Origin: Candidatus Krumholzibacteriota bacterium
Lineage (GTDB): Bacteria > Krumholzibacteriota > Krumholzibacteriia > Krumholzibacteriales > Krumholzibacteriaceae
Direction of reading: 5' to 3'
Assembly: GCA_030609325.1 (NCBI GenBank)
Contig: JAUWCL010000002.1
Location: forward strand, 1-64,000
Length of the DNA stretch: 64,000 nucleotides
A program made the position numbers and the translations under genes. The notes under the pieces were generated by a model that was not told where the DNA came from, made no database searches, and saw only the letters and a list, made by a program, of their open reading frames with translations. Shown piece by piece: positions 1 through 64,000 of this stretch (its first letter is position 1; each line of letters opens with the position of its first letter).

Positions 1-40
1 CCAGGGAATCGAACCCCGAATCTACTGATTAAGAGTCAGT
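1..40 (-). tRNA. 3' part of a tRNA-Lys (anticodon CTT), apparently a fragment
   Basis: On the minus strand an anticodon arm with loop CTCTTAA lies between 5-bp arms ACTGA/TCAGT (24-40), followed by a variable loop and a T arm (CGGGG-TTCGATT-CCCTG) reaching the window edge. CTT is a lysine anticodon. The bases upstream of the anticodon arm (41-60) do not form a D arm and overlap the end of the neighbouring symporter gene, so only the 3' half is present here; the acceptor end lies outside the window. tRNA 3' halves are common attachment sites for integrated elements, so this may be an att remnant, but no integrase is visible. Confidence 0.55.
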
Positions 41-51
41 CGGTTTGATTC

Positions 52-1485
52 TCATGTAGTATCCGATACCACCACTTTCTCCTTAGTCCTTGTAAAAAAC
101 ACACTTATTAGCACAAGCACAACTAAGCTTACAACCAATCCTGCAATAAATCCATGCACACCCCAAGGCTTGCCAACCCAGGTCCACAGTACCGCCGTCA
201 GGGATCCAGCGATCATCGACACCAACACCCCCACCCTGCTTGTGCTCTTTACGTAGAGCCCAAATATCAACGGCCATAATGTTGTACTTGCTATTACTGC
301 CCATGAGAATGCAGTCAGAACAAGGATTAGGGCCGGCGGCTTCAGTGCAATTGCCAGTGATATAAGGCCCACTGAAGCGCTCACCAGCCTGTTCGCGAAG
401 ACCTCCTGCTCCCCCGTCAATTGACGCTTCAACCCATGTTCCCATATATCGCTCACAAGGGAACTGGATACTATTATCAGCACACCGGCGAATGTAGACA
501 TTCCTGCCGCCACAACTCCTGCGAGCAGGATCGCCGCGCCCCAGGGCGATAACACCATCTCCACGACCATCGGAATCGCGAGATCTGGATTCTCGAGGCC
601 GGGTATTAGAATACGTCCCAGCGCTCCGACCATGTATGGAATTACCGCGATCGCGGCACCCACCGTCACAATCACCGTCCCCAGGCGGAACGTCTTTACA
701 TCCTTTATGCTGTAGAACCTTATTAAAAGTTGTGGCATGCCCCAGACGCCGAGGCTTACCACAAGCGAGTAGCTGATGAGCCCCGCCCATCCCCAGACGC
801 CCGGGGTGTTAACATACCCCGGCCCCATCGCGGCGAGCTTCTGCATACCGGCGCTGAGGCCCCCCACCGCTCCCATCGTCTTGAAAAGAAGCAGGAGCAG
901 CGAGAATATCATCACCCAGGCCTGGATGAAGCCTGTCCAGACGACAGCCGTGTATCCGCCGAGAACAACGTAGAAGATGATCACGAGCCCAGAGATCAGC
1001 ACGCCGCCCCAGTACGGCATGTCCATCAGAACCTCGAAAGCGTTGGCCATACCCTTGACCACGCTGACGTTGTAGATGATAAGGAACAGGAATATCACCG
1101 CCGCCGAGTAGATCCCTGCCGCCGGCGAGTTGTATCGCTTGGCAAAGAACCCCGAGATCGTCCGCACGCCGAGCCTCTCTGTCATCTCGCGAACGCGCCG
1201 GCCGAGGACAACCCAGCAGAGAGTGCAGCCCACGAGCACGTTGATCGCACCGATCCAGATCGTCGACATACCGTACATGTAACCGAATGCCCCGCCGCCG
1301 ATGATCAGCACCGAGCTGAAATAAACGGCGATAAACGAAAGTGCGGTTACCCAGGGCCCGATCGTTCTGCCGCCGAGGATAAAATCGGAGGCCGTCCGTG
1401 TACGCCTGGCGCTCCAGATGCCGATGCCCATCAGGATCCCGATATAGATAAAAAGGACAGCGATACACGCCTGAAGAAGTGTCAC
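52..1485 (-). CDS. sodium:solute symporter (SSS family)
   Basis: 477-residue polytopic inner-membrane protein of the solute:sodium symporter family, which couples Na+ entry to uptake of small solutes (pantothenate, proline, sugars, carboxylates). The segment 'FILGGRTIGPWVTALSF' near residue 35 is the family's typical TM1-TM2 region, and about 13 hydrophobic helices follow. The length is usual for PanF/PutP-like members; the substrate cannot be told. The start is a GTG at 1485 preceded by a strong GGGGGGAG ribosome site. A 38-residue membrane protein gene ends 23 bp upstream on the same strand, forming a two-gene unit. The C-terminus runs to the edge of the truncated tRNA-Lys. Confidence 0.88.
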   Translation of the reverse strand: MTLLQACIAVLFIYIGILMGIGIWSARRTRTASDFILGGRTIGPWVTALSFIAVYFSSVLIIGGGAFGYMYGMSTIWIGAINVLVGCTLCWVVLGRRVREMTERLGVRTISGFFAKRYNSPAAGIYSAAVIFLFLIIYNVSVVKGMANAFEVLMDMPYWGGVLISGLVIIFYVVLGGYTAVVWTGFIQAWVMIFSLLLLLFKTMGAVGGLSAGMQKLAAMGPGYVNTPGVWGWAGLISYSLVVSLGVWGMPQLLIRFYSIKDVKTFRLGTVIVTVGAAIAVIPYMVGALGRILIPGLENPDLAIPMVVEMVLSPWGAAILLAGVVAAGMSTFAGVLIIVSSSLVSDIWEHGLKRQLTGEQEVFANRLVSASVGLISLAIALKPPALILVLTAFSWAVIASTTLWPLIFGLYVKSTSRVGVLVSMIAGSLTAVLWTWVGKPWGVHGFIAGLVVSLVVLVLISVFFTRTKEKVVVSDTT

Positions 1486-1508
1486 GTCTCCCCCCTATTA
1501 ACGGCAGG

Positions 1509-1625
1509 TCACTGCTGCCGCTCACGCCTGATGTCGATCAGCGCCCAGATAATGGCTATCAGGATGCTGATATCGATAACAACGAAGGCCAGAAATGTCA
1601 GCCAAGGAAAGTTGAAAGGTCCCAC
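1509..1625 (-). CDS. small membrane protein, probable symporter accessory subunit
   Basis: A 38-residue reading frame starting GTG at 1625 (GAGGCG ribosome site 6-9 bp upstream) and ending TGA at 1509. It consists of a short 'MGPFNFPWLTF' head, one hydrophobic helix ('FVVIDISILIAIIWALI') and a charged tail 'DIRRERQQ'. One-helix proteins of this size directly upstream of SSS symporters are known as symporter small accessory proteins and are thought to assist the large subunit, as YhdT does for PanF in other bacteria. Position, strand and 23-bp spacing to the symporter support this role. It is too short for most gene finders. Confidence 0.7.
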   Translation of the reverse strand: MGPFNFPWLTFLAFVVIDISILIAIIWALIDIRRERQQ

Positions 1626-1892
1626 TTGAAATCGCCTCTCGCTTTTTGAACCTGACTATCTCATGCAGATTCGAACTTCAGCTGATTATACCTTGACCTT
1701 CTGGAAATTCAACATCTTCTGCCACTTCACCGGTATCTTTCATACCATATTTGATTTTCACGCCGTAAATCGTTATCTTGATGGTGGAAACCTCACTACC
1801 TGTATCCCTATCAATCGAAGCTGCCCGTTCTCGTCTTAACCGATCCCCACCGTCGATGGCCCCACCGTGGTCTTTAGATGGGGAGGTTGAAT

Positions 1893-2513
1893 GTGGACAC
1901 CGCACAAGCCCGATTCAAGGAGGGATACAGCAAGTACATTGCTGAGGCTTTCGTCGCAGCCCTAATCGTGCATTTCCTCGTTTTTTATCTCGTGCCGCCA
2001 TTCGAGTTCACGCCGTACGAGCCCGAGGTCTCGTGGACGACCATTCTCGTGCCGGCGCCGCCGCCGGAACCGGTGATCGAGGAGGTTGACAAGGTCAGGC
2101 AGCCCGAGATCGATCACATCCCGATCATTGATGAGGGTACGGGCGATGAGGATATCGACATGCCCATCACCTCGCCTGACATGCTGCGCGATATCCACGT
2201 GTTCAAACTTCCAACGGAGAAGCCTGCCCCATTCGTAGCCTGGGATGCCGAGCCGGTGCTGCTGAGGGCTGTAACACCCGTCTACCCCAACCTCGCCAGG
2301 GACGCCGGCATCGAGGGCAGGGTGCTGCTTCGCGTCACCATCGGAACGGACGGCCGCGTCAAGACCGTATCTATCATCCGATCCGACGTCACCCCGGCGA
2401 TGGAGAAGGCCGCCATAGCCGCCGTGATGAGATTCGAGTTCGAGCCGGCCATGCAGCAGACCATCCCAGTCAAGGCGCAGGTCGCCGTGCCGGTGATGTT
2501 CAGGTTGCACTGA
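1893..2513 (+). CDS. energy transducer TonB-like protein
   Basis: About 206 residues. An N-terminal hydrophobic anchor ('AEAFVAALIVHFLVFYLVP', near residues 17-36), a proline- and acid-rich periplasmic spacer ('VPAPPPEPVIEEV') and a C-terminal TonB domain ('PVYPNLARDAGIEGRVLLR' to the final 'PVMFRLH'). TonB proteins transmit proton-motive force from ExbB/ExbD to outer-membrane receptors; no exbBD is nearby. An ATG at 1878 has no ribosome site, whereas the in-frame GTG at 1893 lies 7 bp after GGGGAGG, so the GTG is preferred. The next gene downstream has a TonB-receptor-plug-like segment, which makes a functional pairing possible. Confidence 0.8.
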   Translation: MDTAQARFKEGYSKYIAEAFVAALIVHFLVFYLVPPFEFTPYEPEVSWTTILVPAPPPEPVIEEVDKVRQPEIDHIPIIDEGTGDEDIDMPITSPDMLRDIHVFKLPTEKPAPFVAWDAEPVLLRAVTPVYPNLARDAGIEGRVLLRVTIGTDGRVKTVSIIRSDVTPAMEKAAIAAVMRFEFEPAMQQTIPVKAQVAVPVMFRLH

Positions 2514-2631
2514 ACCATTCGCCCCTGTCCCTTTCCACCACCTGACCGGTTCCCCACCGTGTAAATCAGCTCGCTTCCGGCCGGCTTCCACCCCGCCACA
2601 GGCGACCGGATACTGGAAAGGAGGAGAGATC

Positions 2632-4665
2632 ATGAAAGCTCTGCTTATAGCGCTTATCCCCGCTCTGCTCATTTCTGCCGTTTCCGCCGTCGAGATGGGT
2701 TACATCTATGGGACCGTCATCGACGGCGCCACCGGTACGCCCCTGCCCTGCGCCAATATCGTCCTTGTCGGCACGAAGAGAGGAGACATGACGCTCACCG
2801 ACGGTTCGTTCTCCATCTACGGCGTTCCTGCCGGCACCTACACGGTCAAGGTCATGATGATGGGGTACAAGCCGGTAGAAAAGACAGACATCAAGGTCGT
2901 GGCAAGCAAGGGGACCAGGATCGATTTCAGGATGAAGGAACAGATCGTCGGAAAAACGCAGGAAATCGTCGTAGAGGGCGAACGGGCCCAGATCGACGTC
3001 AAGGCCTGCGACATCAAGCACAGGGCCACGACGAAGGACGAGTTTGAAGAACTGGCAGTCGATAATGTGATCGAGGTTCTCGCCCTGAAGGGCGGCATCG
3101 TCAGGACCGGCAACGAGCTCCATGTCAGGGGCGGGAGGTCCGGCAATGTGCAATTCCAGCACTCGCCCAGCGGCTGCCGGCCCGGCCTCGTCTGCATACC
3201 CGGGCGGCCGTACCACAACACCGAGGAATACGCGCAGATCGACGAGAATGACTTCCTGCCGGTGATCGGCAACCCGCTGTCGACCTTCTCGATCGACGTG
3301 GATGTCGCCTCGTACGCGAACGCCAGACGGTTCATCATGGCCGACAGGCTTCCTCCGAAGGCCGCGATCCGGGTCGAGGAGTTCATCAACTATTTCGATT
3401 ACGACTACGATAAACCCGAAGGCGACGCGCCGTTCTCGATCAACCTCGAGTACGCCGTCTGCCCGTGGAATCCGAAGCATACCCTCGTACACATCGGCCT
3501 GCAGGGCGAGGAGCTCGTCGAAGAAGACCGGCGGCCGAGCAACCTCGTCTTCCTCATCGACGTCTCGGGATCGATGGAGCCGGAGAACAAGCTCCCGCTG
3601 CTCAGGAAGGCGTTCCTCCTGCTCGTCGATCATCTGGCCGACGACGACCAGATCGCCATTGTGACATATGCCGGGCATGCGAGGGTAGCCCTGAACCCGA
3701 CGTTCGGCCGCAAGAAGAATAAGATCAGGTACGCGATCCGCAGAATGCACGCCGGAGGCTCGACGGCGGGCCACGCCGGCATCCAGCTCGCCTACGAGAT
3801 AGCCGATGCGAACTTCATCGCTAGGGGCAACAATCGCGTCATCCTCGCCACCGACGGGGATTTCAACGTCGGCGTCTCGAGCACGCCCGAGCTAATTGAC
3901 ATGATCGAGGAGAAGCGCGAGAGCGGGATCTTCCTGACCGTGCTGGGGTTCGGCATCGGCAACTACAAGGACGGCCGCCTCGAGCAGCTGGCCGACAGGG
4001 GGAACGGCAACCACGCCTATATAGACAACCTCCTCGAGGCGAAGAAGGTCTTTGTCGACGACCTGACATCGACCCTCTACACGATCGCCAAGGACGTTAA
4101 GATCCAGGTTGAGTTCAACCCGGCGAAGGTCGCCTCGTACAGGCTGATCGGTTACGAGAACCGCCTGCTGAAGAAGGAAGACTTCGCGGACGACAAGAAG
4201 GACGCCGGGGAGATCGGCGCCGGCCATACCGTCACTGCGCTCTACGAGATCGTGCCGGTCGGGGGCGACATGGATGCCGGGCTCGAGAATGTCGATCCGT
4301 TCGATACTGACAACCTGAAGTACATCGAGACGAAGCTCAGTCCCGAGGCTACGGAAAGCAACGAGGTCGTCACGGTGCACGTGCGCTACAAGGAGCCCGA
4401 CAGCGACAAGAGCAAGCTCATCACGACCGTTGTCAAGGACGGGCCGGTTGCGGTGAAGGAATCCTCGGATGACCTGAGATTCTCTGCCGCGGTCGCGATG
4501 TACGCAATGATCCTGCGGGGATCTGCGCATATGGGCGGTATCGGGCTGGATGATGTGCATGATCTTGCGAGGGGCGCGCTCGGTGCCGACGAGCACATGT
4601 ACCGGGCCGAGTTCATCCGCCAGGTCGAGCGGACGAAGCTGATTATCGATCTGGCGAGCAGGTAA
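2632..4665 (+). CDS. von Willebrand A (YfbK-type) protein with carboxypeptidase-regulatory and TonB-plug-like N-terminus
   Basis: 677 residues with a signal peptide (1-19). Domain order: a carboxypeptidase-regulatory-like beta-sandwich (about 20-100, 'YIYGTVIDGATGTPLPCAN'), a TonB-receptor plug-like piece (about 120-165, 'VIEVLALKGGIV' then 'LHVRGGRSGN'), a YfbK-type N-terminal segment (about 200-275, 'NPLSTFSIDVDVASYANAR'), a vWA domain with MIDAS motif 'DVSGSM' (about 300-470) and the DUF3520-like C-terminal region. vWA-YfbK proteins are cell-envelope proteins that bind metal-dependent ligands; the exact role is unknown. Start chosen at ATG 2632 after 'GGAAAGGAGAGATC'. The first two modules are normally found at the N-terminus of TonB-dependent receptors, so this looks like a domain fusion that lost the barrel. 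Confidence 0.85.
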   Translation: MKALLIALIPALLISAVSAVEMGYIYGTVIDGATGTPLPCANIVLVGTKRGDMTLTDGSFSIYGVPAGTYTVKVMMMGYKPVEKTDIKVVASKGTRIDFRMKEQIVGKTQEIVVEGERAQIDVKACDIKHRATTKDEFEELAVDNVIEVLALKGGIVRTGNELHVRGGRSGNVQFQHSPSGCRPGLVCIPGRPYHNTEEYAQIDENDFLPVIGNPLSTFSIDVDVASYANARRFIMADRLPPKAAIRVEEFINYFDYDYDKPEGDAPFSINLEYAVCPWNPKHTLVHIGLQGEELVEEDRRPSNLVFLIDVSGSMEPENKLPLLRKAFLLLVDHLADDDQIAIVTYAGHARVALNPTFGRKKNKIRYAIRRMHAGGSTAGHAGIQLAYEIADANFIARGNNRVILATDGDFNVGVSSTPELIDMIEEKRESGIFLTVLGFGIGNYKDGRLEQLADRGNGNHAYIDNLLEAKKVFVDDLTSTLYTIAKDVKIQVEFNPAKVASYRLIGYENRLLKKEDFADDKKDAGEIGAGHTVTALYEIVPVGGDMDAGLENVDPFDTDNLKYIETKLSPEATESNEVVTVHVRYKEPDSDKSKLITTVVKDGPVAVKESSDDLRFSAAVAMYAMILRGSAHMGGIGLDDVHDLARGALGADEHMYRAEFIRQVERTKLIIDLASR

Positions 4666-4878
4666 CACGGGAGCCGATAACAGGGTGGCACGGTTTGACG
4701 CAAGCATGTGAACGCCGGAAAGGCAGGAAGCGGTGGACGTAATTTGCACTCCAGCACTGCGTACAGCAGGCGGTGTCCAGCATCAACCACTTCTTCTCTC
4801 CGGGAGAAATAATTGTCGCTGATCAGTTGTCTGCCCCACCGCTCAACCGTAGCCCCGTCAGCTGCCAGGAATAAATAC

Positions 4879-4922
4879 TTGCTGCGTAAAACGAAAGGTA
4901 GTATAATCTTATTTATAAGATT
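4879..4922 (+). promoter_or_regulatory. promoter and operator of the AbrB-PIN toxin-antitoxin pair
   Basis: TTGCTG at 4879-4884, a 17-bp spacer and a perfect TATAAT at 4902-4907. A perfect inverted repeat AATCTTA-ttta-TAAGATT (4905-4922) overlaps the -10 box and the likely start site, the expected place for an autoregulatory operator bound by the antitoxin. The antitoxin ATG follows at 4938 after AGGAGGG. Confidence 0.6.
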
Positions 4923-4937
4923 TAGCAGGAGGGTACC

Positions 4938-5204
4938 ATGTCACAAGATTTCGCTACCACTAAAATGTCTTCGCGCGGGCAAGTAGTCATTCCAGAATCT
5001 GTCCGGAGTGAGATGGGGCTCAAGCCTGGATCCAAGTTTGTTGTTTTGTGGCATGACGACGTCGTCATGCTCAAGGTTATTTCGCCTCCTTCGTTAGAAG
5101 AATTTACAAACCTTCAAAAACGACTCCGGCAACAGGCCCGGAAGAAGGGACTGAAGCGTAAAGATATAGGCAAAGCCATTACCAAAGTCAGGGGACGATC
5201 TTGA
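4938..5204 (+). CDS. AbrB/MazE/SpoVT family antitoxin
   Basis: 88 residues. Residues 6-48 show the swapped-hairpin AbrB DNA-binding fold ('TTKMSSRGQVVIPESVRSEM' onward). The C-terminal half is basic and helical ('LRQQARKKGLKRKDIGKAI') and probably wraps the toxin. In this family the antitoxin neutralises a co-transcribed toxin and represses its own promoter. It has a strong AGGAGGG ribosome site and its TGA overlaps the TTG start of the PIN gene. The palindrome at 4905-4922 is the likely operator. Confidence 0.85.
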   Translation: MSQDFATTKMSSRGQVVIPESVRSEMGLKPGSKFVVLWHDDVVMLKVISPPSLEEFTNLQKRLRQQARKKGLKRKDIGKAITKVRGRS

Positions 5205-5623
5205 GGGTGGTTCTCGATACAAACGTGTTAATCTCAGGCGTGTTTTATGCTGGTCCACCGCTTCAGATCCTGATATCTTGTATCGAGGGTGATTTTCAGT
5301 TGGCTCTTTCCCCTGATATTCTCCTGGAATACAGACGAGTCGGTGAGGAATTCTCTCGGAAGCGTTCCGACCCGGACTTCGAAAGATTGCTGAGCCTTCT
5401 AGTGGCACAAGCGCTGATAGTGGAAGCTCCTGACTTGAATCAGCCGGTATGTCGAGATCCTCATGACGATAAGTTCATTGCTTGTGCGCTCGCAGTTTGT
5501 GCTGACGTCATCGTTAGTGGGGATAAGGACCTGCTGAGCATCTCCGGTAAAATTTCTGTGCCTGTCATGAGGCCCAAAGAATCTGAAGGACGCATCGAGC
5601 TTGCTGAACTTGCCGGATTCTGA
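5201..5623 (+). CDS. PIN-domain toxin
   Basis: 140 residues, a type II toxin of the PIN nuclease superfamily (Mg2+-dependent RNase, often aimed at tRNA or rRNA). Acidic active-site residues are visible: D6 in 'VLDTNVLISG', E43 in 'DILLEYRRV', D89/D90 in 'DPHDDKFIACALA' and D108 in 'VSGDKDLL'. It begins with TTG at 5201, overlapping the antitoxin stop by 4 bp, so the two are translationally coupled. Length and motif spacing are normal, so it appears intact. Confidence 0.87.
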   Translation: MRVVLDTNVLISGVFYAGPPLQILISCIEGDFQLALSPDILLEYRRVGEEFSRKRSDPDFERLLSLLVAQALIVEAPDLNQPVCRDPHDDKFIACALAVCADVIVSGDKDLLSISGKISVPVMRPKESEGRIELAELAGF

Positions 5624-5799
5624 TCAGCAAACTTCATTCTTCCCGTCCGTCAGGTAAAACCAGGCCATGGCTCGTCACCAGTCAGCGCTACACCAATTAG
5701 TGTAACAATAAATAGTGGAATTTCCTGTTTCGAGAAGATGCAGCCAAAATTAACCGGGGTTGCTGTTTCAGCCAAATCTCTTGACTCTCGTCTCGTTCT

Positions 5800-5827
5800 T
5801 TGCTGTTTTAGTATATGGCATTATGTT
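5800..5827 (+). promoter_or_regulatory. weak sigma-70-like promoter of the Fic gene
   Basis: TTGCTG (5800-5805), 16-bp spacer, TATGTT (5822-5827). Transcription from here would begin near 5834, which supports the internal ATG at 5867 and not the upstream in-frame ATG at 5738 as the true start of the Fic protein. Confidence 0.3.
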
Positions 5828-5866
5828 AAAATAACAAATGGCCTTATTTCAGGATACGGTCAAACG

Positions 5867-7033
5867 ATGAAATGGGAGATCCAGGGACGGTACGTTACGA
5901 TATCAACGGCTGGAGAGAAGGCCCGGGCATTTGTCCCTGCCCCGCTGCCGCCGAACCTGTCCCTCGAGTGGACGCCGGATCTGCGTAGCAGGTTCGACGA
6001 AGCGCTTCTCGCTCTTGGACGGCTTGACAGTATCTCGACCTTCCTTTCTGATATTTCTCTGTTCCTCTATATGTATGTGCGCAAGGAGGCGGTGCTGTCC
6101 TCGATGATCGAGGGAACGCAGTCATCGCTTTCCGATCTCCTGCTGTTTGAAATGGATATGGAACCAGGTGTGCCGCTGGACGATGTCCGCGAGGTCAGCA
6201 ATTATGTGGCTGCCATGGACTATGGGCTTCATCGACTGGCTGAGGGATTTCCTCTGTCCCTGCGCCTGATCAAAGAAATGCATGGTGTGCTGCTTTCCAG
6301 GGGACGGGGCGCCAGCCAGACACCCGGTGAATTTCGCAGAACCCAGAACTGGATCGGCGGCACCCGGCCCGGCAATGCGGCCTTCGTTCCACCGCCGGCC
6401 GACAAGGCGCTGGAGTGTATGGGCAAGTTGGAGTTGTTTCTGCATGACAAGCCGGAACCCACCCCCGTGTTGCTCAAAGCCGCATTGGCCCATGTGCAGT
6501 TTGAAACCATCCATCCTTTTCTGGATGGCAACGGCCGCCTGGGCCGCCTGCTGATCACGCTGCTCCTGTGCGAACAAAAGATGCTCCGGGATCCGCTGCT
6601 CTATCTGAGCCTCTATTTCAAAACGCACAGGGAATACTATTACAAGCTACTGAATGAGGTTCGTTTGAGCGGGAACTGGGAAGCCTGGCTCGATTTCTTC
6701 GCCGAGGCAGTCATTGTCACTGCCACCCAGGCGGTGGACACGGCCCGACAACTCGTTGATCTTGCCGATGAGGACCGTGACAGAATCAGCGGCATTGGCC
6801 GGGCAGCTGCGTCGGCATTGCGGGTTCATCGGGCTCTGATGGGTCGTCCGATCACGTCCTCCGGCTGGTTGGTGGAAAAGACAGGTGTCGCGCCGGCCAC
6901 GGTCAACAAGTGCCTGAGGAATCTGGAGCGTCTGGGAATCGTACGGGAACTGACCTCTCGCAAGCGCAACCGGGTTTTCAGCTACGCCGGTTATCTGAAC
7001 ATCATGAACCAGGGGACAGGGCTGCCCGGCTGA
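5867..7033 (+). CDS. Fic family protein (AMPylator/phosphotransferase) with C-terminal winged helix
   Basis: 388 residues from ATG 5867. Domain order: Fic N-terminal region ('AFVPAPLPPNLSLEW'), inhibitory helix motif 'SSMIEGTQSSLSDLL' (glutamate near residue 82 that blocks the ATP site in class II Fic proteins), Fic core with the full catalytic motif HPFLDGNGRLGR (His about 216) and a C-terminal winged-helix segment ('TVNKCLRNLERLGIVRELT'). Fic enzymes transfer AMP from ATP to target hydroxyls; those of this architecture are usually chromosomal and self-inhibited. The reading frame is open back to 5738, but that extension is unlike Fic proteins and lacks a ribosome site. A Cys-rich unknown gene starts 21 bp downstream and is probably co-transcribed. 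Confidence 0.88.
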   Translation: MKWEIQGRYVTISTAGEKARAFVPAPLPPNLSLEWTPDLRSRFDEALLALGRLDSISTFLSDISLFLYMYVRKEAVLSSMIEGTQSSLSDLLLFEMDMEPGVPLDDVREVSNYVAAMDYGLHRLAEGFPLSLRLIKEMHGVLLSRGRGASQTPGEFRRTQNWIGGTRPGNAAFVPPPADKALECMGKLELFLHDKPEPTPVLLKAALAHVQFETIHPFLDGNGRLGRLLITLLLCEQKMLRDPLLYLSLYFKTHREYYYKLLNEVRLSGNWEAWLDFFAEAVIVTATQAVDTARQLVDLADEDRDRISGIGRAAASALRVHRALMGRPITSSGWLVEKTGVAPATVNKCLRNLERLGIVRELTSRKRNRVFSYAGYLNIMNQGTGLPG

Positions 7034-7054
7034 TGAAACAGGAGGAAGTCCGGA

Positions 7055-8563
7055 ATGAACAAAGGACAAGCCGCCGCCTGTGCCGTATGCGGACGAAAAG
7101 CCGGACGCAATTGCCCTGCGTCGGGCGGAGTTATCTGCAACAGCTGTTGCGGAGCCCGCCGCGGCACCAGGATCGATTGCCCTCCTGAATGTACCCACTT
7201 TCCGTTTGGCACGGAGGCCTACGACATATGGCTGAGGGTGGACGATACCTGGTCTAAAAAGGCATTTAAATATGTAATTGACAAGGTCGGCAAAGAGGAG
7301 TTCGGGCGCAGGGCCGAAGAATTCACTCCATCATCGACTGATTGGGAGACGGCATTTATAGAAGGCGCTGAAATCGAACTGATGAACTGCCTGACTTCAG
7401 GCATTGATGATGATAATCCTTCGATCGGAACACTATGGGAAAAGGAGGGCTGGCCGGGTTTAAATAATGACGAACGCTATATGTCAAAATACAGATGCCG
7501 CTCTCTCCCCGGAATCGTCGAGATACAGAAGATACTTGATGACAAGGCCATGGAATGCATCGACCTTCTCGACGGGGACAGAGGGCGGTTTATCGTTTTT
7601 GACCGTAATACCGCAGGACGCGCGGCGCGTTTTGACAAGATAGTAGTATGGATCACTCATTACCCCCATTTTACGCGCCTTGCCTGCAGCGGCATGCGTC
7701 TGCCTGATACCCTGGCAGGCTCGTTTCTCTCTGAAATCCGTGCCCGTACAAAGAAGACGAGGAAGATCCAATCCGACGAAGCCGTCAAACGCTACCTCGT
7801 GGAACACTTCACCGAAGCATTTGACCTGATCGCCGAACTTGGTGACATACTGAGGGATCAGATGATCGCATCGATGGACGTGGATCAATGCAGGGCTTTT
7901 TACAAGCTTCTCGCGCCGCGCAAGGAAATCGAGGCGATACTTGAAGAAAAACCCGATTTTGAAATACGTGAGGACTTTGAGCACGAACCGGATGACCCGC
8001 CTGATGTTTCATACTACAGGTGGTTGAGGCGCGGAAAGGCCAAAGCCATCGAGAAAAAGGTCAGAGGACTGATCCAGCACGGCAATGAAGATGAAGACGG
8101 TGTTGGAATACTTGGAACCGTACGCCTTACAGATAATGAACTGATGGTTGAAACAAGGGGACGGGCCCTGTTTAAATTTGCCGGGAAACTGATCCGGTCT
8201 TACTTCAAGAAAAGGCTCTCCCTCGTGGACAAAGAAATCGCGCCGATTGAACGCCTGCTGGAAGAACACGCTGATTCCGGTTATGAGCCTGAGGAATCTT
8301 CGGAGAAAATTCCCCCGGAGATTGAAGCGCAACTATTGAACAGGTTCTATGAAAAACGTTATTCCGATTTTCTTGATGTGCCTGTGCCGATGCTCAATGA
8401 TATGACGCCTCGCGAAGCCTCACATACCCCGGCCATGCGCATGAAACTGATAGAATTGATCAAGATCCATTTAAATGGAATCGACAAGATGCGTGTCGAG
8501 AAGGGCCTTGAAGTAGATATCAACTGGATTGTGGACGAGTTGGGGCTTGATGAATTGAAATAG
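7055..8563 (+). CDS. uncharacterised protein with N-terminal Cys-rich zinc-binding motif
   Basis: 502 residues. The first 50 carry eight cysteines in the pattern C9-x2-C12-x7-C20-x7-C28-x2-CC-x9-C42-x3-C46 ('CNSCCGARRGTRIDCPPEC'), a likely treble-clef or double zinc site; similar 'CPA...CCG..R...CP..C' headers occur on other uncharacterised bacterial proteins. The rest is acidic, mostly helical and shows no recognised enzyme motif. It has a good ribosome site (AGGAGG) and lies 21 bp after the Fic gene on the same strand, so it may be a partner or target of Fic. No function is proposed. Confidence 0.75.
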   Translation: MNKGQAAACAVCGRKAGRNCPASGGVICNSCCGARRGTRIDCPPECTHFPFGTEAYDIWLRVDDTWSKKAFKYVIDKVGKEEFGRRAEEFTPSSTDWETAFIEGAEIELMNCLTSGIDDDNPSIGTLWEKEGWPGLNNDERYMSKYRCRSLPGIVEIQKILDDKAMECIDLLDGDRGRFIVFDRNTAGRAARFDKIVVWITHYPHFTRLACSGMRLPDTLAGSFLSEIRARTKKTRKIQSDEAVKRYLVEHFTEAFDLIAELGDILRDQMIASMDVDQCRAFYKLLAPRKEIEAILEEKPDFEIREDFEHEPDDPPDVSYYRWLRRGKAKAIEKKVRGLIQHGNEDEDGVGILGTVRLTDNELMVETRGRALFKFAGKLIRSYFKKRLSLVDKEIAPIERLLEEHADSGYEPEESSEKIPPEIEAQLLNRFYEKRYSDFLDVPVPMLNDMTPREASHTPAMRMKLIELIKIHLNGIDKMRVEKGLEVDINWIVDELGLDELK

Positions 8564-8599
8564 GACGCCTGAGCAGGCAACCGTTGATCTCCATGATTA

Positions 8600-8669
8600 T
8601 ACCCATATTTATCCATAAACCCCTGCCATATTGCCGAAATGCGGCTTTATGGATATATATGTGGGGGTA
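8600..8669. repeat. long inverted repeat (stem-loop) after the Cys-rich gene
   Basis: TATCCATAAA at 8610-8619 pairs perfectly with TTTATGGATA at 8646-8655, and the pairing continues outward imperfectly for about 10 more bp. Inside the loop, GCCG (8633-8636) pairs with CGGC (8642-8645). It is 37 bp downstream of the stop at 8563. It could act as a terminator, although no T-run follows, or it may be a remnant of a small inverted-repeat element. Confidence 0.5.
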
Positions 8670-8722
8670 CTTCTCTCCATCTTTTCCGGACAATAAACAC
8701 GACTGATATCAACGATGAATTA

Positions 8723-8748
8723 ATTATGCCATATATATTTGGCATAAT
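8723..8748. promoter_or_regulatory. palindromic operator upstream of hipBA
   Basis: Perfect 9-bp arms ATTATGCCA (8723-8731) and TGGCATAAT (8740-8748) separated by 8 bp. The known E. coli HipB operators have the form TATCC-N8-GGATA, so arm spacing matches the HipB class although arm sequence differs. It is about 50 bp upstream of the hipB -35 box. Confidence 0.55.
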
Positions 8749-8795
8749 ACTTGATTATCCGTGCTATTGACTAATATTTATAGCATATTCTGCAC

Positions 8796-8824
8796 TTGAC
8801 AACATGCCAGATTATTCATATTGT
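8796..8824 (+). promoter_or_regulatory. sigma-70 promoter of hipBA
   Basis: Consensus TTGACA (8796-8801), 17-bp spacer, TATTGT (8819-8824). The predicted start site near 8831 excludes the earliest in-frame ATG (8796) as the hipB start. Confidence 0.6.
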
Positions 8825-8882
8825 TGTAAATAGATTGCAATATAACTTGTTTTTCGGATTTATGCACAGAATGGATGGCATT

Positions 8883-9251
8883 ATGAGCATATACGGAAAG
8901 AGCGATCTGGGTATTCTCAGGGAAATAGCAATGCGTTTGAAACGCCGCAGGCTCAACATCAATATGTCCCAGCAGGAGCTTGCGGACAGGGCCGGCATCA
9001 GCCGGAACACAGTCAGTTATATCGAGCAGGGGGAATCGTTCGGGGTATTGACGCTCATACAGATCCTCAGGGTCCTTAATGCGCTGGACGGGATCGACTC
9101 CTTCCTGCCGGACCCGGGCATAAGCCCCCTCCAACTCGCCAGGATGAAGGGACGGGAGCGCCGACGGGCATACAAGAAGAGCGGAACGGGCAAGGCCGAC
9201 AGAAATCAAGACAGGGGTATGGCCGGTGACAACGGAGAGTCGAAATGGTAG
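8883..9251 (+). CDS. hipB: HipB-like antitoxin, XRE-family regulator
   Basis: 122 residues from ATG 8883. A helix-turn-helix of the XRE/Cro type occupies about residues 10-65 ('MSQQELADRAGISRNTVSYI'). The C-terminal tail is basic and Gly/Arg-rich. HipB proteins bind and hold the HipA kinase inactive and repress the operon through palindromic operators. The ATG of hipA overlaps its stop codon (ATGGTAG), showing translational coupling. ATGs at 8862 and 8871 are alternative starts. Confidence 0.82.
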   Translation: MSIYGKSDLGILREIAMRLKRRRLNINMSQQELADRAGISRNTVSYIEQGESFGVLTLIQILRVLNALDGIDSFLPDPGISPLQLARMKGRERRRAYKKSGTGKADRNQDRGMAGDNGESKW

Positions 9252-10555
9252 ACCGCGCAGACACAGCCTATGTCCGCATCTGGGGTATGACCGCCGGCGT
9301 TGTCGCGTGGAATCCTGAACGGGGCTTCGCCTCCTTCGAGTTCGACCAGGGATTTCTCGACGGGGGGATGGACCTCTCCCCCCTCAGGATGCCACTCGAG
9401 CAGGCCCGGAGCGGGCGGATGGTATTCGCATTTCCCGAGCTGCCAGGGAACACTTTCATGGGGCTTCCCGGTATGTTGTCCGATTCGCTCCCCGACATTT
9501 TCGGAAACAGGATCATCGACCAGTGGGTTGCGAGCCGCGGCAGGAGCGCCGATGATTTCAGCCCCGTCGAACGGTTGTGCTACACGGGCCGCAGGGGCAT
9601 GGGAGCGCTGGAGTTCGAACCGGAGGTCAAGGCCGCTCTCAATGAATCGGTCCCGATCGATGTCGAGAATCTGATCGAGCTGGCCCGGGAGGTGCTGGAA
9701 CGGCGGGATGAGTTCCGGACCGATCTCGAGAAGGACCCGAAGGGAGCGATCCTCGACATCATACGCGTCGGGACGTCTGCGGGGGGTAATCGTCCCAAGG
9801 CGGTCATCGCTCTTAACGACGAAACAGGCAAGACCAGGTCGGGACAGGTCGCCGCGCCACCGGGATTCGGCTACTGGATACTGAAATTCGACGGGGTAAA
9901 GGACCGGGCGCTCGGGGATCCGGCTGGATACGGCCGCATCGAGTACGCTTATTCGCTCATGGCCCGCGCCGCCGGGATCACGATGACGGAGTGCAGGCTC
10001 CTCGAGGAGGGCGGAAGGGCGCATTTCATGACAAGGAGATTCGACCGCCCGGCCGGAGGCGACAAGCTCCACATGCACTCACTATGCGGGATTGCCCATT
10101 TCGACTTCAACTCACCCGGAAGCAGCTCGTACGAGGAGGCGTTCCAGGTGATCCGTGAGCTGCGCCTGCCATACGGCGACGCCGAGCAGCAGTACCGCCG
10201 CATGGTGTTCAACGTGATTGCGCGTAATCAGGACGATCACACGAAAAACATCGCGTTTATCATGGACAGGGATGGGCAATGGCGCCTGTCCCCCGCCTTC
10301 GACCTGACCTGGTCGTACAGCCCTGAAGGGCGATTCACATACAGCCACCAGATGACTATAGGCGGAAAACGTGACGGATTCACGTTCGAGGATCTTGTAT
10401 CCCTCGGCAGGGAGATGAGCATCAAGTCCGCCGGCGACATCATCAGGGAGATCGTCGATGTCGTCTCCGGATGGCCCGGGTTCGCGAAGGAGGCGGGCGT
10501 GCCGCAGGACCGGATTGAAACTGTTGCCGGGACACATCGTCTCAACCTGAAATAG
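9245..10555 (+). CDS. hipA: HipA-like serine/threonine kinase toxin
   Basis: 436 residues, close to the usual 440 of HipA. HipA phosphorylates a tRNA synthetase (GltX in E. coli) and induces growth arrest. Visible kinase features: a Gly-rich loop with the autophosphorylatable serine ('VGTSAGGNRPKAV'), the catalytic loop 'NVIARNQDDHTKNIAF', and the metal-binding 'LSPAFDLTWSY'. All key residues appear present, so the toxin is probably functional. It overlaps hipB by 7 bp and uses the same promoter. Confidence 0.88.
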   Translation: MVDRADTAYVRIWGMTAGVVAWNPERGFASFEFDQGFLDGGMDLSPLRMPLEQARSGRMVFAFPELPGNTFMGLPGMLSDSLPDIFGNRIIDQWVASRGRSADDFSPVERLCYTGRRGMGALEFEPEVKAALNESVPIDVENLIELAREVLERRDEFRTDLEKDPKGAILDIIRVGTSAGGNRPKAVIALNDETGKTRSGQVAAPPGFGYWILKFDGVKDRALGDPAGYGRIEYAYSLMARAAGITMTECRLLEEGGRAHFMTRRFDRPAGGDKLHMHSLCGIAHFDFNSPGSSSYEEAFQVIRELRLPYGDAEQQYRRMVFNVIARNQDDHTKNIAFIMDRDGQWRLSPAFDLTWSYSPEGRFTYSHQMTIGGKRDGFTFEDLVSLGREMSIKSAGDIIREIVDVVSGWPGFAKEAGVPQDRIETVAGTHRLNLK

Positions 10556-10575
10556 AAACGCACACGGGATTTTTT

Positions 10576-10770
10576 TCAGCGCATCAGCACCATCTTGCGA
10601 GCATCCACTACGCGCGGGTCCGCAGCGGTACATCGGCCAGTCGAGCTGCAGCGAGCCGCCCGCGATTATCTCGAGCGGACCTCCGGGAGCGGCGGCGATA
10701 TCGACGGCGCCCAGCGGGAGATAGTGACCAGCCCGTATAACTGACGGATAAATCTGTGCCCGTCTCAACG
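10576..10770 (-). pseudogene. relic of a secreted beta-propeller protein with sorting tail
   Basis: On the minus strand one frame reads 'LQLDWPMYRCGPARSG', typical of FG-GAP or PQQ propeller proteins ('WPMFRHDPARTG'-like). Immediately afterwards a different frame reads 'VVDARKMVLMR' followed by a stop at 10576, typical of the last residues of the FlgD-like/type IX sorting domain. The two pieces normally lie hundreds of residues apart, so an internal deletion has joined them with a frameshift. No intact gene fits this interval. Confidence 0.5.
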
Positions 10771-10824
10771 CAGACAGTCATCCGAACCCGATATCAGCAA
10801 ACCTGTGATGACAGTCCGGCCCGG

Positions 10825-11985
10825 CTATTTTTTCCTGACGGGCCGCATGAAAAGCACGAAGGGAACCGAACCGAGTGCGATAAGGGCGGATATCCTGTAG
10901 GTGAGGTCGAGACCGATCCTGTCCGCTGCAAATCCCACCGCAAGGACCATGAGTGAGCCGAGGACGAAATTAATGGTCATGTATATTCCGTTGATAAAAG
11001 ACATCCGCCTGGAATCGATATCGTGAACCAGCGCGAGAAGTACCGGCCCGCTGGCAAAAAGGAAGAATCCCGTGACGATCAGGACCGGTATGGCAAACTT
11101 CCCGTCAAGCCCGATGAAGAGCCACATAAGGAATGGATTCGCCACCGAGATCATGAGAAGCGTTTTCTTTCTTCCGATCCTGTCCGAGATGGTCCCCGCC
11201 AGAATCGTCCCCGCAGCGCCCGAGAACTGGAGTACCGACAGCGAGATCCCGGCCACCCACAGTGATGCGCCCTTTGCGGTAAGGTACGTGGGCAGATAAA
11301 TCGTCAGCGCGGATTTCATCGCAGCCCTGCAGAGGAATATCCCCGTTACGGAAATAAAAAACGGTATCAGGTCGACGAGGATCTTTCCCGCCCCATCGTC
11401 CTTCTTCTCTACAAGCTCCCTCTCCAAGGAAACGTCACGCAGCATGTAGTAGAAAAAGCCGGAGGCGATCAGTCCGAAGGGCACCAGGCGATACGTCCCC
11501 TCCATTCCCCACAGTGAGATCGCGCCGAGTATGATCAGCGGTCCGAGAGTGCGGGCGAGCTCTCCGCCGAGCATGTAGAAGCTCATCCCCCTGCCGATCC
11601 GCCCCTTCGAGACATGCTTCATCATAACGGGGGCCGTCACGTGGAAGAGAGCGGAGCTGACTCCTGACAACAACAGCAAAATGGTCAGGAACGCGTAGCT
11701 CGGAGCGACGCCGAGCAGGCTCATCAGCACAGATGTCACCCCCGGCATGAGGATGATGAACCAGCGTATGCAGATCCTGTCGGCCATAAGGCCGAGAAAC
11801 GGATTCGCCAGGGACGGGATCCTTCTGTACACGTCGAGCATGCCCGCCATCATCATGCTCAACCCGAACTTGTCCATCAGGATCGGGAGGATCGGCGCGA
11901 GGAAGGACGTGGGCACGTCATGCACGAGGTGCGCCAGCGAAATCGTCAGCACCTTACTGAAATTGTTTTTCGATGGCCTCTTCAT
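10825..11985 (-). CDS. MFS transporter, fosmidomycin-resistance (Fsr)-like
   Basis: 386 residues with about 12 hydrophobic helices. The first helix carries 'LAHLVHDVPTSFLAPILPIL', matching the H...D..x..LP.LLP signature of the Fsr-like branch of the major facilitator superfamily, which are drug/proton antiporters. 'SDRIGRKKTLL' in the middle is the typical loop between TM8 and TM9. It stands alone, oriented minus, downstream of the AbiEi-like gene. The substrate is unknown. Confidence 0.85.
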   Translation of the reverse strand: MKRPSKNNFSKVLTISLAHLVHDVPTSFLAPILPILMDKFGLSMMMAGMLDVYRRIPSLANPFLGLMADRICIRWFIILMPGVTSVLMSLLGVAPSYAFLTILLLLSGVSSALFHVTAPVMMKHVSKGRIGRGMSFYMLGGELARTLGPLIILGAISLWGMEGTYRLVPFGLIASGFFYYMLRDVSLERELVEKKDDGAGKILVDLIPFFISVTGIFLCRAAMKSALTIYLPTYLTAKGASLWVAGISLSVLQFSGAAGTILAGTISDRIGRKKTLLMISVANPFLMWLFIGLDGKFAIPVLIVTGFFLFASGPVLLALVHDIDSRRMSFINGIYMTINFVLGSLMVLAVGFAADRIGLDLTYRISALIALGSVPFVLFMRPVRKK

Positions 11986-12147
11986 GCATTCGCACCTTCA
12001 TCTGACGGACATTGCGGAGTTGCCGCGGAACAGCGCTGAATAATACACACCCGCCATGTATCAATGCAAAAACAATTATTCTGAAAAGCCGGGGAGATAC
12101 CGTTCTAGAGGATTCGCTTGTCTTTACCATCGGGGAACAGGTCATCA

Positions 12148-13188
12148 TCACTTTTTGTTCGGGATCAGTGCTTCCAGAAATTCCTTTGCCAGTGCCTCCA
12201 GGCGGACTTCGTGAAGGTCCAGGAGACACTCGACAGGGTCCGCCGGCTGAGCGCCGTCCGGATCCGGCTGCTCGAAAAAAACCTTCTTTCGGCGGATCAT
12301 GTGGATCGCGAGATGTGCCGGCTCATGCGGACTGTCGACCTTGACCAGCGCCGGATCGAGTTTTTCGACAAAGCTCAGATCGACCGCATTCCCGGGGCAG
12401 TGAATTGATATATCCAGCCTGGGATCGCCTGTGATATTCAGGTCGGAGAAGTAATGCTTCGCGCCTGTTACACCCCCGACAGCGATATCTTTTCTCATCG
12501 TTTTACGTAAACGCATCATCAGAGATCCGGGGGATCTTGCCTGAAGACCCGATCTGTTCGCATATCTCATCGTCGATCTTACCCGGTCCGATACGGCGAG
12601 AAGTTTCGCCCATTCCTCGCGGGGGAACTTCCTCAACTCAACTCTCCTGTCGGAATGCCTCGTGAGCCAGGGACCAAGGCGATCGAGAGCATCCGCCACC
12701 GTCGGGTAACTGCAGCCGACAGCTGTTTCCGCCAGCCACTTGGAGGTCATCAGACCCTTCCCCCTGAACCATTGATGAACCAGGACCTTCAATATCTCGT
12801 AATACAACTCGGGGGCGGGCAGACGGACGCCGCCTTCGGGTCTTTCCCGGTCGAGGATCTTATTCAGCCGCGACTGGACATCGGCAGAGAGATTCCTTGC
12901 CAGGCCGTAACTGCCCCCCTCCCGATATATGACGATATTCAGCCTCTGGACGATCTCGGGAAGAAATATCTCTCTTGCCTTTTCCCATTCGTCGAAGATC
13001 CGGGATTCTGTCATATCCGGTTCGTCCAGAACCAGCAATACCTCGTGAAGATCGCTTTCCGTCAACGCCTGTGCCGCCTCAACGAGACCGTTACGAAGAT
13101 CCCGAACAGCTTTCAACCCGGAAATCCTCAAGATTCCATGGTCTGCATTTATCTTTCTGGGGCGCTTATTCCAGATATTTAAACCCAT
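12148..13188 (-). CDS. AbiEi-like transcriptional regulator (type IV antitoxin-like, solitary)
   Basis: 346 residues from ATG 13188, chosen because GGAGGGAGG lies directly upstream; an ATG at 13224 is possible but has no ribosome site. The central part contains a winged-helix-like segment ('LAETAVGCSYPTVADALDRL'), and the C-terminal part ('ADPVECLLDLHEVRLEALAKEFLEAL') resembles the C-terminal domain of AbiEi-type antitoxins. No AbiEii nucleotidyltransferase is adjacent, so if it belongs to this family it is solitary. The N-terminal about 100 residues ('ILRISGLKAVRDLRNGLVEAA') are unassigned. Family assignment is by eye and moderate. Confidence 0.6.
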   Translation of the reverse strand: MGLNIWNKRPRKINADHGILRISGLKAVRDLRNGLVEAAQALTESDLHEVLLVLDEPDMTESRIFDEWEKAREIFLPEIVQRLNIVIYREGGSYGLARNLSADVQSRLNKILDRERPEGGVRLPAPELYYEILKVLVHQWFRGKGLMTSKWLAETAVGCSYPTVADALDRLGPWLTRHSDRRVELRKFPREEWAKLLAVSDRVRSTMRYANRSGLQARSPGSLMMRLRKTMRKDIAVGGVTGAKHYFSDLNITGDPRLDISIHCPGNAVDLSFVEKLDPALVKVDSPHEPAHLAIHMIRRKKVFFEQPDPDGAQPADPVECLLDLHEVRLEALAKEFLEALIPNKK

Positions 13189-13407
13189 GGCCCTCCCTCC
13201 ATCTGCACAATTAAGTTGCAACATCAGTGTTAAATGCGCAAGTAAATTATCAAGTTGCGACTAAATTGCTTGTGTAGGGCAAGTTATGGGCCATTCTGGA
13301 GCGATTTGCGACTATGATGATATATCGCTTGTCTTCGAGCTATTCGAGGGTTAACATCGTCGGCAGGGCTCGAGAAGCCGCCGGGGGTTTTTTAAAAAAG
13401 CGTTCTC

Positions 13408-14313
13408 ATGCATTTAAATGTGTTGCCGACCTGGATTCTCAGGATCACCGATCATGTGTTATTGATCGCGCTGCTTCTGGCTGTACTACCCGCTGCCGTG
13501 AGTCCCGCCGACCCGGAACCGCTCATCCTCGCCATCCACCCCTACCTCCCATGTGGCGAGCTTATGGAGCGGTTTACACCACTCGCCGAATATCTTTCCG
13601 GCAAACTTGACCGCCCGATCAAAGTCCGGATAGGGACTGATTACAGGGAACACGCTATAAACATCGGCGACGGGGCTGTCGATATCGCCTACGTGGGGCC
13701 GGCCGTCTACGTTACCGTCGTCGAGAGGTACGGGGCGCATCCGCTGCTAGCCATGATCGAGACGGGAGGCACTCCCGACTTCACCGGCAGGATCGTCGTC
13801 CGTGACGACAGCCCCGTCACTCAAGTATCCGAATTGCGCGGGAAGGAGATAGCCTTTGTCGACCCGAATTCGACCATGGGTTACCTCGTGCCGATGTACA
13901 TACTCACCCGGGACCTGGATAAGGAGGATGTTCTGAGGAGCTCGAGATTCCTCGGCAGCCATATCAATGTGGCGCTGGGAGTCCTTGCCGGGGATTTCGA
14001 CGCCGGCGCGGTGAAAGAGGAGGTCTTTTTTCTTTACCAGGACAGGGGTTTCCGGGAGCTCGCATCGACTCCGAAAATACCCGAGCATATCTTTATCGCC
14101 CGGAAAAATCTGCCCCCTGAGATCGTATCGGGATTGAGGAAGGCGTTGCTCGATCTGAGCGGGAGCGAACCGGGCAGGCGGATCATGAATAACATCAAGA
14201 AAGACATGACCGGTATGGTGCCGGCGAAGGACAGCGATTTCGACGTGCTTCGAGTGATATTGAGGTCTCTTGAAGAAGCCGGGAATTCGGATGAAACAGA
14301 AAAAAGCAGATGA
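13408..14313 (+). CDS. PhnD/SsuA-type periplasmic phosphate/phosphonate-binding protein
   Basis: 301 residues with an N-terminal signal sequence ('DHVLLIALLLAVLPAAVSPA'). The mature part is a PhnD-type binding fold ('LAIHPYLPCGELMERFTPLA', 'AVDIAYVGPAVYVTV', 'VSELRGKEIAFVDPNSTMGY'). Such proteins bind phosphonate, phosphite or phosphate for ABC import, but no permease or ATPase is nearby. It overlaps the start of a membrane hybrid histidine kinase, so it probably acts as the periplasmic ligand-binding part of a signalling system. Confidence 0.82.
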   Translation: MHLNVLPTWILRITDHVLLIALLLAVLPAAVSPADPEPLILAIHPYLPCGELMERFTPLAEYLSGKLDRPIKVRIGTDYREHAINIGDGAVDIAYVGPAVYVTVVERYGAHPLLAMIETGGTPDFTGRIVVRDDSPVTQVSELRGKEIAFVDPNSTMGYLVPMYILTRDLDKEDVLRSSRFLGSHINVALGVLAGDFDAGAVKEEVFFLYQDRGFRELASTPKIPEHIFIARKNLPPEIVSGLRKALLDLSGSEPGRRIMNNIKKDMTGMVPAKDSDFDVLRVILRSLEEAGNSDETEKSR

Positions 14314-16354
14314 AAAGGGACTGAAGTACTGGCTCGGCCTGATCGTCGTCGTATGCGTTCTGATCGCGATATCGATCGTGATCGTAAGCAGGAAAAAACA
14401 GACCCTGCTTCAGCAGGAACAGACCCGCGCAAGAAGCGACCTGGTCTTCATATCGAATCACGTTCATTCTCTCCTTCAACTGAACGATTATGACGGCATC
14501 GAACCCTATTTACAGGCCTGGGCGGGACTTCACAGCGACAGGATCGCCGAATTGAGGGTCACAGTCGCCAACGGTTTTGTGCTGACTCACATCGCGCGGG
14601 ACACGCTGCCCGCCCGGATCCATGAGACAAGCGTGATGGTCCCGTATTCCTACAACAATCATGTCCTGCTGGAGCAGACCACGGATCTGTCTTCCGTTGA
14701 CCGGGCGATGCTGAATGATATAAAGACACTTGGTCTCATCATAGTACTCTCGACGCTTGCGATGGGATTTATCCTGTGGCTGGCCCTCAAAAGGCATTCA
14801 GCCGCCGTCGCCCTCCATCTGCAGTCGGAAGAGCTGAACAAGCTGTCGATCGCCATAGAACAGAGCCCCGTCGCGATCATGATGACCGATATCGACGGGA
14901 CGATCGAGTATGTCAATCCCCGCTACAGAGAGCAGACCGGCTATGCGATGGACGAGATCATCGGCCGCAATCCACGGATTTTCAAATCGGGAGTGACGAC
15001 GGACGAAGAATACGGGGATTTGTGGGAAACGATCCTGAATGGCCGGATATGGCGGGGCGAGTTTCTCAATGTCCGTGCAAACGGCGAACAGTACTGGGAA
15101 CAAGCCGCTATCGGACCGGTCAAGAACGAGGACGGGATCATCACCCATTTCATCGCGTTCAAAGAGGATATCACCGAACAGAAATCCCTGAGGGAACAGC
15201 TGCTCCAGGCCCAGAAACTCGAGGGGATCGGGAAGCTGGCCGGAGGGATCGCTCACGATTTCAACAACTTCCTTTCCGTGATCAACGGGCATACGGAGCT
15301 TGCCTTGCTCAACATGGACATGGATGAATCCGTCCACGCGGATCTCGTCCAGATCTCGAAGGCCGCGCAGAACGCGGCGGTCCTGACGCGGCAGCTCCTG
15401 ATGTTCAGCCGCAGACAGGTCATCGAGCCGAAGGTCATCGATCTCAATGCCCTGATCACGAACATGAACATGATGATAAGGCGCCTCATCGGGGAGGATA
15501 TAACCATCACGCTCGATCTCGAAAAAGACATCTACCCGATCAAAGCGGATCCGGGACAGCTCGAGCAGATCTTCCTGAACCTGATAATCAACGCGAAGGA
15601 TGCGCTGAACCGAAAGACTTCTCCCGCCGGCGTAAAGAAGATCACCGTCGAGACTTCCGGGTTTTATCTCGATGCAGATTACGTATCGAGACACATGGGC
15701 AGCAATATCGGTCACCACGTCCTCATCGCCGTCAGCGACAACGGGATCGGCATGGATGCCGGGACAAGAAAAAGGGTGTTCGAGCCGTTCTTCACCACGA
15801 AGGAGCACGGCAGAGGGACTGGATTGGGCCTCTCTATGGTCTACGGCATCGTGAAACAGAACAACGGGATCATTTCCGTCTACAGCGAGCCGGGCCTGGG
15901 AACAACTCTCAAGATCCTGTGGCCCTGTGAGATCGATGCGGAACTGTCTGAACTGTCCGAGGTGGATGAGGCGGAGATACGGGGCGGCGACGAGACGGTC
16001 CTCGTCGTGGAGGATGACGAGGATGTCTGCGAGATGGTCTGCAGATCGCTGAAACGTTATGGATATGATATCCTGAAAGCGTCGGGCGGCCGGCAGGCCA
16101 TAGAGATCGCACGATCGGGAAAGAAAATCGACCTGCTGCTCACCGATGTCGTCATGCCCGTCATGGGGGGCACGGAACTGGCCGGGGAGCTGAAGAATAT
16201 CGTCCCCGGCCTGAAGGTGATATTCTGTTCGGGATATACGAACAATCACATCCTGAACAGGGAGATCGTCGAGGAAAGGATCCATTTCATCCAGAAACCA
16301 TACGCGCCGGGAACCCTGGCGAGAAAAGTACGAGCGGTTCTGGACGGGAACTGA
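14291..16354 (+). CDS. hybrid sensor histidine kinase (PAS-HisKA-HATPase-REC)
   Basis: 687 residues from ATG 14291 (an ATG at 14270 is less likely). Order: TM1 (about 14-34), short periplasmic loop, TM2 (about 146-166), PAS (about 185-295, 'IMMTDIDGTIEYVNPRYREQ'), HisKA with phospho-acceptor His about 322 ('LAGGIAHDFNNFLSVI'), HATPase ('DNGIGMDAG', 'GRGTGLGLSMVYGIV') and a C-terminal receiver ('ETVLVVEDDEDVCEMV', 'LLLTDVVMPVMGG'). The start lies inside the PhnD-type gene, so they are translationally coupled. It probably senses the liganded binding protein; no separate output regulator is adjacent. Confidence 0.88.
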   Translation: MKQKKADEKGLKYWLGLIVVVCVLIAISIVIVSRKKQTLLQQEQTRARSDLVFISNHVHSLLQLNDYDGIEPYLQAWAGLHSDRIAELRVTVANGFVLTHIARDTLPARIHETSVMVPYSYNNHVLLEQTTDLSSVDRAMLNDIKTLGLIIVLSTLAMGFILWLALKRHSAAVALHLQSEELNKLSIAIEQSPVAIMMTDIDGTIEYVNPRYREQTGYAMDEIIGRNPRIFKSGVTTDEEYGDLWETILNGRIWRGEFLNVRANGEQYWEQAAIGPVKNEDGIITHFIAFKEDITEQKSLREQLLQAQKLEGIGKLAGGIAHDFNNFLSVINGHTELALLNMDMDESVHADLVQISKAAQNAAVLTRQLLMFSRRQVIEPKVIDLNALITNMNMMIRRLIGEDITITLDLEKDIYPIKADPGQLEQIFLNLIINAKDALNRKTSPAGVKKITVETSGFYLDADYVSRHMGSNIGHHVLIAVSDNGIGMDAGTRKRVFEPFFTTKEHGRGTGLGLSMVYGIVKQNNGIISVYSEPGLGTTLKILWPCEIDAELSELSEVDEAEIRGGDETVLVVEDDEDVCEMVCRSLKRYGYDILKASGGRQAIEIARSGKKIDLLLTDVVMPVMGGTELAGELKNIVPGLKVIFCSGYTNNHILNREIVEERIHFIQKPYAPGTLARKVRAVLDGN

Positions 16355-16795
16355 CGCGGTTCCCTCGGTAGAGTATATTTCTGCAGGTTCCAGGCCGGGG
16401 AGACGGCTTCGTCCACGAAAATGATCCTGCTGCGGTAGGCCATCGAATCATACACCGGTCACGGCATTCCCCGACCGGTGAGGATACAAGAGAGGCCGGG
16501 TGCCCTTCTTCCAGGTACCCGGCCTCTCCACTACAACCCCGGTGCTCACCTCTTCCACTTTCCTCAGCAAGAGTATATCTCTAACAAGTTTCCCCCCCGG
16601 ATCGCCTAATGCTGGCGAGGTATACATACGCATCTGTCATACCAGAATAATGACGATTTTTAAAATGCTCTAATATATTTGTTTATATTTAGTTAGTGTT
16701 TCAGGACACCTGGTGGAGAGGCGCATCGGCGCGTAGAAACTGCATACCGTTGCGCACATTCTGCGCGGCCTGCCTGTCTCGGGGAAGGGGCGAAA
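16355..16795. other. 441-bp gene-free interval between convergent kinase and regulator genes
   Basis: No convincing gene. It holds two strong hairpins (listed separately) and an AT-rich block (16645-16700). A 61-residue minus frame at 16448-16633 has no ribosome site or recognisable motif and overlaps both hairpins. Confidence 0.6.
16453..16526. terminator. two tandem hairpins, possible bidirectional terminator
   Basis: CACCGGTC (16453-16460) pairs with GACCGGTG (16473-16480). A second stem of 13 bp with a single G-T wobble pairs 16492-16504 (GAGGCCGGGTGCC) with 16514-16526 (GGTACCCGGCCTC) around a 9-base loop. They lie between the convergent hybrid-kinase and response-regulator genes. Neither is followed by a U-run, so they may be Rho-assisted or insulating structures. 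Confidence 0.45.
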
Positions 16796-18181
16796 TCAGC
16801 CCGAATTGCCGTAATCGGCCATGCCGTACGACTTGAGCTTGTTCTGCAGGGTACGCCTGCCGATGCCAAGGGCATCGGCGGCCTTCGTGCGGTTGCCGAC
16901 GAATTTATCGAGCGCCGCGATGATCGCCTGTTTCTCTATTTCCCGCATCGGGCGGACCTGGAATTCCAGCTTCCCGGTCGCGGACTGCTGGAGAAGTATT
17001 TTGACGTCATCCGCCGATATCGTGGTTCCGGACATCGTGATCGCGAGCCGCTCCACGAAGTTCTTCAGCTCGCGCAGGTTCCCCGGCCACGGGTAATCTA
17101 CCAGGACGGCGATAGCGTCCTCGTCGATCCCGGCGACTCTCCCGCGGCTGCCGCCGGAGCTGATCCGCAAGAAGTATCTCGCCAGCTCGGGGATGTCTTC
17201 CCTCCTGTAGCGCAGCGGCGGCAGTGTAATCGGAAACACGTTGAGGCGGTAGTACAGGTCCTCCCTGAACCTGTCCTCCTCCATCAGCTTCTCGATGTGC
17301 TGGTGCGTGGAGGCGATTATCCTCGCACGGCTGTACTGAACCGTTTTCCCTCCCACCTTCTTGAACGATCCGTCTTCGAGCACGCGCAGGATCTTGGCTT
17401 GCAGATCATGATTCAGATCGCCTATCTCGTCGAGGAGCAGGGTGCCGTTGCCCGCCGTCTCGAAGACCCCCACATGGTCGGAGATCGCGTTGGTAAAGGA
17501 ACCCTTGACGTGCCCGAACATCTCGCTCTCCATCAGCTCCCGCGGTATCGCCGCGCAGTTCGCCACAACGAAGGGCCTCTCCCTCCTCGACGAGAGCCGG
17601 TGGATCGCGCGAGCGATCACCTCCTTTCCTGTCCCCGTCTCCCCGCGAAGGAGCACGCTCGTATCGGAATCGGCCACGCTGCGGACGAGCTCCATGGCCC
17701 TTCGCAGCCCGGTCCTCTCGCCGATTATCGCAGTGAAGGGCTCGTCGGCCGCACGTCTCAGATAATCGACCTCTGTGCGCAGCTGAATACTCTCTATGGC
17801 CCTCTTTACGAGAACCCCGAGGCGCTTGAAATCAAGAGGTTTCGTGATGAACTCGTAGGCGCCTTCTTTGATCGCCTCGACAGCCATGTCGATCGTGCCG
17901 TGGGCGGTCATCATGATCACCGGCACGGACGGGAATCGGTCCCGGATCCGCCTGAGCCCCTCGAGGCCGCTCTGGTCGGGAAGGAAAATATCGAGCAGCG
18001 TGAGCTGGCAGCTCTCCCGCTCGAGCGCTTCAATTGCCTCGGCGAGGCTCGAGGCCTGACTGATCCTGTACCCCGCAGCAGCGAGACGGTCGGACAGTAT
18101 AATCCTAAGGTTCTCGTCATCCTCGACGACCAGAATCCTTGCTGCATCGTTATGTCCGTTTTCAGGCTGGTTCATATTCAA
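16796..18181 (-). CDS. sigma-54-dependent NtrC-family response regulator
   Basis: 461 residues: receiver (about 15-130, phospho-acceptor D64 in 'LTLLDIFLP'), AAA+ domain ('RGETGTGKEVIARAIH' Walker A, 'LLLDEIGDL' Walker B) and a Fis-type helix-turn-helix ('NRTKAADALGIGRRTLQNKL'). Such proteins activate sigma-54 RNA polymerase when phosphorylated. The L1 loop reads GSFTNA where the sigma-54-contacting motif is usually GAFTGA. The gene lies downstream of, and on the same strand as, the 1415-residue sensor kinase, which is its likely partner, with 279 bp between them. MTM-type alternatives at the start (M1 or M3) are both possible. Confidence 0.9.
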   Translation of the reverse strand: MNMNQPENGHNDAARILVVEDDENLRIILSDRLAAAGYRISQASSLAEAIEALERESCQLTLLDIFLPDQSGLEGLRRIRDRFPSVPVIMMTAHGTIDMAVEAIKEGAYEFITKPLDFKRLGVLVKRAIESIQLRTEVDYLRRAADEPFTAIIGERTGLRRAMELVRSVADSDTSVLLRGETGTGKEVIARAIHRLSSRRERPFVVANCAAIPRELMESEMFGHVKGSFTNAISDHVGVFETAGNGTLLLDEIGDLNHDLQAKILRVLEDGSFKKVGGKTVQYSRARIIASTHQHIEKLMEEDRFREDLYYRLNVFPITLPPLRYRREDIPELARYFLRISSGGSRGRVAGIDEDAIAVLVDYPWPGNLRELKNFVERLAITMSGTTISADDVKILLQQSATGKLEFQVRPMREIEKQAIIAALDKFVGNRTKAADALGIGRRTLQNKLKSYGMADYGNSG

Positions 18182-18337
18182 AAGCCCGTTTCGAATTCCG
18201 TGGATTTAGCGTATTATTGCACAAAACGTACCATCGAACCGCCGCCGGGGCAGGCCATCATGTTAACTCGTTATATATAAGCACATTGCAATTTCAATCG
18301 CTTCTCCCGCGAAAGAAATCCACGCAATCGCCTCCCC

Positions 18338-18353
18338 GAAACCGCGCGGTTTC
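18338..18353. repeat. 16-bp perfect palindrome in the kinase-regulator spacer
   Basis: GAAACCGCGCGGTTTC reads the same on both strands. It is in the 279-bp gap between the giant kinase stop and the response-regulator start and could be a binding site. Nothing else in that gap looks coding. Confidence 0.4.
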
Positions 18354-18386
18354 TGCGCGGAGATTATGCCTCTACTCCTCTCTGGA

Positions 18387-18416
18387 AGTATACTGTTTTT
18401 TAGTACACTGTTATTT
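18387..18416. repeat. tandem 15-bp direct repeat
   Basis: AGTATACTGTTTTTT (18387-18401) is followed directly by AGTACACTGTTATTT (18402-18416), two differences in 15. It lies upstream (in minus orientation) of the response-regulator gene and 45 bp after the kinase stop. Confidence 0.45.
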
Positions 18417-18460
18417 CGGGTTGCAGGCGGCCGACGGCATTATCGCCGCCGGTCCATGAT

Positions 18461-21400
18461 TCAGGCGGGCAGCGTGAAGGTGATGACCGCGCCTCCTGCC
18501 GGAGAGCCCATCAACAATATCGAGCCTCCGTGGAGCTCGACGAGCTGCTTGACGATCGTGAGCCCCAGTCCGGCCCCACGCTTTCCCTTTGATCCCGCGG
18601 GGCTTGAATGGAACGGCTCGAATAATCTGGACGCATCCTCCTCCGATATCCCCGGCCCCTCGTCGCTGACCGAGATCTGCAGCATGCGCCGTCCGTCCGT
18701 CCCGTCGACCGGGACATCGTCGATCCTGATCTCGATCGTCCCACCCTCGGGCGAGTGCCGCACGGCGTTCGAGACGATGTTGTTGAGTATCTGCCAGACC
18801 CTCGTCCTGTCCCCCTGGACGATAGTCTCCGAAGAGCCGACGGTCAGCAGACCCGTTATTCCCTCCTTCTCGAGGAGGGGCTGGATGGAACGCAGCAGGT
18901 CCTCCGCTTCATGCCGCATATCGAGCGGCTCGATATCGAGGATCAGTCGGCCGCTCTCGATACGCGAGAGGTCGAGAAGATTGGTTATCATCCTCTGCAG
19001 GTCGCCGCTGCTCTTCATGATCATTTCGAGGTATGTGCGCTGGCGGCCGGTCACAGGACCGGTGACCTCCTCGAGGATATTCTCCGCGGCTCCCCTTATC
19101 GACGAGAGCGGTGTCTTCAGATCGTGGCTGACCATCGATATGAAACGGCTCTTCAGCTCGCTTACCTCCTCGACCTTCTGCTTCTCGGCGAGTCCCCTGA
19201 TCGTCTCTTCGAGGCTGGCCGCCATCGAGTCGAACGAGCGCGCGGCCAGTCCGATCTCCGACTGCCCCGTTTCCCCGAGACGGTACTCGAGGTCGCCCTC
19301 CCCCACGCGCCTGATCCCTGTAAGAAGGTGGGTCAGCGGCCGGGCCGTCCTTTTGAAGGTCGTATACGCCCCCCAGAACGACAGGCCGAGCGGCAGAAGG
19401 ATCAGAAGGATCACCGGAACGAGGACGCGCAGCATCTCGCCGCCGGCCGGTATGTACGCGCTGGCCCTGTAGACCACCCAGCGCGGCCTGCCCGAGTACC
19501 AGCCGCGTGCCTGGAGGACCAGTTCGCTGCTGTACGGTAAATACCAGCCCTCCGGACGGCTCCTGTCAGCGGTCGATTCGAGCCAGACCGGCTCGAGATG
19601 GACACGCGGAAGGAACGGAAGGATACGCAGGCGCTCCTCGATTTCTCTCAGGACCTTGTCGTCGATCGGGATGTGACTGACGATCTGCGCCTCGAGCGTC
19701 CTGGTCCGGAAGGTCCGCATCGCCCGGATCACCGCCGTTCCATTGTCAAGGAAGAGGCCCTTGATATTATCCCCGCCCGTCCATGCAGGCCTGGTGGAGT
19801 AGAGCTTGCCCGTTCGCGGAGCCCTGTAGGAATACCCGGTGAAATACCGGTCGGGATCCTCCCTGTCGTGAGCCCAGAGCGTCAGGTAGGCCGACGGCAG
19901 ATCGTAGTTGAACAGACACTGGTTTTCCCCTACGAAGTTCAGCCAGCTCGTCTCGGTGGACTGGTCGAGCAGATCAGGTCCGCTCTTCGTCAGCTCGCTC
20001 CTGAATCTCCTGTTACCCATGTACGAGAGGACCATATTTTCCGCCTTCGACTCCAGGCCGCCGATGGTCTTCTCTATGACGTCACGCTGAACGCCGAGGA
20101 AGAGATTCCCGCCAACGATTATGATCACCGACAGCGGGATGAGGCTGACGATGAGGTACGATCCGAGCAGGGCAAAGTTCAGCCGCCGGCTCCTGCGCGA
20201 GGTAGCAACGCGATGCAGCACCACTACGACGCCGGTGATGCCCAGCATGTGCACAAGGACCTCGAGCGTACGGCCAGATGCCGTAACGGGGCCCGTTTCG
20301 AGCCTGCCGCGATGAAGAAGAACGGTTCCGGCGACATAGAGTGCGCCGAAGGCGATTATCCACCACCACCTCAATCCCACCCCCTTCCTGTCCCTCTGCC
20401 GTCTGGAGACCAGCAGATAGATGCACGGCAGGATGAGGACGGCCGCCAGATCAAGCCACTGCGAGAGCGGTCTTTCGAAATCCTCCTTCGCCAGAAGGAT
20501 CATCAACCGCGATCCTCCCGGGGACTGCGTTACCTCCATCTCCTTCGAAGGCTGCACGATGCCGAGCCACGGACGCAGGCTGCGGTACGGCCTGGGACCT
20601 GCGCCGCCCCACGCCAGCGTTTTCCCGTCGATGCGGATGTGCGCCGAGAAACCGGTGGCATCGGCTATGTCATTGGGAACTTTGTTGAGCAGGCTCGATA
20701 AAAGGAAGAACCGCAGCGTATCCTCCCCGGCGACGACGGACCTGCTCTCCGCCGCATAGACGGGAATATCGTCCAGCAGGATCGGATCCATGGCGCCGCC
20801 TCCCGAGAGCCCCAGCTCGGAGAGATCGGTCCAGCCCTTCCCGAGCCCGACTCCCTGTATGACGCGGCCCGTCCTGTCGGCCAGCAGGATACCGCCGAAT
20901 CTGTATTCGAGACGGTTGCGGTCGGACAGCCGCTCCAGACAGCGGAGAGCTCTGAGGGGATCCTTGAGATCGCCGGCCCGGCGCGGACTCAGGTCGGCGG
21001 CGAGTTCGTCGGCCAGAACCTGGACCTTCCGGCGTTCGTTCATCATCACGGACCGGGCCACCGATTCCGCGTCCGCCAGCCCGTCCATCGTCGTCCTGTA
21101 CCTGTACAGATCACCGGCAAAGAAGAGCGCCCAAATCACGAGGACCAGAAGGAAAAAGACAAACGCCCCGCGAAGCCGCCTGCCGGGAGAATCGGAGTAT
21201 CCGGTCAGCTCCATCCTGAGCAGGTCCACGAGGAGCACAAACATCGCCACAATCGCCAGCAAAACGGTGAAGTAGATCGGAGGCCATTCCTGCCAGCCGC
21301 GTGTATTCATCGGGCTGCCGGCGACCTTCGCGGGCCGGATGGGGTCGAGATGCCATGCAAACACGGTCTCCCCGAGCTGTCCGACGACGAGTTCCTTCAT

Positions 21401-22708
21401 GCCCTCACCGTCGAGCTGCGCGAGCGCCAGCCCCTGCACTATGAAATCTTCGAGGACGACCGGCCATCCGGGAACGGGCGTTCCGTCCAGCTCGAAGCAG
21501 TAGAGGTGATGATCGTAGCACCCCAGTATCACCTCCTGCTCGCCGTCCCCATCCACGTCGGACGTGATCGGCGGGCCGTACACTATGTGTTTCTCCTGCT
21601 CTTCAGGGAGGCCGTATATGAATCCGTCGAGACGGACCGGCCATCCCGGCAGCAGCCTTCCCTCCAGATCCCAGATGTAAACGTAGCCATCAAGGGTGGA
21701 AGTCATCAGGAGATCGGCCTTCCGGTCCGGCTCTCCCCTGGATGAAAGAAACCAGGGCGCCGTGGGAATCCTGCCGTCCCGGCTTAAATGTGAAAGCGAT
21801 ATGACGCTGTCGCCTTTCAGGTCGTAAAGGAACATCTCGTTTCTGGTCGTGCACGCGATGTACCGCGGACTCGCTCTGTCGTCTACTGCAAGACCGAGCC
21901 CTAAATGATCTCCCATCGCAACGGGAAATCCCGGATATTCCGTCCCGTCCATATACCAGGCATAGATAAATGCCGGCCATGAAGTCAGGTGAAGTATCTC
22001 CGGTGACCCGTCCCCATCGAGGTCAGCCGCCCATGCAGCATGTCTGTCATAATGTCCGGCGAAAGTCCTGTGCGGAAGCGTTTTCGGCCATCCCTTTCGG
22101 CACATGCCCTGCGGGGAAAGGAGGTGAACGACACCGGGCTCGACGGAAACGAGTATCGAGGCGTCATTCGACGACGTCCGGCGGACCAGTATCGGTGCGG
22201 AAATCGATTTGCCCTTCAGATCCAGGGGCCAGCCGCTCACGATGCTTCCGTCCTCGCGCCACATATGCAGGAAGCCGTCGATGCTCCCCGCAGCTATCTC
22301 GTATCCGCCGTCGCCGTCGACGTCGGCCAGCAGCGGGCCCCGGGCTATCCAGGCGGCGGTCTCCCTCGGCCAGCCCGGAAGCATCCTGCCGCCCGCGTCG
22401 AGAAGGAATACCCGGCAGTCCCTCACGCCGACGGCGATTTCGTCCCTGCCGTCGCCGTCGATGTCGGCCACCGCGGGCGTGTACCTGATAGCGTTGTCGA
22501 GAATGACGGGCCAGTTCCTCACCGGGCGCGGGCCGGCCGGGACGATGCGCCGTACCTGATCGGAGGAGGCGTCGCGTATCTGCGCCGCGGCTGCAGTCCG
22601 GACCGAAAGAACGAGGACGATGAAGGCTGTCAGAACAGACACCGCAACGTGCCGGGACCGCCCGGAAACGGCGGCTCGTCCTGACTTATGACGGGACGGA
22701 GAATACAT
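18461..22708 (-). CDS. giant sensor histidine kinase with FG-GAP beta-propeller sensor region
   Basis: 1415 residues. A signal-anchor ('VAVSVLTAFIVLVLSVRTA') is followed by a region (about 55-470) with repeated FG-GAP/Asp-box motifs: 'DIDGDGRDEIAVG', 'DVDGDGGYEIAAG', 'DLDGDGSPEI', 'DVDGDGEQEVILG'. This should fold as a beta-propeller outside the inner membrane. Then come several hydrophobic helices (two near 480-540, more near 740-880), a second extracytoplasmic segment, HAMP (about 1120-1170), HisKA with His about 1195 ('SMVSHDLKTPLSS') and HATPase ('DEGPGISEED', 'GAGLGLTIVKQLVELH'). Catalytic motifs look intact. The ligand is unknown; propellers of this kind bind calcium and often glycans or proteins. 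The NtrC-type regulator downstream is the likely target. Confidence 0.88.
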   Translation of the reverse strand: MYSPSRHKSGRAAVSGRSRHVAVSVLTAFIVLVLSVRTAAAAQIRDASSDQVRRIVPAGPRPVRNWPVILDNAIRYTPAVADIDGDGRDEIAVGVRDCRVFLLDAGGRMLPGWPRETAAWIARGPLLADVDGDGGYEIAAGSIDGFLHMWREDGSIVSGWPLDLKGKSISAPILVRRTSSNDASILVSVEPGVVHLLSPQGMCRKGWPKTLPHRTFAGHYDRHAAWAADLDGDGSPEILHLTSWPAFIYAWYMDGTEYPGFPVAMGDHLGLGLAVDDRASPRYIACTTRNEMFLYDLKGDSVISLSHLSRDGRIPTAPWFLSSRGEPDRKADLLMTSTLDGYVYIWDLEGRLLPGWPVRLDGFIYGLPEEQEKHIVYGPPITSDVDGDGEQEVILGCYDHHLYCFELDGTPVPGWPVVLEDFIVQGLALAQLDGEGMKELVVGQLGETVFAWHLDPIRPAKVAGSPMNTRGWQEWPPIYFTVLLAIVAMFVLLVDLLRMELTGYSDSPGRRLRGAFVFFLLVLVIWALFFAGDLYRYRTTMDGLADAESVARSVMMNERRKVQVLADELAADLSPRRAGDLKDPLRALRCLERLSDRNRLEYRFGGILLADRTGRVIQGVGLGKGWTDLSELGLSGGGAMDPILLDDIPVYAAESRSVVAGEDTLRFFLLSSLLNKVPNDIADATGFSAHIRIDGKTLAWGGAGPRPYRSLRPWLGIVQPSKEMEVTQSPGGSRLMILLAKEDFERPLSQWLDLAAVLILPCIYLLVSRRQRDRKGVGLRWWWIIAFGALYVAGTVLLHRGRLETGPVTASGRTLEVLVHMLGITGVVVVLHRVATSRRSRRLNFALLGSYLIVSLIPLSVIIIVGGNLFLGVQRDVIEKTIGGLESKAENMVLSYMGNRRFRSELTKSGPDLLDQSTETSWLNFVGENQCLFNYDLPSAYLTLWAHDREDPDRYFTGYSYRAPRTGKLYSTRPAWTGGDNIKGLFLDNGTAVIRAMRTFRTRTLEAQIVSHIPIDDKVLREIEERLRILPFLPRVHLEPVWLESTADRSRPEGWYLPYSSELVLQARGWYSGRPRWVVYRASAYIPAGGEMLRVLVPVILLILLPLGLSFWGAYTTFKRTARPLTHLLTGIRRVGEGDLEYRLGETGQSEIGLAARSFDSMAASLEETIRGLAEKQKVEEVSELKSRFISMVSHDLKTPLSSIRGAAENILEEVTGPVTGRQRTYLEMIMKSSGDLQRMITNLLDLSRIESGRLILDIEPLDMRHEAEDLLRSIQPLLEKEGITGLLTVGSSETIVQGDRTRVWQILNNIVSNAVRHSPEGGTIEIRIDDVPVDGTDGRRMLQISVSDEGPGISEEDASRLFEPFHSSPAGSKGKRGAGLGLTIVKQLVELHGGSILLMGSPAGGAVITFTLPA

Positions 22709-22734
22709 CTTTCATATTTTACCATTTCCAGCGG

Positions 22735-22886
22735 GCATATCTGGAATGTTTCCTGGGCGGAACTGCCCGGCTTTCCCCGACATCAGATAGTCCTTTCGAG
22801 GCAGAGCTGTTCGGCAGCGTCAAGGGAGCCTACACCGGCTCTGTCAAGACGCGTGCGGGAAAGTTCAGGGCGGCCGACGGCCTACT
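22735..22886 (+). pseudogene. fragment of a sigma-54 activator AAA+ domain
   Basis: One plus-strand frame reads 'NVSWAELPG', matching the usual 'VNCAALPE'; about 15 bases later a second frame reads 'SPFEAELFGSVKGAYTGS' followed by 'AGKFRAADG', the GAFTGA-loop region of sigma-54 activators. The order and spacing match an AAA+ domain with small deletions and a frameshift; nothing before or after remains. It ends at the stop of the convergent ParA gene. Confidence 0.55.
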
Positions 22887-23832
22887 CGTTCGAGATCGAC
22901 GAGGAAGACTCGCTGACCACGCCGGGTATCTCGTTCGCGTACAACTTCTGATCGCCCGCGGGGGGACTCAGTATTTCGGCGTTGCTCGTGATCACGCCGC
23001 GTTCGACGGAGAACAGCGTATTGGCAGCGGCGATCCGCCCCATGATCTCGAGCGATAGATTCATGTAGTCCTCCATCCCGAAACTTCTGGGGCGGTAGCT
23101 GAAGATATCCTTCCCGAACCGCGGCGACTCGGCGAGGACGATGTTTTCCCTGATGACCGTGTCGAAAAGGAGCGCGCCGTACTGTTGCCTCAACGCCTCT
23201 ACGACAGTACGGCTGAGTACTTTCCTGCCGTCGTATCGCGTCGCGATGAGCCCGCCTATTGTCAGGTCGGGATTCAATTCCGTCATCACCGACTCGATCT
23301 TCTCCATCAGGCTCTCGAGGCTCTTCAGGGCGAGATATTCCGTCTGGACGGGGATGAAGACCTTCCTCGAGGTGACGAGCGCGTTTGTCGTGACAAGCCC
23401 GAGGCTCGGGGGACAGTCGAACAGGATATAGTCGTAATCGTCGTTGATCCTCGCGATGGCTCTCTTGAGCAGATGCTCCCTCTCGAATGTGTTGGCGAAG
23501 GCCGTGTCGGCTTCGGCCAGGTCGCGTGAGGAAGGGATCACCGAGAGCGAGAGCTGTGATTCGCTGCCGCCGATGAACAGGCGCGCCCTCAGGGGCTTTG
23601 TGATGATCGCCTCGCGCGGATGGACCCTTCCCCGCAGGATGTCGTAAATCGTGTAATCGACCTCGTTCGATTCGATACCGAGGAAGTCCGCCAGATGACC
23701 CTGGGGATCGAGATCGACGATGAGGACCTTCCTGCCGAGGATCGTAAGTCCCGCGCCGACATTCACCACCGACGTCGTCTTGCCGACCCCACCCTTCTGA
23801 TTAAGAAACGCTGCTGTCTCTGATTGATGCAT
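22882..23832 (-). CDS. parA: ParA/Soj-family partition ATPase
   Basis: 316 residues. Deviant Walker A 'NQKGGVGKTT' (11-20) with the signature lysine, switch 'LIVDLDPQGHLADFLGIE' and 'ILFDCPPSLGLVT'. ParA ATPases move DNA or protein cargo by ATP-driven nucleoid binding. The start ATG at 23832 follows GGGAGGG. No parB or parS-like site is visible nearby, so the cargo is unknown; the orphan could also belong to a MinD/ParA-type positioning system. The C-terminal tail 'SESSSSISNE' is short and unconserved. Confidence 0.85.
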   Translation of the reverse strand: MHQSETAAFLNQKGGVGKTTSVVNVGAGLTILGRKVLIVDLDPQGHLADFLGIESNEVDYTIYDILRGRVHPREAIITKPLRARLFIGGSESQLSLSVIPSSRDLAEADTAFANTFEREHLLKRAIARINDDYDYILFDCPPSLGLVTTNALVTSRKVFIPVQTEYLALKSLESLMEKIESVMTELNPDLTIGGLIATRYDGRKVLSRTVVEALRQQYGALLFDTVIRENIVLAESPRFGKDIFSYRPRSFGMEDYMNLSLEIMGRIAAANTLFSVERGVITSNAEILSPPAGDQKLYANEIPGVVSESSSSISNE

Positions 23833-24010
23833 CTTCCCTCCCTAATAAAAAATCCAGCATGAGAGCCAGAGATAAGCCGCTGTCCGAATCTGTAAAGTGC
23901 ATATACTCTCCCGAATCCGCATTTTTTTCAATATTTTTTTCGGGATTTCCCGGAATATAGCGCATATTGAGAGTCGCGAGGAACCACCGCCCTTCAAAGG
24001 AAGACCCGTC

Positions 24011-24076
24011 ATGAGAAAGCGACTTGCCACCATCGGCCTGATGATCCTGCTCGTCCCGGCGCCGGGAGTGGATGTC
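24011..24076 (+). pseudogene. orphan signal-peptide start (gene relic)
   Basis: An ATG at 24011 preceded by AAGGAAG encodes 'MRKRLATIGLMILLVPAPG', a convincing secretion signal, but the frame then runs into the end of the convergent DUF885 gene and stops by 24115. It looks like the surviving start of a deleted secreted-protein gene. Confidence 0.3.
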
Positions 24077-24078
24077 TT

Positions 24079-25389
24079 TTATTCGAGGTCCGACGGCAGG
24101 TGCGGGACGGCGTAGAGATCGCGCAGCAGCTCCCAGCGGCGCTCGCTGCTGCCGCCGGCCTCGCGTTCGATATAATCTCTCACCAGCTTCAGGCCGACGT
24201 CGTACGTCACGACGTAGCTGCGATACTTCTCGCCGAAGCGCAGGTACATCCCGGCCCGCGCCCTCGACATCAGCGAATATTTCTGCAGCCAGGCTGTCGC
24301 CTCTTCCTTCGTCCAGTCGCCGTCGAGATAGCGGCGCACCACTTCCGTCCTCGCTCCCCGCAGCTTCCTCGTCAGTTTCTCGAATCGCAGGTACTCCTCG
24401 GCCCGACCGGGATCGAGCCCGGCCAGCGGGAAGAGCGTGTCGCGGATGAACGCGATCCGCTCCTCCTCTGTGAAGGCGATCTCTATGCCGAGGTTCGCCC
24501 CTCCCTCGTTCAGGGTCGCCAGCGGACAGTAGAGCGGCTGAACCGAGTATTCCATCCAGCCATGGTCATTGAGCATGTTCTTCTCGACAAGGACGTTCTG
24601 GACGTGATGGCCCGGATATCCCTCGTGGACGGCGAGTCCGAGCGGCGAGCCGATGCGGACGGGCAGCTCTACGTTCACCTGGATGAGGCTGCGATAGTCA
24701 CCCTTGTACCAGTTGTAGGCCCCCCACGAAACGCCGGTGACATACTCCGTGTCGAAACTCTCCCCTTCGGGGAGCAGTATATGCGGGAGCGTCCGGCTTC
24801 GCGCCTCCTCGATAGCCCTTGCGAACACGGGATCGATCAGGTCCTTCGAGATCACGAAATCGTCCCTGTACGCCTCGACACGCGATGCGAGTTCGCCCTC
24901 GCCGGGGACGAGCGCCTCGAGCTCGGCCAGGGCGGCGTCGAGCGATGCCACGTCGCACGGCGGGGCTACGGCGTCGTAGAGAGCCTTCGACTCCTCGTCG
25001 AAACTCATCTTCTTTCCGCCGACGAGCTCGATCCGAGCCTTCGTCGATACGATATGGGCGCGCAGGAACTTCACCCGGCGCTTCTCGATATCGCTCAGTC
25101 CCGAGAGGTCGACGGCGTCGAGCTCGGCGATCATAGCGTCCGCATTCAGGGCAAGTTCCCCGGTCGGGATCTCGTGTTCCTCTCCTTCGGGGAGAGGCGC
25201 CGGTTTCCACTCCTCCGGCCCGGTGTAGGCGTCGACGAAGTCCGGGTCGTACTGGCCGAGCTCGAGGCAGAGCCTGACGTACGATTCGGCGACGCGGTCG
25301 ATCGCGGCGCGCTGAGCGTCGGGATTCGAGGAGCACGACAAGAGGGCGGCGCCGAGCATCAGAACTGCGATAACGGGAAGTCGGATCAT
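24079..25389 (-). CDS. DUF885-family lipoprotein metallopeptidase
   Basis: 436 residues with a lipoprotein signal ('MLGAALLSCSS', Cys19 acylation). The diagnostic motif 'AVHEGYPGHHVQNVL' (His255-Glu256) is the zinc site of the DUF885 family, whose members are probably metallopeptidases. The distal segments 'GWMEYSVQPLYC' and 'RKLRGARTEVVRRYLDGDWT' also fit. Length is somewhat short of the usual 550-600, mainly in the N-terminal part. It starts at ATG 25389 after AAAGGAG, 15 bp downstream of a decayed DUF2867 gene. Confidence 0.85.
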   Translation of the reverse strand: MIRLPVIAVLMLGAALLSCSSNPDAQRAAIDRVAESYVRLCLELGQYDPDFVDAYTGPEEWKPAPLPEGEEHEIPTGELALNADAMIAELDAVDLSGLSDIEKRRVKFLRAHIVSTKARIELVGGKKMSFDEESKALYDAVAPPCDVASLDAALAELEALVPGEGELASRVEAYRDDFVISKDLIDPVFARAIEEARSRTLPHILLPEGESFDTEYVTGVSWGAYNWYKGDYRSLIQVNVELPVRIGSPLGLAVHEGYPGHHVQNVLVEKNMLNDHGWMEYSVQPLYCPLATLNEGGANLGIEIAFTEEERIAFIRDTLFPLAGLDPGRAEEYLRFEKLTRKLRGARTEVVRRYLDGDWTKEEATAWLQKYSLMSRARAGMYLRFGEKYRSYVVTYDVGLKLVRDYIEREAGGSSERRWELLRDLYAVPHLPSDLE

Positions 25390-25404
25390 GATATCTCCTT
25401 TGCG

Positions 25405-25806
25405 TTACGTGAAATTCCGCGCTTTACCGGCCCGCCCGAAAAGCGTGGTCGTCAGGTAGCGTGCGGTCAGCGACATCTCCCTGCGGTCGCCGTGATCGCC
25501 GATGTGGAACTCGAGCCACGCTTTTCCCGGCAGCTTCATCTCCGCCCGCAGCAGGAGACGCTTCGAGGGAATGCTGTCCTCGACGCGCCAGAAGTCGACA
25601 ACGTCGCGTATCGAAACAGGCTGGCAGAGGCTGCGCACTTCGCGGGGCGTGAAGATTACTGGAAAACGGGCGACGAGGTTGCTCAGCATCTCGTACGAGG
25701 CGCTGCCCGGAAGGTCGCGCGGCGAGGTGGGAAGGTCCTCGCAGAACGGCGTGTTGCTTTCGGGGCGGATGATCGCCGTTCTTTCTCTGCTTCGATTTTC
25801 CATCAT
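25405..25806 (-). pseudogene. decayed NAD(P)-binding DUF2867 protein
   Basis: 133-residue frame. 'GSASYEMLSNLVARFPVIF' and 'REVRSLCQPVSIRDV' match the middle of SDR-type NAD(P)H-binding proteins, then 'DFWRVEDSIPSKRLLLRAEM' and 'PGKAWLEFHIGDHGD' match the DUF2867 C-terminal domain. About 150 residues that should separate these blocks are missing, as are the N-terminal Rossmann fold and the last residues of DUF2867. It looks like a gene reduced by internal deletions that happened to keep one frame. It could still be expressed, but not as a functional oxidoreductase. Confidence 0.6.
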
Positions 25807-26009
25807 GGTTGGATGTTAGCATATTTCGGGTTCGGAGGCATCATCTCAGACGAAACTCTGTTCATGAACCTTTTGAAGTGATTCTCCGGCACCGGATACC
25901 GGCATAAAACATTTTGGGCTGACCGCCGATCTGTAGTATATTATTCCATCCGCCTGCGGCCGGTCGAATGCCGACGCAACGTTCCTTAACCCCTTGACGG
26001 AGAGGACCT

Positions 26010-27488
26010 ATGGAAAAAGCTGTAAGACTGCTGAAAGATTCAAAAGCCGTCCGGTTCTCCGTCCTGTTCCTGATCAGCGTTCTGATGTTCGGAACGTACT
26101 GGTTCCAGGACGGGCTCGGACCCCTGAAGGCTCTGTTCGAGAGCCAGCTGGGATTCACCAGTTCCCAGTTCGGACTCCTCATCAGCTCGACTACATGGGC
26201 CAATCTGGCTCTGATGATCATCCTGGGAGGCATCGCCCTCGACCGCTGGGGCATCCGCAAGGTAGGCGTCATCCTCGCCGTTATCGCGACGATCGGCGCC
26301 TATGTCGTCTGGGCGGGCAGCAAGGGCTACTTCGGCACGAGCAAGGGCGCCATGCTCTGGTCGATGATCACGGGACGAATACTCTTCGGAATAGGGCTGG
26401 AGACGACGTGCGTGCTGATCAGCCGTACGATCGTCAAATGGTTCAAGGGGAAAGAGCTCGCGTTCGCGATGGGTATGAACATCGTGGTCGGAAGGCTGGG
26501 AAGCTTCTTCGCCATCTCGTTCAGTCTCGATCTCGGTGGCGGCAACCTCAGCACCGCGCTGGTTATTTCGGCGTCGATCATCCTCGTCGGCACACTCCTC
26601 TTTATCGCCTACCTCGGCCTGGACAAGAAGCTCGACAACCAGATGGCCGCCGCGGCCGGTGAGGACGGGCTGAAACCGGACGACGACGAGTTCAAGTTCA
26701 GCGATCTCGTGAGGCTGATCACCGACCATTCGTTCATCTACATCTCGCTTCTCTGCGTGGCGTTCTACTCGGCCGTGTTCCCGTTCCTCCAGTACGCACC
26801 CGACCTGCTGGTAAACAAGTTCGGGTTCACATATGTCCTTCCCGACCTGTCGGGGATGTCGTTTTTCCAGAAGATAGGGGAGTACCTCCATAACGGACCG
26901 AAGGCGAGCGGGTTGATCCCGCTCGGCACGATCGTTTTCACTCCGATCTTCGGTCGCCTCGTCGACGCCAAGGGCAAGGCCGCATCTCTGATGATCCTCG
27001 GCTCCGTTCTTCTGATCTACGCGCACCTGACCCTTTCGGTGATGAACAGCGTAGTCCTGGGATACACGGGTCTGTTCGCCCTGGGTGTAGCGTTCTCGCT
27101 TGTGCCCGCCGCGATGTGGCCGTCTGTCGCCAAGATCGTCGCGGAGAACAGGCTGGGAACCGCTTACGCGACGATGTTCACTATCCAGAACTACGGCCTG
27201 TCGGTATTCTACTTCGGCATCGGCAGGGTGCTGGACTGGGTCAACCCGGCGGTGGTCAACAAGATCCAGACCGCCCGCGAGGAATTGATCGCAAAGGGGT
27301 TCAGCGCCGAGCAGATCTCCGTCGAGATAGACCGGATGCGCGATTCCGGCGAGATCGCGACGTACAACTACACGATCCCGATCCTGATGCTGGTCGCGCT
27401 CGGTGTAATCTCGATCTACCTCGCCTTCCAGCTCAAGCGCGCGGACAAGAGACAAAACTACGGCCTGGAGCTGCCTTCGGGGCACTAG
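26010..27488 (+). CDS. major facilitator superfamily transporter
   Basis: 492 residues with 12 predicted helices and a longer cytoplasmic loop in the middle (about 220-240, acidic 'AGEDGLKPDDDEFKFSDL'). Motif 'GGIALDRWGIRKVGVI' after TM2 is the MFS motif A. The substrate is not identifiable; the general type is that of oxalate/formate or organic-anion MFS permeases. The ATG follows GGAGAGG. A strong hairpin separates it from the convergent EF-Tu-like gene. Confidence 0.85.
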   Translation: MEKAVRLLKDSKAVRFSVLFLISVLMFGTYWFQDGLGPLKALFESQLGFTSSQFGLLISSTTWANLALMIILGGIALDRWGIRKVGVILAVIATIGAYVVWAGSKGYFGTSKGAMLWSMITGRILFGIGLETTCVLISRTIVKWFKGKELAFAMGMNIVVGRLGSFFAISFSLDLGGGNLSTALVISASIILVGTLLFIAYLGLDKKLDNQMAAAAGEDGLKPDDDEFKFSDLVRLITDHSFIYISLLCVAFYSAVFPFLQYAPDLLVNKFGFTYVLPDLSGMSFFQKIGEYLHNGPKASGLIPLGTIVFTPIFGRLVDAKGKAASLMILGSVLLIYAHLTLSVMNSVVLGYTGLFALGVAFSLVPAAMWPSVAKIVAENRLGTAYATMFTIQNYGLSVFYFGIGRVLDWVNPAVVNKIQTAREELIAKGFSAEQISVEIDRMRDSGEIATYNYTIPILMLVALGVISIYLAFQLKRADKRQNYGLELPSGH

Positions 27489-27550
27489 CGGCCGTTTGCA
27501 CATGAAGGTCCGGGCACCGGCACGGACCTGACATCGCACTAGCAAAGAGA

Positions 27551-27572
27551 GCCGCCCCGGCGACGGGGCGGC
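27551..27572. terminator. hairpin terminator between convergent genes
   Basis: Perfect 9-bp stem GCCGCCCCG (27551-27559) / CGGGGCGGC (27564-27572) with a 4-base loop, starting right next to the EF-Tu-like stop. In minus orientation it is followed by TCTCTTTG, a T-rich tail. Confidence 0.65.
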
Positions 27573-27574
27573 CG

Positions 27575-27835
27575 TCAGTCCTCGATGACCTTGTAGACGT
27601 GGTCGTGAGTCCTGACCCTGTCCTTCACCTTGATGCCGACGTCCGAGCCGACCGGCGCCTCCTCGACCGACTTGTGGTCGACCTGCATCGAGGTGATCTT
27701 CTGCGTGAAGTCGGTCGTGTGTCCCTTGAAGTGCAGGGTGTCGCCTACCTTGATCCCCTCGGCGGTCACCTCGATAGCGACGACGTCGATATGGGCGAAG
27801 TAATCCTCTACCCTGCCTATCTCGATCTCCGACAT
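27575..27835 (-). CDS. translation elongation factor-like protein (EF-Tu domain 2 fold)
   Basis: 86 residues from ATG 27835 (ribosome site GGCGAGGAGG). The sequence ('RVEDYFAHIDVVAIEVTAEG', 'KVGDTLHFKGHTTDF', 'VGIKVKDRVRTHDHVYKV') fits the small beta-barrel of EF-Tu domain 2 as a free-standing protein. Such proteins are widespread in anaerobes and are sometimes next to U32 peptidase genes; the function is not established. Confidence 0.75.
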   Translation of the reverse strand: MSEIEIGRVEDYFAHIDVVAIEVTAEGIKVGDTLHFKGHTTDFTQKITSMQVDHKSVEEAPVGSDVGIKVKDRVRTHDHVYKVIED

Positions 27836-27909
27836 GACAACCTCCTCGCCAGTCGTAATAATTATGGTTCGCCCGCGGGTGGAACCGCAGAAAGGATAGC
27901 ACAGACCGT

Positions 27910-29331
27910 CTAGTATTTGAAGTATATCTCCCAGCGAAGGAAGTGGGAGGGGTCGCTGTCCCCGGCGTAGTAGTCGCCCGGCTGGAAGGCTTCCCAGAGG
28001 AAATGTCCGCTGAGACACTTCGTCCAGTTCCATTTCAGCCTGATCGTCGAGAGCATGCCGCGGAAATCACCGTCGCCGAAGACGGCTTTCTCCGGATCGG
28101 GCGCCTCCTCGAGCGCCCACATCCAGTAGAGCTTCCCGTCGATCCGGACTCGCTGGTTGACGGTCCACGCGAGGTTCAGCCATCCCGCACCGATGTTCTC
28201 CCAGCAGGCAACTCCCCGCTCGTTGACGAGCGTGTAGATATACAACTCGCTCCACTTCGGCCAGCGTGAGTAGACCGGATTCCACCCCTCGTAGTCCTCG
28301 GTCTCGGGCCTGTCGCCCGAGAGGACGAATCCACCGAGCCCGACGTCGAGAGGGAGAACGTCCCTCGGGATATCGTAGATCCCCCAGAGGTATCCGCCCC
28401 AGGCGAGACGGCCGGTCTCGCCGCGGTCACCGATCTGCGAGGCCCACTCGAGACCGAAATCGAAGGCGTCCCACGAACGGCCCGTCGTCCTCGCCCCCAC
28501 CGTATGGATGTTGCTCTCGGGGAAACAGCCGTCGGGGTCGTCTTCGTTCTTGTAGAAATAGTACGCCTCGAGCTTCTTGCCGCCGAGCGATTCGTCGGTG
28601 TAGTAGAGGCCCGCGCCCGTCTCGTCCCACTCGATCAGGTAACGGTCCTTGCTGTTGACGACGGGCAGGTACTCGTCCTTCTCGGGGTTCGATATGAAAT
28701 GTATGTCGAGCCTGCGCTTCCCCCAGTCGCCCTGGAGCAGCACCGCGTTGAAGTACGCTGTCCTCGAGCCGTCGAGCGGGCCGCCGTCCCAGCAGATGAA
28801 CCCCTCGCCGTAGAAGAGGTTCTGCCGGCCGACGATGAATCCGTACGGGGTGTAATTCAGCGTCTTGCCCTGTATGTAGAGGCTCTCGAAAAACATCTCA
28901 TCCCAGGTGAAGCCCGCGCCACTCGGGCCGTCCTCCGGCTTGAGCCACCGCCGGTGCTCGTTGGTGAGCATCGCGTGGACCTTCCACCATTCGTTCGGGT
29001 TCCACACCCCCCAGAGCTGCGAGCGGAACCTGAAGGCATGCAGATCGTCGAAGTTGTCGTCGGCAAGGTCGAACGGATTGACGATATATGTCTCCCTCAG
29101 GCGGAAACGGAACCCCCGGTCCCAGGGAGGGATTTTCTCCTCCTGCCCTGATGAGGAGAACACCTCTGCCGCCTCAGGCGTGAGTACCGATGCTGTATCG
29201 GTCTCCGCCTGTGCGGGGCCGGTATCAGAGCCCTCCCCGGAGAATGCCGCGTCTGCGCAGACGGCGATCAGGATAACGAGGATCATTGAAAGGCGCTGCG
29301 GCGACTTCGTCGATTTCGGGTGGAACATCAT
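27910..29331 (-). CDS. secreted beta-barrel protein, alginate-export-like
   Basis: 473 residues with a signal peptide ('LSMILVILIAVCADAAFS'). After a low-complexity stretch the sequence is rich in alternating aromatic strands ('LRETYIVNPFDLADDNFDDL', 'RFRSQLWGVWNPNEWWKVH') and ends in Tyr, typical of outer-membrane beta-barrels. 'GFIVGRQNLFYGEGFI' and the overall pattern resemble AlgE-type export domains. Role: probably an outer-membrane channel. It is alone on its strand, upstream of the EF-Tu-like gene. Confidence 0.7.
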   Translation of the reverse strand: MMFHPKSTKSPQRLSMILVILIAVCADAAFSGEGSDTGPAQAETDTASVLTPEAAEVFSSSGQEEKIPPWDRGFRFRLRETYIVNPFDLADDNFDDLHAFRFRSQLWGVWNPNEWWKVHAMLTNEHRRWLKPEDGPSGAGFTWDEMFFESLYIQGKTLNYTPYGFIVGRQNLFYGEGFICWDGGPLDGSRTAYFNAVLLQGDWGKRRLDIHFISNPEKDEYLPVVNSKDRYLIEWDETGAGLYYTDESLGGKKLEAYYFYKNEDDPDGCFPESNIHTVGARTTGRSWDAFDFGLEWASQIGDRGETGRLAWGGYLWGIYDIPRDVLPLDVGLGGFVLSGDRPETEDYEGWNPVYSRWPKWSELYIYTLVNERGVACWENIGAGWLNLAWTVNQRVRIDGKLYWMWALEEAPDPEKAVFGDGDFRGMLSTIRLKWNWTKCLSGHFLWEAFQPGDYYAGDSDPSHFLRWEIYFKY

Positions 29332-29500
29332 ACTCCTTCCGGGGCAGGGACGTTACCTTAATTCCTTTTACAGCCGGACTATAAAGGAAAATCGTTTTTC
29401 ACCGCCATCACTAATCCCAACACAAGCGTGATCATTTCATGACACAGCATAAAAAGACTCGAAGTGCCCGTCTATAGCGGTTGAAATATGTTGTTGAAAA

Positions 29501-29534
29501 AAATGAGTCGAACTCGCTTGATCTGGGACCAGTG
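29501..29534 (+). repeat. 34-bp direct repeat, left copy
   Basis: Identical to 31591-31624 except for one base in a hairpin loop. It contains two small palindromes: GAGT-cga-ACTC and CTGG-ga-CCAG. Same orientation as the right copy; together they bracket the asparagine-synthase-like gene. Confidence 0.8.
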
Positions 29535-29630
29535 ATACTCGTTGATAACACATAACAATCCAGTATACCATGCGGTCAGCAGGATATCACAGGATGAGGT
29601 AAACAAAGACGACTGAACTGCGGCGGAGCC

Positions 29631-31373
29631 ATGGCGGGAATATTCGGCATAATCGGCGATATTTCACGATCCGGGGAATTCACACGGGAGCTGATGCACC
29701 TGGACGGCTATAAGTCAACCACCTTGACGGTGGACGACAGGACACTTTTCGGAATCACCGCTCTCGAGTTCATGGATGACAAAATTCTCGAGAGAGATAA
29801 CCTCGTCATTTCACTGAACGGCGAATACTACACCGATGAAACCGATGCCACCGCATCGCGCGAAAAGGTTTTCGAGCTGTTCAAAAAACAAGGCAGGAAA
29901 TTCGTTTCAGAGCTCGACGGCATTTTCAACATTTTTCTTTACGATAAGACGGAGAAAAGGCTTCTGTTGATGAACGACTGGGCGGGAAATCACAACCTCT
30001 TCTACCATTTCAACGGTCGAACCTTCATCTTTTCCACGGAAATAAAGGGTATTTTAAAGATCATCGCGAAAAAAACCGGCAACAAGAAAGGATTCGCAGA
30101 GCAGCTCATGTTCGGGCATATGCTCTTCGACGAAACCCCGGTCGAGGAAATTCAGCTTCTCGATCCCGGGACGATCCTTGAATTCCACAACAACACAGTG
30201 AGGACGGAGCGGTATTTCTGCATCGAGGAATCCTACAGGATCGAAAACAATAAATCGAAATCCGCCTACAAGGAGGAACTCTACCCGCTTCTCGAGCGGC
30301 CGGTGCTGAAGTACCTGAACAGGGAAGACATCAGCCTGCCGCTTACCGGTGGGCTCGACAGCAGGTTTTTACTTCATTTCCTGCTCAAGCACCGGTATCC
30401 CCTAAAAGATGTCTACACGGTCGGTACGTTCGAGAACGAAGATGTAAGGATCGCAAAAGACATATGCAGGAAATACCGATTACCATATCGGGCGGTTTCC
30501 CTTTCCACGGAATACTTGATACAGAATTTCTTCGAGAACTATCGTATCAGCGAGGGATTTATCCCGCATCAGCTCTACTTTCCCGGTTTGCAGGAGGTGA
30601 AGGAAGCTGGTTGCAACCACATCATCTCTTTCCCGTCCGCCGATCTTACTTTCGGCGGGAGATATGCCCACAATACAAGGAAATACGTTGGTGAATTTCC
30701 AATAGATCAATTTATAAAAACATCTATTTTCAGCAAACTGCTCAAGTGTCCGGAATCAATGCTGCGGACCTTGTTCAACGAGCGATCAGGGCTCTTCGAT
30801 CAGGTTAAGACCGGACTCCTCGCTTATTTCGACAGTCTTCGCGAGTTTCCGTCGATTTTCGTCTACGATCATTTCTCATGGTATCAACATGCGAGGAGAT
30901 GGGGAAACGTGGGAGGAATGTTCGGACAGTATATCGGAAGGATCACGCCGAGTAACGACAGGCAAGTCGTCGCCTTCGCTTTCAATCTTCCCGTTCGGTT
31001 GAAATACGCGCAGCACATATATAAAGAGACTTTCAAGCAATTCTGTCCAGAGCTGTTAGCGTTTCCACGCGAAGGAATCGGTATACCGGTGACATGGAGC
31101 GAACCGGTACAGACGCTCTTCAAGCTGTACAGGAAGCATGTGAAAGGGCCGGAAACAGTGCATACGCAGAAGCTGACGGAAGAACTGTACAGGAATCATA
31201 TGCGGGAGGAGATCGAGAAGATTCTGTTCTCGACATCGTTACGGGATAGAAACATCTTCAATGATGCAACCGTCAGGGAGATATGGAACGATCACCTCCA
31301 GGGGACGGATCGATCATACCTTATACATAATATCCTGACCGTGGAGTTGTTCTTCAGAAACTACATTGATTAA
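29631..31373 (+). CDS. asparagine-synthase-like amidotransferase lacking the glutaminase cysteine
   Basis: 580 residues. The N-terminal half has the class II glutamine amidotransferase fold ('SLNGEYYTDET', 'SELDGIFNIFLYDK', 'TFIFSTEIKGIL') but the invariant Cys2 nucleophile is Ala ('MAGIFGIIG'), so glutamine hydrolysis is not expected. The C-terminal half has the ATP-pyrophosphatase loop 'LPLTGGLDSRFLL' (about residue 239) of asparagine synthases. Inactive-Cys relatives use free ammonia or join a carboxylate to an internal amine, as in lasso-peptide or beta-lactam cyclases. No precursor peptide or leader peptidase was found nearby. The gene is more AT-rich than its neighbours and sits between two direct repeats, suggesting transfer. 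Confidence 0.82.
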   Translation: MAGIFGIIGDISRSGEFTRELMHLDGYKSTTLTVDDRTLFGITALEFMDDKILERDNLVISLNGEYYTDETDATASREKVFELFKKQGRKFVSELDGIFNIFLYDKTEKRLLLMNDWAGNHNLFYHFNGRTFIFSTEIKGILKIIAKKTGNKKGFAEQLMFGHMLFDETPVEEIQLLDPGTILEFHNNTVRTERYFCIEESYRIENNKSKSAYKEELYPLLERPVLKYLNREDISLPLTGGLDSRFLLHFLLKHRYPLKDVYTVGTFENEDVRIAKDICRKYRLPYRAVSLSTEYLIQNFFENYRISEGFIPHQLYFPGLQEVKEAGCNHIISFPSADLTFGGRYAHNTRKYVGEFPIDQFIKTSIFSKLLKCPESMLRTLFNERSGLFDQVKTGLLAYFDSLREFPSIFVYDHFSWYQHARRWGNVGGMFGQYIGRITPSNDRQVVAFAFNLPVRLKYAQHIYKETFKQFCPELLAFPREGIGIPVTWSEPVQTLFKLYRKHVKGPETVHTQKLTEELYRNHMREEIEKILFSTSLRDRNIFNDATVREIWNDHLQGTDRSYLIHNILTVELFFRNYID

Positions 31374-31590
31374 TACCCGGAGGGGAAAAATCAAACTGTT
31401 TACGCCCTGTGATGCGTCATTGTATCCCTGTTAATAGCGTAGGGAGCATTGCGTCTTTCACTCGTAACGTCTGCTGCGAAAACAAGAAATCTCCGCGATT
31501 ATTGATGTGATCATATACTTGAGAACACCAGATTGTACTTGTGGACTGCAGATGCTGAAACTAAAGTCGTGTAGACGGCATCTCGCTTGA

Positions 31591-31624
31591 AAATGAGTCA
31601 AACTCGCTTGATCTGGGACCAGTG
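31591..31624 (+). repeat. 34-bp direct repeat, right copy
   Basis: Second copy, 2090 bp from the first. The single difference (G to A) is in the 3-base loop of the GAGT/ACTC hairpin, so the stem is kept. Confidence 0.8.
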
Positions 31625-31779
31625 CACCGCCATATATAGGCGCCTGGGCATAACTTCCAGCTTCCGCGGCAGTTACGCCGTTTTGTCGGATAATGGGTAT
31701 TATAGCCTAAATCGAGGGAGAGCCTTTAAAAATTATTGAGCGGCGTTGAGGCCGGTAATATAATTCAGTTGTAACGGAA

Positions 31780-31825
31780 ATCCCTAGAGGTGAAGGTTGG
31801 GACCTTCCGGGTAACCTCAAGGGAT
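31780..31825 (+). ncRNA. three-tier stem-loop, candidate structured RNA
   Basis: Nested pairings: ATCCCT (31780-31785) with AGGGAT (31820-31825); GAGGT (31787-31791) with ACCTC (31814-31818); GAAGGT (31792-31797) with ACCTTC (31802-31807) around loop TGGG. A single A-A mismatch and a 6-base bulge interrupt it. It lies about 230 bp upstream of the methyltransferase gene. I do not recognise it as a known riboswitch; it could also be a mobile-element end. Strand is assumed from the downstream gene. Confidence 0.35.
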
Positions 31826-32054
31826 AGGGGGGGTGTGTGCAGGACGCGCCTCCCCGCTTATTGCCCGGCCAGCAGTTCGTGTCTTTCAATAATCCTGCCG
31901 CGTCCGGCGAGAAGGGGAAAAGTATATAACCGAACGCGGCATCCGTGATAGAATGCCGCCATGCATCTGACAGAGCTGTCCCTCGGGTACCTGGTGGAAA
32001 GGACCGGATCCGCCGCCCATTCAGGATAATGAGCGCCGACGTAACCTGACGATC

Positions 32055-32780
32055 ATGACGACGAGAGACGACGATAACGTGACCTACCTCTGCGATATGG
32101 AGCACCTCTGCTCCCCCGAGGGGCAGAAGTTCCTCGATATGAAGTACAGCGGCAGGCTGGAGCACCTGAAGAATTATTTCGGGGAGAGGCTCACGGAGAT
32201 CAGGCTGCTCGACGTCGGCATTGGCTACGGGATGTTCCTCAAGGCGCTCGAAGAGCTCGGCGTGAGAGACCTCCACGGGATGGACCCGTTCGTAAAGTCG
32301 ATAGAGATCTCGAGCCGCAATACCTCGGCGACGCTCGTAGAAGGCGACATCACCTGCGAGAACTGGCCGGTGGAGAAGAGCTCATTTGACGCTATCACCT
32401 GCCTTGACGTCGTCGAGCATCTCGAGAGGCCGGCGGCCTTCTTCAAGAAAGCAAAGGAGCACCTCCGCGAAGGCGGGATCGTCATCGTGACCACTCCGAA
32501 CGGCCAGTTGCCGTACAGGATGCGCTCGATCCCCCTCATCGGGTTCAAGGACAGGAATCCGACTCACGTCAACGTCCACCCGCCGAAATACTGGAGGCGC
32601 CTCGCTCTCGAGAACGGGTACGAGATCCTCATCGAGTGGAAAGGTGAATATCTCACCCACATCAGGCTCATCCCCAAGGTTCTGATGCTCCTCTGCCGCT
32701 TACTGCGCCTCGACCACCGCAGGATACCGGTCGTAAATTCCTTCGAGCAGTCTTACGGGATGGTCCTCCGGCCGTTGTGA
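32055..32780 (+). CDS. class I SAM-dependent methyltransferase
   Basis: 241 residues. Motif I 'IRLLDVGIGYGMFLKALEEL' binds SAM; 'FDAITCLDVVEHLERPAAFF' is motif post-II/III as in UbiG-like enzymes. The N-terminal 'TYLCDMEHLCSPEGQKFLD' and C-terminal 'IPVVNSFEQSYGMVL' are typical of methyltransferases in glycan or lipid biosynthesis clusters, but substrate cannot be told. The true start could be the ATG at 32055 or the later one at 32097. Confidence 0.8.
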   Translation: MTTRDDDNVTYLCDMEHLCSPEGQKFLDMKYSGRLEHLKNYFGERLTEIRLLDVGIGYGMFLKALEELGVRDLHGMDPFVKSIEISSRNTSATLVEGDITCENWPVEKSSFDAITCLDVVEHLERPAAFFKKAKEHLREGGIVIVTTPNGQLPYRMRSIPLIGFKDRNPTHVNVHPPKYWRRLALENGYEILIEWKGEYLTHIRLIPKVLMLLCRLLRLDHRRIPVVNSFEQSYGMVLRPL

Positions 32781-32942
32781 CCATCTGGCCCCGGCATCTG
32801 CATGCAGAAACACGGCCCGCTGATTCGGTGGCAACGACATCCGGCACCCTTTCGGTTGGCCTCCTGCTCGATCAAGCTGGGCAGGATCCGACCCGAACAG
32901 CGTCTTTCTTTTATTACCCTCATATGTTATAATGAGTTATGT

Positions 32943-35333
32943 ATGCAGACATGGAGATCCATAACTATCGCCGTCCTGGTACTCGCCGTCCTGTCCACCG
33001 CGGCGCTTGCCGACGTGACCGTGACGTACAGGTTCGCCGATCCGGCGGTCGAGAGCGTCGACGGCGGATTCTCGCGAATCGTCTTCCCCGCCACCATTCA
33101 GGCGGGAAAGTCGGGAGAGCCGAGTTTCCCGTTCAGGGGCGCAGCCGTGCTGCTGCCGCCAGGCGAGGCGGCGGTTTCCATCCGGGTCAGGAGGCGCGGC
33201 TGGAAGGTCATACAGCAGTCGGTGAGACTCTGTCCACAGCAGGATCCCGTGCCGGGGAGCAAAGAACCACCACATGCAGGCCTCCCCGCAACCGGGCCGG
33301 TGCAGCCGGGGAAACGTTTTCTCTTCAAGGCGGATGTCTACGCGCAGGACCGCTGGATCCACCCTCCCGCTCCGAAGTTCAGGACCCGCTACCTGCGGGG
33401 GCACCCGGTCGCTACGGGGAGCTTCTCCCCTGTCGGGCACAATCCTGCCACGGGAGAGGCTGGATACTATTCCGAGGTCGAGATAACGATCGAGACGGGG
33501 ACTTCGGCGGAATCCGCCGCCGCATCGAGACTGCTGCGCCGCGACGCGGCGACCCTTGCAAGGCTCGCCGCCCTCGTCGACAACCCTGCAGCGCTGCCCG
33601 CGGCCGACGAGTCTGCCTCTGCCGGTGACGGATACGAATATCTCATCATCACTCGAGAGAACTACGAGGACGACCTGTCGCCGCTGAAGGATTTCTACAA
33701 CAGGCGAGGGTTCCGAACGGCGATCATGACCGTTGAGAACATCGACCTGAACTACTCGGGGCTCGATCCCGCCGACGAGATACGCCGGGCGATCCTCGAC
33801 GCGTATATCGACGAGGGCGTCACCCACGTCCTGCTCGCCGGCGACAGCGACAACGGGCCGTATGACCTGCCTCACCGCGGCCTGTACTGCGCCGTCCAGT
33901 CGTCCAGCCTCTACGAGGACGACGGCATCCCCGCCGACCTCTACTACGCATCGCTCGACGGCGACTGGAACACCGACGGCGATACCCTCTGGGGCGAGCC
34001 GGGCGAGGAAGACTTCTACTCTGAGGTCGCCGTCGGCAGGATCACCTTCGACGACGAAGCCGAGGCCGCCGCGGTGATCGCCAAGATAACAATGTACCAG
34101 GAATCCCCCGTCGTATCGCAGTGCGACGACGCGCTGATGCTCGGCGAGCACCTGTACAGCGACCCGCTCACATACGGCGGCGATGAGATGGACCAACTGA
34201 TCGGCACCTGGGCGATCCACGGCTTCACGACTACCGGTATCCCCGCCTCGTTCGACATCACGAAACTCTACGACCGTGATATAGGCTCTTGGGACGAATC
34301 GCATATCTACGCGCAGTTCAACAACGGGACCGGCATCGTCTGCCACGCGGGGCACTCGAACTACGGTTACGTCATGCGGATGACGACCGGCGACATCACA
34401 ACAGCCAATTTCACCAACGACGGCGTCACGGCTAATTTCCCCGTAATCAACTCCTACGGGTGCAACGCCGGAGGATTCGACTACAACGACTGCATCGCCG
34501 AGGAGATGCTCACCCTGGCAACCTGTGCGTCTGCCTTCGTCGGCAACTCGCGCTACGGATGGTTCCACGAGGGGACGACGAACGGCCCTTCCCATCACTT
34601 CCAGCGCGAGTTCTTCGACGCGATATTCACCGAGGGGATCACCACTCTCGGCGAGGCGTACGTGCGGTCGAAGGACGAGACGGTGCCGTTCATCGACCTT
34701 CCGGACGAATACGAGCCCGGCGCCCACCGCTGGTGTTTCTACTGCCTCAACGTGCTCGGCGATCCGGCGATGGACATATGGACCGGGCAGCCCTCGGCGA
34801 TCGCGGCGGCCCACGAGCCCGGAATCGACCACGACGCACTCGATTTCACCGTCGAGACCGACGCCCCCGGCTCGGTCGGCGCACTCTACGAAGACGGTAC
34901 CTGCTTCGGTACGGGGACAGCCGCGCCTGACGGGATAATCACCATATCGCTCGTCGACACGATCCCCGGGGCGATCGATTCGCTGGACCTCACCGTCACC
35001 GGGCACGACAGGCTCGTATACAGGTCGCGAATAGCCGTCACGGATTACTCCGGGACTGAGGACCGCACACCGCGCCTCGCCCTCTTCCAGAACTCGCCCA
35101 ACCCGTTCAACCCCGCGACGACGATCCGCTTCACGCTGGGCCGGGCGGGGCATGTCGACCTGCGCGCTTACGATGTCGCCGGCCGCGAGGTCGCCATCCT
35201 CGCCGGCGGAACGATGGAAGCAGGTATCCACGAGATCGCGTGGAACGCCTCGGGCCTCTCGAGCGGCGTCTACTTCTATGTCCTGCGAGCGGAGGGGAGA
35301 ATGGTCAGCCGGAAGGCCGTCTTGCTGAGATAA
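32943..35333 (+). CDS. gingipain-type C25 cysteine protease with sorting domain
   Basis: 796 residues from ATG 32943 (frame open upstream to 32802 but the internal Met begins a clear signal peptide, 'ITIAVLVLAVLSTAALA'). A propeptide is followed by the C25 catalytic domain with His about 468 ('IVCHAGHSNYG') and Cys about 507 ('INSYGCNAGGFDY'). The last about 85 residues are a FlgD-like/type IX sorting domain ('LFQNSPNPFNPATTIRFTL' to 'GRMVSRKAVLLR'). The protease is therefore expected to be exported across the outer membrane or attached to the surface. It is a single gene with no type IX machinery nearby. Confidence 0.88.
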   Translation: MQTWRSITIAVLVLAVLSTAALADVTVTYRFADPAVESVDGGFSRIVFPATIQAGKSGEPSFPFRGAAVLLPPGEAAVSIRVRRRGWKVIQQSVRLCPQQDPVPGSKEPPHAGLPATGPVQPGKRFLFKADVYAQDRWIHPPAPKFRTRYLRGHPVATGSFSPVGHNPATGEAGYYSEVEITIETGTSAESAAASRLLRRDAATLARLAALVDNPAALPAADESASAGDGYEYLIITRENYEDDLSPLKDFYNRRGFRTAIMTVENIDLNYSGLDPADEIRRAILDAYIDEGVTHVLLAGDSDNGPYDLPHRGLYCAVQSSSLYEDDGIPADLYYASLDGDWNTDGDTLWGEPGEEDFYSEVAVGRITFDDEAEAAAVIAKITMYQESPVVSQCDDALMLGEHLYSDPLTYGGDEMDQLIGTWAIHGFTTTGIPASFDITKLYDRDIGSWDESHIYAQFNNGTGIVCHAGHSNYGYVMRMTTGDITTANFTNDGVTANFPVINSYGCNAGGFDYNDCIAEEMLTLATCASAFVGNSRYGWFHEGTTNGPSHHFQREFFDAIFTEGITTLGEAYVRSKDETVPFIDLPDEYEPGAHRWCFYCLNVLGDPAMDIWTGQPSAIAAAHEPGIDHDALDFTVETDAPGSVGALYEDGTCFGTGTAAPDGIITISLVDTIPGAIDSLDLTVTGHDRLVYRSRIAVTDYSGTEDRTPRLALFQNSPNPFNPATTIRFTLGRAGHVDLRAYDVAGREVAILAGGTMEAGIHEIAWNASGLSSGVYFYVLRAEGRMVSRKAVLLR

Positions 35334-35429
35334 TCCTATTACTCTTTCCGATTCGTTTTTTCCGATTTGAAAATCCGATTTAATTTATTGTTTTACAAAG
35401 CTATGTAAAGTTTTACTTTAGTATTAGTA

Positions 35430-35526
35430 AATATATATATTGACTACTTATTATAATTGGTAAATATATTGCTTGACTAATTATGCGATATTATCAATAT
35501 ATTTCTTGACTATGTCTTTGTTCAAG
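35430..35526 (+). promoter_or_regulatory. AT-rich operator/promoter region with repeated TTGACTA motifs
   Basis: Three spaced copies of an A/T run ending in TTGACTA (35440, 35473 and 35507 regions), a TATAAT at 35452-35457, and an inverted repeat CTTGA (35505-35509) / TCAAG (35522-35526). It directly precedes the mobile mystery protein A gene, an XRE regulator that probably binds here. Base composition is far from the surroundings. Confidence 0.45.
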
Positions 35527-35543
35527 ACTATGGAGGGATTTCA

Positions 35544-36020
35544 ATGAATCTGGACGATAATTGGGGAAAAACCCTGGCTCGAGAGCAGCTGGATATCAAG
35601 TTGAAGAAATTTCAATGGCTCAGGGAACTGGGAATACCCCCGAAAGGCTGGATCAAGGCGCTTAGATTTGCTCTCGGTATGAACGGCAGGCAGCTCGCCA
35701 ATAGACTCGAAGTTTCAAAGCAGAATATAAGCCAGCTTGAAAATGGAGAGCTCGAAGGTTCTGTTTCTCTGAAAGTGATGCAGCGAGTCGGGGAAGCCAT
35801 GGATTGCAAATTTTTCTATGGCTTTGTTCCGAATTCTACGCTCAAGAATACAGTCCGGGAAAGGGCGGAAAGAGTTGCCTGGTCCAATATCGAGAGAGTA
35901 AACCAGAGCATGCGACTGGAGGGTCAGGATATTTCCGATAAGGAAGTACAGAAGATCTGGAAGAAAGAAGTGGAAAGATTGACGAACGAGATGCCCGGCA
36001 ATCTCTGGGATGAGGATTAA
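35544..36020 (+). CDS. mobile mystery protein A (XRE-family regulator)
   Basis: 158 residues. A central helix-turn-helix ('MNGRQLANRLEVSKQNISQL', about 55-75) in the arrangement typical of mobile mystery protein A, which is nearly always paired with the Fic-domain mobile mystery protein B. The N-terminal 'LAREQLDIKLKKFQ' is also characteristic. The start follows GGAGGG. Its TAA overlaps the ATG of the next gene by one base. It is thought to be the antitoxin-like or regulatory member of the pair. Confidence 0.88.
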   Translation: MNLDDNWGKTLAREQLDIKLKKFQWLRELGIPPKGWIKALRFALGMNGRQLANRLEVSKQNISQLENGELEGSVSLKVMQRVGEAMDCKFFYGFVPNSTLKNTVRERAERVAWSNIERVNQSMRLEGQDISDKEVQKIWKKEVERLTNEMPGNLWDED

Positions 36021-36607
36021 TGGAATTTGAATTTCCAGATGGGGGAACACCACTTGATCCAGATGATATGGAAGGATTACTTATTCCAACCATCTCTACT
36101 CGGAACGAGCTGGACAGTTTCGAATTTGAAAACATCCGACGGGCCAACGAGTGGCTGGCATCCAATCGGACGACAGATATTCTAATGGAGTCTTTTATTA
36201 GAAAACTGCATTTAAAGATGTTCGGAAACATCTGGAAATGGGCGGGTAAATACAGAAAGAGCAATAAGAATATCGGCGTCTTCTGGGAAAGGATTCCCGG
36301 CGAGATAGCCAAGCTGCTCGGCGACGCCTGCTTCTGGGTCGAGGAAAAGCCGATGCCAGACGACGAGATCGGAGCGGTCTTTCACTATCGCCTGGAGCTG
36401 ATACACCCTTTCCCCAACGGCAACGGCAGACACGGACGGCTCATGACCGACCTGCTGATGGAGAGGGTCCTGGGAGTGGAGAGATTCTCGTGGGGAGGGG
36501 AAAGGCTGTCGAGAGACAGCGATGTCCGCAGGGGTTATATCGAGGCGTTGAGAGCGGTGGACGGATCGAACGACTACGAACCCTTGATCGAATTCGTCAG
36601 ATCGTGA
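36020..36607 (+). CDS. mobile mystery protein B (Fic domain)
   Basis: 195 residues. Fic catalytic motif 'HPFPNGNGRHGRLMTDLL' with the D to N change usual for this family; N-terminal 'GGTPLDPDDMEGLLIPTIST' and 'RRANEWLASNRTTDIL' are the family's standard blocks. Probably an AMP- or phosphate-transferring enzyme controlled by protein A. Patchy distribution of the pair across bacteria gave it the 'mobile' name; the AT-rich upstream region here agrees with transfer. The coding sequence itself drifts from AT-rich to host-like GC toward its 3' end. Confidence 0.88.
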   Translation: MEFEFPDGGTPLDPDDMEGLLIPTISTRNELDSFEFENIRRANEWLASNRTTDILMESFIRKLHLKMFGNIWKWAGKYRKSNKNIGVFWERIPGEIAKLLGDACFWVEEKPMPDDEIGAVFHYRLELIHPFPNGNGRHGRLMTDLLMERVLGVERFSWGGERLSRDSDVRRGYIEALRAVDGSNDYEPLIEFVRS

Positions 36608-36615
36608 AGGAGAAT

Positions 36616-36790
36616 ATGAACGCTGAAGAGAGATTCCGCGGATGCCTCCTCGGCCTCGGGGCGGCCCTGTGGTGTTTTTACGGTACTGACAGCTTCGAAG
36701 ATGCTATACTGACCGCCGCGGAACCGGCTCGACAGGCTGGCGATGCGGGACGAGATCGTATCACTCGCCGACAGATTGATGAAAAAATGA
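36616..36790 (+). pseudogene. ADP-ribosylglycohydrolase relic
   Basis: Starts at ATG 36616 as 'MNAEERFRGCLLGL', the classic start of DraG/ARH enzymes, jumps directly to 'ALWCFYGTDSFEDAILTAA' from near the C-terminus, and finally, after a frame change, 'NRLDRLAMRDEIVSLADRLM' to the TGA at 36788. About 200 central residues, including the metal-binding sites, are gone. Its stop overlaps the ATG of the next gene (ATGA). Confidence 0.65.
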
Positions 36791-37611
36791 GACTGACAAC
36801 ATGCGTCCTCGCGGCGCTTCTTTTTGTTACCGGATCATCGCTGCAGGCAGCCGAGTACTCGGCGCCGATCAGGTGGAACGCACGCGGCTGGATGCTCGAG
36901 TTCTTCCCCCATGACAAGAAGTTCTTCCTCGACGGCGGACTCGTCGCGACTGTCGACGCCCTGACCGCCGACGGGGAGAAACTCGACTGGAGCATATACC
37001 TCGGAGCAGGGTTCTACGTGGGGATGGGATACCAGGAGGATGGCGCCATTGTCTTCGACCCGTACGACGCGCACTACTCGCTCATCGCCGGGGCGAGGTT
37101 CGAGTGGGCGGAGAGGATGGCGAACCTCGAATACCTCCACGACTGCTTCCACGACATCGACCGCGAGGACGAATCGAGCGAGATATGGAACGCCGTAAAG
37201 CTCGACTTCCAATCGCACGACTGGTACCCGAGGTACCGGCGGCAGGCGTGGTCGGCCGGGGAAGGGTCGGGGTTCATGCTCGATACGGCCTGGCTCGCCA
37301 CCTTCTGGTACTTTCCCCGCTGGAAAGTGCACGACTATGTCCAGCACATGCACAATTTCTCGCTGGCCCTCGGCGGCGGGCTCAAGATCGCCTTCGCCCA
37401 CAGGAAGGGGCTCGCGCTCGAGCTGAGGCCGAACATCCTTTACTTCCTCGACCACGGCGGCGGGTGGACGTGGAAGAACGACCTGCTCCTCTATCTCTCC
37501 TGGTATGGAAGCGGCGGAACGGTCTGCCTCTTCACCGGGCCGCGATGGGACACCCAGCACATCAAGCCGTCGGGCGACCGCTGGCTGCTCGGCCTCGATT
37601 TCTATCTCTGA
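36787..37611 (+). CDS. small outer-membrane-like protein of unknown function
   Basis: 274 residues with a signal peptide ('LTTCVLAALLFVTGSSLQA'). The mature region consists of short aromatic beta-strands ('LDWSIYLGAGFYVGMGYQ', 'LIAGARFEWAERMANLEYLH', 'RWLLGLDFYL' at the C-terminus), as in outer-membrane barrels of 10-14 strands. No family recognised. The open frame extends upstream but is the ARH relic; the ATG at 36787 overlaps that relic's stop and has a poor ribosome site, as if translation had once been coupled. Confidence 0.7.
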   Translation: MRLTTCVLAALLFVTGSSLQAAEYSAPIRWNARGWMLEFFPHDKKFFLDGGLVATVDALTADGEKLDWSIYLGAGFYVGMGYQEDGAIVFDPYDAHYSLIAGARFEWAERMANLEYLHDCFHDIDREDESSEIWNAVKLDFQSHDWYPRYRRQAWSAGEGSGFMLDTAWLATFWYFPRWKVHDYVQHMHNFSLALGGGLKIAFAHRKGLALELRPNILYFLDHGGGWTWKNDLLLYLSWYGSGGTVCLFTGPRWDTQHIKPSGDRWLLGLDFYL

Positions 37612-37619
37612 CCACAGAG

Positions 37620-37719
37620 AGTCACGGCCGGCGTCGGGCCTCGTCATCTTCATCAGCATCCTGATCGCAGTGGTCTTTCCCGATCCGTTCGGGCCGATCA
37701 GCCCCAGGATCCTATCCAT
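37620..37719 (-). pseudogene. N-terminal fragment of an ABC transporter ATPase
   Basis: Reads 'MDRILGLIGPNGSGKTTAI' then 'MLMKMTRPDAG', i.e. Walker A and the following helix, and nothing beyond. The first about 25 residues normally before Walker A are also missing. Its ATG overlaps the end of the GntR-like relic upstream, the usual order of YtrA-type regulator plus ABC operons. Confidence 0.6.
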
Positions 37720-37882
37720 AGTCTTTCTCCTGCAGTCTCTTGAGTATCTTTCTCAGCTCGGCCGCCGATATGCCGTATCCTGCGGCCATCTTCAGTATCT
37801 TCCCGAGCTCCCGCGCGATGGCATCCTTGACCTGGTCAGTCACCTGCCTGTGCATCGGGTCGGTATTCGAAGGTGAGATCAC
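37712..37882 (-). pseudogene. GntR/YtrA-type regulator relic lacking its helix-turn-helix
   Basis: 'ISPSNTDPMHRQVTDQVKDA' is the start of a YtrA-subfamily GntR regulator; 'AAGYGISAAELRKILKRL' is its C-terminal helix. The winged helix that should lie between them is deleted without loss of frame. Start assigned to GTG 37882 by analogy; the frame is open to 38011. Confidence 0.55.
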
Positions 37883-38067
37883 AATAAACTTTGTATAGAC
37901 AGCGCTCCCCTCCCTGCTGTAAAAAGGAACGTGTCCGCATCGATTCCGCAATATGCCGGCACAGGATCGTATTTGATCTAACCCATTGCAACTGAGTTCG
38001 TTACCGCCCATCCAGAAACGGGGCGGCCGGACCGGATCGTTATTTCATCGACCGGGAGGCTGAAGCA

Positions 38068-39396
38068 GTGAACAATATATTGAAGCAGGCGCAGAAAGAC
38101 GGCGTGATGTTTGTCGAGCTCGAGTTCACCGACATCTTCGGAGTGCTGAAATCGATCGAGCTCCCGGCCGGAATGCTCGAGGACGCCCTCGAGCGCGGCG
38201 TCTGGTTCGACGGCTCCTCGATCCGCGGGTTCGCCAGGATCATGGAGAGTGACATGTACCTGATGCCCGATCCGGCGACATACGCCGTCCTCCCCGTCGA
38301 CGGCGAGAGCAAGAAGACGGCGAGGTTCATGTGCGACGTCTACACCCCCGACGGCAACCTCTTCGAGAGCGATCCGAGGGCCGTTCTGAAGAAGATCATC
38401 GCCGAGGCGGCGGAGATGGGATATGAGTTCTTCGTAGGCCCCGAGGTCGAGTTCTATCTCTTCAAGCGGTACGAGGACGGCAGCTTCCGGACACCCGAGT
38501 TCGATACCGGCTCGTACTTCGACAGCTCGGTCAAGGACATCGGCAGCGATATCCGCAAGGAGATCATGGTGGCGCTCAAGGGCTTCGGGATAGACTCGGA
38601 GCGGGCCCATCACGAGGTCGGCGTCGGCCAGCACGAAGTCGGCTTCCGCTACAGCGGAGCCCTCACGACGGCCGACAATGTCATCGTCCTGAAGAAGATC
38701 ATAAAGTCGATAGCCCACAGGTACGGGCTGATCGCCTCGTTCATGCCCAAGCCGCTCTTCGGCAAGGCGGGCAGCGGGATGCACACTCACGCGAGCCTCT
38801 TCTCGACCGACGGCAAGCCGGTCTTCTTCGATGCCGAAGACGCCCACCGCCTTTCTCCCCTTGCGAAGCAGTTCATCGCCGGGCTGCTGACCCACATAAA
38901 GGAGATGTGCGCGATAACCAACCCGACGGTCAACTCGTACAAGCGTCTCATCTCGGGGTACGAGGCGCCGGTATTTATCTGCTGGGGAAGCAGGAACCGC
39001 TCTTCGCTGGTCAGGATCCCGCAGTCCTCGAAGGGCCGCGAGGCATCGGTCCGCGCCGAGTTGCGCTGCCCCGATCCGGCAGCGTCCCCCTATCTCCTCT
39101 TCGCCGCCATCCTCAAGGCGGGCCTGGAGGGAATCAGAAAGGGGTACGAGCTCGCCCCGGAGATCGAGGACAGCGCCTACACCCTTCCGCCGAAGGAACT
39201 CGAGAAACAGGGGATCGCCCTGCTGCCGCAGTCTCTCGAGGAAGCAGTATACCTCTTCAGGGAGAGTGCGCTGATGAGGGAGCTCCTCGGCGAGGACCTG
39301 CAGCGTAAATACGCCGAGGCCAAGGCGCTCGAGGCGCAGGAGTACAAGATCGCCGTCACAGACTGGGAGATCGAGCAATATATGGATAAGTGCTGA
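38068..39396 (+). CDS. glnA: glutamine synthetase, type I
   Basis: 442 residues from GTG 38068 (ribosome site GGGAGG). It makes glutamine from glutamate, ammonia and ATP as a cytosolic dodecamer. Signature segments: 'VWFDGSSIRGFARI', 'GPEVEFYLF', 'HHEVGVGQHEVGF', 'KPLFGKAGSGMHTH', 'NPTVNSYKRLISGYEAP' and 'ELRCPDPAASPYLLFA'. Length and the absence of the 'NLYDLP' adenylylation tyrosine block place it with the alpha (feedback-inhibited) subtype. It is monocistronic; a stem-loop follows at 39467. Confidence 0.95.
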   Translation: MNNILKQAQKDGVMFVELEFTDIFGVLKSIELPAGMLEDALERGVWFDGSSIRGFARIMESDMYLMPDPATYAVLPVDGESKKTARFMCDVYTPDGNLFESDPRAVLKKIIAEAAEMGYEFFVGPEVEFYLFKRYEDGSFRTPEFDTGSYFDSSVKDIGSDIRKEIMVALKGFGIDSERAHHEVGVGQHEVGFRYSGALTTADNVIVLKKIIKSIAHRYGLIASFMPKPLFGKAGSGMHTHASLFSTDGKPVFFDAEDAHRLSPLAKQFIAGLLTHIKEMCAITNPTVNSYKRLISGYEAPVFICWGSRNRSSLVRIPQSSKGREASVRAELRCPDPAASPYLLFAAILKAGLEGIRKGYELAPEIEDSAYTLPPKELEKQGIALLPQSLEEAVYLFRESALMRELLGEDLQRKYAEAKALEAQEYKIAVTDWEIEQYMDKC

Positions 39397-39466
39397 TTCA
39401 GCGGTGGATTGGATGCATACAGGCATTGATTCCACTTGAATCGGTGTTAAAAAATCAACATTTTTT

Positions 39467-39507
39467 CGGGGCCGGGGAGTTTTTCCTGAAACTAACCTCC
39501 GGCCCCG
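39467..39507 (+). other. GC-rich stem-loop between glnA and the DUF5916 gene
   Basis: CGGGGCCGGGGAG (39467-39479) pairs with CTCCGGCCCCG (39497-39507) with a two-base bulge. A T-run precedes but does not follow it, so it is not a standard terminator for glnA; it may be in the leader of the next gene. Confidence 0.45.
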
Positions 39508-39521
39508 ATCGTTACAGAGAT

Positions 39522-42191
39522 ATGATAAAAACCCCGAAATTCAGACCCTGGCCCGGGCGGGCGCCATCAATCGCGGCGCTCGTATTTTTTATAACGGCGC
39601 TGATCGCACCGGCGGCGGCCCCGGCGGGAAACGGCCTGACCATCCCCTCCAGGCAGGAATACGACGAGGCTCTCAAGGCGTCGACCGCGCAGCTGCAGAC
39701 ATGCATCGCCAGCCGGAGGATAAACAGCAGCATCGAGATAGACGGCATCCTCGACGAGACCGACTGGAAAATCGCACCGGTCTCGACCGGCTTCATACAA
39801 CGTGAGCCGAACGACGGCGAGCCGTCGGCCGAGAAGACCTTCTTCAGGGTCCTCTACGACGACGAATACATATATATAGGGATCACCGCCCTCGACTCCC
39901 AGCCTGACAGGATCGTCGGGCGCCTGACAAGGCGTGACAACTACACCCCCTCGGACTGGCTCGGAATCGCGCTCGACAGTTACGATGACAAGCGCACCGC
40001 GTTCGATTTCCAGGTCAACCCGGCGGGCGTCAAGAGGGACCGATTCTGGTTCAACGACAACGAGCACGACGAGAACTGGGACGCCGTCTGGCATGTCGGC
40101 ACCAGCATCGACGAGAACGGCTGGACGGCCGAGTTCCGCATCCCGTTCAACCAGCTGCGATACTCGGGGAACGGCCGTACAAAGTCATGGGGCCTGCAGG
40201 TATACCGGGAGATCAACCGCCTCAACGAGACATCCTTCTGGAACCGCTGCCCGCGCGAATCGAGCCAGCTGGTCTCGGCATTCGGTCGGCTCGAAGGGAT
40301 AGAGAACCTGCCGGTCAGCAGGAATGTCGAGATCCTGCCCTACGTGGTGGGTTCGCTCGAATCGTACGGCGATCCCGGGGACGATCCCTATCTCCAGAAT
40401 ACCATCAAGGACGGACGCATCGGCGGCGACCTGAAATGCGGCCTGACGAGCGACATCACGCTGAACCTCTCGCTCAATCCCGATTTCGGACAGGTCGAGC
40501 AGGATCCCTCCGAGTTCAACCTCACCGCATACGAATCATATTTCCGGGAGAGGAGGCCCTTCTTCATAGAGGGAGCCAACATCTTCGTCTCCTCGATCAG
40601 CCTCGGCGACATGGACCGAGAGCGTCTCTTCTACTCGAGGCGTATCGGGCGGCGGCCCCACGGGTATGCCCTCGACTCGAACAGATTCCCCGGGGACACC
40701 GACGACTACTGGGTCGACAGCCCCGAGTTCACGAAGATCCTCGGGGCGGCGAAGGTCACCGGCAGGACCGCGAGCGGATGGTCGATCGGCCTGCTCGACG
40801 CCCTGACCGACAAGGAAGAGGCGGTCGTGAAAGACCCGGCAGGCCGCGAATACGGAACGGCGATCGAGCCGATGACGAACTACGCGGTGCTGAGCATCCA
40901 GAAAGACTTCAACGCGGGCCGCACCGCGATGGGCGGCATCGCCACCGGCGTTCACAGGAATCTGCCCGACAGTGATTTCGACTATCTCGTCGACGCAGCC
41001 TACAGCGGAGGGGGCCACTTCAGCCACCGCTGGAACGACGACGAGTACCAGATAATCGGAAAACTCTACGGCAGCCATATCCGGGGAAGCGAGGAGGCGA
41101 TCCTCGAGGCCCAGACATCGCCGATCAGGTATTTCCAGCGGCCCGACGCTGAGCACCTCGGCGCCGACCCGTCGCTGACCAGCCTGACCGGCTGGACCTC
41201 GACGATCTGGGGCGGCAAGTTCGGCGGGCAGCCGTGGCGCTGGGGCACCGGCGTGCACGTGCGCAGCCCCGGCTTCGAGATCAACGACATCGGATTCTCG
41301 CAGGACGCCGACCAGGTCCTCTCCGTCCTCTGGGGAGGATACCGGAAGTTCGAAGAGCAGTTGATCTTCAGGGAGTACAGCCTCAACGCGAACCTCTGGA
41401 ACGAGACAAACTTCGGCTGGGAGAACCTCGGCAAGGTCGGCGGCAACATCAACGGATGGGGCCAGTTCAAGAACTACTGGTCGATCCATGGCGGGATCAA
41501 ACGCAACATGGCGAGGCAGGACAACCGTCTGCTTCGGGGCGGCCCCTCGATGCTCGTGCCGGGCAGGACGCAATCCTGGTACGAATTCAGCACAGATCAC
41601 CGCAAGGTAGTGGTGTTCAGGTATTCCGGCAGCTACGGCGTCGACGACGAGGGCTATGCATCGCACAGTTTCGAACCGGGGATCACGATCCGTCCGTCGA
41701 GCAGGTTCGACATCACGCTCAGCCCCGAGTACTACATCAACGAGAACGACAGGCAGTACGTCGACGAGATAAACAGCAGCTGCATCCTCGCAACACTCGA
41801 GCGCGAGACGCTGTTCATCACGACCCGCTTCAACTTCACGATCACGCCCGACATTACGCTGCAGTTCTACGGGATGCCCTACGTAACGGCGGGCAGGTAT
41901 TCCGACTACAGAGAGGTCGTCGCGCCTCACGCGCCGGACTACGACGACCGGTTCGCGCCTTACGACTATCCCGACAACCTCGACTTCAACTTCAAGGAGT
42001 TCAACTCCAACCTCGTCTTCCGCTGGGAGTACAGTCCCGGCTCGACCCTCTTTCTCGTCTGGTCGAGGGGCGCCTCCGATTTCGAGGAGGAATACGGACG
42101 ATTCGAACCGGGTCGCGACCTGGGCAACCTCTTCTCCACCGCCGGCGACAACACTTTCCTGATCAAGATCAACAAGTGGTTCAGCCTGTGA
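39522..42191 (+). CDS. DUF5916 outer-membrane protein with carbohydrate-binding-9-like domain
   Basis: 889 residues from ATG 39522 (frame open from 39390). Signal sequence ('IAALVFFITALIAPAAAPA'), then a family-9-type carbohydrate-binding-like beta-sandwich (about 75-240, 'EIDGILDETDWKIAP', 'IYIGITALDSQPDRIVGRL', 'WTAEFRIPFNQLRYS') and the DUF5916 barrel region ('NPDFGQVEQDPSEFNLTAYE', 'RRPFFIEGANIF'). Proteins of this type are common in Bacteroidetes-related bacteria and are probably outer-membrane proteins; function unknown. Ends in 'INKWFSL', a barrel-like C-terminus. Confidence 0.88.
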   Translation: MIKTPKFRPWPGRAPSIAALVFFITALIAPAAAPAGNGLTIPSRQEYDEALKASTAQLQTCIASRRINSSIEIDGILDETDWKIAPVSTGFIQREPNDGEPSAEKTFFRVLYDDEYIYIGITALDSQPDRIVGRLTRRDNYTPSDWLGIALDSYDDKRTAFDFQVNPAGVKRDRFWFNDNEHDENWDAVWHVGTSIDENGWTAEFRIPFNQLRYSGNGRTKSWGLQVYREINRLNETSFWNRCPRESSQLVSAFGRLEGIENLPVSRNVEILPYVVGSLESYGDPGDDPYLQNTIKDGRIGGDLKCGLTSDITLNLSLNPDFGQVEQDPSEFNLTAYESYFRERRPFFIEGANIFVSSISLGDMDRERLFYSRRIGRRPHGYALDSNRFPGDTDDYWVDSPEFTKILGAAKVTGRTASGWSIGLLDALTDKEEAVVKDPAGREYGTAIEPMTNYAVLSIQKDFNAGRTAMGGIATGVHRNLPDSDFDYLVDAAYSGGGHFSHRWNDDEYQIIGKLYGSHIRGSEEAILEAQTSPIRYFQRPDAEHLGADPSLTSLTGWTSTIWGGKFGGQPWRWGTGVHVRSPGFEINDIGFSQDADQVLSVLWGGYRKFEEQLIFREYSLNANLWNETNFGWENLGKVGGNINGWGQFKNYWSIHGGIKRNMARQDNRLLRGGPSMLVPGRTQSWYEFSTDHRKVVVFRYSGSYGVDDEGYASHSFEPGITIRPSSRFDITLSPEYYINENDRQYVDEINSSCILATLERETLFITTRFNFTITPDITLQFYGMPYVTAGRYSDYREVVAPHAPDYDDRFAPYDYPDNLDFNFKEFNSNLVFRWEYSPGSTLFLVWSRGASDFEEEYGRFEPGRDLGNLFSTAGDNTFLIKINKWFSL

Positions 42192-42261
42192 TCGAACTTT
42201 CTTAAATTCTGTATGGGGACCCCCGGCGGCCCCCAGGGGGACATTCCGCGCCGCCTCCGGG

Positions 42262-42289
42262 GAACGGCAGGAGAACGGCAGGAGAACAG
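42262..42289 (+). repeat. short tandem repeat, 11-bp unit
   Basis: GAACGGCAGGA occurs twice in tandem plus a partial third copy, immediately upstream of the promoter at 42295. Confidence 0.5.
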
Positions 42290-42294
42290 CCCGC

Positions 42295-42323
42295 TTGACA
42301 CGTTCCTGCCCGTGTGATAGACT
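42295..42323 (+). promoter_or_regulatory. sigma-70 promoter upstream of the basic secreted protein
   Basis: TTGACA (42295-42300), 17-bp spacer, TAGACT (42318-42323). The next ATG, at 42435, opens a frame with a signal peptide. Confidence 0.5.
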
Positions 42324-42434
42324 TTATCTATAAGAACAGGAACCTCTCTCCTCCTCTTCTATTCCCTGCGTAACAATATAGATTTCTAAATCCGTTACCT
42401 AATTCCGATAAAATATAGATACAGGGAAGCAACC

Positions 42435-43055
42435 ATGCGTTACATCAGGGTATCGATCGTGCCGCTGTTTCTGCTGCTGTCGATCGCGACCGCCCTTCCC
42501 GTCGCGGCCTCGGACGTTCATCCGGACGATTTCGAGGGCTGGGCGTTGAAGAAGGGCGGGGAGATCGACGGACGGTGGATACGGGCGGCGACCAGGGAAG
42601 CGGGCACAACCGTCGAAAGCGGCGCCCGCAGGACGATGACTGTCTCGCGCCGGTCCGCGGTCATGAAGACCGGCAGGCCGGCGAAAAGGGCCGGCAGGCC
42701 GTCCGGCCCGGCTACAGGCAACTCTACCGGAATCGACGGTTCGAGATTCACCAAGCGGGGCAGCCAGGATTTCCTCTGGCAGTCCACGAGGGAAAGAAAC
42801 GGGCCGAGCCGCGGGATCAGCAAGCTGACCAGCCCTGCGCAGGCCGTGCGGGCCAGCGCCTTTAAACGCCGCCTCCCCTTCGGCACCTCGTCGAAGTACA
42901 AGCGCTCGACCGGTTACAGCCGGATAGGAGTGTGGCGCAAGAGCCCGAAAATGGGCACGAGAACCTCGACCTCCGGTACGCGCAGGCGTTCCACCTCGTC
43001 TTCCATGACAAGAGGAGCCACCAGAGTGCGCAGGAGTGCCACGCGGGGACTTTGA
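42435..43055 (+). CDS. putative secreted protein, C-terminal half possibly out of frame
   Basis: 206-residue frame with a clear signal peptide ('IVPLFLLLSIATALPVAAS') and a plausible mature start ('DVHPDDFEGWALKKGGEIDG'). The remainder is Arg/Ser/Thr-rich and of low complexity, which in GC-rich DNA often means an out-of-frame reading. Another plus frame (42932-43174) reads 'HENLDLRYAQAFHLVFHDKR', which looks more protein-like, so a frameshifted gene is possible. The signal peptide resembles that of the PEP-CTERM protein downstream, and a hairpin terminator follows at 43117. No family recognised. Confidence 0.4.
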   Translation: MRYIRVSIVPLFLLLSIATALPVAASDVHPDDFEGWALKKGGEIDGRWIRAATREAGTTVESGARRTMTVSRRSAVMKTGRPAKRAGRPSGPATGNSTGIDGSRFTKRGSQDFLWQSTRERNGPSRGISKLTSPAQAVRASAFKRRLPFGTSSKYKRSTGYSRIGVWRKSPKMGTRTSTSGTRRRSTSSSMTRGATRVRRSATRGL

Positions 43056-43116
43056 ACGATATGAGCGCAGATCCGGTCCGGCCGCAACCTGCCCGGAAGA
43101 CGGCCGGTACCGTGAA

Positions 43117-43148
43117 GAGGCGGGGAGCAATCCCCGCCTCCATTTCTC
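43117..43148 (+). terminator. intrinsic-type terminator
   Basis: Perfect 10-bp stem GAGGCGGGGA (43117-43126) / TCCCCGCCTC (43131-43140) with loop GCAA, followed by CATTTCTC. It closes the unit that starts at 42435. Confidence 0.6.
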
Positions 43149-43261
43149 AAGGAGTCGCATATCCCGTTGATTGACAATGTCTTAAATAAATGGCGCGGAA
43201 ATTCACCGTCGGGATCTTTTACACGATATGGACAGGGGGAAATCACCCGATTATCTCTGCC

Positions 43262-43318
43262 TGTAACCACTTGTAATATAGCCAGTTGTAAATCGGCAGG
43301 CAATGGCACGGCGCTTGC
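43262..43318 (+). promoter_or_regulatory. sigma-54 promoter of the PEP-CTERM gene with TGTAA repeats
   Basis: TGGCAC at 43304-43309, then 5 bases, TTGC at 43315-43318: the GG and GC dinucleotides are separated by exactly 10 bases, as required for -24/-12 promoters. Three direct TGTAA repeats lie just upstream (43262, 43272, 43287), with an inverted copy TTTACA at 43218-43223, candidate activator sites for PrsR. The start site would be near 43330, about 60 bp before the ATG. Confidence 0.7.
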
Positions 43319-43390
43319 GGATATTACCACTGGAAATGCGATTTATAGCTGGATCATAAAGAATCCCGACACTTGCACAAGGAACAAGAG

Positions 43391-44095
43391 ATGAAAAGAT
43401 CGATATTCATGAGCCTGACGATCCTGACAGTCCTCGCCGTTGCCCTTCCGGTCGCCGCGGTGCCGAGGCTGCAGACATACATCGTGGACTCGCGTTATTC
43501 CTTCTACGATTCGGGCCTTGATTCCGGCACGTGGATATCGAACTCGAGCAACTTCGACCTCAAGGTCGTCGGTTACTGGGCCGAGGGAGCGAGCAGCACG
43601 AGCGGGCGCCCGATGTACCAGGTCCCCGCCTTCGACTACATGGACTGCTATCTCGCGATGAGCGTCCCGAGGGACCAGATGGGACAGATCTTCGTAAACG
43701 GCGTCGAGATCTCCGCCTTCGACAGGTGGGTCAACTCGATCCCGTCCGGTACGAATCTCAGCCCGGCGAGCCCTCTGGCCGGCTCCTCTATCGACGAGCA
43801 GTACAGATTCCTCAATATCGGACGGATAGACAACAGCCGGATCAACGCCTACAACTACGGCTTCGGCCGCGTATATTCTCCCGGCTGGGGCGACGAGATC
43901 ACGCTCAACGTCGTTGTCCGCGGTTTCGAATGGGCCCATTTCAACGCGATCGGCGTCGACTCCCAGGGCAACACCTTCATGAACTCACAGTTTCATAACT
44001 CGTCCTATTACGCCACTCCCGAGCCTTCCACGCTGAGCCTTCTCGGCCTCGGCCTTCTCGGGATCGCGCCTCTTCTGAGGAGAAAAAAGCGATAG
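43391..44095 (+). CDS. PEP-CTERM sorting-domain protein
   Basis: 234 residues. Signal peptide ('LTILTVLAVALPVAA'), a beta-rich mature domain with no recognised family, and a canonical PEP-CTERM tail: 'TPEPSTLSLLGLGLLGIAPL' followed by 'LRRKKR'. Exosortase cleaves such tails during export to the surface. The ATG at 43391 is preferred over one at 43373 because GGAACAAGAG directly precedes it. The gene has its own sigma-54 promoter and intrinsic terminator and lies 211 bp upstream of the exosortase gene, so it is the natural cognate substrate. Confidence 0.88.
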   Translation: MKRSIFMSLTILTVLAVALPVAAVPRLQTYIVDSRYSFYDSGLDSGTWISNSSNFDLKVVGYWAEGASSTSGRPMYQVPAFDYMDCYLAMSVPRDQMGQIFVNGVEISAFDRWVNSIPSGTNLSPASPLAGSSIDEQYRFLNIGRIDNSRINAYNYGFGRVYSPGWGDEITLNVVVRGFEWAHFNAIGVDSQGNTFMNSQFHNSSYYATPEPSTLSLLGLGLLGIAPLLRRKKR

Positions 44096-44117
44096 TCAGA
44101 GGTAGACCCTTGTTTAC

Positions 44118-44153
44118 AGGCGGGTGTGATCCATCGGGCACCCGCCTTTTTTT
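44118..44153 (+). terminator. intrinsic terminator after the PEP-CTERM gene
   Basis: 9-bp stem AGGCGGGTG (44118-44126) / CACCCGCCT (44139-44147) followed by a run of T to 44153: a textbook Rho-independent terminator. Confidence 0.85.
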
Positions 44154-44306
44154 ATCCCCTGTCATCCGTCAGGCCGGAAATATTATACTTCCAGCCGAAT
44201 ACATCCCTCCCCGGACGCTGTAATCCCCGATATCCGGCATAACTCTTGTTATTATCGGCCGGAAGAGATATAAAAGACTCTGTCGCAAGAGACAGGAGGA
44301 GCCTTC

Positions 44307-45185
44307 TTGCCGATGGCCGCCCAGAAACAGGGCCGGACGGCCCGGACAGACACGATTCTGACGATCGCCGCGCTCGTCCTTCTGGCGTTGCTGTACGCGC
44401 CCGTCATTTCATCGCTCGTGCGTCAGTGGCTCGACGATTCGAACTACCGTCACGGCCTTCTCATCCCCTTCGTATCGGCCCTGCTGCTGTGGAGAAGGCG
44501 CGGTGCGCTCCGCGAGGCCGGCGGCGGCGGAAAGGAGGACCTGGGCCTCCTGCTCATACTCGGCTCGGCCGCCCTTCTGATAACGGGAACAGCGGCGGCC
44601 GAGTTCTTTACTATGAGGATCTCGCTGCCCCTGATGATCCTCGGGGCGGTCCTCTTCCTCAGGGGATGGAATCTCACGAAGGTCGCAGGCCCTCCGCTGC
44701 TGCTGCTCCTGCTGATGGTCCCCCTCCCGTACATAATCTACTTCAAGATCACCTTTCCGATGCAGATACTCAGCGCGAAGCTCAGCGCCGGCGTCCTTAC
44801 AGTCCTGAGGGTCAGCGTGATCCGCAAGGGGAACATCCTGATGCTTCCCGGCTACACGCTCGAGGTGATCGCAGCCTGCAGCGGGCTGCGCTCCCTGATG
44901 ACGATGTTCACGCTCGCCGTCGTCTTCGCGTTCTTCTCCGATATGCCAAACGGCAGGAAGTTCCTCCTCGTCACCCTCTCGGTGCCGGCCGCCATCGCGG
45001 CAAACACCGTCCGGCTGGTCGTCACGGCGCTCGGCGCATACTTCATCGGTCCGGGCTTTGCCGACGGCCCGCTGCACGAAGCATCGGGGATCATCGTGTT
45101 CATGGCGGGCTTTCTCATGCTGCTCCTTTGCGCGGGAATATTGAGATGGACTCAGTATCGACGAAAAAAATCACCGCGGTCGTGA
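44307..45185 (+). CDS. exosortase
   Basis: 292-residue inner-membrane cysteine transpeptidase-like enzyme with about 8 helices that recognises and cleaves PEP-CTERM proteins. The catalytic triad candidates are present: Cys191 in 'IAACSGLRSL', Arg236 in 'AANTVRLVVTAL' and His257 in 'GPLHEASG'. Start is the TTG at 44307, 7 bp after AGGAGGA; an ATG at 44313 is a possible alternative. Its 3' end overlaps the EpsI gene by 40 bp. Subtype (XrtA or other) cannot be fixed by eye, although linkage to PrsK/PrsR is typical of XrtA. Confidence 0.9.
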   Translation: MPMAAQKQGRTARTDTILTIAALVLLALLYAPVISSLVRQWLDDSNYRHGLLIPFVSALLLWRRRGALREAGGGGKEDLGLLLILGSAALLITGTAAAEFFTMRISLPLMILGAVLFLRGWNLTKVAGPPLLLLLLMVPLPYIIYFKITFPMQILSAKLSAGVLTVLRVSVIRKGNILMLPGYTLEVIAACSGLRSLMTMFTLAVVFAFFSDMPNGRKFLLVTLSVPAAIAANTVRLVVTALGAYFIGPGFADGPLHEASGIIVFMAGFLMLLLCAGILRWTQYRRKKSPRS

Positions 45186-45811
45186 TCATACTGGCCGTGC
45201 TCTGCGCGTACACCTGGTCGCTGAGGCTGAGGACCGTGCCGCAGCCGCAGCCGCCCGATCTGGAAGGCATCCCGCGCGCCCTCGCCGGGTTCACGGCCAG
45301 GGACGAGTACATCTCTGCCGAGTCGCTGAGGCTTCTGGGCGCCGACCTGACACTGGCGCGTTCATATGTCGATCCGACCGGCGACGCGATCGACCTGTTC
45401 ATCGGGTACTTCGCCGACCAGCAGGAGAATTCGCAGATCCACTCACCGAAGCATTGTTACCCCGGCGCGGGCTGGGATATAATCTCCGAGGGATCGATCG
45501 CCCTCGATATCGGCGGGACGATCTCGCCGGCCCGGAAGCTGACCATATCCGACGGCGGCAGCAGGCAGCTCGTCGTATACTGGTTCAGTGTGCGGGGCAG
45601 GACGATTCCGAACGAGTTCGAGCTGAAATGGAACCAGATGACGAGCGCCCTGCTCGCCCGGCCGCAGGCCGCCTCGTTCATCAGATTTTCCGCCCCGATT
45701 CCGCCGGGAAGAGACGAGGCCGTCAGGGCAGACCTTGTTGAATTCGTCGAAGATATCTCGCCGCACGTCCTCGAGGCGCTTACGCCCCGGGAAGATGATG
45801 ACGGGAGTTGA
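45146..45811 (+). CDS. EpsI-family exosortase-associated protein
   Basis: 221 residues: one N-terminal helix ('KITAVVIILAVLCAYTWSL') and an EpsI domain ('GFTARDEYISAESLRLLGAD', 'IHSPKHCYPGAGWDI', 'QLVVYWFSVRGRTIPNEFEL'). EpsI is fused to or adjacent to exosortases in exopolysaccharide loci and is believed to assist them; the conserved Cys in 'SPKHCYPGAGW' is present. The ATG at 45146 lies within the exosortase gene, so they are coupled. Confidence 0.88.
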   Translation: MDSVSTKKITAVVIILAVLCAYTWSLRLRTVPQPQPPDLEGIPRALAGFTARDEYISAESLRLLGADLTLARSYVDPTGDAIDLFIGYFADQQENSQIHSPKHCYPGAGWDIISEGSIALDIGGTISPARKLTISDGGSRQLVVYWFSVRGRTIPNEFELKWNQMTSALLARPQAASFIRFSAPIPPGRDEAVRADLVEFVEDISPHVLEALTPREDDDGS

Positions 45812-45817
45812 TACGGC

Positions 45818-46726
45818 ATGTCGAAGGCTGTGATCAAGGGCAGCGCTGACGCGGCGGAGCGGCGGAGTCTGGCGAGAAGCATCTCTTCCGCCTTCCGGGC
45901 GTTCCACGCCTCGCTGACCCTGCTGATCGATCCCAGGGTCGCGGCGCCCTACCTGATCTATTTTGTTTTTCAGATGCTCCTCCTCGCCACCTACCTCGCC
46001 GGCAACTCCGGTCCGCTGGCGCGCCTCTGGGCCCTGCCCGTCGGCGGCGTCTCTCCCGAGACGCTCGGCCACTACCCTGCTCATCTCCTCCTGCTCCAGC
46101 CCATACTGGGACGTGTCGAGATGATCCTCGAGATCTTTCTAAGGTCCGTATTTCACGGCGCGACCGTATACCTCGTGGCGAGAGCGATGCGGCACGGGAA
46201 ACCGTCGCTGCCGCGGGCATTCTCCGCCGCCGGGCGCCGTTACCCCCATCTGCTGGGCATCTCCGTCATATCTTCGGCCACCGTTTACGCGGCCGTCTAT
46301 ATCGGCGTCTGGCTCTCGTCAGACATGGAAGGGCCGGCAATGTACGCCGTCCTCGGCGGCGGGATCGCCGCGGGCCTGATAATCCAGTCGCTGTTCGTCT
46401 ACGCCATCCCGTACGTCATGATCAATGGCTCGTCCGCACCCGCCGCGATGGCCTCCGGAATATCACTTTCACTGCGGACATTCACGAAGACACTGTTCGT
46501 CGTCGCGGTGCCGTTCATGCTGACAGTCCCCATGATCCTGCTCGACATGAAGGCCGAGATGATAGCGCTGCAGCTGTCCCCCGATTTCATGATCCACAAC
46601 CATGTCGCCTCAAGGGTCATGGAACTGGTCTCTACATATCTGATAACCGCCTCGGCGACGGTGATCTTCCTCGCGAGGAAGGTGGACCGGCCTGCCGGAA
46701 CGAGCCTCGATATTGGCGCGGGGTAA
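45818..46726 (+). CDS. polytopic membrane protein of unknown function in the exosortase operon
   Basis: 302 residues with about six hydrophobic helices ('APYLIYFVFQMLLLATYLAG', 'HGATVYLVARAM', 'SVISSATVYAAVYIGVWLS', 'VVAVPFMLTVPMILLDMKA') and a cytoplasmic-looking N-terminus. No family recognised. It starts 7 bp after EpsI and ends 17 bp before the TPR lipoprotein, so it belongs to the operon and may take part in export or sorting. Confidence 0.75.
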   Translation: MSKAVIKGSADAAERRSLARSISSAFRAFHASLTLLIDPRVAAPYLIYFVFQMLLLATYLAGNSGPLARLWALPVGGVSPETLGHYPAHLLLLQPILGRVEMILEIFLRSVFHGATVYLVARAMRHGKPSLPRAFSAAGRRYPHLLGISVISSATVYAAVYIGVWLSSDMEGPAMYAVLGGGIAAGLIIQSLFVYAIPYVMINGSSAPAAMASGISLSLRTFTKTLFVVAVPFMLTVPMILLDMKAEMIALQLSPDFMIHNHVASRVMELVSTYLITASATVIFLARKVDRPAGTSLDIGAG

Positions 46727-46743
46727 CGCCGGAAGGAGCGAAT

Positions 46744-48267
46744 ATGAGGACTTCCGCAGCAGGCAATCCGATCCGGACCGTCCTCCTGACGGCGGCCGCA
46801 GCCGTTCTGACTGCCGCCATTACGATCTGCCCCGGATGCGGCAGCGAGGAGAAGTCGCCGACCTACGAGGCGGAGAAAGCCCTGTTCGAAGCACGCAGGT
46901 ATGCCGGCGAGCTGACATTCCCCACCCTCAACAGGGAATTCCTCGACAGGACGCTGACCTCCTACAGAAAGATCATCGAAGACTACGCCGGCGACACCGG
47001 CAGCATGGAGGGTCTCGACCTCATAGTCGTCACGGCGCAGATGGAGCTGGCCGAGCTCGAGTTCAGAGCATCTATGTTCGAAAACGCGAGAAAGGATTTC
47101 CTGCACGCCTATGAGATCGCGGGCAACGTTCCGGCGGCCAGGGCGAACGCCCTCTGGTCGGCCGCGTTCATCTCACGCGAGAGTGGTGATACCGCCGAGG
47201 CTCTCAGGCTCTTTGCGAAATTTTACGAAGAGTACCTGTCCGGGGAAAAGATCCTCGATACGGCCCGGCTCAACCGCCGTTACCTGCTGACGCCGATCCG
47301 CATCGCGGAGATCTGCAGAGCGACGGCCGATGCCGGCTGTGCCGGAAAATGGCTCGGCGAGGCCGAAATGACATACCGGCACGTCATACGCTCGAACGCA
47401 TCGGAAGAGCTCAGGAAAGAAGCGAGATACAACCTGGTCAGCACCTGTCTGCTCGGAGAGGAATGGACGAAGGCAAGGAACACGATCCGGGAGATGAGAA
47501 AGATTTACGGAAACCAGGCCGATATCCCGAGCCTCCTCTACCTCGAAGCGCGTGTCGAGCTCGACGGATTCGGAGACCGGGAAAGCGCCGTCTCGGTCTT
47601 CGACAGGATCGTCACCGAGCATCCCCGGTCGAAGGAGGCGCCGACAGCCCTGCTGATGAAGGGCAACATCCTTCTCGGCGAGGGGAGGTACGACGACGCC
47701 GCAGCAGCCTACAACAGGGTGCTCGATGAATACAGGGATACGGGCCCGGAAACGGTCGAGGCCGCCTGGCAGCTCGCCATCCTTGAGGAACGCAGGGGAA
47801 ACTGGATCGAGGCCTCCCTCCACTACAAGTCTGTCTACACCAACTTCCCGACGACGATACAGGGCATGGAAGCGCCGCTGCGCATCGCCGCCCACTACAG
47901 TGGAACCGGGGAGACCGAGGCACTGGAAGCGGCCTATGAGAGGGCTGCAGAGCATTACGAACGGCTCTCGTCCCTCCAGTACTCCGAGACGATCCGCATC
48001 GTCGCAGAGGAATACCACGTGCGCACCCTGATAGAGCAGGAACGATGGGAAGAGGCTGCCGGCCGTCTGCTGGCGCTCCCGGGCAGGTACCCGCAGTACC
48101 ACAGCTTCAAGCAAAACTGCCTCATGGCCGCGTCGATTTACGAAAACGAGCTCGGCGACGCCGGGCGGGCGGCCGAGATCCTCCAGAGCTGCGCGGCGAA
48201 ATATCCAGGCACGCCGCTGGCCGACGAGGCGCAGAAACAGTTCGACAGGATCAGGGGATCGAAATGA
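46744..48267 (+). CDS. TPR-repeat lipoprotein in the exosortase operon
   Basis: 507 residues. A lipoprotein signal ends at 'TICPGCGS' (lipobox-like Cys). Several TPR-like helical pairs follow ('LEFRASMFENARKDFLHAYE', 'ALLMKGNILLGEGRYDDAAA', 'AAWQLAILEERRGNWIEASL'). TPR proteins of PEP-CTERM loci (PrsT-type) are thought to organise export; this one is shorter than the usual PrsT. Ribosome site GGAAGGAGCG. Its TGA overlaps the ATG of prsK. Confidence 0.8.
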   Translation: MRTSAAGNPIRTVLLTAAAAVLTAAITICPGCGSEEKSPTYEAEKALFEARRYAGELTFPTLNREFLDRTLTSYRKIIEDYAGDTGSMEGLDLIVVTAQMELAELEFRASMFENARKDFLHAYEIAGNVPAARANALWSAAFISRESGDTAEALRLFAKFYEEYLSGEKILDTARLNRRYLLTPIRIAEICRATADAGCAGKWLGEAEMTYRHVIRSNASEELRKEARYNLVSTCLLGEEWTKARNTIREMRKIYGNQADIPSLLYLEARVELDGFGDRESAVSVFDRIVTEHPRSKEAPTALLMKGNILLGEGRYDDAAAAYNRVLDEYRDTGPETVEAAWQLAILEERRGNWIEASLHYKSVYTNFPTTIQGMEAPLRIAAHYSGTGETEALEAAYERAAEHYERLSSLQYSETIRIVAEEYHVRTLIEQERWEEAAGRLLALPGRYPQYHSFKQNCLMAASIYENELGDAGRAAEILQSCAAKYPGTPLADEAQKQFDRIRGSK

Positions 48268-50363
48268 TCACACTAACGGCAATACTGACCGGTGCGTCGT
48301 CGGCCCTGCTGCTCCTGCTCGCCGCGATCCACATCGCCTCGGGAAAACGGAACGTGCAGAAGACGCTCTTCATCCTGTCGGCCCTCTGCACCTCCGCCGC
48401 GATGGCCGCCCTGACATTCGCCCTCGCTTCGAAATCGCCCGAAGAGGTAATGCGCCGGCTGCAGGCCCACCTCGCCCTGATAATATTCTCCCCCGCCCTG
48501 GTCATCCCGTTCTTCTCCTTCTTCGGACGCAACGATGCCGGAAGGCGACTGCGCAGCTGGCTTCCCGGCATGATCACGTTCGGGGCGCTGCTCGCCGCCG
48601 CGGCCCTGCTCGTCCCGGCAGAGGTCGTCGTCAGCCGGTTCCAGCTCGCCGAGGGAGGCGGGCTCTGGCGCATCGGGGTCACAGCAATCGGCCGGATACT
48701 GGCCCTGCTGGCCCTGGCCGTCAATGTCCTGCTCCTTCATACCTTCGAAAACACCTACAGGGCGGCGAACGTCCCGGCGAAGGTTACGCTCAAGTACCCC
48801 CTGCTCGGTGCGATAATAGCCTCGATCATGAACTTCATAATGATGAGCAGGCTCGTGCTGCTCTCGGAGGCAGACGACTATTTCATCTCCGTCGGAGCGC
48901 TCGGCGTGATCTTCTTCTGCATGACGATCCTCTATGCCGGCTGGAGATATCCCGTTTTCGAGGTAAGAACGATGCCTGAGAAGGGGAAGGCTCTCTCGGT
49001 CGTTACCGTGGTCGCAGCCGGTCTCTACCTCCTCGCCTTCGCGCTGATCACGTGGACGTCGAATATCATCGGCATGCCGTACGAGAGGTTCGGCGTCATG
49101 GTCCTGTCGGCATTCGCCGTATTTATCCTCCTCGCAATCCTCATATCGGGGAAGGCCCGGCGTCACCTGCGTATGTTCGTCAACGAGAACTTCAGGCCGG
49201 GGCTCTATAACTACAGGCGGGAGTGGCGTCACTACGCGCGCCTGATGACGTCGAGCTCGACGGTCGACGACCTTCTCTCCAACACGATAAGCTCTCTCTG
49301 CGAAACGATGATGGTCAGGAAGGGTCTGATCTACGCCGGCATCGGCGGAGGCAAGGTGGCCGATCACGGACTCGACAGCGATGAGTCCACCGCCGCCTCA
49401 TCGGGCGAACTCGTGGAACTCTACGTGAATTCGCCCCTGATCATGATATCGCGCCACCGGCGGCACGGGATCGGCGGGGGTCGATCCACTGCGGAGAACG
49501 CTCCCCGCGCGGAGGTACCCGGATGGATCCGGGCGGTCTCGTTTCTCACGATCGGGGGAGAGGTGAGGGGATTCATCGCCCTCGGACGGAAGGATTTCGG
49601 GCGGCCGTGGTCGGAGGAGGACCGCGATTTCCTCGCCACGATCACCGACCAGGCCGCGCTCGCCCTCGAGAACCTCCTTATGGAGGAACGGTACCTCGAA
49701 TCGAAACAGCTCGAATCTTTCAACAGGTTCGCTTCCTTCGTGATCCACGATCTGAAGAACACTGTCGGCATGCTCTCCTTGACTGCCGAAAACGCCAAGG
49801 ATAATATTCACGACAGGGAATTCCAGGAAGACGCGATCGACACGCTCGAGAGATCGGTGCAGAAGATGCGCCGGATGATAGATTCGCTGAACGCGCACAA
49901 GGCGCCCGCCGCGATCTCGCGGGCGACGACCGACGCGACGACCGTCGCCGGAGACAGGATCGCCTCGCTCGAGCAGTTCGCGTCGAAGAAAGACGTCACG
50001 ATCAGGCTCGAGTCCGAGGGCGGTGTGCAGGCGTTCGTCGATCCCTCGGCCCTGTCGAGGATCGTAGAGAACCTCGTGCTCAACGCGATCGAGGCAATCG
50101 TCGACGGAGGGATCGTCGAGGTCGGGATCGCCCGACACGGGAATACGCTGACGGTCATCGTCAGCGACGACGGGCCGGGATTCGACAGGGAATATCTCGA
50201 GAACGGACTGTTCAGACCGTTCATGAGCACGAAAAAGAACGGCCTCGGTGTGGGACTCGTACTGTGCAAGTCTCTCGCGGAGGCGCACGACGGGTCTATA
50301 TCGGTCTCCAGCCTCCCGGGAGGCGGAGCCACGGTAAAGGTAGAGATGCCCGCAGGCGGATGA
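48264..50363 (+). CDS. prsK: PEP-CTERM system sensor histidine kinase PrsK
   Basis: 699 residues from ATG 48264. About eight N-terminal membrane helices, then a GAF domain (about 325-480), and a kinase core with phospho-acceptor His in 'FASFVIHDLKNTVGMLSLTA' and ATPase boxes 'VSDDGPGFDREYLENG' and 'KNGLGVGLVLCKSLAEAHDG'. The arrangement and length match PrsK, the kinase of exosortase-associated two-component systems. The frame is open from 48045 but the ATG overlapping the upstream stop is the true start. It overlaps prsR by 4 bp. Confidence 0.92.
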   Translation: MITLTAILTGASSALLLLLAAIHIASGKRNVQKTLFILSALCTSAAMAALTFALASKSPEEVMRRLQAHLALIIFSPALVIPFFSFFGRNDAGRRLRSWLPGMITFGALLAAAALLVPAEVVVSRFQLAEGGGLWRIGVTAIGRILALLALAVNVLLLHTFENTYRAANVPAKVTLKYPLLGAIIASIMNFIMMSRLVLLSEADDYFISVGALGVIFFCMTILYAGWRYPVFEVRTMPEKGKALSVVTVVAAGLYLLAFALITWTSNIIGMPYERFGVMVLSAFAVFILLAILISGKARRHLRMFVNENFRPGLYNYRREWRHYARLMTSSSTVDDLLSNTISSLCETMMVRKGLIYAGIGGGKVADHGLDSDESTAASSGELVELYVNSPLIMISRHRRHGIGGGRSTAENAPRAEVPGWIRAVSFLTIGGEVRGFIALGRKDFGRPWSEEDRDFLATITDQAALALENLLMEERYLESKQLESFNRFASFVIHDLKNTVGMLSLTAENAKDNIHDREFQEDAIDTLERSVQKMRRMIDSLNAHKAPAAISRATTDATTVAGDRIASLEQFASKKDVTIRLESEGGVQAFVDPSALSRIVENLVLNAIEAIVDGGIVEVGIARHGNTLTVIVSDDGPGFDREYLENGLFRPFMSTKKNGLGVGLVLCKSLAEAHDGSISVSSLPGGGATVKVEMPAGG

Positions 50364-51811
50364 CCGCCCTGGAAAGGTACGGTCGGGATTTGGCACTGGA
50401 CAAACTGCTTATAGTCGACGACGAAGAGACGATCCTCAAGCAGCTCAGATGGGCCTTCAAGAACGATTACGACATCATCACAGCCTCGTCCGTCGATGAG
50501 GCTTTGTCGGCCATCAGGGAACACTCCCCCGCCGTGATGTTACTCGACCTCTCCCTCACAGACGACACCTCCGAGCTCGAAGGGTTCGAGGTACTCGAAA
50601 CGGCTCTGAGCATCGACCCGCGCATCAAGGTCGTGATGATCACCGGGCACGACGACATGGAGAACGCGCTGAAGTCGATCGGGACGGGGGCGATGGATTT
50701 CTACGCCAAGCCGATCGACGTCGAGGAGCTCAGGGTCATCCTGCGGAGGGCGTTCTACATCAGCTCCCTCGAGGGAGAGATCGACAGGCTGAAGGAAGGA
50801 TACGCGCCGGGGCACGAGTTCGAGGGAGTCATGGGGATGTCCAAACCGATGCTCGGCATCTTCGAGGCCGTGCGCCGTATCGCGCCTACCGATGTCTCGG
50901 TCCTGATTACGGGCGAGAGCGGCACGGGCAAGGAGCTGATTGCGCGGGCGATCCACAACCAGTCGACCCGCAGCGGCGGGCCGTTCGTCCCGATCAACTG
51001 CGGCGCCATCCCGGAAAACCTCCTTGAGAGCGAGTTGTTCGGCCACGAGAAGGGAAGCTTCACCGGGGCACACACGACAAAGACCGGGAAATTCGAGGCC
51101 GCCGACGGCGGCACCCTCTTTCTCGACGAGATAGGCGAACTCCCGTCCGCCCTCCAGGTCAAGCTGCTTCGCTTCCTCCAGGACCAGATCGTCGAGAGGG
51201 TCGGAGGAGAAGAACCGATCCAGGTCGACGCGCGCGTCATCGCGGCGACCAATCGCGATCTCGAGGAGATGATCGAGGAGAAGGCCTTCCGGGAGGACCT
51301 GTTCTATCGCATCAATACGGTAAGGATGTCGATGCCTCCCCTGCGCGACAGGGGCGATGACATCCTTCTCCTCGCCACGAGATTCCTCCACCGGTACAGC
51401 TCGGAGTTCTCGCGCGGCATGAAGGGCTACAGCAGGGCCGCCATCGATGCGATCCACTCCTACCGCTGGCCGGGAAACGTCAGAGAGCTCGACAACAGTG
51501 TCAAGAGGGGTGTGATAATGGCCGTCTCCAACCTGATCCAGCCGTCGGATCTCGACATCCCGTTTGACGGCGACACGGGCGGGGAAAAAGCCGGGGAGCC
51601 TGCATCCCTCGATGTCGCCGGCGAGATGACTTTGAAGGAGGCGCGGGAGAAGCTTGAGAAGGGGATGGTGGTTGCCGCCCTCCTGCGCACATCGGGAAAT
51701 GTCTCCGCCGCGGCGGTCGAGCTCGACGTGAGCCGGCCTACGCTTCACGACCTGATGAAGAAGCACGGCATCGACGCGGGCGATTTCCGCGCCCCGAAAG
51801 ACAAAAAGTGA
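50360..51811 (+). CDS. prsR: PEP-CTERM-box sigma-54 response regulator PrsR
   Basis: 483 residues from ATG 50360: receiver with phospho-acceptor D63 ('AVMLLDLSLTDDTSEL'), AAA+ domain with 'TGESGTGKELIARAIH', the sigma-54-contact loop GSFTGA and 'LFLDEIGEL', and a Fis-type helix-turn-helix ('NVSAAAVELDVSRPTLHDLM'). PrsR with sigma-54 activates PEP-CTERM genes from -24/-12 promoters; such a promoter lies before the PEP-CTERM gene at 43391. Start overlaps the prsK stop (ATGA). Confidence 0.93.
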   Translation: MTALERYGRDLALDKLLIVDDEETILKQLRWAFKNDYDIITASSVDEALSAIREHSPAVMLLDLSLTDDTSELEGFEVLETALSIDPRIKVVMITGHDDMENALKSIGTGAMDFYAKPIDVEELRVILRRAFYISSLEGEIDRLKEGYAPGHEFEGVMGMSKPMLGIFEAVRRIAPTDVSVLITGESGTGKELIARAIHNQSTRSGGPFVPINCGAIPENLLESELFGHEKGSFTGAHTTKTGKFEAADGGTLFLDEIGELPSALQVKLLRFLQDQIVERVGGEEPIQVDARVIAATNRDLEEMIEEKAFREDLFYRINTVRMSMPPLRDRGDDILLLATRFLHRYSSEFSRGMKGYSRAAIDAIHSYRWPGNVRELDNSVKRGVIMAVSNLIQPSDLDIPFDGDTGGEKAGEPASLDVAGEMTLKEAREKLEKGMVVAALLRTSGNVSAAAVELDVSRPTLHDLMKKHGIDAGDFRAPKDKK

Positions 51812-51845
51812 TTGTGCCCCGTGAGATTCGTTTAATATTCATATC

Positions 51846-52586
51846 ATGATGACGAGAAGGTGGGTCTATTTCATACTATCTGCCTCGGCGGTTCCCGCCA
51901 TGCTGTCGGCAATCGGATGCGAGAGCAGCTCGACCGGCCCGGGCGAGAACGATACCGTCACCGTCGTCTTCAGGGACGGCGCATCCCCCCTGCCAACATA
52001 TCTCGGAACAAGCGACGCGGTGATCAAGGACGGGCCGGACTACGCGACGAAAAGCGGCAACTACGGCACCAGGCCGGTCGATACACTCGGCGTGGTCGAT
52101 ATTGGCGCCTCGCTCTACGAGCAGAGAATGCTCGTCAGGTTCGATCTCACGTCGATAACGGACTGCGGCACCGTGATCAGCGCTCTGCTGACGATCAGCG
52201 TCACACCCGAAGACACGAACCGGACTGTCTGGCTCGACGCCTGGGAAGCGACCGTTCCCGGGACATACCCGGGATCGTGGGTGGAAGGGTTCCTGGGCGA
52301 CGGCGTCTCCTGGGAGTTCCTGGACGGCGCATCCAAATGGACTGATGCGGGCGGCGACGTCCTCGAGCTGATGGATTCGAGAGAGGTCAGGGCCGACACC
52401 GTCGTCACGTTCGAGCTCGACACGGTCAGGGTCCAGACCTGGATAAAGATGGCGTCGAAGAACCACGGGGTGCTTCTGAGGACGAGGACCTCGGGGGAGG
52501 AGGCATTCCTGCACGCCTGCATGCGGGAGAGCGCCGCCGTGGCGCTCAGGCCCGCGCTCTATATCAGATACGTCAAGGGCGGGTAA
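51846..52586 (+). CDS. DNRLRE-domain lipoprotein
   Basis: 246 residues. Lipoprotein signal ending 'LSAIGCESSS' (acylated Cys) and a DNRLRE-type beta-sandwich ('YGTRPVDTLGVVDIG', 'RMLVRFDLTSI', 'LLTISVTPEDTNRTVWLDAW') usually found on secreted or surface proteins. It follows prsR by 34 bp on the same strand but has its own character; a hairpin terminator follows. It may be a target of the surface system, though it lacks a PEP-CTERM tail. Confidence 0.8.
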   Translation: MMTRRWVYFILSASAVPAMLSAIGCESSSTGPGENDTVTVVFRDGASPLPTYLGTSDAVIKDGPDYATKSGNYGTRPVDTLGVVDIGASLYEQRMLVRFDLTSITDCGTVISALLTISVTPEDTNRTVWLDAWEATVPGTYPGSWVEGFLGDGVSWEFLDGASKWTDAGGDVLELMDSREVRADTVVTFELDTVRVQTWIKMASKNHGVLLRTRTSGEEAFLHACMRESAAVALRPALYIRYVKGG

Positions 52587-52598
52587 GGCGGCTGACAT

Positions 52599-52615
52599 TT
52601 CCGGGGTTCCCGGAA
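52599..52615. terminator. short hairpin between convergent lipoprotein and MscS genes
   Basis: Perfect 7-bp stem TTCCGGG / CCCGGAA with loop GTT, located between the two stops. It has no long T-run, so it is a weak bidirectional terminator candidate. Confidence 0.45.
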
Positions 52616-52621
52616 GAGGAT

Positions 52622-53548
52622 TCAGGTCCACTCGCTGCCGTTATTATCCGTGACGCCGGGTTCGCTCTCGCCGCCGCCGACGTGGCGGATTTTCAGCACG
52701 CCCCTGCTCTCCCCCTCGCCCATGTACAGTGTCAAGTGAGGGAACGGGATCTCGATCCTCTTCTCGTCGAATGTGTTCTTCAGCCTGCGCCGGTACTCCC
52801 TCGCAACGTTCCACTGCTCGAGGGGCCTGGTGGTGATCCGCGCCTTGATGTTGACCGAGGAGTCTCCGAAACTGTCGAGGCCGAGCACCTCCATCGGCTC
52901 GAGGATCCGGTGGCTGAATCCCGGATCCTTCGCCAGCTCGTCGCCGACGTCTTTCATCACCTGCATCACCTCGTCGACGTTCTCCTTGTACGCGACGCCG
53001 ATCTCGAGCACGGCCCTCGAGTATTCCTTCGTCATGTTCGTCACGACCGCTATCTCACCGTTGGGTATGCTGTGCACGTTGCCGGAGAGGTCCCGCAGCG
53101 TCGTCACCCTCAGGTTGATCGACTCGACGAGCCCCGACTTGCCGGCTATCTCGACGACGTCGCCGACGTTCATGCGGTTTTCCAGGAGGATGAAGAACCC
53201 GCTGATCACGTCCCTGACGAGGCTCTGCGCCCCGAAACCGACGGCCAGCCCCACGACTCCCGCGCCTGCGAGCAGCGGCGCGATATTTATCCCGAGGGCC
53301 TGCAGGGTCATCAGGGCCGCGGCTATCAGCACGATCGCCCTCATGGTCTTCTCGATCAGCCCGGCCAGGGTCTCCGTTCTCTTGGCCCTCTCTATATCGT
53401 CCTCGGTCTTCATGACTATCTTGTCCCTGGACCTGTTTATGATCATCCTCACGACGCGTATGACAATGAGCGAGACGATCACGATTGCGAGTATCCGGGC
53501 ACCGCTGGTGATCAGCCATTTCCATGCGAGATCGAGAAAATCCTCCAT
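52622..53548 (-). CDS. small-conductance mechanosensitive channel (MscS family)
   Basis: 308 residues. Helices at about 13-30, 60-85 and 88-130, the last being the pore-lining 'AGAGVVGLAVGFGAQSLVRD', followed by the beta domain ('LENRMNVGDVVEIAGKSGLV', 'TTLRDLSGNVHSIPNGEIAV'). It opens on membrane tension to release solutes. Ribosome site AAAGGAG upstream of ATG 53548. It is preceded by a short Cys-containing frame that could be a co-transcribed relic. Confidence 0.92.
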   Translation of the reverse strand: MEDFLDLAWKWLITSGARILAIVIVSLIVIRVVRMIINRSRDKIVMKTEDDIERAKRTETLAGLIEKTMRAIVLIAAALMTLQALGINIAPLLAGAGVVGLAVGFGAQSLVRDVISGFFILLENRMNVGDVVEIAGKSGLVESINLRVTTLRDLSGNVHSIPNGEIAVVTNMTKEYSRAVLEIGVAYKENVDEVMQVMKDVGDELAKDPGFSHRILEPMEVLGLDSFGDSSVNIKARITTRPLEQWNVAREYRRRLKNTFDEKRIEIPFPHLTLYMGEGESRGVLKIRHVGGGESEPGVTDNNGSEWT

Positions 53549-53562
53549 TTGCGGTTCTCCTT

Positions 53563-53700
53563 TCAGGCTTTCTTTTTCCTTACTATCTTCCCCGTGGCGT
53601 CATCAAAGGGAATGCCCGCCGCTGGTGATTCTACAACTGGCCGGCCGCATATAAAACAGGAATCGCAACCGGCCGGCCGGTTGGGGAAAATCGCTTCCGT
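53563..53700 (-). other. short CxxCxxC reading frame upstream of the MscS gene
   Basis: The minus frame reads 'GCDSCFICGRPVV' followed by 'GIPFDDATGKIVRKKKA' and a stop at 53563, 15 bp before the MscS start. The composition and CxxCxxC are protein-like (zinc-ribbon style), but no ATG, GTG or TTG is found upstream in this frame, so it is either a gene that lost its 5' end or begins with a rare codon. A 16-bp palindrome overlaps its middle. Confidence 0.3.
53669..53684. repeat. 16-bp perfect palindrome
   Basis: AACCGGCCGGCCGGTT, between the divergent MscS and FHA genes; possible regulatory site. Confidence 0.4.
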
Positions 53701-53771
53701 GGATGGTACGATTATTGCGTGCTGCGACGGAACAGGCGGACAAATCCGCCCTGTGCGGCAGATCCCGTTAC

Positions 53772-54161
53772 ATGGAAGGTGTTGTAGTGTCAGGAAAAAG
53801 AGGCGGAAGGAAAGGCGGCAATGCCGCAGTCCTGGACTCGAAACCGCGAAAGAGGTCTAAGAATACGAACGGCCTAAATGCTGTGCTGACCATAACCAAC
53901 GGCTGTTTCGCCGGTCTTGAGATATCCCTGAAGAAGCGGGACACGTCCCTGGGCAGTGCCGTGTCGTGCGACATCTGTCTCGACCACGCGTTCGTCGCCG
54001 ACGAGCACGCGATAATCCACAGGTCCAACAGGGGTTACATGATCGAGGACCTCAACAGCCGGCACGGGACGAGCATCAACGGCGAGGAAATCCACAAACG
54101 CGCCCTTAAGCGCGGCGACAGGATCGTCATCGGGACGTTCGAGCTGAGATTCTCCTGCTGA
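53772..54161 (+). CDS. FHA-domain protein
   Basis: 129 residues from ATG 53772 (frame open from 53703). A basic N-terminal tail (about 1-38) precedes a single forkhead-associated domain with the phosphothreonine-binding pattern: 'TSLGSAVSCDICLDHAFVAD', 'EHAIIHRSNRGYMIEDLNSR', 'GTSINGE', 'LKRGDRIVIGTFELRF'. FHA domains dock on Ser/Thr-phosphorylated proteins. No Ser/Thr kinase is nearby except HipA and no partner is evident. Confidence 0.82.
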   Translation: MEGVVVSGKRGGRKGGNAAVLDSKPRKRSKNTNGLNAVLTITNGCFAGLEISLKKRDTSLGSAVSCDICLDHAFVADEHAIIHRSNRGYMIEDLNSRHGTSINGEEIHKRALKRGDRIVIGTFELRFSC

Positions 54162-54343
54162 TCCTGTCCATTATCCCACTCGATATGTTTTTTTATTCGG
54201 CGGCATCGCATTTTCTGATAACATGCCCCGCGTGACGGGGTGGATGATCTCCCGCTCCCGCACCAGCAATAAGCCGGCGGCCGTCTTCCTCCCGGCAGGA
54301 TCGCGGCGAACCGGCGTTCATCGTTTGAAAGGGAGTAGCACAG

Positions 54344-55861
54344 TTGGAACAGGTAACCGGACAGAAAACAGGTATCGGCTCATTCCCTAAATCCTTCTGG
54401 GTCGCCAACGTGATGGAGCTCTTCGAGAGGGGCGCCTACTACGGCCTCAACTCTCTCCTGGCGATCTACCTGTCGGGCAAGGTGGCCGATGGCGGCCTCG
54501 GATTCACCGAGGACATGGTCGGGCTTCTGCAGGGAGTCGTCTACGCGATCACCTACATCGTCCCGATCCTCGGAGGGGCGCTTGCCGACAGATACGGCTA
54601 CAGGAAGATGCTCATTGTGGCCTTCGCCCTCCTGTCGGCGGGATACTTCATGTCGGCCCAGGTGACCGCCTACGGGGTAATATTCTTCACTCTCGTTATC
54701 ATGGCCATGGGTTCCGGGCTGTTCAAGCCGATCATCTCGGGAACGATCGCCCGTATGACCCACGAGGGCAACTCGGGGATGGGATTCGGTATCTACTACT
54801 GGATGATCAACCTCGGCGCGCTGATAGCCCCGATCGTCGCCGGGCTGGTGAGCAGGAACCTGGGATGGAACTGGGTCTTCATGTTCAGCGCCATCTACTG
54901 CGCTTTCATGTTCTTCCCCGCGATATTCGTCTACGAGGATCCGCCCAAGCCGAAGAGCACCAAGGCCTTCAGGGAGGTTCTCTCCAGCGCGCTGATGGTC
55001 CTCTCCGACGCGCGGTTCATGCTCCTGATCTTCGTATACTCGTGCTTCTGGATCCTCTACTTCCAGAGCTTCGGTTCTGTCCTCTGGTACCTGCGCGACT
55101 TCATCGATCCCGCACCGGTCAACGCCCTGTTCACAAGAATCGGGCTGAACTACCAGTTCGGTCCCGAGCACGTCACAGTGATCAACGCAGGCACGATCGT
55201 GCTGCTGCAGATATTCGTCAACATGATCGTCAAGAACAGGAAGCCGCTGCCGACCATGATCGCGGGCATCCTTATAGGGGCGCTGGGATTTATCTTCCTC
55301 GCCTCTTCGCAGCACGTCTGGATCTTCATCCTGGGAATCGCGGTATTCTCGATCGGCGAGATGACCTGCCATCCGAAGTACTACAGTTACATCGGGCTCG
55401 TTGCGCCGCAGGACAAGAAGGCGGTATACATGGGGTACGCCTTCCTCTACGGGGTCATCGGGTCGCTCGTCGGCTCGAACGTCGGCGGCGAGATGTACAA
55501 TTCGTTCCTCAAGCCGCTCGTCGGGAAGACAGGTATCGAATACCAGCTTCGCAACTTCTGGATCGTCTTCGCCGCTCTCGGAGTAGTCACGATGTTCCTC
55601 CTGGCCCTGTACAACAAGGTGTTCGGCGTTGACTCGGCGGAGACCAGGGCCAAGGCGAGAAGGGTCCTGATAATCATCTACTTCGTGCTGATAGCGATTT
55701 CGATCGCTATGCCGATCTTCGTCGTATCGACAAAGGGAGCTGTTCCGCCCAAGACCTGGATACAGTCCGGCATCATGATGGCGGTGGGCATCAGCGGTCT
55801 TTATACGCTGTTCCGTTCGAAGGACGACGAAGAAGGAGTAAGCAGCCCTGCGACCACATGA
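54344..55861 (+). CDS. POT family (proton-dependent oligopeptide) transporter
   Basis: 505 residues with 12-14 helices. The POT signature is visible: 'FWVANVMELFERGAYYGLNS' (ExxERxxYY), 'GGALADRYGYRKMLI', 'MGSGLFKPIISGTIARM' and 'GFGIYYWMINLGALIAP' region. It imports di- and tripeptides with protons. Starts with TTG at 54344 after AAGGGAG. Its stop overlaps the probable lipoprotein gene downstream. Confidence 0.9.
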   Translation: MEQVTGQKTGIGSFPKSFWVANVMELFERGAYYGLNSLLAIYLSGKVADGGLGFTEDMVGLLQGVVYAITYIVPILGGALADRYGYRKMLIVAFALLSAGYFMSAQVTAYGVIFFTLVIMAMGSGLFKPIISGTIARMTHEGNSGMGFGIYYWMINLGALIAPIVAGLVSRNLGWNWVFMFSAIYCAFMFFPAIFVYEDPPKPKSTKAFREVLSSALMVLSDARFMLLIFVYSCFWILYFQSFGSVLWYLRDFIDPAPVNALFTRIGLNYQFGPEHVTVINAGTIVLLQIFVNMIVKNRKPLPTMIAGILIGALGFIFLASSQHVWIFILGIAVFSIGEMTCHPKYYSYIGLVAPQDKKAVYMGYAFLYGVIGSLVGSNVGGEMYNSFLKPLVGKTGIEYQLRNFWIVFAALGVVTMFLLALYNKVFGVDSAETRAKARRVLIIIYFVLIAISIAMPIFVVSTKGAVPPKTWIQSGIMMAVGISGLYTLFRSKDDEEGVSSPATT

Positions 55862-56399
55862 CCGAAAACGGACGTCCGGTGTCGTAATCGCATCCTTCGT
55901 TCTCATCTTTCTCATCTCCTGCTCGGGAGGCGAGGACATAGTGCTGGAGGAGGAGATCGAGGGATTCTGCCTCGGGGAGACGTTCAACGGATTCAAGGAA
56001 CGTGTCGGGCTGTCCGTCGCATGGACCGAGATCCCCGGATCCCCGTACGATCGGAGGGGGAAGATGATAGCAGTGACGGGCACCCCCTCCGGATCGAGGG
56101 AGATCGAAATGTCCCGCCTGGCCTTCTTCGAGGACCGGCTGATGGAGGTCGTCTTCTACTACAGGCGCAATACCTTCTCGCAGCTCGAGACGCTCCGCGA
56201 TCAGATCGTGGAGAAATACGGCGTCGAACCGACCTCCCCCGACGGCACGACAGAGATGGCCTACAAGACGTACCGGTTCACCCTCGAGGAGATGTCGGTG
56301 ACGATTCGGAGGATCACGAAGAAGCCGAAGGCCGAGCTCTACGTCCAGTACCAGCACAAGGAACTGCTGAAAAGGCTGAAGGAAAAAACGGGGAGATGA
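55848..56399 (+). CDS. small lipoprotein with probable CTG start
   Basis: About 183 residues if read from CTG 55848. From the first standard start (GTG 55941) the protein would begin 'MLEEEIEGFCLGETFNGF' without an export signal. The frame is open further upstream, and from CTG 55848, 9 bp after AGGAG, it gains 'RKRTSGVVIASFVLIFLISC', a perfect lipoprotein signal with acylated Cys. No ATG, GTG or TTG exists in that stretch. The mature part ('AFFEDRLMEVVFYYRRNTFS') has no recognised family. It overlaps the POT gene by 14 bp and is probably co-transcribed. Confidence 0.65.
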   Translation: MRPHDRKRTSGVVIASFVLIFLISCSGGEDIVLEEEIEGFCLGETFNGFKERVGLSVAWTEIPGSPYDRRGKMIAVTGTPSGSREIEMSRLAFFEDRLMEVVFYYRRNTFSQLETLRDQIVEKYGVEPTSPDGTTEMAYKTYRFTLEEMSVTIRRITKKPKAELYVQYQHKELLKRLKEKTGR

Positions 56400-56417
56400 T
56401 CGCTTCCCGCCGGCGGG

Positions 56418-56537
56418 CTATCTGATCCTTGCGATCTTCTCGCTCTGCTCAACCACACCGTCCATCACGAGCTGGCGGGATCTCCGGTCCCTTCCGATGC
56501 ACTTCATCCCGACGTCGCCGAAATGGGAGCCGGGACA
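56418..56537 (-). pseudogene. possible C-terminal gene relic
   Basis: A minus frame of 39 codons with coding-like composition ('GSHFGDVGMKCIGRDRRSRQ' then 'VEQSEKIARIR' and stop) but no start codon and no recognised family. It directly follows the trans-sulfuration gene. Low confidence. Confidence 0.2.
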
Positions 56538-56542
56538 TGTAT

Positions 56543-57727
56543 TCAGACTTTTTCCAGTCCCTGCTCGAGATCGGCTATTATCTCTCCGACATCCTCTATC
56601 CCCACCGAGATCCTGACAAGCCCGTCGGTGATGCCGGCCTGCCTCCGCACCTCGGAGCCCATGCTCGCATGAGTCATCGCTGCGGGATGCTGGATAAGCG
56701 TCTCCACACCGCCGAGACTGACGGCGAGAACGCACAGCTTCACCGAGTTCATAAGCACCTTGCCGGCCTTCAGCCCGCCGGTCAGCTCGAAGCTGATCAG
56801 GCCGCCGGGGCCGTCCGCCTGTTTCGCGTGGACGTCGTACCCGGGATGCGACTCTAGCCCGGGATACATCACCTTCTCCACCTTGGAATGGCTGTCGAGG
56901 AAGGCCGCCACTTTCATGCCGCTCTCGTTGTGGCGCTGCACGCGAATGGCCAGGGTCTTGATCCCCCTGGCCACGAGAAAGGAGTTGAACGGATCTATAG
57001 TGCCGCCGAAGGCGTTGGACATTCGGCGCATGTGCTTGTAGGCATCCTCGTCCTTGACTACGACCATGCCCGCCACGACGTCGGCGTGTCCGTTGAGGAA
57101 CTTGGTCATCGAATGTATCACTATGTCGGCGCCGTGCTCGAGCGGCCTCTGCAGCACGGGACTCATGAATGTGTTATCGACCGTCATCTTCGCGCCGTTG
57201 TCATGGGCGATCTTCGCTACACCAGCCAGGTCGGTGATCACCAGCGTGGGATTGCCCGGGGTTTCGACGTGCACGAGCGTTGTCTTCGGCGTCATAGAGG
57301 CTTTCACGGCCTTGAGGTCGGAAGTATCGACGAAAGACACATCGATGCCGAAGTTGCTGAACTGCGCGTTCAGCAGGCCGACCACGGGCCCGTAGACCGA
57401 TTCGCTGCATACGACGTGGTCACCCGACCTGAGGATCGACCCGAAGGCGAGATGAAGAGCCGCCATACCGGAGCTGCACCCGATCCCGGCGTATCCGCCC
57501 TCGAGCACGGCAACAGCGTTCTCCGCCCCCTCTATCGTCGGATTGCCCATCCGCGTGTAGATGTAACCCTTCTCGCGCCCGGCGAAGAGCGACGCGCCGT
57601 GATCGGCGTCTCGGAACTTGAAGGTAGACGTCTGGTATATCGGCGGAACGACGGCGCCGTTGGCATCCTCCATCAGGCTTGCGTGGACGCACTGTGTATC
57701 TCTCGATTTCTTCCTGATATCATCCAC
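56543..57727 (-). CDS. PLP-dependent trans-sulfuration enzyme (cystathionine gamma-lyase/synthase type)
   Basis: 394 residues. Cys/Met metabolism PLP-enzyme motifs: 'YTRMGNPTIEGAENAVAVLE', 'SSGMAALHLAFGSIL', 'VDNTFMSPVLQRPLEHGADI' and the PLP lysine in 'HSMTKFLNGHADVVAGM'. The position equivalent to the catalytic Cys of methionine gamma-lyase ('SVYGPVVGLL') is Pro, favouring a cystathionine lyase or synthase. It starts 52 bp after the NifU-type gene on the same strand, so it may be the last gene of the cluster operon and could supply sulfur (inference). Confidence 0.85.
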   Translation of the reverse strand: MDDIRKKSRDTQCVHASLMEDANGAVVPPIYQTSTFKFRDADHGASLFAGREKGYIYTRMGNPTIEGAENAVAVLEGGYAGIGCSSGMAALHLAFGSILRSGDHVVCSESVYGPVVGLLNAQFSNFGIDVSFVDTSDLKAVKASMTPKTTLVHVETPGNPTLVITDLAGVAKIAHDNGAKMTVDNTFMSPVLQRPLEHGADIVIHSMTKFLNGHADVVAGMVVVKDEDAYKHMRRMSNAFGGTIDPFNSFLVARGIKTLAIRVQRHNESGMKVAAFLDSHSKVEKVMYPGLESHPGYDVHAKQADGPGGLISFELTGGLKAGKVLMNSVKLCVLAVSLGGVETLIQHPAAMTHASMGSEVRRQAGITDGLVRISVGIEDVGEIIADLEQGLEKV

Positions 57728-57778
57728 TGCGGGACTCCTTTCTCGAGCTTCTGCACACTTCCAGTATATCGTTTCCCA

Positions 57779-58171
57779 TTATATCGTCTCCGGAGAAGCA
57801 TTTCCACGCCTCCGGCAGTCGTTTATCGCGTCATTCAGGGCCTCCTCGCCGAGAAGCGAACAGTGCCTTTTTTCTTCGGACAGGCCTCCGACGGCCCTCT
57901 CGATCTCATCGGCGGAAAGGGCCTCCGCCTCCTCGATCGTCCTGCCCTTTACCAGCACGGTCGTCGCACTCGACGTTGCTATCGCGGCCGAGCACCCCCT
58001 GCACCGGAACTGGATGTCGGAGATCCGTCCGGCCTCGACCCTGATGGTCAGCAGGAGCCAGTCGTCGCAGTCGGGAGATCCTCCCATCCCCGTACCGTCG
58101 GGATCCTCGATTGTCCCGTGGTTGCGCGGGTTCATGAAATGATCAAGAAATTCCGGCGAAACGAGATCCAT
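57779..58171 (-). CDS. NifU/IscU-type Fe-S cluster scaffold
   Basis: 130 residues from ATG 58171 (GGAG 10 bp upstream; ATG 58189 is an alternative). The three conserved scaffold cysteines are present in 'GSPDCDDWLLLTI', 'QFRCRGCSAAIATSS' and 'KRHCSLLGEEALNDAI'. It assembles transient [2Fe-2S]/[4Fe-4S] clusters. It follows the Mrp-NifX gene by 32 bp and is probably its partner in cluster delivery. Confidence 0.87.
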   Translation of the reverse strand: MDLVSPEFLDHFMNPRNHGTIEDPDGTGMGGSPDCDDWLLLTIRVEAGRISDIQFRCRGCSAAIATSSATTVLVKGRTIEEAEALSADEIERAVGGLSEEKRHCSLLGEEALNDAINDCRRRGNASPETI

Positions 58172-58203
58172 CCCGCTTTTACTCCGCATTCGAACCCGGC
58201 CGG

Positions 58204-59472
58204 TCAATGGCCGCAGCCACCCGGCTCTCCGCCGCCGCATCCTCCGCCCGCCCCGCCGCCGGAACTGTGCCCGCAGACATTGTCGCCCGATTCGAGCGTC
58301 CCGTCCAGGTGGAACCTGACCACTGCGGCCGGCTCGTCCTGCGGCGCGCCCGTCACGACATCGATGCCCATATCGTCGAAGATCTGTTTCGCTTTTCTGC
58401 CCAGTCCGCCCGCGATGACGAGGCTGACTCCCTGTTCGCGGAGCCATTCGGGGATGGCGCCCTCCTCGTGAGCAGGCGGAACGGCCTCGCTCGAGCCGGT
58501 TATCGCGTTGCTCGAGCAGTCCACCTCGAATATGGCAAACTTCTCGGCGTGCCCGAAATGCCCGCTGACCCTGCCGCCGTCGATGGGGAGCGCGATCTTC
58601 ATCGTGCCCGAGCCGTCGGTGCACGACGTGCTGCTTCCGCCGGTGGAAGAAGGAGAAGCGACCTCTCTCTTCTTCAGCGACAGCAGCGGTGCCGCAAACG
58701 CGGCGAAGATCCTGCCGGTCTCCGATTCCGGATGCTTCAGCACGTACGGTTCGCCCAGATCGGCGGCATGCACCACGGCGGGATCGAACGGAACGGCCCC
58801 GAGATAGGGAACATTCATGTCGTCCGCCATTTCCCTGCCGCCGCCGCTCTTGAACAGATCCGTTCTCTCTCCGCAGTGCGGGCATACGAATCCGCTCATG
58901 TTTTCTACGACGCCGAGGACGGGCAGGCTGAGCTGCCGGCAGAAGGTTATGCATTTTCTAACGTCTATGAGGGCGATGTTCTGCGGCGTCGTCACGATGA
59001 CCGCACCGTCGGCATCGGGAACGAGCTGGGCGACCGACAAGGGCTCATCGCCCGTTCCGGGCGGGGAATCTATCACGAGGTAGTCGAGATCCCCCCACTC
59101 CACATCGGAGAGGAACTGCTTTATAACGCCCATCTTCATCGGCCCGCGCCAGATAACCGCGTCATCGGCACTCCTGAGCAGGAGCCCTATCGACATCACC
59201 CTGAGGTTGTCGCCGACCTCGATGGGGTTGATCGACTCCCCGCTGCCCTGAAGGGACATATTCTCTATCCCGAGCATCTTCGGCACGCTCGGCCCGTGGA
59301 TGTCGACGTCGAGCAGACCGACCTTTTTCCCGGCGGCTGCCAGGGCAACGGCCAGGTTGACCGCTATCGTGCTCTTGCCCACTCCTCCCTTTCCGGAGAG
59401 GACAAGGATCTTGTGCTTTATCCTGGAGAGTCTCCCGGTGAGCTTCTTCTGGTCCATCTTGTCGTTCATCAT
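58204..59472 (-). CDS. Mrp/NBP35-type ATPase fused to a NifX-like domain
   Basis: 422 residues. N-terminal Mrp ATPase (about 20-280) with Walker A '[10 protein letters not shown]' (25-34), '[17 protein letters not shown]' and the bridging-cluster motif 'CPHCG' near 226. After a Ser/Thr linker comes a NifX/NifB-like domain (about 310-400, '[20 protein letters not shown]', '[20 protein letters not shown]') and a Gly/Cys/His-rich tail ('[16 protein letters not shown]') that may bind metal. Mrp proteins transfer Fe-S clusters; fusion to NifX suggests a carrier for Mo- or Fe-containing clusters. It overlaps the next upstream gene by 4 bp. Confidence 0.9.
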
Positions 59473-60347
59473 ACCTCCAGATCCAGTTCGTCGACGATAG
59501 CCTCCCAGAGCCGCCTGATGTCGGCGGCGGCAGGCCCGTCGGAGTATTCAACAACGCTCATCCCGTTTATCTGGGCTCGCGTCACGTCGGGATCGTACCG
59601 CACCCGGCCGACCAGACGACCGTCGTTGCCGGCTGCATATTCGACGATCTCGGCCGCGATATCTTCGTTGATATCACACCTGTTGACGGCCAGCATCGCC
59701 TTTACGCCGAAATACCCGGCGAGCTCCATGGCGCGCTTCATATCGTGCATTCCGGAAAGTGTAGGCTCCACTACTACGAGCACGGCGTCCGCGCCGGTGA
59801 TCGATGCTATCACGGGACATCCTATGCCGGGAGCTCCGTCGACGATGATCGTGCCGTACCCCCCGTCCACCGCGACCCTCTTCGCCTCGTTGCGGACGAT
59901 CGTGACCAGCTTGCCCGAGTTCTCTCCGCCGGGCGTCAGCCGCGCATGTACCATGGGTCCCGAATCGGCATCGGACACGAACCACTCTCCGCCCGCTTCC
60001 TCGAACATCGTTATGGCCCGTTCGGGACAGAAATATGCACATACGCCGCACCCTTCACAAGCAAATTTATCTATACGGAACGTATTGTCAATATTGTCGA
60101 TGGCATCGAACCGGCATAATTCGGCACACTTTCCGCATGACGTGCAGAGGGCGTAGTCTATGACGGCCTTATTGCCCCCCTGGAACGCGGTGGTCCTGCG
60201 CACCTCGTGCTTTACGACGAGATAAAGATTCGCGGCATCGACGTCGCAGTCCGCCGCTACCACACCACCCGAAAGCTTTATCAGCGACGCCGCGATGCTT
60301 GTCTTGCCCGTCCCCCCCTTTCCGCTTATCACGACCAGCTCCTTCAT
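59469..60347 (-). CDS. MinD-superfamily ATPase with inserted ferredoxin domain (copy 1)
   Basis: 292 residues. Walker A '[14 protein letters not shown]' near the start, two [4Fe-4S] motifs inserted at about 65-110 ('[11 protein letters not shown]' and '[11 protein letters not shown]'), then '[14 protein letters not shown]'. These ATPases accompany ORP and related cluster systems in anaerobes and probably couple ATP hydrolysis to cluster assembly. Overlaps by 4 bp with the paralogue upstream and with the Mrp gene downstream. Confidence 0.9.
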
Positions 60348-61246
60348 CGCCGTGCCTCCCTGGCCGAACGCAGGATCTTTTCGAGTATCCTGTCCATGGT
60401 CCCGGCGAGTTCGGGGAACTCCAGGGAGGCCAGCCCTCCCCTGGAATTGATCTCCGCTATCTCGCGGGATTCCGGGATCCTCGCGATCACCTCGGATCCT
60501 ACGTCACCGAAGGCCCCTTCCGGCAGCCCGGCTCCCGGATCGCATCTGTTCATTATGATATCGACCGGGATACCCATCTCCCTGACCGTCTCGAGGGCGA
60601 TCTCGAGATCGTTGAGACCAAACGGCGTCGGCTCGGTGACCAGGATCACCCTGTCCGCACCGCGTACCGACTCTACCATCGGGCAGGAGTTTCCAGGCGG
60701 ACAGTCTATGATGACTATATCCCCGCCGGGTATGTGCTTTTTCACTTCCCGTATGACCGGCAGAGGCATCGCCTCTTTTACTCTGAGGATCCCCTGAACG
60801 ACCGAGATCTCCCCGTCCCCGTCGGGGGCGGCTCGATCTCCTCCACACGTGGCGATTTTCGAAACACCTGTTTCGACCCTGCCGACAAGACGACTGCTGC
60901 GCTTCATGGCATCGACGGGACAGACCAGGAAACATCCACCGCAGCCGTGGCACAGCTCGGGAAATACCATCACCCTGTCGCCCAGCACGGCGATGGCCTT
61001 GAACTCGCAGATCTTCCCGCACTCACCGCATACGGTGCACAGCGATTCGTCGATCTCCGGCACCTCTACGGCAACGGGGAGGGAAAGACCTTTCTCGGGC
61101 TTGAGATAAATGTGACCGTTCGGCTCCTCGACGTCGCAATCCACATACGCCGTCCGGAGACCGACTCTCACAGCCGAAACGGCCAGATTGACTGCTACGG
61201 TAGTTTTTCCCGTTCCCCCCTTGCCGCTTGCAACAGCAATCCTCAT
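60344..61246 (-). CDS. MinD-superfamily ATPase with inserted ferredoxin domain (copy 2)
   Basis: 300 residues, paralogue of the downstream gene. Walker A '[16 protein letters not shown]', ferredoxin motifs 'CTVCGECGKIC' and 'CHGCGGCFLVC', and 'DIVIIDCPPGNSCP'. The pair probably forms a heterodimer. Its start is 3 bp from the end of the DUF5320 gene. Confidence 0.9.
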   Translation of the reverse strand: MRIAVASGKGGTGKTTVAVNLAVSAVRVGLRTAYVDCDVEEPNGHIYLKPEKGLSLPVAVEVPEIDESLCTVCGECGKICEFKAIAVLGDRVMVFPELCHGCGGCFLVCPVDAMKRSSRLVGRVETGVSKIATCGGDRAAPDGDGEISVVQGILRVKEAMPLPVIREVKKHIPGGDIVIIDCPPGNSCPMVESVRGADRVILVTEPTPFGLNDLEIALETVREMGIPVDIIMNRCDPGAGLPEGAFGDVGSEVIARIPESREIAEINSRGGLASLEFPELAGTMDRILEKILRSAREARR

Positions 61247-61249
61247 CCC

Positions 61250-61654
61250 TCAGTCTGTTTCCTTTTTTGCGTCAGATTCGAGTTCGCTGATCCTGTCCGA
61301 TATCGATCCAAGCCTTTTCTCGATAAACTCGGCTTCCTGCCGGAGATAATCGAGTTCGCTTCCGGCGCTCCCGGCCTGGGGATAATCTGCCTCATAGCCG
61401 TCATATCCATACGGATAGAACGGCTGGCGCCCCAATCCTCCGCGACTCCAGCGCGGCAGGCCCGTAGCATAGTACATGTGCCTGTAACCCCGGCCGAAGC
61501 CGCCTCCGATCCTTCCGCCGCGCCGGCCTCCGCCGCCTCCATATGCGGCTACCGGATTCATGTACCCCGGCACATCGTATCCGCTGCAGTACCCGGCAGC
61601 TCTTCCAGTCCTCGGTCCTTCGCCTCTCGGTCCGCTCCTGTCTCCTCCTGGCAT
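61250..61654 (-). CDS. DUF5320 domain protein
   Basis: 134 residues from ATG 61654, chosen because AAAGGAGG precedes it (a later-listed ATG at 61678 overlaps the neighbour). The Gly-rich N-terminus 'MPGGDRSGPRGEGPRTGRAA' is the hallmark of DUF5320, followed by Gly/Arg/Tyr-rich low complexity and a C-terminal coiled coil ('LDYLRQEAEFIEKRLGSISD'). Such proteins are found with NifX-like and MinD-ferredoxin ATPases in anaerobes; the function is unknown. Confidence 0.85.
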   Translation of the reverse strand: MPGGDRSGPRGEGPRTGRAAGYCSGYDVPGYMNPVAAYGGGGGRRGGRIGGGFGRGYRHMYYATGLPRWSRGGLGRQPFYPYGYDGYEADYPQAGSAGSELDYLRQEAEFIEKRLGSISDRISELESDAKKETD

Positions 61655-61668
61655 GTCGGTGCCTCCTT

Positions 61669-62031
61669 TCAGCCCCAATGGCCGTTGACATCTGGTCCGG
61701 CGGCCTCTTTCAGGTCGCCCTTCATGAATTTTTCTACCGCGTTCTCCACCGTTCCGCTACTGCACAGCATCACCTTGACGCCGGCGCCGCTGAGGACCCT
61801 GTAAGCATTCGGCCCGCAGTGCCCCGTGATCAGTATCGATACTCCCGTGCCCGCGATGAGCTCACCCGCCTGCACGCCCGCACCCTGCATCGCGTCCCTG
61901 CCGGTAGTATTGTCGATGGCTTCGTATTCTTCGGTATCGGTATCGAATATCTGGAAGTACCCGGCCCTTCCGAACCGGGCGTCCATCGGACTCTCCGGTT
62001 TTCCCCCCGTCGATGATATCGCTATCTTCAT
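61669..62031 (-). CDS. NifX/ORP-like cluster-binding protein (copy 2)
   Basis: 120 residues of the dinitrogenase Fe-Mo cofactor biosynthesis family ('KIAISSTGGKPESPMDARFG', 'NTTGRDAMQGAGVQAGELIA', 'VSILITGHCGPNAYRVLSGA'). In Desulfovibrio the related ORP binds a Mo-Cu sulfide cluster. Its length is usual. The ATG overlaps the preceding gene stop, with AAGGAGGAACG as ribosome site. Confidence 0.9.
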   Translation of the reverse strand: MKIAISSTGGKPESPMDARFGRAGYFQIFDTDTEEYEAIDNTTGRDAMQGAGVQAGELIAGTGVSILITGHCGPNAYRVLSGAGVKVMLCSSGTVENAVEKFMKGDLKEAAGPDVNGHWG

Positions 62032-62483
62032 TCCTCGTTCCTCCTTCCGCCGGTCCGCCGGCGACCTTCGCCTCCGTTTCGCCGCCAGTTCTCACCGCCG
62101 GCCCCGCGCCGGTTCTCACTGCGGCATATCTTTCTTCTTCCGTGCCTGTGCCGGCACCCCGGCATGATGAAACCGTCTGTTCCCAGCGAATCGCTGAAAA
62201 ACGCCTCTATGACATCGTCTATCTCCCCGACAACCCAGGGCACCAGCTCGATCCCGCAGTGTTCGACGATACTCGCCGTACGATTCGAGATCGCGCCGCA
62301 GATCAGTGTCGTGGCCCCGAGATCCTGCAGCAGGCCGACCCTCGCCGAAGAGCCGCCATTTTTCACGACGAATTCCGAGCGCTCGCCCGGCCTCCCATCC
62401 TCGAACTCGACGATGACCATCCGGCAGGCCGTGTCGAAGACCGGGGAAACCCTTCCTTTCCATATCGGAATCGCTACTTTCAT
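62028..62483 (-). CDS. NifX/ORP-like cluster-binding protein (copy 1, first gene of operon)
   Basis: 151 residues from ATG 62483 (frame open from 62501, but GAGGGGCG marks the later ATG). A NifX fold ('KVAIPIWKGRVSPVFDTACR', 'GATTLICGAISNRTASIVEH') with Cys in 'MPGCRHRHGRRKICR' and an Arg/Gly-rich tail that is unusual for the family. It lies 17 bp downstream of the predicted sigma-54 transcription start, so it opens the operon. Confidence 0.88.
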   Translation of the reverse strand: MKVAIPIWKGRVSPVFDTACRMVIVEFEDGRPGERSEFVVKNGGSSARVGLLQDLGATTLICGAISNRTASIVEHCGIELVPWVVGEIDDVIEAFFSDSLGTDGFIMPGCRHRHGRRKICRSENRRGAGGENWRRNGGEGRRRTGGRRNEE

Positions 62484-62510
62484 TGCACAAACGCCCCTCA
62501 CCCTGTAAAC

Positions 62511-62525
62511 GCATAAAACGTGCCT
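62511..62525 (-). promoter_or_regulatory. sigma-54 promoter of the ORP-like operon
   Basis: On the minus strand AGGCACGTTTTATGC: GG and GC are separated by exactly 10 bases, as in the TGGCAC-N5-TTGC consensus. The predicted start site is near 62500, about 17 bp before the first gene. A sigma-54 activator gene lies immediately upstream. Confidence 0.65.
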
Positions 62526-62561
62526 CGTGAAAGACTCGTGCGTTTTAAGACGATAACACCC

Positions 62562-62643
62562 CGTAATGCCACGAATTACGAGAATATTTCAGTGGGCGGC
62601 GGTGGATGACCCGAGTTATTATAGTTGCAATTATGCTACTATA
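62562..62643 (-). promoter_or_regulatory. candidate upstream activator palindromes
   Basis: Two inverted repeats: CGTAAT-N7-ATTACG (62562-62580) and a 24-bp imperfect palindrome with arms TATAGT/ACTATA (62620-62643). Relative to the -24/-12 promoter they lie about 60-80 and 120-145 bp upstream, typical distances for sigma-54 activator binding. Direct CTCGTG repeats at 62524 and 62535 lie closer to the promoter. Confidence 0.4.
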
Positions 62644-62672
62644 GACCCGCGGGAATAAGTGCACAAACGCAA

Positions 62673-64000
62673 CTATCCGCCGGTCGTGGGGGGGGCCCTG
62701 CCGTCCTTCGAGGGGAGTCTCAGACCGAGGCGCTTTATCTTCCTCCAGAGGGTCGTCTTGTGCATGCCGAGCTCTGCCGCCGTCCTTTCCCTGTTCCAGC
62801 CGTTTCTCCTGAGGGCCTCCATGATAAACCTTCCTTCGAGCTCGGGCAGGCTGGCGGTGTCCACCGGCCGCTCTCCCCCTTCCGGCTGTCTGAAGCTGTC
62901 CGGAAGGTGGCGAATGCCTATCATGCCGGAGCGGCAGAGCACGAAGGCGTGCTCGATTATGTTCTCCAGCTCCCTGACGTTGCCGGGGAAATCGTGCCCC
63001 ATCAGGATGGACATGACGTCGGACGTCACCCCGGTGACATTGCGTCCCCGCAGCCTGTTGAACCTGCCTGTGAAATGATCGACGAGCAGCGGGATGTCCT
63101 CTCTCCGCTCCCGCAGCGGCGGGACACTGAGGCGGACGACGTTTATCCTGTAGTACAGATCCCGCCTGAACGTCCCGTCCTCGACCATCGCGTCGAGGTC
63201 CCTGTTGGTCGCGGTGATGACCCTCACGTCGGCCGTTACAGATTCGGTCGCGCCGAGCGGCTCGTATACGCGCTCCTGCAGAACGCGCAGCAGCTTAACC
63301 TGCGTGGCGGGCGATATGTCCCCGATCTCGTCGAGAAAGATCGTCCCTCCTTCGGCCCTTGCGAACCTGCCGGGCTTGTCCTTCCGTGCGTCGGTGAAAG
63401 CGCCCTCCCGGTAACCGAACAGCTCCGCCTCGAGAAGCGTGTCGGGGAGCGCCCCGCAGTTGACCGTGACGATCGGGCCTTCGCTCCTCGCGCTCAAGTC
63501 GTGAATCGCCCTGGCGAACAGCTCCTTGCCCGTGCCGCTCTCCCCGACGATGAGAACGGTGCTCTCGCTTTCGGCCAGGTCGGGCATGATATCGAACAGG
63601 TTGTACATCTGGTGGTTCTTGCTGATAATGTCGTAAAAGGTATGGGAGGCGCTGAGCTCCTTGCGCAGCTCCTCGATAACGGAAAGGTCGCGGAAGGTCT
63701 CTACGCCGCCGATGATGTTTCCCTCGGAATCTCTCAGCAGGGCGGTCGAGATGCTCACCGGAATCGTCTCTCCGTCGGAACGGACGATCGAGATCTCCTC
63801 GTTGATCACCGGCTCTCCGCTCTCCATCGTCCTGCGAAGCATGCATGAGTCTTCGCATACGGTCGCCCTGAAGACCTCGGCGCAGAGCTTCCCCACCGCT
63901 TCCTCTCTCGACATCCCCGTTATCCTCTCGGCTGCGGCGTTGAACGAGGTGATGTGCCAGTCAAGATCGATGGTGAAGACGCCCTCGGCGATGCTGTCGA
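62673..64000 (-). CDS. PAS-containing sigma-54 activator, probable regulator of the ORP-like operon (partial)
   Basis: The gene enters from beyond the window; 442 residues are visible. A PAS domain ('GVFTIDLDWHITSFNAAAER' and on), a short linker, AAA+ with 'VGESGTGKELFARAIH', the loop GAFTDA in place of GAFTGA, 'IFLDEIGDIS', and a Fis-type helix-turn-helix ending 'ELGMHKTTLWRKIKRLGLRL'. There is no receiver in the visible part, so it probably senses a signal directly through PAS. The same gene order (activator next to the promoter) is established for the Desulfovibrio orp operons. The true start is upstream of the window. Confidence 0.88.
   Translation of the reverse strand, partial: DSIAEGVFTIDLDWHITSFNAAAERITGMSREEAVGKLCAEVFRATVCEDSCMLRRTMESGEPVINEEISIVRSDGETIPVSISTALLRDSEGNIIGGVETFRDLSVIEELRKELSASHTFYDIISKNHQMYNLFDIMPDLAESESTVLIVGESGTGKELFARAIHDLSARSEGPIVTVNCGALPDTLLEAELFGYREGAFTDARKDKPGRFARAEGGTIFLDEIGDISPATQVKLLRVLQERVYEPLGATESVTADVRVITATNRDLDAMVEDGTFRRDLYYRINVVRLSVPPLRERREDIPLLVDHFTGRFNRLRGRNVTGVTSDVMSILMGHDFPGNVRELENIIEHAFVLCRSGMIGIRHLPDSFRQPEGGERPVDTASLPELEGRFIMEALRRNGWNRERTAAELGMHKTTLWRKIKRLGLRLPSKDGRAPPTTGG

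Follow-up and report, generated by a model that had tools for sequence, protein, structure and literature searches.

What kind of sensory system is encoded by a gene whose product joins a beta-propeller outside the membrane to a histidine kinase inside it, and where does its signal go? Such a gene lies in the 64-kb window (the whole stretch of DNA analysed here) of a genome of Candidatus Krumholzibacteriota, a phylum known here only from metagenome assemblies. The preliminary description presented its product as a 1415-residue sensor kinase with a propeller of about 400 residues, membrane helices, a second outer segment, HAMP and a kinase core. All these parts were recovered by Pfam, hydropathy and alignment. 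We consider it probable that the kinase gene and the adjacent gene of an NtrC-type regulator form a two-component system, in which the propeller kinase acts through this regulator on sigma-54 promoters.

Domain organization of the kinase

The features of the locus are the following (window coordinates; domain borders in residues).

18461..22708, minus strand: sensor histidine kinase (propeller kinase), 1415 aa (ORF call, Pfam, alignment)
22583..22708, minus strand: N-terminal signal peptide, residues 1-42 (hydropathy; putative cleavage)
21344..22540, minus strand: FG-GAP beta-propeller, residues 57-455, eight repeats (Pfam, hydropathy, AlphaFold, fold matches, alignment)
21113..21277, minus strand: membrane helices 1 and 2, residues 478-532 (hydropathy)
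20465..21109, minus strand: second extracytoplasmic domain, residues 534-748, outside any Pfam family (hydropathy)
20114..20464, minus strand: membrane helices 3-6, residues 749-865 (hydropathy; putative helix at ~782-802 from model and topology)
19433..20113, minus strand: third extracytoplasmic domain, residues 866-1092, outside any known family (alignment)
19364..19432, minus strand: membrane helix 7, residues 1093-1115 (hydropathy, alignment)
19199..19363, minus strand: HAMP domain, residues 1116-1170 (Pfam)
18950..19153, minus strand: HisKA dimerisation/phosphoacceptor domain, residues 1186-1253, with His1195 in FISMVSHDLKTPLSSIRG (Pfam, alignment)
18467..18814, minus strand: HATPase_c domain, residues 1299-1414 (Pfam)
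16796..18181, minus strand: NtrC-type response regulator with receiver, sigma-54 AAA+ and Fis HTH domains (Pfam, profiles, alignment)

The kinase ORF starts with ATG and is intact, with no internal stop. Five Pfam families matched above cut-off (FG-GAP_3, 4.6e-13; FG-GAP, 8.4e-8; HAMP, 1.6e-10; HisKA, 8.3e-19; HATPase_c, 1.3e-28), and the same five were found in all six aligned family proteins. Between the propeller and HAMP of the kinase no Pfam family matched. Since the phosphoacceptor histidine of HisKA and the HATPase_c domain are both intact and above cut-off, the protein is classed as a transmembrane histidine kinase of the HisKA type. The predicted signal peptide has a hydrophobic core at residues 21-39 and an AAAA motif before Gln, and is poorly conserved in the family alignment. 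No RNA elements were found at the kinase region.

The FG-GAP propeller

The propeller was assigned to PF13517 and PF01839, both above cut-off, and eight repeats can be distinguished by sequence, most of the blades ending in GWP or GFP. It had been described as an Asp-box propeller, and this label has to be dropped: the SxDxGxTW motif occurs nowhere in the protein. By sequence, the motif is instead the DxDGDG calcium loop of the FG-GAP/integrin type, with four canonical copies at residues 82, 129, 229 and 384 and a degenerate one near residue 432.

Structural prediction, which had been proposed for residues 50-900, returned a propeller fold matching solved propellers at E ~1e-10. This is essentially the sole confident part of the AlphaFold model; seven blades were built with pLDDT mostly 55-87, and the eighth, clear by sequence, was left unplaced. 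Fold matches among propellers are unspecific: a Foldseek search with the propeller model retrieved more than 1000 solved chains at E <= 0.001, among which KICSTOR, BBS1 and BamB as well as designed propellers ranked high. The nearest solved relative by sequence profile is the Vibrio matrix protein Bap1 (6mlt), followed by ITFG2.

Across the six alignable family members, with identities down to 43%, 29% of the propeller positions are invariant. Conservation is uneven: blades 1, 7 and 8, which surround the ring closure beside the membrane anchor, show 65-66% identity, and the remaining blades span 44-56% (44-48% for blades 3, 5 and 6). We infer that contacts with other parts of the protein may hold the ring closure near the anchor in place, the variable blades facing outside.

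Membrane module and outer domains

Six strong membrane segments were detected in the hydropathy scan (478-496, 514-532, 749-767, 817-835, 847-865 and 1093-1111), and AlphaFold adds a low-confidence helix at ~782-802. The number of membrane helices is most likely seven, since without this helix the kinase core would not lie inside. With this helix counted, the loops near 768-780 and 836-846, which carry positive charge, would be located inside and the N-terminus outside. Three outer regions follow from this topology, namely the propeller, residues 534-748 and residues 866-1092, rather than the two extracytoplasmic regions given previously.

Neither of the two further outer domains was recognized by profiles. 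The second gave dCache_3 at E 0.25 only; the third matched no Cache profile, and a fold search started from its low-confidence model was not significant. The AlphaFold models of both are poor (pLDDT mostly <50). Mean pairwise identity in the six family members is 49% for the second domain and 56% for the third, the latter equal to the propeller (56%), as compared to 66% for helix 7, 66% for HAMP, 82% for HisKA and 62% for HATPase.

The position of the third domain, directly before helix 7 and HAMP, together with its conservation, raises the possibility that it is the actual sensor, the propeller serving instead to dock the kinase onto an envelope complex, much as BamB docks on BamA. The strong conservation of blades 1, 7 and 8 around the ring closure and the presence of BamB structures among the fold matches would fit such a role, but fold matches among propellers are unspecific, as noted above, and profile and fold searches recognized no known sensor family in the third domain. 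We regard docking as possible, though somewhat doubtful.

It should be mentioned that the same genome encodes another giant polytopic histidine kinase (1622 aa; L103 1715-6580, G000:C52) with ~14 predicted membrane helices, outer regions outside any Pfam family, HAMP, PAS and an NtrY-like kinase core. It resembles the propeller kinase in having many helices and outer domains followed by HAMP and kinase, and brief stretches of similarity occur at HAMP and at the helix that precedes the last outer domain, but it differs in the lack of a propeller, in its 14 predicted helices and in its PAS domain. Homology of the two membrane modules was rejected as not significant (profile comparison, probability 1.5%).

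Distribution in Krumholzibacteriota

To describe the distribution of the kinase, we used a sample of about 80 Candidatus Krumholzibacteriota genomes (counts are stated out of 78). The kinase is present in seven of them, the source genome (G000) and six others; G000, G001, G002, G003, G004 and G019 belong to one family and G037 to another. The G001 copy is cut off at a contig edge; the family alignment includes six members. The kinase is conserved end to end in other genomes at 43-87% full-length identity, far beyond chance. It is distributed patchily: three genomes of genus g2 are devoid of it, although some of these are incomplete. A GTDB-wide pattern scan, which rests on two short motifs and is compatible with distant relatives elsewhere, retrieved only four of the same relatives and one unrelated propeller protein. 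The latter, a planctomycete match (L055), was rejected, being a 383-aa propeller protein and not a kinase.

A profile built from the membrane module and its two outer domains found the same seven genomes and otherwise one weak match (E 2e-5, in a 208-aa frame). Thus, in the sampled phylum the membrane module and the two outer domains occur only together with the propeller. This bears on the idea that the protein is an ordinary large sensor kinase which has acquired an FG-GAP module from secreted proteins, the module having no sensory role. FG-GAP propellers do occur in secreted sorting-domain proteins of the same genome, e.g., in a C25 peptidase with a FlgD/Por tail, and the 1622-aa kinase does without a propeller; on the other hand, the retention of the propeller in 6/6 alignable members, with its invariant positions, and the fact that the membrane module is never seen without it make a passive acquisition very improbable.

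The NtrC-type regulator and neighbouring genes

The pairing with an NtrC-type regulator, also part of the preliminary description, proved to be real and strictly conserved. The regulator is the next gene downstream of the kinase in 7/7 carrier genomes, the orthologues of the six others being 62-88% identical to it; in the source genome the gap between the two genes is ~280 bp. A regulator this similar (E <= 1e-140) was found in 7 of 78 genomes, exactly those that carry the kinase, so that adjacency and co-occurrence are both 7/7. This genetic linkage argues for a conserved, co-inherited two-component pair.

Assignment to the NtrC type follows from the receiver, the AAA+ motifs, GxFTxA and the Fis HTH, all of which are kept in the orthologues. 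Four orthologues have GAFTGA as their sigma-54 contact loop and one has GSFTGA; the source genome and its sister read GSFTNA, which departs from the GAFTGA loop but retains Phe and Thr.

Apart from the regulator, none of the tested neighbours around the kinase is conserved beyond the genus. The ParA-type ATPase gene upstream of it (22882-23832, minus strand) adjoins the kinase elsewhere only in G002, of the same genus, and a functional link between the two was rejected, since a single same-genus genome shares the adjacency. The neighbouring DUF885 gene is adjacent to the kinase in none of the other carriers.

Two other signalling loci were noted. A ParA-like ORF also adjoins the gene of a 1423-aa fusion protein (L104 1123-5391, G000:C33). 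The fusion combines HATPase_c_2, HAMP and SpoIIE phosphatase with three STAS stretches, so that a single chain holds an entire partner-switching module. In the window, at 13408-16354 (plus strand), the gene of a PhnD-like phosphonate-binding protein is directly followed by that of a PAS hybrid kinase with receiver. The same two genes stand side by side in L032, and they probably represent a binding-protein-coupled sensor.

Sigma-54 sites

RpoN is encoded in 76/78 genomes, the source genome included. A search of the latter with the strict pattern TGGCRYRNNNNTTGCW gave seven places, as compared to two for the reversed pattern; no sigma-54 site was found by pattern search of the kinase-regulator region. 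Sequences closely similar to the best strict sites are also present in relatives that do not carry the kinase, notably the site upstream of rpoN, and the strict sites were therefore rejected as targets of the kinase system and give no lead to its regulon. One of them precedes a GAF-GGDEF gene followed by genes resembling nucleotide-sugar and polysaccharide-chain genes. Such a site would suit the connection with secreted-polymer genes suggested earlier, but in view of its recurrence without the kinase it is not tied to the latter. With strict sites so few, the best of them recurring in this way and none at the locus, the suggested connection was not borne out.

The rpoN-upstream site deserves separate mention. 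In the source genome it lies at L109, minus strand, 5254 (G000:C39, 10738), and the operon order there is lipid A acyltransferase, LptC, ABC ATPase, rpoN, one ORF and HPF. A co-directional sigma-54-type site 2.3-3.5 kb upstream of rpoN was found in 7/7 kinase carriers and in 13/19 other genomes, at least four of the six others without it having too little upstream contig. RpoN autoregulation is known from other phyla (PMC12316311); our data suggest that sigma-54 autoregulation extends across the phylum and is coupled to LPS export.

Proposed mechanism

The two-gene system outlined above builds on the domain order, the intact catalytic motifs, the strict pairing with the regulator and the presence of RpoN, all as read from the sequences. 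The exported kinase would place an eight-bladed calcium-loop propeller in the periplasm, where two membrane helices would tether it to a polytopic module that carries the other two outer domains. Most likely, the pair senses an envelope or extracellular partner. This partner, a glycan or a protein, may bind the propeller and/or the membrane-proximal third domain and thereby alter the packing of helix 7 and HAMP, which would set the autophosphorylation of His1195. The phosphate would then pass to the NtrC-type regulator encoded next to the kinase, and the AAA+ domain of this regulator would open sigma-54 promoters elsewhere in the genome. For the topology details, the ligand class, the direction of signalling and the target genes we propose this scheme as inference.

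A more far-reaching and quite speculative version, to which we assign a low probability, is a surveillance system: the propeller, borrowed from secreted FG-GAP proteins, would monitor secretion or surface assembly and control a sigma-54 regulon via the two new outer domains. If this is true, two-component systems would gain a new class of extracytoplasmic input.

Comparison with known systems

Among known kinases, the HAMP-HisKA-HATPase core is common to PnpS/MtrB/WalK-type kinases, and MtrB and PnpS were the best NCBIfam matches of the kinase core, all far below equivalog cut-offs. Kinases of this type generally carry no more than one short outer domain, and their partners are mostly OmpR-type regulators.

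The nearest relatives of the propeller in the phylum by sequence are secreted FG-GAP proteins with FlgD/Por tails. They share the repeat family and the DxDGDG loops, but are enzymes or adhesins with neither membrane module nor kinase. Two peptidases of the C25 family were recorded in this connection: a gingipain-type one with propeptide and Por secretion tail in the window (32802-35333, plus strand), and one combining C25, FG-GAP and FlgD/Por (L106 541-5535). Together they suggest that Krumholzibacteriota have a type IX-like secretion system.

As stated in the preliminary description, kinases with periplasmic propellers are already known from the hybrid two-component systems (HTCS) of Bacteroides, where a large beta-propeller sensor is likewise carried by a membrane histidine kinase (PMC3243724). 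HTCS, however, contain two 7-bladed Reg_prop propellers and a YYY domain, with the entire phosphorelay, including a fused receiver, in one chain (PMC3243724), whereas the Krumholzibacteriota kinase has one FG-GAP propeller and a polytopic module with two additional outer domains, and its NtrC-type regulator is encoded by a gene of its own. Neither Reg_prop nor Y_Y_Y was detected at E <= 0.01 in any of the six family members, and the kinase ends at its HATPase domain, with no fused receiver or AraC output; its membership in HTCS was rejected on these grounds. The same differences weigh on a glycan-sensing role modelled on HTCS, with an oligosaccharide binding the propeller and inducing polysaccharide-use genes. 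There is precedent for propeller kinases that bind complex oligosaccharides, and in HTCS the target locus is usually adjacent (PMC3243724), but no carbohydrate-use locus is conserved beside the present kinase. We thus consider such a role unlikely.

The claim that an FG-GAP kinase with an NtrC-type regulator is unusual finds support within the sampled phylum and the literature searched: its propeller family and architecture differ from those of HTCS, and we found no description of an FG-GAP histidine kinase in the literature searched, which is weak evidence as few subscription papers were covered. The probable two-gene system adds a propeller family undescribed on histidine kinases in that literature and two outer domains unrecognized by profiles, and leaves the general picture of two-component systems unchanged. 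The propeller kinase is a real and conserved, apparently undescribed variant of a common type of sensor. With its regulator it forms a compact, conserved and co-inherited pair that would be a convenient test object for propeller signalling through a polytopic membrane module.
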